Source of the DNA: a virus
Virus record (IMG/VR): IMGVR_UViG_3300023170_002041
Coordinates: 1-25,801 of that record
Reading direction: 5' to 3' (one strand)
DNA: 25,801 nt
This document shows positions 1 through 25,801 of the stretch, piece by piece; the first letter of the stretch is position 1; every line of letters begins with the position of its first letter. The position numbers and the translations under genes are program-made. Under the pieces are notes generated by a model. It ran no database searches. It saw only the letters and a list, made by a program, of their open reading frames with translations, and was not told where the DNA came from.

Positions 1-2
1 TA

Positions 3-479
3 TTACAACCCGTAAAAGATGTACTGTCAAACTTTGTACACGGAGACTTACAAAATAAGTTTATGGATTATAATGGAATCCGTATGAATGCTGAAAACTA
101 CATTTATCTATGTATGTTAGATAATCTTGATTTAATCTATAATGAGTTCGATATAGATTTAGGTGAGTACACTAAGGATATTATTAAATTCCAAAAATTT
201 ATCTTGTTAACATATGACAATTCTAAAAAAGATATATTCTTAAATTACGACTTTAAAAATTACTTTCTTGAGATTTTTGACTTAGCTCCAAATACACCGC
301 AAACTTTACTACCTGCTAAACGCTTAACTAAGTATATTGTAGATAATAAAGTTGGAATGTATAGAGATATAGATACAAAGGATGTGACAGACGCAGCTTC
401 ATTGCACAAAACTGTACTCAAGCGGGCACCAAATTTTAGACACAAGTCAACATATTATTTGTCAGTATTAGAAGATTAA
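3..479 (+). CDS. Hypothetical protein, 5' end cut by window edge
   Basis: The frame is open from base 3 to a stop at 477-479. The first ATG is at 63, but the codons upstream of it are open and read as ordinary protein (LQPVKDVLSNFVHGDLQNKF), and no clear ribosome binding site precedes that ATG, so the gene most likely begins outside the window. The visible 158 residues are rich in Asp, Asn, Tyr and Lys, have no membrane segment, and end with a basic stretch (RAPNFRHKSTYYL). I do not recognise the family. It is the first of three plus-strand genes and lies 15 bases before the TauD-like oxygenase, so the two are probably co-transcribed. Confidence 0.6.
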   Translation, partial: LQPVKDVLSNFVHGDLQNKFMDYNGIRMNAENYIYLCMLDNLDLIYNEFDIDLGEYTKDIIKFQKFILLTYDNSKKDIFLNYDFKNYFLEIFDLAPNTPQTLLPAKRLTKYIVDNKVGMYRDIDTKDVTDAASLHKTVLKRAPNFRHKSTYYLSVLED

Positions 480-494
480 AAGGAACCTATTTAA

Positions 495-1283
495 ATGTTT
501 GGCTTATCACGCGAACAGATACTTGAAGAAACAAGAGAACAAGGATATTTTTATAGACGTAACATAGATATGTCTAGACAAGATTTTTTAGATTTTTGTA
601 ACTATGTAGGTACGTCTTGGACTATTGATGTACATGCTATACATAAAGAAAGTTGGTCAGAAGACCAAATAATTAATTGGTCAAACAAAACTGCCTTCAA
701 AGGAAAAAGTATACCTTTTCATGCAGATAATCCATACCATCCCGACTATAAACTTCCTTTACGTTTGTTTTATGCAAAGAAAATACCTCATCCAGATTCT
801 GACGTAGTATGGTTTTTAAATATTACAAAATGGTTTGAAGACCAGGATGAAGAAACTAAAAATTATTTTAGAAGTTTAAAAGTTTTAACACAAGATTATA
901 AAGGCGGCTGGCAACCTTTTTGGAGTTCGTTAGTTAAAAAACATCCCATCACAGGTAAAGAAAGTTTTTATTGGGGAGCAATGTGTCTCCAAACTGATGT
1001 ATTTGGTATGATAAGCGATGAAGGACTAGAGTTCCCCCATTTTAGTTATACAATGGCTATACAGAAATCTACCAGAGAAATAGTTAGCGATGAAGAAATC
1101 TCTAGTTGGTTTAAAACTATGATGAATGACAAATACTTATACGGACACAACTGGAATGAAAAAGACGTATTAATAATGGATAATTGGGTAAGTTTGCATT
1201 ATATCGGAAATAGACAATACGAAGAAGAAAGGTTATTATGGAGAAAAACATTACTTCAGCCATGGCAGAAAATTATTGGTTAA
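495..1283 (+). CDS. TauD/TfdA-like Fe(II)/2-oxoglutarate-dependent oxygenase
   Basis: This 262-residue protein has the facial triad of the TauD/clavaminate synthase-like family: HAD at residues 76-78 (context PFHADNPYH), a distal His at 235 (MDNWVSLHY), and an Arg at about 250 (RLLWRKTL) in the usual place for binding 2-oxoglutarate. Length matches the family (about 260-300). Such enzymes hydroxylate small molecules or side chains using O2 and 2-oxoglutarate. The substrate cannot be read from the sequence. The ATG at 495 has an AAGGAA ribosome site upstream. The 3' end overlaps the next gene by 46 bases, so the two are translationally linked. 2OG oxygenases are frequent in marine T4-like phages (established knowledge). 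The family call is firm, the role is open. Confidence 0.82.
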   Translation: MFGLSREQILEETREQGYFYRRNIDMSRQDFLDFCNYVGTSWTIDVHAIHKESWSEDQIINWSNKTAFKGKSIPFHADNPYHPDYKLPLRLFYAKKIPHPDSDVVWFLNITKWFEDQDEETKNYFRSLKVLTQDYKGGWQPFWSSLVKKHPITGKESFYWGAMCLQTDVFGMISDEGLEFPHFSYTMAIQKSTREIVSDEEISSWFKTMMNDKYLYGHNWNEKDVLIMDNWVSLHYIGNRQYEEERLLWRKTLLQPWQKIIG

Positions 1284-1735
1284 CTGAAACTAAAGTAGTT
1301 ATTCCTGGTTTTTTCTTTGATTACATTACTAATCCTGCAAAAAGATTTGAAACAGGTATAGCATCGCATATAGGTAATGATTTTTGGCGGAAGTATGCAA
1401 ATGCCTATACTACAATAAAAGACTCTGGCGGATTAATTTTTAGAATTAAAATTGTTACAACTGATAGTATTACTATCAAACAAATATATCAAACAAAAGA
1501 TGTTAGAGATAGTTTTATAAGTTTAATAGATACTCATGTGTTTTATGATAAAATAGGAATTCCGTTTACTGAAAGCGAAAGATGTATCAACGAAGTTGAA
1601 AAAGAAGATATCATAAACAAGGCAAGGTCAAACGATAATGTTATTGTGCAGTATCTAAGACCTGATCATTATAGATCAGGAATAGTAATAGGTGATCCGT
1701 TAAAAGGAGAAAGTCTTGTTAGTATTTCCGATTAA
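1238..1735 (+). CDS. Hypothetical protein
   Basis: A 165-residue protein without a recognised domain. The start at 1238 is supported by AAAGG five bases upstream, inside the end of the oxygenase gene; an in-frame ATG at 1262 is the alternative. The N-terminus contains an aromatic segment (VVIPGFFFDYI), too short and mixed to call a membrane helix, and the rest is a mixed globular sequence. It overlaps the preceding gene by 46 bases and its last 36 bases run into the converging minus-strand hydroxylase gene. Working with the neighbouring oxygenase is a guess from position only. Confidence 0.6.
   Translation: MEKNITSAMAENYWLTETKVVIPGFFFDYITNPAKRFETGIASHIGNDFWRKYANAYTTIKDSGGLIFRIKIVTTDSITIKQIYQTKDVRDSFISLIDTHVFYDKIGIPFTESERCINEVEKEDIINKARSNDNVIVQYLRPDHYRSGIVIGDPLKGESLVSISD
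1661..1680. terminator. Hairpin at the convergent gene junction, possible terminator
   Basis: A perfect 7-bp inverted repeat (CCTGATC, 6-base loop, GATCAGG) lies about 20 bases past the stop of the minus-strand hydroxylase gene and inside the last codons of the plus-strand gene. No U-tract follows on either strand, so it is at best a weak or factor-dependent terminator. Its place between converging transcripts is what makes it plausible. Confidence 0.3.
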
Positions 1736-2206
1736 ATGTATTCTTGTAAATTTGCTTACATGAGGATTTGCATTTACAAATGTGTGAGGATATCTTGTAT
1801 CTACCCAATAAACGCTACCGTCAGCAGGTAATCTAATAAGTTGTTCGTCCACTAAAAAGAAACAGTTTTCGTTAGTTGTAATAGGTATGTGAATTCTTGG
1901 GCTGCTATCTTTGTGATATCCATAACAAGTTATACTTGGCAGTGACATGTATCGTGTTCTGTACAACCCATATTCTTCTATAATAGAATATGTATATTCT
2001 AACATATCATCGTAAAGACGGACAGTATATTCTTCTTCATCGTCACGATAGTTTGTATTTGTACTTATAGCACTGTCTACATCGTCTTTAGATTTTCCTT
2101 GTAAAGGATATTGACGTTGTTCTGGAATATAAAGTAAATCGTCACGAAGTTGATCTAAATCAACTTCGCCTATTTTTTTAATTAAGTGCGACCCAGCTTG
2201 TGCCAT
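1700..2206 (-). CDS. Aspartyl/asparaginyl beta-hydroxylase-like 2OG oxygenase
   Basis: The C-terminal half of this 168-residue protein carries the iron and co-substrate motifs of the aspartyl/asparaginyl beta-hydroxylase cupin family: H98-x-D100 (GYHKDSSPRIHIPI), H141 (YPHTFVNA) and R155 (FTRIHLIG). The spacing and the IHIPI and HTFVN signatures are typical. It is unrelated in sequence to the TauD-like enzyme at 495. The ATG at 2206 lies inside the end of the tail-fibre gene, with AAGG upstream, giving a 29-base overlap. Enzymes of this fold sit next to tail-fibre genes in other marine T4-like phages (recollection), so hydroxylation of a virion protein is possible but unproven. Confidence 0.75.
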   Translation of the reverse strand: MAQAGSHLIKKIGEVDLDQLRDDLLYIPEQRQYPLQGKSKDDVDSAISTNTNYRDDEEEYTVRLYDDMLEYTYSIIEEYGLYRTRYMSLPSITCYGYHKDSSPRIHIPITTNENCFFLVDEQLIRLPADGSVYWVDTRYPHTFVNANPHVSKFTRIHLIGNTNKTFSF

Positions 2207-3584
2207 CGTAACCTTGGAATTGAGTTAATGAAGTCACAAATACAATCATGCCAGCTGCTGGAGATGTTATGTCAGCATCACGTGCAGTAGGATCAGCATA
2301 CACTCCAGGTTGCACAAAACCTGATGCAGTTATGTTACCAACAACATCTAGTTTTTCGTCTGGATCGTCTTTGCCTATACCTAGCCTACCTTGTCTGTTA
2401 AACACCATAGCATTATCGGCACCGGTTGTACCTGTTTCGTCATATGTTAAGAACAATATACGTCCTGGCATAACGCCAGTACCAATTGCAGAAGTATATT
2501 TGTCTGGTCCTATTTTTAAAACAGCAGCGGGCGAGTATCCGTTGCCGTCATACCCTGTGTATGACATATCAATAATAGTATCACCTGCAGATAATACAGT
2601 TGGTGTTGCCTGTGATCCTCGAGCTGCTTTATATACAGCACCTGGACCGTTAGTTCCAGTTGTAATGCAACTTAATTGGAAAGGTGCAACATCTGGATCA
2701 TTGTCGTCACTTGTAACAATAACTTTTTCACTTGTAATCAATGCATTATCTACATTACATACAAGTGTATTAGTCATACCATCTAGCAATGCAGTGCTGT
2801 TATTTCCAAAAACAGAACCTTGTAAGTCTCCATCAACATAACCGTTTACGTTACCTTGTACATTACCTATAACATCGCCATTGTGTACACCAGTTGTATT
2901 ACCAGTTACATTACCAATTAAATCGTTAGTTAATGTTCCTACAATTACATCTGCATGTACCCAGGCATTTACTGCATCAACTAGTAGTACACTATTGTCA
3001 GCAAAAATAGAACCTTTTACATCACCTGTGTGATAACCTGTGGTATTACCAGTTACATCACCAGTGACATCTCCGGTTACATCCCCTGTAAAAGTATTTG
3101 TACTTACGTCTACCATTACAGTTGAATCGTCTGCTATTACATCAGAATTAATTGCACCTGCACTTAAAACACCATCTACTGAAAGACCACTGAAATAACC
3201 ATTACGCCATCTTAAAGAGTTACTACCAATATCGTAAGCAATGTCTTGTGCTGGCTTTAAGTGTCCGGATACATCTCCGCCTACATTAATTAAATCGCCA
3301 CCTGTTCCATCACCTAAGTTAATGTTTCCAGTAGCAACAATATTACCAGTAATGTTTATATTGCCTGTACCGTTAATATTAAAACCGTTAAGGTCTAAGT
3401 TACCACCTAATTGTGGATTTGGATCATTGTTTACAGCGTTAGTTGCACCAACTTGCTTGCCGCCGGATGTGGTTCCATCACCGACATAAACCAATTTTGT
3501 GTCAGTGGTATATATTAATTCTCCCGATGCGGGAGTAATAGCTAATCTTTCAGCATTTGTGCCGCGTCTGATCTGTAGGGCCAT
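2178..3584 (-). CDS. Tail fibre / receptor-binding protein with repeated modules
   Basis: The 468-residue protein begins like the N-terminal domain of phage major tropism determinant and related fibre proteins (MALQIRRGTNAERL, then GELIYTTDTKLVYVGDG). The middle is low-complexity Gly/Asn/Asp/Thr sequence with GDVTG-type pentapeptides (about 167-190, 222-255) and three related modules of the form A/N-D/N-N/D-S-x(2)-L/V-x-D near residues 150, 195 and 262. Near residue 405 a segment reads GRLGIGKDDPDEKLDV, typical of fibre shafts, and the end (GYDGTSWVALN) closes a short C-terminal domain. The ATG at 3584 has AGGAG seven bases upstream and a late-promoter-like box about 30 bases upstream, which fits a structural gene. 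A role in host recognition is inferred. Confidence 0.8.
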   Translation of the reverse strand: MALQIRRGTNAERLAITPASGELIYTTDTKLVYVGDGTTSGGKQVGATNAVNNDPNPQLGGNLDLNGFNINGTGNINITGNIVATGNINLGDGTGGDLINVGGDVSGHLKPAQDIAYDIGSNSLRWRNGYFSGLSVDGVLSAGAINSDVIADDSTVMVDVSTNTFTGDVTGDVTGDVTGNTTGYHTGDVKGSIFADNSVLLVDAVNAWVHADVIVGTLTNDLIGNVTGNTTGVHNGDVIGNVQGNVNGYVDGDLQGSVFGNNSTALLDGMTNTLVCNVDNALITSEKVIVTSDDNDPDVAPFQLSCITTGTNGPGAVYKAARGSQATPTVLSAGDTIIDMSYTGYDGNGYSPAAVLKIGPDKYTSAIGTGVMPGRILFLTYDETGTTGADNAMVFNRQGRLGIGKDDPDEKLDVVGNITASGFVQPGVYADPTARDADITSPAAGMIVFVTSLTQFQGYDGTSWVALN

Positions 3585-3615
3585 GTACGAACTCCTGGTA
3601 ATAATTATTCATATG

Positions 3616-3623
3616 TATTTATG
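3616..3623 (-). promoter_or_regulatory. T4-type late promoter-like box (CATAAATA)
   Basis: On the minus strand the box reads CATAAATA, one base from the T4 late consensus TATAAATA, and lies 31 bases upstream of the tail-fibre ATG. It occupies one of the few true intergenic gaps (3585-3636). Structural genes of T4-like phages are normally driven by such boxes. Confidence 0.5.
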
Positions 3624-3636
3624 CCTTTTGGAGAAT

Positions 3637-3948
3637 TCATTTACGTTTCTTCATAAACAATCTAGTTCTATTTTGTATATCTCGCTTAACTCGTTCTGTA
3701 TCTAATCGGAAATCTATGTTTTCTATAACATCTTCGTATTGAGAAAACAAATCCTCTAAAGCCTCTTCTAAATCTGGAATTTCTTGGTCTAAGGACTTTT
3801 TAACGTCAATATCCCAAATTTTACCATCTCTGAAGTATACCTTTACACTATCTAAATACTGTACTGGTATAACTTCAACTTCGACATCATCTAAAATTTC
3901 AGGCCAGCGATCTATAACGGAAGGGGGGAGCTTCTTGTTCTTAGGCAC
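3637..3948 (-). CDS. Conserved marine T4-like phage hypothetical protein (GTG start)
   Basis: A 103-residue protein starting with GTG at 3948 (MPKNKKLPPS), overlapping the end of the upstream gene by 8 bases. The sequence resembles small proteins I recall from cyanophage genomes, with a conserved run (KIWDIDVKK) after a beta-rich middle and an acidic helical region, ending in a very basic tail (RTRLFMKKRK). No membrane segment or catalytic motif is visible. No better ATG lies nearby. It stands between a late-promoter-driven fibre gene and other conserved unknowns, so a morphogenesis or regulatory role is possible but not shown. Confidence 0.72.
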   Translation of the reverse strand: MPKNKKLPPSVIDRWPEILDDVEVEVIPVQYLDSVKVYFRDGKIWDIDVKKSLDQEIPDLEEALEDLFSQYEDVIENIDFRLDTERVKRDIQNRTRLFMKKRK

Positions 3949-4549
3949 CTTCTTTCACTTTACTCTTTTTTTTAGTAGGAACAAGATCTTCTGCTTGTTC
4001 TCTAAGACGCTTTGCTTCTTTAAATAAAGAATCTGCCTGTGATCTATACTGTGCAGCTAAATCCTCGTCAGTCAACAAACCATCAGTAGTAACAGCAGCA
4101 GCTTCGTTTAACGGCTCTACAACTGATTCAGTTTCTTGTGTTTTTTGTGTTTCTTGTGTAGATGCACCTTTAAGTGCTAGATCTGCAACAGTAACACCTT
4201 TTTGTTCTGCGATAATTTGATTTAGTTCTGCTAAACTAATTACTGTTTGTCTATCAGGAGTCATTTCTACAGAGTCAGTGGGCATTTTTACCATCTTGCC
4301 TGTTGTATGGAAACCTGCAAGCATGTTTCTGCCATCTGGTAAAGTTGTTCTTGCCATAACCTCAGCAAATTCGTTTGCTCTTTGTCCTGCGTCAGACTCG
4401 ACTGCTTTCATTAGTGTGTCGTGCTCTTCGGCCATTAAGTTTTCGGTAGTAACTACAACACAGTTATCAGGTTCGTTAGGCACAACTCTGTATGCAACTA
4501 CAACCTTCCTTTTATTATTTTTAATTCTACCTACATGTTTAAGTGCCAT
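3941..4549 (-). CDS. Conserved marine T4-like phage hypothetical protein
   Basis: This 202-residue protein has a basic N-terminus (MALKHVGRIKNNKRKVVVAY), a globular core with a DGRNMLAGFHTTGK segment near residues 92-105, and a C-terminal third that is low-complexity (STQETQKTQETES) and then helical and charged, ending KKKSKVKEGA. I recall similar proteins in cyanophage genomes without a known function. The ATG at 4549 has GGAGAG about 6 bases upstream. It lies 2 bases after the stop of the upstream 77-residue gene and overlaps the downstream gene by 8 bases, so the three form one translational unit. A structural or assembly role would fit the position, but the sequence itself does not show it. 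Confidence 0.75.
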   Translation of the reverse strand: MALKHVGRIKNNKRKVVVAYRVVPNEPDNCVVVTTENLMAEEHDTLMKAVESDAGQRANEFAEVMARTTLPDGRNMLAGFHTTGKMVKMPTDSVEMTPDRQTVISLAELNQIIAEQKGVTVADLALKGASTQETQKTQETESVVEPLNEAAAVTTDGLLTDEDLAAQYRSQADSLFKEAKRLREQAEDLVPTKKKSKVKEGA

Positions 4550-4551
4550 AA

Positions 4552-4785
4552 TTACTCTCCTTTAGCGGCTGCTTGTTGGGTAGAGACTGCACTTAAAAAT
4601 GTATCTAACTTATTATATACTTGACCAACGGTCATCATTTCGTTAGGTTTAAATGCTCCTCTACTACTTGCAACATCGATAATTGTTTTAATACCTGCTA
4701 GGTCTTGGATTGTAAGTTCAGGACCTTGCTCCTGTTGTACAGGTGCTTCTTCAGTTGCAATTTCTTTAGTAACTTCTTCAGTCAT
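4552..4785 (-). CDS. Small conserved phage hypothetical protein
   Basis: A 77-residue acidic protein. The first 23 residues are Glu/Gln/Thr-rich and probably disordered; the remainder (LTIQDLAGIKTIIDVASSRG, then MTVGQVYNKLDTFL) reads as two or three helices and matches a small conserved protein I recall from marine T4-like phages. The start has GAGGAG upstream in the short gap at 4786-4808. It is followed within 2 bases by the 202-residue protein gene. No function is known to me. Confidence 0.7.
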   Translation of the reverse strand: MTEEVTKEIATEEAPVQQEQGPELTIQDLAGIKTIIDVASSRGAFKPNEMMTVGQVYNKLDTFLSAVSTQQAAAKGE

Positions 4786-4808
4786 TATATACTCCTCTAG
4801 TATGTTAT

Positions 4809-5081
4809 TTAATTATATTTTAAGTGTGGACACGCCAAAGTGAAATAAGAACATTCTTTATGATCTTCAAAGCCGATCTTTAAAACTGTATCTATGTCAC
4901 CATGGTTGTTTACTAGTACAGATTTTCCTATGTAAAATCTGCCTTTTAAGTTAGTAGTAATCCATTTAGATATACTTTGTTCGATGTTATACCTTACTGG
5001 TATATTTACATATTCAAAGTGTGGTACAGCTACAGACTGACGGCGAATATTAAAAAAATCGTAATGATTAGGCTTCTTCAT
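4809..5081 (-). CDS. Hypothetical protein
   Basis: A 90-residue protein with a mixed alpha/beta pattern: a beta stretch (VAVPHFEYVNIPVRY), a helix (NIEQSISKWITTNLKGRF), then more strands and a C-terminal ECSYFTLACPHLKYN containing two Cys and a His. The ATG lies inside the last codons of the VWA protein gene (14-base overlap), which implies translational coupling. I do not recognise a domain. Linked expression with the MoxR/VWA pair is the only functional hint. Confidence 0.65.
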   Translation of the reverse strand: MKKPNHYDFFNIRRQSVAVPHFEYVNIPVRYNIEQSISKWITTNLKGRFYIGKSVLVNNHGDIDTVLKIGFEDHKECSYFTLACPHLKYN

Positions 5082-6411
5082 AGTGCGCTGTGACGCCGAA
5101 TGGCGCTTTCATGTCTTTGTCTCTGTGGCCGTGTACAATAAAGATAGTATCACAGTATTCTGGATCACCCCAACTATCCCATGGATACCCGTCTGTAAAC
5201 ATAATAAATTTCTTAGGTTGGATATCATGTTCTTTCATATATTCCCAATTAGCCATAAAGTCGGTACCACCACCGCCCATAATTTCGTAGTCTAATAAGT
5301 CATCCCCACCATCTGCACTAAAGTCTTGTTCGTTATAAACTTTAGTATCAAAACACCACAATTTAATATTGTAGTCTTTGTATTCTTCCATGATGCCTTT
5401 TACTTCACCTAGAAAATCTTTTGCTTGGTCGTCACCAATAGAACCTGACATATCTAAGCTGACACAAACATCAATTGTGTCCATAAAATTCATTCCCGGT
5501 AGTATAGCACCAGTGTGCCAGCCTTTGCGTGACGGACGACTAAATGTATAATCATTGCGAATAGTTGATTGGATTTGCTGACGTAGTAATTCCCGCCAAT
5601 TCATTTTAGGTTCTGTAAGTTCTTTGATCATACGCTGGATTTCACCTGGCACGTTGCCGGCTCCTGCGCTCTGAGCGGACTGTAACATTCCGTCTTTAAT
5701 TTCATCGCGTATTTTTTTAAGTTCTTCTTTAGAAAATTTAGGTTTTTTCTTACTGACGTTATTACCGTTTTCGTCTTTTTCTTCTTGTCCATCACCGTCG
5801 CCGTCACCGTCGCCCTCCATGTCGAGGTGTTCGTCGAGCATTTCGCCTAGTTGTTTAAGATATTCTTCTCCGTTTTTCTTAGCAGAGTCAAACAGCTCAT
5901 CGTAGATTTCTTCTGATGTCCATTCTTCATATTTAAAATCTTGGTAACAGTCTACAAATTTAGGTTTTTCGCCAATACGATCACGAACAAGCAAATTATT
6001 TACTTTGTAATCGGCAGCAATGTTATACAACATAGGGATACGATCACCTCTGCGTCCTAAATGATCATATACGCAATGTAAAATTTCATGAGCAATAACA
6101 AACTCAATTTCTTTATTGTTCATTTCATTAAAGAACTGAGTATTAAAATATAAGTTTCTACCGTCAACGGCGGCAGTCATAAGCCACTCGTCGGCAGCAA
6201 CAATGCGCAAACGTGTAGCCATGTTACCAAAAAACGGATGGCGCATTAACAGCCCTACCCGTGCAACAATAATTCTTTCAATTACATCCTTACGCATCTC
6301 TAATAATGCGGATTCTGTAATATTAGGATCCGGTTGCCAATTTTTTAGTTTTGTTTGCGTGTCTTTGGCAGACATTTTTAGTGCGGTATATTGAGGTAAA
6401 AAATCTAACAT
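5068..6411 (-). CDS. Metallopeptidase-like protein with C-terminal VWA domain (DUF2201-type)
   Basis: In this 447-residue protein the N-terminal domain carries a zinc-peptidase HEILH at 108-112 followed by an NIAADYKVN segment at 130-138, as in the putative metallopeptidases that precede VWA-like domains. Residues about 196-225 form an acidic linker with a GDGDGDGDG run. The C-terminal VWA-like domain has the MIDAS elements DMSGS (320-324), GGGGTD (379-384) and FTDG (405-408). Proteins of this build work with MoxR AAA+ ATPases, and such an ATPase lies directly upstream here. The ATG at 6411 has AGGA six bases before it and its own promoter at 6440-6468. The likely role is a chaperone-like or proteolytic module acting on virion or host proteins. 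The target is unknown. Confidence 0.85.
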   Translation of the reverse strand: MLDFLPQYTALKMSAKDTQTKLKNWQPDPNITESALLEMRKDVIERIIVARVGLLMRHPFFGNMATRLRIVAADEWLMTAAVDGRNLYFNTQFFNEMNNKEIEFVIAHEILHCVYDHLGRRGDRIPMLYNIAADYKVNNLLVRDRIGEKPKFVDCYQDFKYEEWTSEEIYDELFDSAKKNGEEYLKQLGEMLDEHLDMEGDGDGDGDGQEEKDENGNNVSKKKPKFSKEELKKIRDEIKDGMLQSAQSAGAGNVPGEIQRMIKELTEPKMNWRELLRQQIQSTIRNDYTFSRPSRKGWHTGAILPGMNFMDTIDVCVSLDMSGSIGDDQAKDFLGEVKGIMEEYKDYNIKLWCFDTKVYNEQDFSADGGDDLLDYEIMGGGGTDFMANWEYMKEHDIQPKKFIMFTDGYPWDSWGDPEYCDTIFIVHGHRDKDMKAPFGVTAHYEEA

Positions 6412-6439
6412 TGCTGATCCTGGTTTGTTAATTTAATAT

Positions 6440-6468
6440 ATAGTAACATTATTTACTACAAATGTCAA
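6440..6468 (-). promoter_or_regulatory. Sigma70-type promoter for the metallopeptidase/VWA gene
   Basis: On the minus strand TTGACA (6463-6468) is followed after exactly 17 bases by TACTAT (6440-6445). It lies in the gap between the MoxR stop and the VWA start, just past a hairpin terminator, so the two partner genes have separate transcription starts. Confidence 0.75.
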
Positions 6469-6471
6469 CCT

Positions 6472-6501
6472 AAAATTTATGGGGGACTAAGCCCCCATAA
6501 A
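6472..6501 (-). terminator. Rho-independent terminator after the MoxR gene
   Basis: A perfect 10-bp stem (6476-6485 with 6492-6501, five G-C pairs, six-base loop) begins 4 bases after the MoxR stop and is followed on the minus strand by TTTT. The short T-run makes it moderately strong. It sits back to back with the promoter at 6440-6468. Confidence 0.75.
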
Positions 6502-6504
6502 ATA

Positions 6505-7590
6505 TTATGCAGCCTGAGCTGCCGCAATATACTTGCCATAATTATCGTGGAACTCGTCGAAACATTCTACTTCGTCCGGATCAATTGGCAATGCATATTG
6601 AGTTAGTGCAAGTTTGATACCCATAACAACAAGTTCGGTTTCGAAATTATCCATTGCAAAACGCAAGAAGTTGTTGACTTTGTCATCAAACTTTTTATCG
6701 CCCTTATCGCAAGCTTCTTTTAGTTCGTAACAAAGAGACACAGTCAAGGAATACATAGCACTGATTTCTTTTGACTTTAGCTCTTTTACCTTACCAGAAA
6801 GAATATCGCTAGGGTTAGGCATTTGTCCAGCAACTTTACGGTGTGCCATAAATTTGACAGCCAAGCCTTCACCAACCGAGCCACTAACAAGATCGGTGGT
6901 GGTGTTCTCATCATCGTCGTCTTCGAGTAATTCTGATACAAACGACCAAGAACGAGGAGTAGCAAAAGAACGGCTAGGAGACTTAGGATCAAAGTCATAC
7001 AAGTCTTTCTTAGAGAAAGTCAAGTAGCCTACAACATCTTTATGGATGTTGTTTTCAATTGCCCAAACAAACCAGTCATCAAATGATACTGCAAGTTCGA
7101 TATGTACAAAACGGTTTGCCAATGGAGCCGGCATACGGTAAGTGACGCCTTTATCTGCTTCACGGTTACCAGCGGCGACAATCAAAACGTTGTCTGGCAA
7201 TTCGTACTGTCCTACACGACGATTAAGAATTAATTGGTATGCTGCCGCTTGTACTGCTGGCGCTGCCGAATTCATTTCGTCTAAGAACAAAATAATGTAT
7301 TTGTGTTTTGCAGCCAGTTCTGCGTCTGGTAATTCTGCAGGCGCCGCCCAAACCATTTTGTTATCGTTGGCAGCGTAATATGGGATACCTTTAATATCTG
7401 TTGGCTCCCAAAGTGAAAGTCTAACATCAATTACATGAGCCTCCATTGATTCTCCAATTTGATGTACAATATCTGATTTACCAATACCTGGAGGACCCCA
7501 CATAAAAATTGGGCGTTGTTTTTTAAAAGCTCGTACAATGCTTTTTTTAGCTTGATTCGGTGTTACAGTGCGGCTAGCGACAGCTTCCAT
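6505..7590 (-). CDS. MoxR-type AAA+ ATPase
   Basis: A 361-residue AAA+ ATPase. Walker A is GPPGIGKS at residues 32-39, Walker B is IILFLDEMNS near 98-107, and sensor 1 is IVAAGN. The glycine-rich P-loop context and the arginine-finger region (PAPLANRFVHIEL) are those of the MoxR class. The start chosen is the ATG at 7590, preceded by AAGGA; the frame is open to 7653, but that part has only a GTG and lies over the promoter. A deletion-free catalytic core suggests an active ATPase. The VWA/metallopeptidase gene follows after a terminator and promoter, the usual MoxR partner arrangement. It probably remodels or activates a protein complex. Its own strong promoter is at 7641-7670. Confidence 0.9.
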   Translation of the reverse strand: MEAVASRTVTPNQAKKSIVRAFKKQRPIFMWGPPGIGKSDIVHQIGESMEAHVIDVRLSLWEPTDIKGIPYYAANDNKMVWAAPAELPDAELAAKHKYIILFLDEMNSAAPAVQAAAYQLILNRRVGQYELPDNVLIVAAGNREADKGVTYRMPAPLANRFVHIELAVSFDDWFVWAIENNIHKDVVGYLTFSKKDLYDFDPKSPSRSFATPRSWSFVSELLEDDDDENTTTDLVSGSVGEGLAVKFMAHRKVAGQMPNPSDILSGKVKELKSKEISAMYSLTVSLCYELKEACDKGDKKFDDKVNNFLRFAMDNFETELVVMGIKLALTQYALPIDPDEVECFDEFHDNYGKYIAAAQAA

Positions 7591-7640
7591 AATGTATTCC
7601 TTCGTTTTTGTTTCAGTGCTTAATTTCTTACTATGTATAT

Positions 7641-7670
7641 ATAATAGCATCACTCTAAAGGAAATGTCAA
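7641..7670 (-). promoter_or_regulatory. Sigma70-type promoter for the MoxR gene
   Basis: On the minus strand TTGACA (7665-7670) is followed after 18 bases by TATTAT (7641-7646). The -35 box and part of the spacer lie inside the last codons of the Smr gene. The start site would fall about 40 bases before the MoxR ATG at 7590. Confidence 0.7.
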
Positions 7671-7898
7671 CCTTTTTTTCTTCAATTTTATTACAAAACT
7701 TCCAGGATTATGTTTAGGCTGTGACCATTCTCTAATATAAGGATGATTATGTGCCCAGGTAGGAAACTCGCGCATCATAGCACCTTGTCCTGTTATGACT
7801 ACACATTTTCTGTGATTTGCAAGATACGCTTCATCTACTGCACGTTTGAATTTGCGCCAGCCTTCGTGTATGTGATATCCGTGTAGATCAATCCTCAT
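7650..7898 (-). CDS. Smr-domain protein (small MutS-related)
   Basis: An 82-residue stand-alone Smr domain. The family signature IDLHG is at residues 3-7, and the second signature appears as TGQG at 36-39 (TGxG in the family), followed by a segment ending GSFVIKLKKK. Smr domains bind or cut structured nucleic acids; stand-alone forms have been linked to RNA cleavage or branched-DNA cleavage. The ATG at 7898 lies 11 bases inside the upstream gene. The final residues overlap the MoxR promoter, a compact arrangement that could constrain the C-terminus. The domain call is solid, the substrate unknown. Confidence 0.83.
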   Translation of the reverse strand: MRIDLHGYHIHEGWRKFKRAVDEAYLANHRKCVVITGQGAMMREFPTWAHNHPYIREWSQPKHNPGSFVIKLKKKRLTFPLE

Positions 7899-8280
7899 TA
7901 CCTGATTGTCTTTTCATCGCTTTTGAAATACCATATTTTCTTATATCTCCTGAAAATAGATGCAGTTCGACTGCCTTTTTTTCGTTAGTTACTGATATAT
8001 TCCGATTAGTCAAGTAGTACGGACAATCAATAAACTGATCTAAAAAAATTAATACTTGGGTTGTAATTTGAAAATTAGCTGGATAAGGAACTTCATAAGT
8101 TTGTAAATTTAGTTCTTCCTTTACAAATCTATATCCTTCATCTGTAAGTCGTAGGCCGCCCGCATCCTTGGCTCTAGTATTTTGCCACCATACAGGCATG
8201 TATTCTTTCAAAGTAGCATGAGATATAGCAATATCTTTTTGTTTTAGAAATATTTTAGTGTATGTTTCTTTCCAGTTCAT
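7888..8280 (-). CDS. Conserved marine phage hypothetical protein
   Basis: A 130-residue protein resembling one I recall from cyanophages. It has a helical N-terminus, a WWQNTRAKDAGGLRLTDEG segment (31-49) that resembles a winged-helix wing or recognition region, and a conserved C-terminal part (CPYYLTNRNISVTNEKKAV) ending with a basic region. No catalytic motif is evident. It overlaps the upstream SGNH gene by 26 bases and the downstream Smr gene by 11, so it belongs to that unit. A nucleic-acid-binding role is only a guess. Confidence 0.7.
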   Translation of the reverse strand: MNWKETYTKIFLKQKDIAISHATLKEYMPVWWQNTRAKDAGGLRLTDEGYRFVKEELNLQTYEVPYPANFQITTQVLIFLDQFIDCPYYLTNRNISVTNEKKAVELHLFSGDIRKYGISKAMKRQSGNED

Positions 8281-8854
8281 TGTTGACCCATTCTGCTATA
8301 ATATCATGACCGAGGTTATTAAAATGGCCTGCATCGTCGATTACATTTTGCCTTGCTATATTAGGTATATTATTGTATTCGAAGCTGAAGTTGCTTTTTT
8401 CTTTTATTGCGTTTACTAGAATATTGTGCTCTAAATTGCCCAGTTCTTTGCTATAAAATCTATAATAGTTTTTTGCAAATTTTATTTTTTGATAATCTTT
8501 AGTCCATTGCATCCTTGCATTTCCAGGAACAATAGTTGATATACTTGTATTAGCCCTAATATTGGGATCTAATCTATAATAATTATTTGTATTACAAAGA
8601 GAATCTAAATTAACTTGAAAGTCGCCTATTCTAGAAAATCTATGAGGATGAGTAATTTGAAATATTATTATATCTGCTGTGATTAATTTTGAAAATTCTT
8701 CTAACAAGTACAACGAAAGCGTTACACTAGAGCCACCTATAGCTAGGTTGTAAACTTTGTCTTTAGATCTAATTTTAGATAATTTTTCAGCCCAACTATA
8801 ATATTGTTCTGGCATTCCGGCAGTGTAACTGCATCCCAGACAAAGAATATTCAT
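8255..8854 (-). CDS. SGNH/GDSL-like hydrolase
   Basis: A 199-residue protein with the SGNH fold blocks. Block I is LGCSYTAG (6-13), with nucleophile Ser9 in a GCS variant of GDS. Block II is AIGGSS (38-43), giving the oxyanion Gly. Block V is DDAGH (173-177), giving a D-x-x-H pair. Block III (Asn) is less clear. The family includes esterases, lipases and carbohydrate O-acetylesterases. In phages such proteins often act on surface polysaccharide, but this one lacks a signal peptide and any fibre-like domain. It starts in a 4-base ATGA overlap with the gene upstream. The family call is good, the substrate unknown. Confidence 0.78.
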   Translation of the reverse strand: MNILCLGCSYTAGMPEQYYSWAEKLSKIRSKDKVYNLAIGGSSVTLSLYLLEEFSKLITADIIIFQITHPHRFSRIGDFQVNLDSLCNTNNYYRLDPNIRANTSISTIVPGNARMQWTKDYQKIKFAKNYYRFYSKELGNLEHNILVNAIKEKSNFSFEYNNIPNIARQNVIDDAGHFNNLGHDIIAEWVNNELERNIH

Positions 8855-9144
8855 TTCTCTTCTTCTACTTTTTCACCGGAAGTTAGTTTAACTACTGAAA
8901 AATCGTTACAATTAAACATATCGTTTAATTTTTTTGCTAAATTGTGTGCGTGTCCTGGATTAGAGAAGGAAACTTTTTTATACTTAGGTCCAGGATAGTT
9001 AGTTAACATATTAGAAGATTTCAAATTGAAAGCTTCATCCTTATAGAATACTGCCCAAATGGCTTCAGCCTTCAGAACTTGTTCGCTTTTATATGTTTTT
9101 TTATCTATGTACTCAACTAGTACCGTCGGCTTCGGTCTACTCAT
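8851..9144 (-). CDS. Conserved marine T4-like phage hypothetical protein
   Basis: A 97-residue basic protein (MSRPKPTVLVEYIDKKTYKS) with a PGPKYKKVSFSNPGHAHNLA segment (51-70) and a charged C-terminus. I recall near-identical small proteins in cyanophage genomes, without function. It is the first gene after the 9145-9203 gap, which holds a late-promoter-like box, and it has AAGGA about 10 bases before the ATG. Its stop overlaps the SGNH start. It may be DNA- or RNA-binding from its charge, which is weak evidence. Confidence 0.72.
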   Translation of the reverse strand: MSRPKPTVLVEYIDKKTYKSEQVLKAEAIWAVFYKDEAFNLKSSNMLTNYPGPKYKKVSFSNPGHAHNLAKKLNDMFNCNDFSVVKLTSGEKVEEEK

Positions 9145-9173
9145 ATGCGCAATCCTTAAATAATATACGCATA

Positions 9174-9181
9174 TATTTATC
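9174..9181 (-). promoter_or_regulatory. T4-type late promoter-like box (GATAAATA)
   Basis: On the minus strand the box reads GATAAATA, one base from the T4 late consensus, 30 bases upstream of the ATG at 9144. The distance equals that of the tail-fibre box at 3616-3623, which strengthens both. Confidence 0.45.
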
Positions 9182-9203
9182 TCTTTTTAGTTATGTGCGC
9201 ACA

Positions 9204-9446
9204 TTACTTCCAGCCGGCTCCTGCATCCATATTAATTTGTATTACTTGGTCATCGTTAGATGATTTAGAAATAAGTATTTTTTCTAGGTCGCCGTTCAAT
9301 CTTGCCATAACTTCTCCCAGTGCAAAAGCAAGTCTTTTAGCTTGGTCTAAAGACATTTTAACTTCTTTTGCTCTACTCGCATCTGCACTTTTTGTTTGGG
9401 AAATAAATTGCTGTATTGGCGCAGTATTTAAAGGTTCATTTTGCAC
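9204..9446 (-). CDS. Small conserved phage hypothetical protein (GTG start)
   Basis: An 80-residue protein with a helical middle (MSLDQAKRLAFALGEVMARL, 31-50) and a C-terminal strand-like VIQINMDAGAGWK. It resembles a small protein I recall from marine T4-like phages. The start is GTG at 9446, supported by AGGAG seven bases upstream inside the preceding gene (11-base overlap). No in-frame ATG precedes the conserved helix except at residue 31. Function unknown. Confidence 0.68.
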   Translation of the reverse strand: MQNEPLNTAPIQQFISQTKSADASRAKEVKMSLDQAKRLAFALGEVMARLNGDLEKILISKSSNDDQVIQINMDAGAGWK

Positions 9447-9897
9447 GACTTAACTCCTGTCGCATTTCAAGTTCTGTTTTGAAAGGACCTTTATAATGAT
9501 AACGTTCTAGAGTGATAAGTTTTGGACAAAAGCTTTTCACCCATCCTTTGTCAAATCTTATAATGTAATAACCTGCACAATATAAACTTTTTGATTTTTC
9601 ACTTTTTGTAAACAATGGAAGTTTACGTTTTACATCATACATATCGTTGTAAGGAACACAACTAGTAGGAAAACTATTGCTTTCTTTCTGTTCGTGTTTT
9701 TCTATGCTTAAATTTGTCCAAGTGAGTTTATCTTTAAATTTTTTAGTAAGTTGTTTTTCGTTTTTAAAAAATCTAGTTCCAGTAGAATCGCTGAGCATAT
9801 ACTGGTCATCTGATATAGACAAGGTACCTACCCTAATACCGTTGTCTTCTACAATCCAAAATTTGTTTTTAATAATTTCTTTAGCATTAACGCTCAT
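9436..9897 (-). CDS. Conserved phage hypothetical protein
   Basis: A 153-residue protein. The frame is open upstream to 9972, but the ATG at 9897 (MSVNAKEIIKNKFWIVEDNG) is chosen because it has GAGG eight bases upstream, only an 11-base overlap with the RNase H gene, and matches the N-terminus I recall for cyanophage homologues. The sequence is rich in Lys and aromatic residues, with beta-like segments (GIRVGTLSISDDQYML, AGYYIIRFDKGWV), and no membrane segment. Tight coupling to the RNase H gene hints at a replication or nucleic-acid role. There is no motif to confirm that. Confidence 0.72.
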   Translation of the reverse strand: MSVNAKEIIKNKFWIVEDNGIRVGTLSISDDQYMLSDSTGTRFFKNEKQLTKKFKDKLTWTNLSIEKHEQKESNSFPTSCVPYNDMYDVKRKLPLFTKSEKSKSLYCAGYYIIRFDKGWVKSFCPKLITLERYHYKGPFKTELEMRQELSRAK

Positions 9898-10876
9898 ACG
9901 GATACCTCGCTTGTAATGGTTCAGAATAATGTTGTGCTTGATCTGCAATACGTTGCATATCCCACTTAGCACAGAACTTCATAAGACGCATACCGACCTG
10001 TGTAACATCCTTAGGTTCTACTTCGTTTATTGTGTTATTAATTATCTCTTTGATATCAGCTGGCTGTGCAGTTAAGTCACAAAGTGTTACATTGCGGTTG
10101 TAGTCGTCCAAAACACGGTGCTCAACACCATTATGATCAACCCAACGCTGTAACATAAGATTATTCCAGTTATAACCTTTCGTGGTCTTATCGTCAAATG
10201 CTTCCAATAGACCAACTTTATTTTTTGTACCTTTCTTGCGAACGCCTGGATAAGCGGAGAAAACATTGTCACTGGTATCACCTCGCATACATTTTTCAAA
10301 TAACATAAATTGTGGATTAGGTGCAGGCTTAGGCTCACCTGTTTTCTTGTCTACAACAGCCTTGCCCTTATCATCAAAGTATCCTTCATGTGTAATAGTT
10401 GTGTTACTAACGCCGTTATACTGCCTTACATTAGGTGCAATTAGTTGTGCAAAGTCACCGTCTGTACTGATAATAACATGATTGTCATTGGGATGATTTT
10501 GTACCCAACCTGCAATAAGATCGTCTGCTTCTAGTACAGGATTATGTAGTACAGTGCAGTTAGTTTTGTCGGAAATAAAGTTTTTAAACTCATCAAAGAT
10601 TTCAAAGAACACTGCATCTTCTTCAGCTTCACGTGGGCTCATTGCGTCACGAGTTTCTTGACGGTTACGCTTGTACGGAGCATAAAAGTCTTTGCGCCAG
10701 CTACGTCCTTCTAAGCAGAATACAACATGGTCAGCGTCAAAATCATTCCATGCCTTTTTAATACTATTAAGTGTAATGTGTAGTGCCATACCTACTTTTG
10801 TATCGATATCTCCACGTACTACATGACGTGCTCTAAAGAAAGTGTTAAGTGTGTCTACAAGTATATAAGTTGCCAT
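9887..10876 (-). CDS. rnh: RNase H / 5'-3' exonuclease of the FEN family (T4 Rnh-like)
   Basis: A 329-residue FEN-type nuclease. Acidic metal-binding motifs appear in order: N-terminal LVDTLNTFFRARH, the helical arch region FCLEGRSWRKDFYAPYKRNR, LEADDLIAGW, ISTDGDFAQL and RGDTSDNVFSAYPGV, the last a helix-3-turn-helix region. Length and motif order match T4 RNase H and its cyanophage homologues, which remove RNA primers and flaps from lagging-strand fragments. The ATG at 10876 follows a 66-base intergenic gap holding a promoter candidate. It acts with the polymerase and clamp genes further right. All acidic residues expected in the active site seem present. Confidence 0.92.
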   Translation of the reverse strand: MATYILVDTLNTFFRARHVVRGDIDTKVGMALHITLNSIKKAWNDFDADHVVFCLEGRSWRKDFYAPYKRNRQETRDAMSPREAEEDAVFFEIFDEFKNFISDKTNCTVLHNPVLEADDLIAGWVQNHPNDNHVIISTDGDFAQLIAPNVRQYNGVSNTTITHEGYFDDKGKAVVDKKTGEPKPAPNPQFMLFEKCMRGDTSDNVFSAYPGVRKKGTKNKVGLLEAFDDKTTKGYNWNNLMLQRWVDHNGVEHRVLDDYNRNVTLCDLTAQPADIKEIINNTINEVEPKDVTQVGMRLMKFCAKWDMQRIADQAQHYSEPLQARYPYER

Positions 10877-10905
10877 TTTAGTGCCTATGATGGTTACTAT
10901 TATCT

Positions 10906-10939
10906 ATTATAGTGTACACGAATATATGTATTATGTCAA
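10906..10939 (-). promoter_or_regulatory. Candidate promoter upstream of the RNase H gene
   Basis: On the minus strand a perfect TTGACA (10934-10939) is followed by TATAAT (10906-10911), but the spacer is 22 bases, too long for a standard sigma70 promoter. At 17 bases the hexamer is TACACT (10911-10916), a 4/6 match. Either element could be used. The gap location supports a promoter, but the exact form is uncertain. Confidence 0.4.
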
Positions 10940-10942
10940 CCA

Positions 10943-11341
10943 TTATGATACAGAACTTTTACCTTTATCTATCGGAACAACATTAATATAACCTGCACCT
11001 CTATCTGTATCGATGCCTTCTTCTTCTAACATTTGGTATACAATAGTTTTAAACCAAGCATCCACAATTAGTTCGTTTGTTTCACCACTATAACCTGCAT
11101 CGAGCAATTGCTCGATAAATTCGTTGTTCCAGTCTAGTTCGAAAAAACCGTTACGAATGTTCTCTGGATTAACCTGTGTATCTAAAACAGCGACCCATGG
11201 TTCGCCTTTTTTAGTTGCTTCTTGTTTTTCAATTTCAAGTGCAGCTCTACGATTTTCTTCTGGAGTAAGTTCTTTTTCTTTAACAGGTTCTTCTATAATT
11301 TTAGGAGTTACACCTAGCGTTTGTTTTAGTTTATCCCACAT
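10943..11341 (-). CDS. Conserved marine phage hypothetical protein
   Basis: A 132-residue acidic protein. Residues 1-48 are charged and probably helical or disordered (EEPVKEKELTPEENRRAALE). The remainder holds the conserved stretch WVAVLDTQVNPENIRNGFFE and LDAGYSGETNELIVDAWFKT that I recall from cyanophage proteins of unknown function. The ATG at 11341 overlaps the upstream 69-residue gene by 11 bases. The stop lies just before the RNase H promoter region. No enzyme motif visible. Confidence 0.7.
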   Translation of the reverse strand: MWDKLKQTLGVTPKIIEEPVKEKELTPEENRRAALEIEKQEATKKGEPWVAVLDTQVNPENIRNGFFELDWNNEFIEQLLDAGYSGETNELIVDAWFKTIVYQMLEEEGIDTDRGAGYINVVPIDKGKSSVS

Positions 11342-11540
11342 CTTTTTCTTCCTTTAAGTATTCCACGCTTTGTGTCATACGTGTTATTGAAAAATACTTA
11401 GGGTCATTATAAGTATGTGTACCTTCTGCTCTTAGATCAATATACATACCTTCTTTTTGTAGTACAGCCCAAAGAGCATTTAAATCTTTCAACTGCTTTT
11501 TAAAATCATTAACAAGTTTAGTTACTTTTGGGTCCTTCAT
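11331..11540 (-). CDS. Small hypothetical protein
   Basis: A 69-residue charged protein (MKDPKVTKLVNDFKKQLKDL) with a helical first half and a beta-like second half (GMYIDLRAEGTHTYNDPKYF). AAGGA lies 8-9 bases before the ATG at 11540, and that ATG overlaps in ATGA fashion with the stop of the 30-codon frame upstream. Unknown function. Its spacing in the chain supports it as a real gene. Confidence 0.6.
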   Translation of the reverse strand: MKDPKVTKLVNDFKKQLKDLNALWAVLQKEGMYIDLRAEGTHTYNDPKYFSITRMTQSVEYLKEEKDVG

Positions 11541-11629
11541 AATTGTTTCCTTATTTTCTCATATTGTTTTTCAGTAATCTTTTTTGCTTGTAAAACTTCA
11601 AGATCTTCTTTGCTAAGTCCCCCAGGCAT
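11537..11629 (-). CDS. Candidate 30-residue peptide gene between QueE and the 69-residue gene
   Basis: A short frame (MPGGLSKEDLEVLQAKKITE and 10 more residues) starts inside the end of the QueE gene (17-base overlap) and stops in a 4-base ATGA overlap with the next gene. The peptide reads as a charged helix-turn-helix-like pair, unlike random sequence, and it fills what would be a 72-base gap in an array that otherwise has few gaps. Against it: no proper ribosome site (GGA only one base from the ATG), so it would depend on re-initiation from QueE translation. Confidence 0.4.
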   Translation of the reverse strand: MPGGLSKEDLEVLQAKKITEKQYEKIRKQL

Positions 11630-12572
11630 TTCCGAATAAGCTGATGTGTAGTCTGGGACTGAATCGCCAGCCTCTTTCCATACACGCTTCTGCCACGTCT
11701 TTAACGTTGAGACTATATTCTTCCGAACGTCCGCCAAGCGGCATAAGATATACTGGACACTCGATGCCTGCTGCACGATATTCTTCAACAGCTCTATTAA
11801 CTTCGTCAAAGTCATCCATAGTAGCAACAACAAACTTGAAATACATATCACTGCCATCCACAAGGGAATACTCACGAGCAACGTCAGGCTTAATAGCATC
11901 ACTCCAAGGTTCGCCTGAAACGGAGAGCTTTGGTGAGCAGCTAAATGTGACTTTAATTCTATCGTTATCGTTGAGATAATTGAAGAAGTCATCATGTAAA
12001 GGTTGTGTAGTATTAGTTTCAATTGTGACATTTTTTAAATCAGCCATTTTAGGATGTTCAAACAACTCTACATAAAGTCGTTGCCAAGCTAGTAATGGCT
12101 CTCCTCCTGTTAAAATAAGATGTACGTCTTGACCATTGTCCATAGTCCACTTGCCTTCTGGCAGTAAACTAATCAAGTGTTCAACAACTTCGTCTACTTC
12201 TGCAAGTTTGTTGAAGTGTTTAAACTCTGGATAGATACTTGCATAAGTATCACAACCTGTATGGATAATAGGCAAGTCTTCAAATTTTTCAGTTGTTTTG
12301 TGTACACCTGCGTCAAGCAATGCTTTTACTTCTGCATTGTAACGCTGACCTTCTTTGTGTTGTTCCCAGCGATCTTTTTTAGTGTCAACACCGAAGTTCA
12401 TACAACGGAAGTTACAACCAAATGTACGTAGGAATACACTAGGTACTCCTACAAACTTTCCTTCACCTTGTACACTATAAAATGCTTCACTGTAACGTAG
12501 TTTCATTGTTGGTTTCCTGTTAACTGCTTCATAAGAAGGATAACCTTTTTCAAATACTGGACTTTCAATCAT
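11613..12572 (-). CDS. queE: QueE-like radical SAM 7-carboxy-7-deazaguanine synthase
   Basis: A 319-residue radical SAM protein converting 6-carboxytetrahydropterin to 7-carboxy-7-deazaguanine in the preQ0 pathway. The QueE features are FYSVQGEG (31-38), TFGCNFRC (50-57), TGGEPLL (156-162), and the C-terminal SPRLHISLFGNAWGT. The cluster-binding cysteines are spread out: C53-x3-C57, then 49 residues, then C107 in a GCDTYAS context that matches the third-cysteine region of normal QueE (CX3CX2C). The extra segment makes the protein longer than bacterial QueE (about 210-250). The start used is the ATG at 12572, overlapping the FolE stop by one base (TAATG). FolE lies directly upstream, so the two pathway steps are co-transcribed. 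Confidence 0.88.
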   Translation of the reverse strand: MIESPVFEKGYPSYEAVNRKPTMKLRYSEAFYSVQGEGKFVGVPSVFLRTFGCNFRCMNFGVDTKKDRWEQHKEGQRYNAEVKALLDAGVHKTTEKFEDLPIIHTGCDTYASIYPEFKHFNKLAEVDEVVEHLISLLPEGKWTMDNGQDVHLILTGGEPLLAWQRLYVELFEHPKMADLKNVTIETNTTQPLHDDFFNYLNDNDRIKVTFSCSPKLSVSGEPWSDAIKPDVAREYSLVDGSDMYFKFVVATMDDFDEVNRAVEEYRAAGIECPVYLMPLGGRSEEYSLNVKDVAEACMERGWRFSPRLHISLFGNAWGT

Positions 12573-13255
12573 TAGCAAGCAAACTCCTGTTGTAATTTAA
12601 TATTGTCAAAGAACTCTTTCTTTGTACCAGGATCTGTTTTAAACGCACCTTTTAGTACAGTTGTTTGTGTAAGTGAACTATGTGCCATAATGCCTCTATT
12701 TTCACAGCAACCGTGTGTTGCTTGAATGTACACACCTAAGTGATCGGCGCCAGTTGCTTTAGCAATCTCACGAGCAATGTCGTTAGCAAGTTCTTCTTGT
12801 AGCGTACCACGTCTAGCACACCATTGTGCAATACGTGTATATTTAGAAAGACCAATTAGTTTAGCACTTGCAATAATACCAATATATGCTACACCAGATA
12901 CTGGCTGATGGTGATGCGAACAAACACTTTTCAGTTCACTTCGTACAACTAACATACCTTCATAACGATCATCGTCATGATTAGGAAATGCTGTTGCACT
13001 TGGAACAGGATCATACCTTCCGCTCATTAATTCATTAAAGTACATTTTAGCAAGACGTTTTGCTGTACCTTGTGAGTTAGGATCGTTGTGTCGATCAATT
13101 AGTAGTGTGTCTAGTACACCTTCAAATGCAACAGTTGCTTCTTCGATAAGTTCTTCCTTATCGCCTTTCTGTAGTACTTCTGAAATGTTGTCGCCAGCCC
13201 AATAGCGAATGTTTGCATCTTGCAAACGGGCTTTAATTTGTTCTGCTTTGCTCAT
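12572..13255 (-). CDS. folE: GTP cyclohydrolase I
   Basis: This 227-residue enzyme converts GTP to 7,8-dihydroneopterin triphosphate, the first step to folates and to 7-deazaguanines. The zinc site matches FolE: C112 and H115 in VCSHHHQPV and C183 in ATHGCCENRG. The catalytic His residues are at 114 and 181, and the core LIGLSKYTRIAQWCARRGTLQEEL is clear in shorter form (LSKYTRI, ARRGTLQEEL). The residue between the first Cys and His is Ser rather than the usual Glu. The ATG at 13255 has CGGAG upstream and follows a strong consensus promoter at 13298-13326. With QueE next in the same transcript, a queuosine/deazaguanine role is more likely than folate supply. Confidence 0.93.
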   Translation of the reverse strand: MSKAEQIKARLQDANIRYWAGDNISEVLQKGDKEELIEEATVAFEGVLDTLLIDRHNDPNSQGTAKRLAKMYFNELMSGRYDPVPSATAFPNHDDDRYEGMLVVRSELKSVCSHHHQPVSGVAYIGIIASAKLIGLSKYTRIAQWCARRGTLQEELANDIAREIAKATGADHLGVYIQATHGCCENRGIMAHSSLTQTTVLKGAFKTDPGTKKEFFDNIKLQQEFAC

Positions 13256-13270
13256 TTAGTTCTCCGAGTT

Positions 13271-13288
13271 ATAGACGAGGATGTCTAT
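13271..13288 (-). promoter_or_regulatory. Hairpin in the folE leader
   Basis: A perfect 6-bp stem (ATAGAC/GTCTAT) with a 6-base loop would form almost at the 5' end of the folE mRNA, between the expected start site near 13291 and the ribosome site. It could stabilise the transcript or influence initiation. It is too small and simple to call a riboswitch. Confidence 0.3.
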
Positions 13289-13297
13289 TATGTTGTT

Positions 13298-13326
13298 ATT
13301 ATATACTTTATTTAGGTTTTTGTCAA
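13298..13326 (-). promoter_or_regulatory. Perfect-consensus sigma70 promoter for folE-queE
   Basis: On the minus strand TTGACA (13321-13326), exactly 17 bases, then TATAAT (13298-13303). Both hexamers match consensus fully. It occupies the 13256-13331 gap, with the start site about 35 bases before the folE ATG. It would be read by the unmodified host polymerase early in infection. Confidence 0.85.
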
Positions 13327-13331
13327 GTATA

Positions 13332-13532
13332 TTATGCAAAATATCCATCAATAACTTCTAAAATATCATGATATTTTGCTATTTCCATCATTTCTTTTTC
13401 AATCTCATCCATTACATCTCCGTGTTCGCCGATGCCTGCTGGATTGTTTAGTAGAATTTCTACGTTCATTCTGTGCTTTTCAACGTGTCCTAGTGCATGA
13501 TCTCTCGATGCTTTAAGTAGTTGCTGTCTCAT
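13332..13532 (-). CDS. Small conserved marine phage hypothetical protein
   Basis: A 66-residue protein, apparently all helical (MRQQLLKASRDHALGHVEKH), with a conserved NPAGIGEHGDVMDEIEKEM segment (30-48) and an end reading YHDILEVIDGYFA. I recall closely similar proteins in cyanophages without function. It overlaps the upstream HIT gene by 20 bases and ends just before the folE promoter, so it is the last gene of its transcript. Confidence 0.7.
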   Translation of the reverse strand: MRQQLLKASRDHALGHVEKHRMNVEILLNNPAGIGEHGDVMDEIEKEMMEIAKYHDILEVIDGYFA

Positions 13533-13875
13533 TTTTATAGTTTCCTTTCTCTGGTATCACGTGCCGCACTCCTCCACGAGGATCTTCCATATCACCCTTG
13601 CGGCGGGGGATGAGATGTACATGTGGATACATAACAGTTTGACCTGCTTCTTCGCCTATATTTTGACCGATGTTGTAAGCATTGCAATAACCTTTTTGCA
13701 CCCAGTCATGGCCCCATGCATAGGCTGCTTTGTAGCACTTAGCCAAATGGTCCCAATCTTGTACCTTAGGCACAAAAAGAACATGTCCTTCGGTTACAGG
13801 AAAGCCGTCTTTAAATACAGTATATTCTTTGGTATCTATTAGTATGTCCTTCCAAGGTACTTCGTTAAACTGCAT
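13513..13875 (-). CDS. HIT-family protein
   Basis: A 120-residue histidine-triad protein (nucleotide hydrolase/transferase family). The N-terminal half has FPVTEGHVLFVPK (25-37), and the catalytic region reads VMYPHVHLIPR with H85 and H87. Aligned to the H-x-H-x-H motif, the last two His are present, including the catalytic middle one, while the first is Tyr. The ATG at 13875 is preceded by GAGGAAGAG, so the longer frame to 13890 (a TTG) is not used. It overlaps the glycosylase gene by 11 bases. HIT enzymes cleave dinucleoside polyphosphates or nucleotide conjugates. Nearby nucleotide-sugar genes make such a role reasonable but unproven. Confidence 0.83.
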   Translation of the reverse strand: MQFNEVPWKDILIDTKEYTVFKDGFPVTEGHVLFVPKVQDWDHLAKCYKAAYAWGHDWVQKGYCNAYNIGQNIGEEAGQTVMYPHVHLIPRRKGDMEDPRGGVRHVIPEKGNYKNETATT

Positions 13876-14260
13876 AAAACTCTTCCTCAATGTATCTTTT
13901 TAATTCGTGATCACCTACATTTTCAGGTAGTTCTTTTTTATAAAACAGCCTATAACTATCGCTACCGTACTTTCCAATGCCATATAACTCTGTAGCATCT
14001 TCGCCGTCCCAATCTCCAAACTGTTCGCTCATTCTATACAGTCTTTCTGCTCGAACTCGTTTCATTCCTAACGGTGCAATTACTTCTTCAATCTCGTCTC
14101 TTGTTGCATGAAGTAATGCAGTGTGCGTTGGCCATTTAGAAAAGAAAACAGGTAGAACAGCCTTTACTTGTTTTCTGCCTGTTTGGTTTAAACACATGAC
14201 GCCCACCATATGTTGCCAAACATTTTCTACTTGCTGTTGCACCATTAAATCATCTCTCAC
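13865..14260 (-). CDS. HhH-GPD DNA glycosylase resembling the MBD4 catalytic domain
   Basis: A 131-residue protein of the helix-hairpin-helix DNA glycosylase superfamily. The pattern CLNQTG (23-28), the hairpin GIGKYGSDSYRLF (94-106) and the catalytic-Asp segment VGDHELKRY (Asp117) resemble the glycosylase domain of animal MBD4 (known GIGKYGNDSYRIF and DHKLNKY), more than EndoIII or MutY. It lacks the iron-sulfur cluster cysteines of EndoIII. MBD4-type enzymes remove T or U opposite G. The start chosen is GTG at 14260, in a 4-base GTGA overlap with the preceding stop; an ATG at 14245 is the alternative. It is short (about one domain) but complete. Confidence 0.8.
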   Translation of the reverse strand: MRDDLMVQQQVENVWQHMVGVMCLNQTGRKQVKAVLPVFFSKWPTHTALLHATRDEIEEVIAPLGMKRVRAERLYRMSEQFGDWDGEDATELYGIGKYGSDSYRLFYKKELPENVGDHELKRYIEEEFYAV

Positions 14261-14817
14261 TGTCCGACATTCTCCCAGGGATAAACTAACCAAACATCTT
14301 CTTCTGACTTGTTTACTTCATGCACACTGTAGTCTACAGTGCCGTCAAACTCGCTTGATAAGTTATCTGTAATAGTAGCAAAGCGAACGTTCTTGTGCCA
14401 TACGCTATCCCAAGTACTTTCTTTTGGTAGACAACTGCTTTGCCAATCCTTTTTTATCCAGTTAAATGTAGCACCAGTATCGTTAATATCATCTACAATA
14501 AGAATGTTTTTGCGTTTGCTTAGGTCCCAACGAGTTTTATAAATTTCACGATCTTCTTCGTTTACATAACCAAAAGCATCTTCGCTCATCCAACAGTTAC
14601 TTTCGCAACCGTTGTCATCTCCGTTATCACGTAAACTAATCTTTAGTGCTTCTCCACGCACATTTAACATATTAGATAAAATAGTTGCAGGAACATTGCC
14701 GCCTCGTGTAATACCTACAATGTAGTCAGGCTTCCAATTGTCATTATACATTTGCAGTGCAATGTTTAGGCAAGCACGTTCTATGTCCTGCCACGAATAG
14801 TAATGTTTCTTAATCAT
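14257..14817 (-). CDS. Phosphoribosyltransferase-family protein
   Basis: A 186-residue type I phosphoribosyltransferase. The PRPP-binding signature is ILIVDDINDTGAT (105-117) and the pyrophosphate loop is TRGGN (37-41). An insertion of about 45 residues between them includes two cysteines (CESNC). The family interconverts nucleobases and nucleotides (hypoxanthine/xanthine/guanine type), or acts as a regulator. In a phage with a deazaguanine pathway it could handle an unusual purine, but that is inference. The ATG at 14817 forms an ATGA overlap with the upstream stop, and AATG/GTGA overlaps lead on to the glycosylase gene. Confidence 0.85.
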   Translation of the reverse strand: MIKKHYYSWQDIERACLNIALQMYNDNWKPDYIVGITRGGNVPATILSNMLNVRGEALKISLRDNGDDNGCESNCWMSEDAFGYVNEEDREIYKTRWDLSKRKNILIVDDINDTGATFNWIKKDWQSSCLPKESTWDSVWHKNVRFATITDNLSSEFDGTVDYSVHEVNKSEEDVWLVYPWENVGQ

Positions 14818-15044
14818 TTCAATGCCTCAAAGGTTTTGTATTTTTCAAGTTGTTCTTCGTAAGCATCCTTTAGTTCTTTTAGTTTAGGATACTTTGCTTC
14901 CATATCTACATCACGCTTTAATAATAACAGAGAATCACGCATTTCGTCAAGTTCTTTTAGTATGTCTCTACCTTGTACAATAGCCCGACCCTCTACAGTA
15001 AGAGAGTGTTCTACAGGAAATATGCTTTCAATATGATCACGCAT
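14814..15044 (-). CDS. Small helical hypothetical protein
   Basis: A 76-residue charged protein predicted to be mainly coiled coil (ILKELDEMRDSLLLLKRDVD). The start is the ATG at 15044 with GGAG nine bases upstream in the end of the cupin gene; the longer open frame upstream lies under the cupin gene and is not protein-like. It overlaps the cupin gene by 8 bases and the phosphoribosyltransferase gene by 4. Function unknown. Confidence 0.62.
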   Translation of the reverse strand: MRDHIESIFPVEHSLTVEGRAIVQGRDILKELDEMRDSLLLLKRDVDMEAKYPKLKELKDAYEEQLEKYKTFEALK

Positions 15045-15486
15045 CGTCTTTGGCTCCGCGGGCAAGGTACTGCTCGTTATGGATCCATTCTCCGTCTTTG
15101 AGGAATCCCCATTCAGTGGCTTTCTTGCCCATGAAGAAAAGACTCCAGCAAGGGATTTCATTACCATGTTCATCTCTTTCTAATTCTAAATAGTGCAAGT
15201 CACTGGCTTTGCGATAACGGAAGTGACCAGGTCCTCTCCAGTAGCGTCCTTGAGGAGTATTCTCCCAGTAGCCACCTTTTAGGATAAGTGTAGCATATGA
15301 CCAAGGATGATCGTGCAGTGTGGGCTCATCACTTAGCAATACTTTGTGTAGTGTGATGTTAAACGGAAAACGCTTTCTATCTTTGAGAAAAACGTAATAA
15401 CGGACTAGATAAGGAACATCGCTATCACGCTCTGTGATAACACGTCTACGTCCTAGTTTGTCCATAATCTTAGAAAGGAATGTCAT
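15037..15486 (-). CDS. Cupin-like metal-binding protein
   Basis: A 149-residue protein whose middle has the cupin metal pattern: H58-x-H60 (TLHDHPWSYATLILKGG), Glu75 in GYWE, and H98 in SDLHYLEL. Cupins of this size are dioxygenases, isomerases or sugar-nucleotide enzymes. The start chosen is the ATG at 15486, with GGAGAG seven bases before it; a TTG six bases further up is less likely. The N-terminus is basic (MDKLGRRRVITERD). It lies between a small acidic protein and a helical protein in an overlapping chain that continues to the glycosyltransferase, so action on a sugar or nucleotide is possible. Confidence 0.7.
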   Translation of the reverse strand: MTFLSKIMDKLGRRRVITERDSDVPYLVRYYVFLKDRKRFPFNITLHKVLLSDEPTLHDHPWSYATLILKGGYWENTPQGRYWRGPGHFRYRKASDLHYLELERDEHGNEIPCWSLFFMGKKATEWGFLKDGEWIHNEQYLARGAKDDA

Positions 15487-15784
15487 CGTCAATCTCTCCT
15501 GCCTTTATCTTTCCTTCATAATCTTGTTGCACCATATCGTACACTGATTTAAAATTACGCCAAACCTTTTCTAATGCTGGATATTGTTTACACATTTTTT
15601 CAACTTCACTAGGCCAAATACCATCTTCACCTGTTAAGTTCCAAGTATGGCTATCATAACTTACTTCTGATGTATTAATTGTAAATGTACCGTCGTTAAG
15701 ATATGAAGTATCGATTGTAATATCTTCACCGCTTACATAATCATCTATATTAATAGTAATTGTATCAGTTTTTGATTGCGTCAT
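15470..15784 (-). CDS. Small acidic hypothetical protein
   Basis: A 104-residue, strongly acidic protein (ITINIDDYVSGEDITIDTSY). The first half is beta-rich with repeated T/D/I strands, and the second half is a conserved helical part (MCKQYPALEKVWRNFKSVYD) that I recall from cyanophage proteins. The ATG at 15784 (MTQSKTDT) is preferred over the frame start at 15799, as GGAG lies nine bases upstream. It overlaps both neighbours by about 20 bases. No known function. Confidence 0.68.
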   Translation of the reverse strand: MTQSKTDTITINIDDYVSGEDITIDTSYLNDGTFTINTSEVSYDSHTWNLTGEDGIWPSEVEKMCKQYPALEKVWRNFKSVYDMVQQDYEGKIKAGEIDDDIPF

Positions 15785-16826
15785 ACAGTGCCGCTCCACT
15801 AAAAAATTCTTTGCTTAGTTTAGTTCTTTGTTTTTCTAAACTGACGAGATAGTCATTATAGTTTTCCATGTAGTCGCGAATCTTAGCAACAAGTTCGCCA
15901 CGATACTTAATATATGAACCCCAGTCTTCAGTCCATTTGCTAGGATACTTAAACTCTGGTAATGCCATTTCTGTATAGCTCAGTCTATCTGGCACCATAG
16001 GAATAGCATCTACAAGTGCGCCTTCGTACCAACTAATGCCTAGTGTTTCTTGTAAATTAGCTGAGAACACCATCTTTGCTTCACCTAGCAAGTTATGATA
16101 TTCGTTCTTTGTAAGCGAACGCTCTTGACAAACTACAAACTCATATTCAGAGAGATGATGAGATAAATCACGGAAGATTTCAACTTGTTTTTCAGGAGCA
16201 ATACGATGCGGAAACAAGATAAGGTTACGCTTGTCCATGCCACTGTAAGTAACAAGCGATTCTTTCAAATACTCCATAGGCCATCCTACACGTTTTATAC
16301 TATCGTCTGCCCATACTTCGCTATAGTCAGGTACAAATACGTCTTTAAACATATCAATATGAAAGTCTGTAGCAAAGAAGTTATCATCGTAACATTGGAA
16401 CATTGACATTTCTGCATGACGTACCCAACGAGCATCGCCTATTAGTCGTCCAAGAAAGTCTTGAGGATCATAGCTGCCAGCATGCCAGAGACCGCCGACA
16501 TTAATATCTGTGCCAAGAAGGCTAGCCATGTATCGTAACTGAATAACGGTAGGGTTCCAAGCATCAGTGTAAAGGAAATAGTCCCCACTATTAATTTTGC
16601 CGTCGCAGAAGAGTCGACCAATCTGCTCAAGCTGATTAGACTTGTAAACATTTGTACCTCCAAAATTGAGAAACGCCCCAGGTGTTGTAGCCTGCGGCGC
16701 CTCTCCTCCACTTATTACAACAACTTTTTCATTCGTAGCTCGTTGCAGTTGACGCGGAAGGTGTTCTTTCCACTGCTTTGTATAGCGTGTGTCAACTGCT
16801 TCAATGTCTACGATGTAAATAGTCAT
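15765..16826 (-). CDS. GT-B glycosyltransferase (GT4-like)
   Basis: A 353-residue retaining-type glycosyltransferase. The C-terminal nucleotide-sugar domain has FPHRIAPEKQVEIF (205-218) and an exact E-x7-E motif, E260 to E268 (ETLGISWYE), followed by IPMVPDRLSYTEM. The N-terminal acceptor domain is divergent. The acceptor cannot be read from the sequence. DNA bases, virion proteins or a host glycan are all possible, and the surrounding deazaguanine genes make a modified base an attractive guess. The ATG at 16826 has GGAG upstream and touches the preceding stop (TAATG). Nucleotide-sugar genes at 20517-23087 could supply its donor. Confidence 0.85.
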   Translation of the reverse strand: MTIYIVDIEAVDTRYTKQWKEHLPRQLQRATNEKVVVISGGEAPQATTPGAFLNFGGTNVYKSNQLEQIGRLFCDGKINSGDYFLYTDAWNPTVIQLRYMASLLGTDINVGGLWHAGSYDPQDFLGRLIGDARWVRHAEMSMFQCYDDNFFATDFHIDMFKDVFVPDYSEVWADDSIKRVGWPMEYLKESLVTYSGMDKRNLILFPHRIAPEKQVEIFRDLSHHLSEYEFVVCQERSLTKNEYHNLLGEAKMVFSANLQETLGISWYEGALVDAIPMVPDRLSYTEMALPEFKYPSKWTEDWGSYIKYRGELVAKIRDYMENYNDYLVSLEKQRTKLSKEFFSGAALYDAIKN

Positions 16827-17038
16827 TAATTTCTCCGATTATTAAATTTGCGTCCTGCATTGCGAGCTTTTGCTCGCATCCATCCTTGCCATTTTTGATA
16901 GGCTTCCCAATTAGGGTCGTCCTTGTTATACAAAGCTTTTTCATCAAAAACTTTGCCTTCGAAGCGACAATAGTCGCGATACTTATCTAAGTCGTTAAAC
17001 ACTTTAGTATATGCTTCACGATTAAATTCGATTGCCAT
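16826..17038 (-). CDS. Small basic hypothetical protein
   Basis: A 70-residue protein with a charged helical N-terminus (MAIEFNREAYTKVFNDLDKY), an aromatic middle (WEAYQKWQGWMRAK) and a basic tail (RNAGRKFNNRRN). The basic C-terminus suggests nucleic-acid contact, no more. AAGGAAG precedes the ATG at 17038. It shares one base with the glycosyltransferase start. I recall similar small proteins in marine T4-like phages. Confidence 0.65.
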   Translation of the reverse strand: MAIEFNREAYTKVFNDLDKYRDYCRFEGKVFDEKALYNKDDPNWEAYQKWQGWMRAKARNAGRKFNNRRN

Positions 17039-17059
17039 TTTATTCTTCCTTTAATAGCA

Positions 17060-17524
17060 TTAATTTGGTTTAGGATAAAAGATTGAACAGCCATTTTCAT
17101 TATCTTCAGCTACGCTGATCTCTACAAAGCGGCCGGGATACTTTGCAGAAATTTCATTGTACAAGTCATCTGCGATCATCTCACAGCTCTTGTGATTTAA
17201 CTCTAGTACGCCTTCAACGTCATAGAGTCGTTGCATCCAGCGTTTAAACTGAATGAACTCAATATCGCGATCGTTATGAAATACTTCAATACGAACACGA
17301 AAGTGAAAGATATGGCGATGTGGAATACCAAGGAATGATACATCATCCCAATCGCCTGTTGCTAGTGCAGGGTCTTTGTCAGCACCTGGATACATATGTA
17401 CACCTTCTTTTGCAAAGGTAACCCAAATACTGCGTTCTGCTTTACGCATTACATTGTCTTGCGCCATTTTAAAATCTTCTTCTCTCATTCTACGTGCCAT
17501 ATAATCGTGGTAGCGTTCTTGCAT
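17060..17524 (-). CDS. queD: Divergent QueD/6-pyruvoyl-tetrahydropterin synthase-like protein
   Basis: Up to 154 residues with the layout of the 6-PTPS/QueD family. A first His (H43 in GVHMYPG), the HxH pair H69/H71 (GIPHRHIFHF) and a C-terminal Glu (E140 in AEDNENG) correspond to zinc and active-site positions. The catalytic Cys that normally stands just before HxH is absent (SFLGIPHRH), and the D-H pair is altered (LELNHKSCEMIA). Activity is therefore uncertain. In the preQ0 pathway QueD makes 6-carboxytetrahydropterin from the FolE product. The ATG at 17524 would be almost leaderless given the promoter at 17534-17562; the ATG at 17467, with AGAAGAAGA upstream, is an alternative and loses only a charged leader. 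Confidence 0.7.
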   Translation of the reverse strand: MQERYHDYMARRMREEDFKMAQDNVMRKAERSIWVTFAKEGVHMYPGADKDPALATGDWDDVSFLGIPHRHIFHFRVRIEVFHNDRDIEFIQFKRWMQRLYDVEGVLELNHKSCEMIADDLYNEISAKYPGRFVEISVAEDNENGCSIFYPKPN

Positions 17525-17533
17525 TGTCTTTAT

Positions 17534-17562
17534 AGTATACTTTCATTCTATAACTTTGTCAA
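17534..17562 (-). promoter_or_regulatory. Sigma70-type promoter for the QueD-like gene
   Basis: On the minus strand TTGACA (17557-17562), 17 bases, then TATACT (17534-17539). The -35 and spacer lie inside the last codons of the 177-residue protein gene. The start site would fall within a few bases of the ATG at 17524. Confidence 0.75.
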
Positions 17563-18076
17563 GGCCATATTTCGTCCAATCCGTAAATTTATTACGGTCC
17601 ATTAGATCATGTAGGCTGTGACACCAAACACCTGGATTGGTTGCGTTAAAATCCTTATCATCCAATTTAATCATGGTGTTATAATTATACTGTTTGATGT
17701 AAGGAAGGGGAATACGAATCTGCGGAATAAAATTATCGCACTCAATCATACGACTTTCAAGCAGTGCTTCCGCATGACTGTAAGGAAGATCTAAACTACA
17801 AAGAATTCCCTTGTCAAGGAATGTCATAACCAGTTCTTCCCATTCGTCCCATGCATCTGCATCTTTTGGAAAGTTTACTCCTGGGTTGAAACTGTGATTA
17901 GCACCAAAGAAGATATGTTCACACTCTTCGTCAATAAAATGTTTTTCAATTAGATAGACGTCTTGTACACCAGTTACAAATAAAGTTTTCTTTCCAATAG
18001 CAGGAGTCTTTTCAACTTCTACACCTGTAAAGAAGATAATATCTTCTGCTACACCTGTTTCGTAATCTCGTTTCAT
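17543..18076 (-). CDS. Conserved phage protein of unknown function in the deazaguanine region
   Basis: A 177-residue protein with a soluble alpha/beta look: AEDIIFFTGVEVEKTP (10-25), KTLFVTGVQDVYLIEKHF (30-47), HIFFGANHSFNPG (54-66), and a conserved end ATNPGVWCHSLHDLMDR (144-160). I recall homologues in cyanophages without function. It lacks the SGGxDS and CxxC motifs of QueC, so it is not a QueC. It lies between the QueD-like and DpdA-like genes, linked by ATGA overlap to a small upstream gene, and may have its own promoter (18175-18203). Position alone suggests a part in the same pathway. Confidence 0.72.
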   Translation of the reverse strand: MKRDYETGVAEDIIFFTGVEVEKTPAIGKKTLFVTGVQDVYLIEKHFIDEECEHIFFGANHSFNPGVNFPKDADAWDEWEELVMTFLDKGILCSLDLPYSHAEALLESRMIECDNFIPQIRIPLPYIKQYNYNTMIKLDDKDFNATNPGVWCHSLHDLMDRNKFTDWTKYGLDKVIE

Positions 18077-18276
18077 CCTAGTGCCTTTAGTTCTGTTTCA
18101 AGTCTGTGAATTTCATCTTTAAGCCAAAGTTTTTGGGTTTTTTTACGGTTAATTGCACCGTCGTCTTCCCATTTATTATACATGTCTTTTATCTCGTCGT
18201 CAAGCTTTCTATGACGTTTATATAACTCTTGTAGATAATTTGCAATTTTATTGTGCTTCTCCGTGAAGTTGCTCAT
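18073..18276 (-). CDS. Small coiled-coil hypothetical protein
   Basis: A 67-residue, highly charged helical protein (YLQELYKRHRKLDDEIKDMY), probably a short coiled coil. The ATG at 18276 is preceded by GAGGA seven bases upstream, inside the 3' end of the DpdA-like gene (29-base overlap); the frame start at 18282 is a TTG. It ends in a 4-base overlap with the 177-residue protein gene and its coding sequence contains a promoter candidate. Function unknown. Confidence 0.62.
   Translation of the reverse strand: MSNFTEKHNKIANYLQELYKRHRKLDDEIKDMYNKWEDDGAINRKKTQKLWLKDEIHRLETELKALG
18175..18203 (-). promoter_or_regulatory. Candidate sigma70 promoter inside the 67-residue gene
   Basis: On the minus strand TTGACG (18198-18203), 17 bases, then a perfect TATAAT (18175-18180). 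It lies within coding sequence and would drive the 177-residue protein and the genes after it. The near-perfect match and spacing equal those of the other promoters here. Confidence 0.5.
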
Positions 18277-19792
18277 CTTCAAGTTCCTCTAATTTAGTTT
18301 CATCAAGCTCGTTTTCATCGACAGTATCACTTTCATCGACTTCAAATAAATTATCAAAAAATGTGCTTGCATTTACAGTCTTTTTACCAACTGCACCCCT
18401 AGTACCAGGAATAGCCATCCAAAAACGGCTATGCTCGTCGACAAGTGCTAGTGCCTTGTCTTTGTCGTCTGTTGCAAATATTTCTTCCACAACATCTCTA
18501 AAAAATACCCTGTCAAATTGCTCTTGAACAAGCATGCGCGGAACGCATCCATTGTCGTATTGTCTGTTTGCTTCTTGTACTGCATTAATGTGACTCCATA
18601 CATTATGACCCATTTGGATAGCGTAGGAAAAACTATCCCAAGACGTTTTGCCCTCTTTACCTATTTTGTTTAGGTCTCCTGGAGCATACGTACAAACGTC
18701 TGATACTTTGAGTTCGGCAGTAATGGGACTGTCTTCAAAGTTTTTAAATATCCCATCTGATATAACAGCATCTCTAAACAAGCGTTGATCTGTAGCATAT
18801 TTCTTATTGTCAACTGACGGCACCATACGATACGTCCATTTGCTTCGGTCTTCAGTCTCATTCTGAATGTAGATTTGTCCATTCGCGGTTGCCAAGAAAG
18901 GACTAGCACAGTCAAAAGTAATAGTATAGTTTTCATTATGATGTTTCCGTACTGCTCGTTGAATATCAGTTAGTAGTGTAGCCCACTCTAGTTTGCTTGT
19001 ACCTAGGAAGTGCATAAAGTCTTGCACACCTTTTTCAAGTAAACCGTCATAGCGTAGTGCAATCAATCTTTTAAGTACAAGATGTACATCGCACATATTC
19101 TGACCACCCATTGACCACCCATTAAAATGTTCATTTGGATATTGTTTAGGATCACTGTACTTCTTCATACGCTGATACCAATCTTCTGCGTCAGCGTGAT
19201 TTTCACCTTGTAGAACGTTTAAAAATTTACAGTTGCCGTTGCGGTTACGAATAAACCAATCGTTGTTAATGTAAGTACCTTGTACTGCTTCCATGTAACT
19301 AGTGATACCAGTTGCTTTTTGTCCTGCAGGCGAACGTGCTACCCACGCAGGAATATCAAGGATCATACCATAGTCCATATAAGCATCCATCCACGTAAGC
19401 ACCTGCTCACGTTTCTTTTGTGCTTTTGGACAGCTAGGATCTTTCCAATCACCTTCCCAAACGCCTTTACCAATCTGGAAGCCGCCTGAGTCGCCTAGTA
19501 TCCAACTGTTGTTACGATCTCTGTTACGCACCATATCTTCTTTTGGAGCATGCTTGTTTACATCAAGATCGGCATGACCTGCAGAGTAAAGTGTCCAGTG
19601 ATAATTAAACAATCCATCCTGCTTATTTAGGTAGTTAAGACTTTCAACACCATTTGTAAAATTTGAAGGAATACGTGCAGGATCTACATAGTTATCAAAA
19701 CGTTGTTTACCTACGTAAGTGGCATAAAAGCCACTTAACGCAGGAAGAAAAACAGCATAATCTTTTTGTGTTGCAGTTAAGTCTCTATTCAT
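18248..19792 (-). CDS. dpdA: DpdA-like DNA/tRNA-guanine transglycosylase family protein
   Basis: A 514-residue member of the TGT superfamily. Hallmarks in order: ILGDSGGFQIG (98-108, catalytic/base-binding Asp101), NVLQGENHADAEDW (192-205), FNGWSMGG (223-230), HFLGTSKLEWATLL (261-274), and ITFDCASPF (291-299), with Asp294 at the TGT nucleophile position. The CxCxxC zinc site of bacterial TGT is not seen. The C-terminus is a long acidic tail (VDESDTVDENELDETKLEEL). Phage DpdA enzymes swap guanine for a 7-deazaguanine in DNA, and FolE, QueE and a QueD-like gene are nearby, so DNA rather than tRNA is the likely target (inference). The ATG at 19792 overlaps the clamp stop by one base, so it is expressed with replication genes. 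Confidence 0.8.
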   Translation of the reverse strand: MNRDLTATQKDYAVFLPALSGFYATYVGKQRFDNYVDPARIPSNFTNGVESLNYLNKQDGLFNYHWTLYSAGHADLDVNKHAPKEDMVRNRDRNNSWILGDSGGFQIGKGVWEGDWKDPSCPKAQKKREQVLTWMDAYMDYGMILDIPAWVARSPAGQKATGITSYMEAVQGTYINNDWFIRNRNGNCKFLNVLQGENHADAEDWYQRMKKYSDPKQYPNEHFNGWSMGGQNMCDVHLVLKRLIALRYDGLLEKGVQDFMHFLGTSKLEWATLLTDIQRAVRKHHNENYTITFDCASPFLATANGQIYIQNETEDRSKWTYRMVPSVDNKKYATDQRLFRDAVISDGIFKNFEDSPITAELKVSDVCTYAPGDLNKIGKEGKTSWDSFSYAIQMGHNVWSHINAVQEANRQYDNGCVPRMLVQEQFDRVFFRDVVEEIFATDDKDKALALVDEHSRFWMAIPGTRGAVGKKTVNASTFFDNLFEVDESDTVDENELDETKLEELEDEQLHGEAQ

Positions 19793-20520
19793 TACTTACT
19801 CTGAGCTGGAAGAATATAAGCGTATTTTGCCATACCCGAATCTACTGAAATTTGCATTGCACCTTGATCTGAAATACTCATAGTTAAATCACCATCTAGA
19901 TTTAAGATACTTTGTACTTGTGCTACTGGCCAACTCCAGGTGTGTTGTAAACTTCCCTCAACACCGTGTTGAAAAATAAACTCGCCTGCGTGTGTGCTTG
20001 CATCACCAAAGCTAAACACTAGATTGCCATCTTCTGTTTTTACTTTGAAAACAGTTTCTTCTGAATGTGCTGCACTTTGTAATTTCATACGTGCAATAGA
20101 TGCTACGCTTGGTGTAAAACTTACATTCCAATTTGCACCTTTGAACTTAACAGTTTTAAGTTTTTCCTCAATGATTGCTTTGTTCATAAAGCGATAATCA
20201 TTCTGAAAATCACCTGCGGCATTTTCAAAGTGAATGTGTGTCGGAACTGTTTCACCATTACGTTCTGCTTCGACAACTTCAATCTTTGCGTCCTTTTGGT
20301 ACTCAGGATTTTTTAAATGCAAATTTAGTTTGTCTAAGTTAGGCATACCAAATGTGCCTTTAAACTCTTGTATTGATGAGTGTGTTTGTGCTGATAAAAT
20401 AACAGAACGATCTTCTGCCATTGAGTCAATTTGTGTGCCTTCTTCGTTGCTAACTTTAACCAAACTAAGAAATCCTAGTGAGTGTGTATGTGCAACAATA
20501 TCTTGTAAAATGTCTTTCAT
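19792..20520 (-). CDS. 45: DNA polymerase sliding clamp (gp45-like)
   Basis: A 242-residue protein matching the sliding clamps I recall from marine T4-like phages. Its regions are DILQDIVAHTHSLGFLSLVK (3-22), ESMAEDR-like SMAEDRSVILSA (33-44), VKFKGANWNVSFTP near 144-157, and the end AMQISVDSGMAKYAYILPAQ. Length is close to T4 gp45 (228). Clamps form a ring that tethers gp43 polymerase and also activates late transcription in T4. The ATG at 20520 overlaps the epimerase stop (ATGA), and a perfect-consensus promoter lies just upstream. The polymerase gene is 2.8 kb further right on the same strand. The identification rests on recalled similarity, not on a catalytic motif. Confidence 0.83.
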   Translation of the reverse strand: MKDILQDIVAHTHSLGFLSLVKVSNEEGTQIDSMAEDRSVILSAQTHSSIQEFKGTFGMPNLDKLNLHLKNPEYQKDAKIEVVEAERNGETVPTHIHFENAAGDFQNDYRFMNKAIIEEKLKTVKFKGANWNVSFTPSVASIARMKLQSAAHSEETVFKVKTEDGNLVFSFGDASTHAGEFIFQHGVEGSLQHTWSWPVAQVQSILNLDGDLTMSISDQGAMQISVDSGMAKYAYILPAQSK

Positions 20521-21302
20521 GTGACTGTTTCTCCATTGAATAAAGTTATTATATTGTCTAAGCCTTTGTTTGTCAAGAACTTTTCTACTGTATATTTAGG
20601 TTTAAAGCCTAGTGCCTTCATTTTTTCTGTATTAGCGCAAGTCCATTCTCGCTCTCCTGGGGTATTTAGACGCACCGGCAAATCAGGTGCTAAGTCTTGG
20701 ATCCTAACAGGATGCCCCGTACCAATATCAACCACTCCGTTTACATGTGTTTTTCTAATTAGTATTTCGATTGCATCTAGAACATCTTCAATATGTATAA
20801 AATCTCTATAATGTCTGGTAACATATTCTAATTTACCATTTTTTAATTTATTAAAGAACATGTTTTCTCTAGGACAATTATCGGAATACACTGTATGAAA
20901 ACGCATACCTAGTGTATTTGGATAACGCTCCCCTAGTTCTTCAAGTATGTATTTACTAGCCGCATAAGGGTTCAAATCGGGCTCGTATGCGCTCGAACTG
21001 CTCGCATACAGTATACGTGTATCAGGATAGCGTTCAAACAGTCTGCGGCTTGCTTCTACATTGTTAAACCAGTACCCTGCAGGATCTTTTAAACTTTCAC
21101 GTACACCACTTTTACCTGCTAGATGTATAATTAGATCAAACTCTTCTTTTAAATCACATGTGAGCAAGTCTTGTGTTTGGTTTAGCTTATCTCTATCCCA
21201 ACCGTCAATTAAGTCAATACCTATTACTTGATTGTTCTTTTTTAATCTTTTTAGTAATGCAGAGCCTATAAAGCCTCTATGTCCTGTTAGTAAAATCTTC
21301 AA
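20517..21302 (-). CDS. NAD-dependent epimerase/dehydratase (extended SDR), TTG start likely
   Basis: A 261-residue extended short-chain dehydrogenase/reductase. The nucleotide-binding GHRGFIG is at 7-13, SSSSAYEPDLNPY leads to the catalytic Y113-x3-K117, and DFIHIEDVLDAI follows, as in UDP-sugar epimerases and dehydratases. It is shorter than the typical 300-340 residues. The start chosen is TTG at 21302, which forms a 4-base TTGA overlap with the phosphomannomutase-like stop, has AAGGA nine bases upstream, and places the first strand at the N-terminus (KILLTG). An ATG at 21329 is possible but has no ribosome site. With the neighbouring sugar genes it probably makes a modified nucleotide sugar. 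Confidence 0.83.
   Translation of the reverse strand: MKILLTGHRGFIGSALLKRLKKNNQVIGIDLIDGWDRDKLNQTQDLLTCDLKEEFDLIIHLAGKSGVRESLKDPAGYWFNNVEASRRLFERYPDTRILYASSSSAYEPDLNPYAASKYILEELGERYPNTLGMRFHTVYSDNCPRENMFFNKLKNGKLEYVTRHYRDFIHIEDVLDAIEILIRKTHVNGVVDIGTGHPVRIQDLAPDLPVRLNTPGEREWTCANTEKMKALGFKPKYTVEKFLTNKGLDNIITLFNGETVT
20548..20576 (-). promoter_or_regulatory. Perfect-consensus sigma70 promoter for the clamp gene
   Basis: On the minus strand TTGACA (20571-20576), 17 bases, then TATAAT (20548-20553), wholly inside the last codons of the epimerase gene. The start site would lie about 20 bases before the clamp ATG, with GGAG upstream of it. Transcription would also reach dpdA. Confidence 0.8.
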
Positions 21303-22006
21303 TTTGCTATTCCTTGTTCTTGGAACCATTGCAGATATTCTAAAGTGTTACCCCAGTGAGATATAGCTCTGTGATGATGTACAATTTTTGCTAATGGATA
21401 GTCATTACCGCCTTCATCCATAGAGTCTCCAAAAAACCATAAAACATCTTCCGGATCAAAATCTTTTTTAATTTGACTTTTGTCCATTCCTTTTGGACTT
21501 ATATCTAGTCCTGTTTCTCCGCCTACTTTTGCATCGAGTTCTGTAAAGATTAAATTAAAGTTATGTGCAATGAGATCACGCTCGTTATATTCTGTGTCCC
21601 ACGTAACATATTTTGCACGTTCTATTTTATCTGCGTTACGTCCTACAATACTAAAGTTACACATACCGGGACGATGTTCAAAGTGTAAGCCTGTCCGTAA
21701 AGGAAATGCACTAGCACTTAGTTGCTCGCTTAACCATTCTTGTGCTGTTTCTGGAAGAATCCATTTGTTTTGACGTACATTAACTTCACCTTCCCATACA
21801 TCATTACCATTACAATTATAAACTCTAACACAGTTGTTGTAAATATCTTTGCCAATTTGTTCTATAGTTTTGGGTTTATCACTTCCTGTTACCAAATAAA
21901 CATCATTACTCTTACAAAAATCTAAAAAGAAAGATTTAAATTTAGGACTCATTATACCTCTGCTAGGAGTAAGTGTACCATCCACATCAAATATAAACTT
22001 ATTCAT
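21299..22006 (-). CDS. HAD-superfamily phosphatase resembling eukaryotic-type phosphomannomutase
   Basis: A 235-residue HAD protein with motif I FDVDGTLTP (D7 nucleophile, D9), a SDKP-type motif II region (VTGSDKPKT), and motif IV FFGDSMDEGGND. The FEHRPGMCNFSIVGR and VGGETGLDISPKGMDK segments match the cap of eukaryotic-type phosphomannomutases (FRNGMLNVSPIGR, GGQISFDVFPDGWDK), which interconvert mannose-6- and mannose-1-phosphate. Length is near that family's 245. The start is the ATG at 22006 with AAGG upstream; the longer open frame lies under the neighbouring gene. Between an epimerase and a nucleotidyltransferase, a sugar-phosphate role is likely. It could also act as a plain sugar phosphatase. 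Confidence 0.8.
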   Translation of the reverse strand: MNKFIFDVDGTLTPSRGIMSPKFKSFFLDFCKSNDVYLVTGSDKPKTIEQIGKDIYNNCVRVYNCNGNDVWEGEVNVRQNKWILPETAQEWLSEQLSASAFPLRTGLHFEHRPGMCNFSIVGRNADKIERAKYVTWDTEYNERDLIAHNFNLIFTELDAKVGGETGLDISPKGMDKSQIKKDFDPEDVLWFFGDSMDEGGNDYPLAKIVHHHRAISHWGNTLEYLQWFQEQGIAN

Positions 22007-22172
22007 TTGGACCTTCGCACCATGCTGTTTCAGTAGGAGGTAGATCGTAAGACAGTTCTCTCCAAGCATCTTGGCATTGCCATGCATATTCATATTCTGC
22101 AATACGAGTAACTCTGGGTTCAACTATGTCATCAGTTGCATAAACATAACTTAATACTAACAGTGTCCACAT
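21999..22172 (-). CDS. Small hypothetical protein with short hydrophobic N-terminus
   Basis: A 57-residue protein beginning with a hydrophobic stretch (MWTLLVLSYVYA) followed by a soluble, aromatic and acidic part with two Cys (WQCQDAW, AWCEGPNE). The hydrophobic part is too short for a full membrane span, though it could serve as a signal or peripheral anchor. The start is the ATG at 22172, since AAGGAG lies eight bases upstream within the 31-bp repeat; a frame start at 22199 ignores this site. It overlaps the phosphomannomutase-like gene by 8 bases. Unknown function. Confidence 0.62.
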   Translation of the reverse strand: MWTLLVLSYVYATDDIVEPRVTRIAEYEYAWQCQDAWRELSYDLPPTETAWCEGPNE

Positions 22173-22222
22173 TACGGATTCTCCTTGATCCATGTACATT
22201 CTGAAATATCATCATTTTCCAT
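22172..22222 (-). pseudogene. 16-codon remnant frame ending in the same 10 residues as the 46-residue gene
   Basis: A short frame (MENDDISECTWIKENP) ends with SECTWIKENP, exactly the C-terminus of the gene at 22356-22496, because both cover the 31-bp direct repeat. It overlaps the end of the 47-residue gene and its stop overlaps the next start (TAATG). It looks like a leftover of gene duplication whose surviving use is the ribosome site inside it. Translation as a peptide is possible but not needed. Confidence 0.4.
22176..22206 (-). repeat. 31-bp direct repeat, copy 1
   Basis: Identical over 31 bases to 22360-22390 in the same orientation, 184 bases apart. On the minus strand it encodes the end of a peptide (SECTWIKEN) and carries AAGGAG, the ribosome site for the ATG at 22172. 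Confidence 0.9.
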
Positions 22223-22355
22223 CGCCAGTTAACCTATTTTTAAACTCGTTAAACTCTTCGCGAAGTTTTTCAAGGTTGCGCTGTAGTTCCCAGACTTCGC
22301 CTTGTAGATTTTGGTGTTCCCAAATGTCTACCTTGTTATCCAAATCATCATCCAT
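22212..22355 (-). CDS. Small coiled-coil protein (47 residues)
   Basis: A 47-residue frame (MDDDLDNKVDIWEHQNLQGE, then VWELQRNLEKLREEFNEFKN) with a heptad-like pattern, clearly a short amphipathic helix or coiled coil. The ATG at 22355 follows the upstream stop directly (TAAATG) and uses AAGGAG nine bases upstream in repeat copy 2. The high charge and heptads argue that this is a real small gene, though it is below usual length limits. Function unknown. Confidence 0.6.
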   Translation of the reverse strand: MDDDLDNKVDIWEHQNLQGEVWELQRNLEKLREEFNEFKNRLTGDGK

Positions 22356-22496
22356 TTAGGGATTCTCCTTGATCCATGTACATTCTGAAACGTCTTCAGG
22401 CGTATCGTACATTCGCTTGCAAGTTTCATAAGGATGAAAGTACATTGCTACTGCCCATCCTGCGATAAATGCTATTGCTAGATAAAAGTATTTCAT
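22356..22496 (-). CDS. Small membrane or secreted protein (46 residues)
   Basis: A 46-residue frame starting MKYFYLAIAFIAGWAVAMYF, a single hydrophobic helix of about 18 residues that could be a membrane anchor or signal peptide, followed by a short soluble tail with two Cys (ETCKRMYDTPEDVSECTWIK). The ATG at 22496 overlaps the upstream stop in ATGA fashion. The tail end lies in repeat copy 2. I recall small cyanophage proteins with such tails. The two Cys might form a disulfide outside the cytoplasm. Confidence 0.62.
   Translation of the reverse strand: MKYFYLAIAFIAGWAVAMYFHPYETCKRMYDTPEDVSECTWIKENP
22360..22390 (-). repeat. 31-bp direct repeat, copy 2
   Basis: Same 31 bases as 22176-22206. 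On the minus strand it forms the 3' end of the 46-residue membrane protein gene and supplies AAGGAG for the 47-residue coiled-coil gene starting at 22355. Here the repeat is part of a complete gene, so this copy is probably the original. Confidence 0.9.
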
Positions 22497-22678
22497 CCTT
22501 GCTGTGCCTTGTGCTGTGCAACCTTTTCTGCTTTAGATAAATCACTAAATCTATCAGCAACCTTTCTTAAATCTTTTCCATGGGTACCAAGACTTTCTAG
22601 TTGCCTAGCAATATTGTGCAAAAGAATAATCATGTCACCGTCTGTTAATGGTGTACGTCCTTCAGGTAATTTAGACAT
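22493..22678 (-). CDS. Small conserved marine phage hypothetical protein
   Basis: A 61-residue helical protein (MSKLPEGRTPLTDGDMIILL, then HNIARQLESLG) with a charged C-terminus (SKAEKVAQHKAQQG). I recall closely similar small proteins in cyanophages. The ATG at 22678 has GGAGAAAG upstream in the end of the cytidylyltransferase gene (8-base overlap), and it ends in an ATGA overlap with the membrane protein. No known function. Confidence 0.68.
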   Translation of the reverse strand: MSKLPEGRTPLTDGDMIILLHNIARQLESLGTHGKDLRKVADRFSDLSKAEKVAQHKAQQG

Positions 22679-23087
22679 TTTCTTTCTCCGATACTCTTTT
22701 TCGTAAATCGCTTGATGAAAAGCGATGATCTCTTTTGTTAAAATATAAATCTATGTCACGTTTACGACAAATATCTTTGCCAGTAAAGTCTCTATCTCTA
22801 TACTCTTCTCCTAATATTCTAACATCAATATGATACATTGTCAAGATATCTTCTAGGTCTTTTTCGCTAGAATATGGAACTATTTCGTCTACATAGCTTA
22901 CTGCTTTTAGTTGAGTGTAACGCTCTACAATAGTTTGTATTGGAGCGTTCTTATCTGTTCTATCTTGACTAGGGTCAAATTGTAACCCGCAAATCAAATA
23001 ATCACATTGTTCTTTTGCTTCACGCAACATTTGTACGTGACCTGCATGTAGTAGATCAAAGGTCGAACAAGTGAAGCCTACTTTCAT
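22671..23087 (-). CDS. Cytidylyltransferase-like nucleotidyltransferase
   Basis: A 138-residue protein with the nucleotidyltransferase signature FTCSTFDLLHAGHVQML (H14-x-x-H17) and the second signature R-x-S-S-S at 122-126 (HRFSSSDLRKR). Length and motifs match the small glycerol-3-phosphate cytidylyltransferase-like enzymes (TagD type), which form CDP-activated alcohols or sugars. The substrate cannot be fixed from the sequence; sugar-phosphate and glycerol-phosphate are both reasonable. The phosphomannomutase-like and epimerase genes follow in the same direction, suggesting one pathway. The ATG at 23087 forms an ATGA overlap with the preceding gene. Confidence 0.85.
   Translation of the reverse strand: MKVGFTCSTFDLLHAGHVQMLREAKEQCDYLICGLQFDPSQDRTDKNAPIQTIVERYTQLKAVSYVDEIVPYSSEKDLEDILTMYHIDVRILGEEYRDRDFTGKDICRKRDIDLYFNKRDHRFSSSDLRKRVSEKENV
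22816..22844 (-). promoter_or_regulatory. Candidate internal promoter in the cytidylyltransferase gene
   Basis: On the minus strand TTGACA (22839-22844), 17 bases, then TAGAAT (22816-22821), a 5/6 match. It would serve the small genes from 22678 onward. It lies in the middle of a gene, so chance is a real alternative. Confidence 0.35.
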
Positions 23088-23326
23088 TCATTATCTCCTA
23101 GTAGATTATCATTACTATTTCCAAGCATTCCTTCTCGAATGTCGTAAATTTGTTCGCCTTTAATCATTGTGATAATTGTATTGGTGAGATCAACTTCTCT
23201 ACGCAAATAACCTATTTTACGTTGTAATTCTTCTAGTTCTTTGAGATAAAACTCTAGTTCTTGTTCTTTGCGTAGTTTTTGTTCTATAAAATCTGAAATA
23301 AGGATAATACGTTGTTCTTCGCTCAT
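23084..23326 (-). CDS. Small coiled-coil hypothetical protein
   Basis: An 80-residue protein, nearly all charged helix with heptads (EQKLRKEQELEFYLKELEEL, then QRKIGYLRREVDLTN), ending in an Asn-rich tail. The ATG at 23326 is preferred, with GGAG six bases upstream at the end of the polymerase gene; a TTG at 23344 is less likely. It begins one base after the polymerase stop and overlaps the cytidylyltransferase start by 4 bases. Its place behind the polymerase is not enough to infer a replication role. Confidence 0.65.
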   Translation of the reverse strand: MSEEQRIILISDFIEQKLRKEQELEFYLKELEELQRKIGYLRREVDLTNTIITMIKGEQIYDIREGMLGNSNDNLLGDNE

Positions 23327-23327
23327 A

Positions 23328-25801
23328 TCAATCTCCAAAATCAAATAGGCTACTGAAGGTATTGTGTTGTTTTGTATCTTCTAACGGATAATCTAACACG
23401 CCTATTAAGTTATCTAGCTTGTTGTCAATAATTGTTTCTGCCATTGCTGCATCGTCAAATGGCAGTTCTTTAAACCAATCAGGTAGTCTTAGCTCATCTG
23501 TTGGATATGCAACAGAAGTATAACCTAGTGGGTTCTGTTTTAGTTTACAAACAATAACTTTCATACCGTCTACAATCTCTTGCGAATACTTGTCACCGTT
23601 CATACGTTTTAGTGTATTCCAGTTGATACTTGCTCGAACGTGTCCGGGCATGTTTGCTTTACCCTGCTTTTGCTCTAAACGCTGATAGTGTCCAATCTTG
23701 TTTGCACGTTTGGGCGAACCTTTCTCCCAACCTGGACGTTGTTCAAATTCTTTTCGGAATTCGGTTATGCGATCTAGGATTTGTTTTTGTGGTGTGTCTT
23801 GCAGTACCATAAGCAAAATCTCACTCAAGAACTCTTGCATAAACACAGGAGTATCCGAACGTCTCAAGTCTAAACCCATTGCTTTAACCTTGCCTGGCTT
23901 GCCATCTACGTCTGAACGGAAACCTTCGGTATCATATACAAGTGCTGCATAACGCTTCTTTGTAATGTATAATCCGCTTTCAGCAACAATCTCTCTACCT
24001 GCCGCAATAACATCTGAACGGCTCTTTGGACAATGGAATGCCTTGCCCATAAAGTCTATAAACGTACTATTTGCTTCGTCTGCAACTTGATCATACAGTG
24101 TAATTACATTGTCTTTTGTCCAAGGAATATTACCTGCATCAATTTGTTCCTTAAGAACGGGATATGCACTAAAGTATACAGAGTCTGTGTCACCATAGAT
24201 AACACTTTTACCTACGTGATCATATTCACCGGTAATAACTTTGTTAACTTCAGCACTCATGTGCTTAACAATAGTACGACCAGTTAGTGTAGTCGACTGT
24301 CCTATCCTTTTGTCAAAAAATCTACAGCCAGGATTAAGAATGGCCCCGTAAAGAGAGTTAAGATTAATTTTCTTAACAAGTTGTCTTTTGTCCCAAAATG
24401 CAATTTCAGCATCATTGCCTGCGTCTTTTGCCTTTTTAAGCATTTTCTGTAAGTCTTTTCGTTCTGCATACCACCTCTTTAAAATACCTGGAATTACACC
24501 TTCAAACTCTGTAGTAAATATAGTACCATTAGATGAAAGCATCCATGGCATATGACTGTCAAATATGAGTTGATAAATCTCTGCACCCGATAGTACATCC
24601 GACCTACCATCCTCCCAATCAATCGTAAGTGCAACGTCTTTGCGCCGCTCCATAACTGCTTCGTATTCTTCTGTTGCAAATCTACCTTCCCAACTTCCTG
24701 CAAAAGATTTTTTCTTTAGATTCATATCTTCATGTACACGAGCTTCTGAAATCTCTGGCCGTATTTGACCTACGATAGTTTCTGGAGCCATATTTAATGC
24801 ACGAATCACCGATGGATACAGGGAGTTTAAGTCCATTGATCCTATCCATTTATGTACACCCTTTTTGGGAAATGCAACATAAGCACCTGCTGCTTGTGTA
24901 TTCTCATCATCACGCCTTGGTCTGTTAGGAACCTGTAGTCCTCTGTGATGTGCTTCATTAATAATTGCTTGTTCTGTAACAGCAACAGCACCCATTGTTG
25001 TTTGTAACAATACAGTATTTGCGTGAGCAAGTTCGTTTGACAAATCAATGAAGCGTAGTTTTTTATCTAGTTTGTCTAATAGTGCAACGTCTTGTCTGTT
25101 GTATTCGATAAATGTTTCAAAGTCGTTGTTGTACAGCTGATCAAGTGTACCTTCGTAAACAGTTTTGTTTTCGCCTACTTCTAACTCACCAATTGCATCC
25201 AATCGATATGTGTGACGCTCTTCATATGTGTATTTACGATACAATTCTAATGAGTCTAAATGCACACGACCTACAAAATCATATGTTTCTGATGTCTTTC
25301 CGAACTTCTCATATTCTCTTTTCTTGGGCATCTGTCCCCAAAGACAAAACCGTCTACAATCGTCGTTACTTAATACTCGTTTAATTCTATTTACAGTATA
25401 CGGAACATCATAACCTTCTGAGTTCCAGCCGCTGTGGATATCAGCATCTTCTAACAAATCTAAGAAAGTTAGCAACATTTGACGTTCGCCGTTACCGTCT
25501 TTGTCATTTGTAAATAGAATTACATCATCGCCCCAGCGTTTTTTACACATATCAACAGCATCTTCGTGCTTCATTGTTTTAGGTGGCACTGCAAGAGTAA
25601 TTAGTGCATCTAGCCATTGTAAGTGTACAGTAATAGCAGTGATTGGCATAAACGGATCTTCAACTGGAGCAAATCCACGCTCTGGGTCAAAGTCCGTCTC
25701 AATATCCCAAAACGCAATGTTTAGTTTAGGTGCGTCTTGATTGAGATAGTTCTCACTTAAACATTGGAAGATTGGATTGATATCGCTTTCAAAAAGATTC
25801 T
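23328..25801 (-). CDS. 43: Family B DNA polymerase (T4 gp43-like), 5' end cut by window edge
   Basis: At least 823 residues, open through the right edge, so the N-terminus is missing (probably about 80-100 residues by comparison with T4 gp43). The exonuclease has Exo I FWDIETDFD close to the edge (about 25690), Exo II SGWNSEGYDVPY and Exo III YNRQDVALLDKL. The polymerase domain has motif A DLNSLYPSVIRALN, motif B KKINLNSLYGAI and motif C YGDTDSVYF, all intact. The end (NTFSSLFDFGD) resembles the clamp-binding tail of T4-like polymerases. It replicates the phage genome with the clamp at 19792-20520 and RNase H at 9887-10876. An ATG at 25649 lies after Exo I and cannot be the true start. Confidence 0.95.
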   Translation of the reverse strand, partial: NLFESDINPIFQCLSENYLNQDAPKLNIAFWDIETDFDPERGFAPVEDPFMPITAITVHLQWLDALITLAVPPKTMKHEDAVDMCKKRWGDDVILFTNDKDGNGERQMLLTFLDLLEDADIHSGWNSEGYDVPYTVNRIKRVLSNDDCRRFCLWGQMPKKREYEKFGKTSETYDFVGRVHLDSLELYRKYTYEERHTYRLDAIGELEVGENKTVYEGTLDQLYNNDFETFIEYNRQDVALLDKLDKKLRFIDLSNELAHANTVLLQTTMGAVAVTEQAIINEAHHRGLQVPNRPRRDDENTQAAGAYVAFPKKGVHKWIGSMDLNSLYPSVIRALNMAPETIVGQIRPEISEARVHEDMNLKKKSFAGSWEGRFATEEYEAVMERRKDVALTIDWEDGRSDVLSGAEIYQLIFDSHMPWMLSSNGTIFTTEFEGVIPGILKRWYAERKDLQKMLKKAKDAGNDAEIAFWDKRQLVKKINLNSLYGAILNPGCRFFDKRIGQSTTLTGRTIVKHMSAEVNKVITGEYDHVGKSVIYGDTDSVYFSAYPVLKEQIDAGNIPWTKDNVITLYDQVADEANSTFIDFMGKAFHCPKSRSDVIAAGREIVAESGLYITKKRYAALVYDTEGFRSDVDGKPGKVKAMGLDLRRSDTPVFMQEFLSEILLMVLQDTPQKQILDRITEFRKEFEQRPGWEKGSPKRANKIGHYQRLEQKQGKANMPGHVRASINWNTLKRMNGDKYSQEIVDGMKVIVCKLKQNPLGYTSVAYPTDELRLPDWFKELPFDDAAMAETIIDNKLDNLIGVLDYPLEDTKQHNTFSSLFDFGD

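Follow-up and report, generated by a model that had tools for sequence, protein, structure and literature searches.

The DpdA of phage 9g (DpdA1) has been studied experimentally and inserts preQ0 in E. coli, and 9g makes G+ using Gat-QueC (Hutinet 2019). The locus analysed here lies in a window of 25,801 nucleotides (the whole stretch examined, IMG/VR record IMGVR_UViG_3300023170_002041) and resembles that of 9g in that the DpdA-type gene adjoins a replicative clamp, annotated as such in 9g and in reversed order; FolE, QueD, QueC and QueE also neighbour the 9g gene. However, 9g DpdA has 317 residues, carries DSGAFS instead of the DSGGFQ of the window protein, and is missed by the profile of the family described below. 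DpdA2 of nt-1 and KVP40 (Hutinet et al. 2019) has a TGT-like fold (nt-1 R9TGF0), and the KVP40 gene is found beside FolE, QueF and QueC; its similarity to our family is detected by profile or fold only and, unlike it, the present family is linked to the clamp, mostly without QueC, and accompanied by a QueD-superfamily paralog, a glycosyltransferase and a conserved protein that we call p177. For the relative PA5oct, a deazaguanine system is already in print (one passage of PMC7824862). In this phage the polymerase, clamp, transglycosylase, glycosyltransferase, paralog, phosphoribosyltransferase, QueE, RNase H and AAA genes follow one another in identical order and QueC is absent, whereas the transglycosylase is 35% identical, p177 lies 28 kb away and the phosphoribosyltransferase is recognised by profile only. 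Acidovorax phage ACP17 likewise has QueD, FolE, p177, a DpdA-type gene, glycosyltransferase, paralog and QueE in one array, but its transglycosylase belongs to phrog_10773 and is related to ours by profile only. Cui and colleagues reportedly described in 2023 dCDG and 7-deazaguanine in phage DNA, the subfamilies DpdA3 and DpdA4, and DpdL, a predicted decarboxylase of 7-carboxy-7-deazaguanine (CDG); that work should thus hold at least one DpdA subfamily besides DpdA1 and DpdA2 as well as an enzyme acting on CDG, and our transglycosylase family or the paralog may be the same as one of these.

Table 1. Features of the predicted modification locus and the matches or conservation recorded for each (locus counts refer to the two IMG/VR sets).
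Feature	Position	Strand	Evidence
QueE, 7-carboxy-7-deazaguanine synthase, radical SAM	11613..12578	-	PHROG QueE-like radical SAM 1.2e-52
FolE, GTP cyclohydrolase I	12572..13255	-	Pfam GTP_cyclohydroI E 3.3e-37; NCBIfam FolE 1.9e-38, under its cut-off
Perfect TTGACA-17-TATAAT sigma-70-type match before FolE-QueE	13298..13326	-	>= 11/12 in 56/78 relatives
Phosphoribosyltransferase, xanthine/guanine PRT-like	14257..14817	-	Pfam 1.4e-12
GT4-type glycosyltransferase, candidate module member	15765..16826	-	family PF00534 + EX7E motif
70-residue protein between paralog and glycosyltransferase	16826..17038	-	kept in 69/80 and 29/81 loci
QueD-superfamily paralog, not QueD	17060..17524	-	phrog_17812
Promoter match 11/12 before paralog	17534..17562	-	>= 11/12 in 59/129 relatives
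p177, conserved protein of unknown function	17543..18076	-	73/80 and 58/81 loci; model pLDDT 91.8
Small DUF465 protein	18073..18282	-	Pfam DUF465 5.4e-10; 70/80 and 24/81 loci
Predicted DpdA-type guanine transglycosylase with TGT fold but no zinc site	18248..19792	-	514 residues; fold, motif, profile evidence
Protein taken as sliding clamp	19792..20520	-	phrog_12062 (unknown function); family of Phosso genes annotated sliding clamp
Perfect promoter match before clamp-transglycosylase	20548..20576	-	>= 11/12 in 100/154 relatives

A preliminary description of this DNA, made from its letters alone, had read the 514-residue protein as a TGT-superfamily enzyme with DSGGFQ and FDCASP motifs, DpdA-like and accompanied by preQ0-pathway genes, and had proposed a structure prediction and a TGT/DpdA profile search as checks. 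Neither by sequence nor by profile was this protein recognised in Pfam, PHROGs, NCBIfam or PDB. The structure prediction bore the reading out: the AlphaFold model (pLDDT 91) has a TGT-type barrel, with 59 Foldseek matches at E <= 0.001 of which the best 50 are all TGTs at modest TM scores, and with TGTs in all 50 matches listed by VIA (Z 19.0, rmsd 4.2, 301 aligned). Both motifs are present, and D101, S102, G104, Q106, D294 and S297 are invariant in 68/68 aligned relatives; we take D101 (DSGGFQ) and D294 (FDC) to be the catalytic aspartates of the TGT type. The zinc site, CxCxxC plus histidine, was not found in the family, in which C367 (67/68) and H396 (68/68) remain, and the GR7B counterpart carries a zinc-type motif, CNCPVC. 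Owing to this loss, the window protein would be classed as a divergent relative of TGTs and not as a TGT.

In the profile search, PF01702 matches three of the 68 family members (best 0.046) and, across 20 records, GR7B alone, whereas the family resembles phage DpdA-type proteins, namely those of GR7B (97.6%), ACP17 (94.5%) and KVP40 (DpdA2, 75.9%, E 2.3e-5, one KVP40 sequence), the best three of 192 ORFs compared, these hhalign values being single pairs with few target sequences each; ACP17, X1 and BUCT-ZZ01 pooled reach 91.5%. The 9g DpdA stood outside the best 25 of these 192 ORFs, and the family profile found no match in 9g, ACP17, X1, BUCT-ZZ01, phiST or Campylobacter phage NCTC12673. A viral fold library returned nt-1 protein R9TGF0 (E 3.9e-9). 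Relatives are encoded by at least 599 IMG/VR stretches; the PA5oct and Vibrio 2.275.O proteins, used as queries against IMG/VR, gave no matches. FolE and QueE lie beside the gene in the window and in relatives, and Vibrio 2.275.O carries a member of the same family in a stretch with QueF, YhhQ, QueC, FolE and QueE. Fold, profile similarity and neighbours agree, and the protein very probably belongs to the DpdA-type enzymes, as part of a divergent subfamily devoid of the TGT zinc site.

FolE, 65% identical to that of Phosso, and QueE are adjacent under a single consensus promoter, as first described; the promoter match is perfect, and the two genes overlap. NCBIfam QueE models matched at 1e-13 or weaker, under their cut-offs; the protein retains CxxxC, and the third cluster cysteine, moved 49 residues along by an insert, sits in a CDT motif. 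The phosphoribosyltransferase, whose type occurs in eight of 50,697 phage records and in 54/80 and 32/81 of the IMG/VR loci, is a probable accessory of the module.

The one-base overlap noticed earlier between the DpdA-like gene and the sliding clamp is real: the start codon of the former shares one base with the stop codon of the latter ('TAATG'). The coding strand of the window holds seven promoter matches of at least 11/12, whereas 200 first-order Markov resamples gave 0.65 on average and never more than 3. Among IMG/VR relatives, such matches precede the clamp gene in 100/154 but the transglycosylase gene in 4/158, vs 18/462 random stretches drawn regardless of gene boundaries. This retention before the clamp and not before the transglycosylase suggests that transcription of the transglycosylase gene probably starts at the promoter of the clamp, and a shared promoter would mean that insertion is probably timed with replication, in keeping with the coupling first proposed. 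A candidate promoter of p177 (18203) was discarded as a conserved element, being kept at background level (8/131 loci).

The preliminary description also called the pathway dispersed, which is misleading since its genes sit on the same strand in a single conserved array. Among the 94 IMG/VR loci whose downstream flank reaches at least 6 kb, p177, paralog and glycosyltransferase occurred together in 84, paralog and glycosyltransferase in six, and none of the three in four; the two locus sets (L001-L080 and L092-L172) contain near-duplicate phages, so that counts are not independent events, and share one contig (L016) recovered again in the second scan. Ten cellular loci, in which neither polymerase nor clamp gave a match, also combine glycosyltransferase, paralog and DpdA-type gene. 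On these grounds we propose that three further genes, new here, join the module: those of the QueD paralog, a GT4-type glycosyltransferase and p177. The number of IMG/VR stretches, the kept gene order and the promoter excess over resamples place the finding beyond chance.

The first of these had been called QueD-like, a label that does not hold. The window protein has no Pfam match, and PF01242 matches two of 34 family members (best 0.013); the QueD cysteine before HxH and the Asp-His pair are absent, by eye, in 10 aligned paralogs and present in the QueDs of the same phages, and a separate true QueD gene (PF01242) was found in 19 of the 35 records searched. The metal-type histidines H43, H69 and H71 are kept in 34/34 paralogs, and profile comparison gave 27.7% with 10 QueDs and 72.2% with 15, the alignment being confident over the C-terminal part only; a PDB profile search returned four rows at chance level. 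With the promoter reaching as far as 17534, the true start of the paralog is probably to be sought farther downstream.

As for the glycosyltransferase, 24 of the 37 family members aligned match PF00534 (best 8e-12), the window protein itself being without Pfam match, and the EX7E motif (E260 in 32/37, E268 in 37/37) identifies a GT4-type C-terminal domain; a PDB profile search gave weak glycosyltransferase rows (best 0.15). An action on hydroxymethylcytosine was considered and seems less likely, given the presence of a thymidylate-synthase-family gene in 6/13 records. For p177, Foldseek found no match at E <= 0.001. The best VIA rows include QueE (5th5, Z 5.9, 131 aligned; 6nhl, Z 5.8, 124 aligned), on a par with SbcD (Z 6.1, 99 aligned) and RsbS (Z 6.0, 92 aligned), and the profile comparison gave 5.9% for QueE vs 3.1% for a clamp control; hence we do not claim kinship with QueE.

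The absence of a visible QueC, reported at first inspection, extends beyond the window record, a 25.8-kb fragment without any match: none was found in 161 viral loci or in 37 paralog-bearing cellular loci, flanks only being covered. The profile comprised four rows, one of which (GR7B) was a wrong-strand translation with stops, and still recovered the QueC of 2.275.O, 9g and GR7B. Four of 16 long relatives gave weak matches, two just above cut-off, whose best stretches reached 14.6-21.5 bits, where the genes of 2.275.O and 9g score 172 and 191; by eye, that of L082 looks like TilS and the remaining ones belong to the PP-loop proteins, and we rejected them as QueC. Paralog-bearing Vibrio D479 has a partial QueC-family match above cut-off. 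In the sampled sequence, QueC, Gat-QueC or QueF was not found, apart from weak matches in long relatives and the genes of 2.275.O. The earlier proposal that modification could stop at CDG or use host QueC is incomplete, as the conserved paralog, glycosyltransferase and p177 suggest a third option, a branch at CDG that probably ends in a decorated, perhaps glycosylated, base.

We think it fairly likely that the region is a DNA-modification module in which a CDG branch is followed by transglycosylase insertion. FolE, QueD (from the host or from elsewhere in the phage genome) and QueE would convert GTP to CDG; the paralog, possibly with p177, would take the place of QueC and process CDG further, decarboxylation being one option; the DpdA-type enzyme would swap guanine in newly made DNA for the product; the GT4 enzyme would then probably add a sugar, and the released guanine may be recycled by the phosphoribosyltransferase. 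Fold, conserved active site, gene order, co-occurrence and promoters were computed directly, and we infer substrates, products, the order of steps, DNA as the target and protection from restriction.

That the endpoint is plain CDG, or plain 7-deazaguanine after decarboxylation by the paralog, with glycosyltransferase and p177 acting on something else, is rather unlikely. The paralog occurs without the glycosyltransferase in phiST, RHph_I1_18, D479, Bakedbeans and Ahp1, QueC is mostly missing, an O-glycosyltransferase would find no obvious point of attachment on plain 7-deazaguanine, and dCDG, 7-deazaguanine and the predicted DpdL have reportedly been described. A phage in which QueC alone is missing could carry CDG (Hutinet 2019). 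Against this, the glycosyltransferase, found in 19 of 50,697 phage records (related phages of about five lineages), is accompanied by a DpdA-type gene in 19/19, and directly adjoins DpdA or the paralog in PA5oct, Phosso, ACP17, X1, BUCT-ZZ01 and bacterial loci; in PhiXhv-12, an exception, it lies among amino-sugar genes with no adjoining DpdA. Use of host QueC, with insertion of preQ0 or a derivative and with paralog, p177 and glycosyltransferase as incidental neighbours, appears improbable: host QueC is common, the family being detected in 12/14 control genomes, Vibrio 2.275.O combines the same transglycosylase family with QueC and QueF, and 9g DpdA accepts preQ0, yet phages keep FolE, QueE and often QueD though hosts often have them, so that some other cause must be found for QueC being the one gene lost, the paralog accompanies FolE, QueD or QueE in 26/37 cellular loci whose flanks show no QueC, and the three additional genes are mostly found together. 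Finally, a tRNA target, raising queuosine-type modification during infection, seems very improbable, for although the nearest solved structures are tRNA enzymes and a tRNA role is proposed for phages with pathway genes and no DpdA (Hutinet 2019), the clamp-linked order and promoter, the lost zinc site and a profile closer to phage DpdA-type proteins than to PF01702 argue, short of proof, against it.

It is tempting, if only tentatively, to propose that the DNA of these phages and of some bacterial islands contains a hypermodified, perhaps glycosylated, 7-deazaguanine, for which the paralog (with p177) would divert CDG, a clamp-coupled zinc-less DpdA would insert the product and a dedicated GT4 would add a sugar cap, a DNA counterpart to the glycosylated queuosines of tRNA. 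The work brings to light a large clamp-linked DpdA-type family whose window member common databases leave unrecognised, and connects 7-deazaguanine modification with three proteins that had no explanation. A likely misannotation also emerges, since the paralog resembles QueD without being one and accompanies FolE, QueD and QueE, in flanks free of QueC, in bacteria, archaea and phages; and the proposed module leads us to expect in DNA a base that does not belong to the preQ0 branch.

The 514-residue DpdA-type protein, here called the transglycosylase, is unrecognised by Pfam, PHROGs and NCBIfam, and the profile of 68 relatives found no match among PDB sequences. The TGT fold proposed in the preliminary description is borne out by its AlphaFold2 model, built on the alignment of these relatives (pLDDT 91.1, pTM 0.90): TGTs make up all 50 matches listed by Foldseek (from E 3.6e-7, with modest TM of about 0.3-0.55) and all 50 rows listed by VIA, headed by a Thermotoga enzyme (Z 19.0, 301 residues, 4.2 A). 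Matches in a viral fold library include Motura's transglycosylase (E 4.6e-11), the Vibrio nt-1 protein R9TGF0 (E 3.9e-9) and a phiST protein (E 1.6e-3). D101, S102, G104, Q106, D146, N192, G196, H261, G264, D294 and S297 are invariant in 68/68 sequences, while just one cysteine (67/68) and one histidine (68/68) are left of the TGT zinc site. When the profile was compared with 192 ORFs taken from 20 loci, a GR7B protein (97.6%), an ACP17 protein (94.5%) and the DpdA2 of KVP40 (75.9%) ranked highest, and the DpdA of phage 9g fell outside the best 25. Hutinet 2019 (PMC6884629) defines both DpdA and DpdA2, and KVP40.0122 is named as DpdA2 in PMC8056088. By tblastn, the transglycosylase matches isolates in 14 of 50,697 phage records: 11 PA5oct-type Pseudomonas jumbo phages, Vibrio 2.275.O, Sinorhizobium Phosso and Vibrio GR7B, the last of these a weak match. 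PA5oct is credited with a deazaguanine synthesis and incorporation system in PMC7824862.

The surroundings of the gene are conserved as well. FolE and QueE are both real, with overlapping reading frames and, as first described, a consensus promoter ahead of FolE; the one-base overlap of transglycosylase and clamp also holds (TAATG at the junction), if the clamp identity is taken as given. In QueE the third cluster cysteine is displaced, with 42-50 residues separating CxxxC from CD[ST] in 38/54 relatives; the usual CxxxCxxC occurs in 2/54, and 13/54 fell outside the pattern. The clamp family was found in 78/80 close and 78/81 distant IMG/VR relatives, and where both genes share a strand the clamp ends from 20 bases inside to 200 bases before the transglycosylase in 51/77 and 39/76 cases, respectively. 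The complete order clamp, transglycosylase, p177 (a conserved protein), QueD paralog, glycosyltransferase, phosphoribosyltransferase, FolE and QueE occurs in 34 loci, most of the others being cut or devoid of a part. PA5oct shares the order of the window (polymerase, clamp, transglycosylase, glycosyltransferase, paralog, phosphoribosyltransferase, QueE, RNase H, AAA ATPase). Vibrio 2.275.O has clamp, transglycosylase, QueF, YhhQ, QueC, FolE and QueE in succession with a few other genes interspersed, and Phosso groups clamp, paralog, glycosyltransferase, FolE and QueE with the transglycosylase elsewhere in the genome. In phage 9g the annotated DpdA lies 8 bases from a replicative clamp gene, which extends the DpdA-clamp linkage to a second, distant subfamily. 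A HhH-GPD base-excision-type glycosylase accompanies 17/80 close and 1/81 distant relatives.

The window spans an IMG/VR record in full (25,801 bases). On its coding strand seven sites match the promoter at 11/12 or better, four of them in the module, and on the opposite strand none; 200 first-order Markov resamples averaged 0.65 such sites and never exceeded 3. Among relatives, the promoter is conserved ahead of clamp (100/154 loci vs 18/462 random stretches), FolE (56/78 vs 7/234) and paralog (59/129 vs 20/387) but stays at background ahead of transglycosylase (4/158), p177 (8/131), glycosyltransferase (3/116), phosphoribosyltransferase (1/86) and QueE (5/50). We infer three transcription units: clamp-transglycosylase, paralog-glycosyltransferase and FolE-QueE.

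Features of the window and of compared loci
Feature	Sequence	Position	Strand	Remark
QueE	window	11613-12578		
FolE	window	12572-13255		
HhH-GPD glycosylase	window	13865-14293		Pfam 4.6e-7
Phosphoribosyltransferase	window	14257-14817	-	
GT4-type glycosyltransferase	window	15765-16826	-	
QueD paralog	window	17060-17524	-	phrog_17812
p177	window	17543-18076	-	
Transglycosylase	window	18248-19792	-	
Putative sliding clamp	window	19792-20520	-	
NAD-dependent epimerase	window	20517-21329		near clamp
Phosphomannomutase-like	window	21299-22123		near clamp
Cytidylyltransferase-like	window	22671-23087		near clamp
Promoter before FolE	window	13326	coding	perfect match
Promoter before paralog	window	17562	coding	match of at least 11/12
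Promoter before p177	window	18203	coding	match of at least 11/12
Promoter before clamp	window	20576	coding	perfect match
DpdA by clamp, phage 9g	L215	8-961		
DpdA by clamp, phage 9g	L175	2006-2998		
YhhQ-like	L134	13127-13900		
YhhQ-like	L011	16323-16940		
YhhQ-like	L117	13328-13969		
FolE by xanthine phosphoribosyltransferase, MaInes	L216	7319-8474		
Glycosyltransferase homolog beside amino-sugar genes, PhiXhv-12	L217	5861-9095		
Paenibacillus polymyxa cluster	L249	163-11051		

The protein first called QueD-like belongs to a PHROG of no assigned function and cannot be kept as QueD: it lacks the cysteine before HxH and the Asp-His pair present in QueDs (alignment judged by eye), which we take to be catalytic residues, and true QueD (PF01242) is a separate gene in 19/35 records, namely 9/24 from IMG/VR and 10/11 isolates (among them PA5oct, Phosso, 2.275.O, phiST, ACP17, X1 and BUCT-ZZ01; none was found in D479). 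The paralog keeps H43, H69, H71 and E140 in 34/34 aligned rows, reaches 72.2% in profile comparison with 15 QueDs (nine controls, at most 1.5%) and matches 25/50,697 phage records.

Neither the QueC nor the QueF profile matched any of the 161 IMG/VR loci, and no QueC was found in PA5oct. In 16 long relatives PF06508 (QueC) gave four weak matches (E 1.2e-5 to 5e-4), two barely above the cut-off; by eye none fits a standard QueC. Across 20 further records QueC was strong only in 2.275.O and the control 9g, with a partial match above cut-off in D479 and a weak one in X1. According to Hutinet 2019 (PMC6884629), a phage lacking QueC alone could carry 7-carboxy-7-deazaguanine. YhhQ-like transporter genes lie near the module in 3/161 IMG/VR loci, so that some of these phages may also import precursor.

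The glycosyltransferase matched 19/50,697 phage records by tblastn: 11 PA5oct-type, Phosso, ACP17 (two entries), X1, PhiXhv-12, -15 and -16, and Erwinia Ep032; in BUCT-ZZ01 it was detected by profile. Together these represent about six lineages rather than independent cases. All but the last four tblastn records (15/19) also hold the paralog, and 12 of these 15 the window-type transglycosylase. X1 and the one ACP17 entry examined have a phrog_10773 protein, of unknown function in PHROGs and annotated queuine tRNA-ribosyltransferase in X1, which resembles the transglycosylase family by profile. The remaining four have a GR7B-type gene; in PhiXhv-12, the one of them examined, the glycosyltransferase stands apart, adjoining annotated glutamine-fructose-6-phosphate aminotransferase and GlcNAc-malate deacetylase genes, neighbours that hint at an amino sugar. 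The epimerase, phosphomannomutase-like and cytidylyltransferase-like genes (57, 53 and 58 of 80 close relatives; 20, 0 and 12 of 81 distant) could supply a nucleotide sugar. Among the papers listed by our search of open-licence literature, none dealt with glycosylated phage deazaguanine as judged by title and abstract start.

As to the phosphoribosyltransferase, we infer that it may recycle released guanine; alternatively, it might perform a base-to-nucleotide step like the one included in tubercidin synthesis. It was found by profile in PA5oct and matches 8/50,697 phage records, namely five phiST-type entries and BUCT-ZZ01, all of which also hold the paralog, and two Brevundimonas phages. In MaInes, the one of the latter two examined, FolE adjoins a xanthine phosphoribosyltransferase beside nucleotide-metabolism genes.

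When cellular genomes were searched with the paralog profile, 37 loci emerged, of which seven (L221-L227) look like phage sequence. Within flanks of up to 8 kb, 26 loci carry FolE, QueD, QueE or several of these, 22 the glycosyltransferase, 19 a DpdA-type gene and none QueC. Glycosyltransferase, paralog and DpdA-type gene stand together in ten loci free of polymerase or clamp matches (five Magnetospirillum contigs, Rhodospirillaceae, Aurantimonas, Methylobacterium, Verrucomicrobia and Deltaproteobacteria); that of M. aberrantis may be a mobile island, given its nearby phage-type integrase and CoiA-like nuclease. Seven actinobacterial loci combine the paralog with QueD and FolE (QueE in 4/7) and have no DpdA-type gene within the same flanks. 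The Paenibacillus polymyxa cluster, in which QueE, QueD, FolE and paralog accompany a weak GT4 match and sugar-dehydratase-like, radical SAM/SPASM and NodU-like proteins, looks like secondary metabolism, a deazaguanine natural-product cluster.

The TGT fold of the transglycosylase and its link to deazaguanine synthesis are firm, and the enzyme very probably acts on DNA. Of the new points, the conserved trio formed by QueD paralog, glycosyltransferase and p177 is the most valuable.
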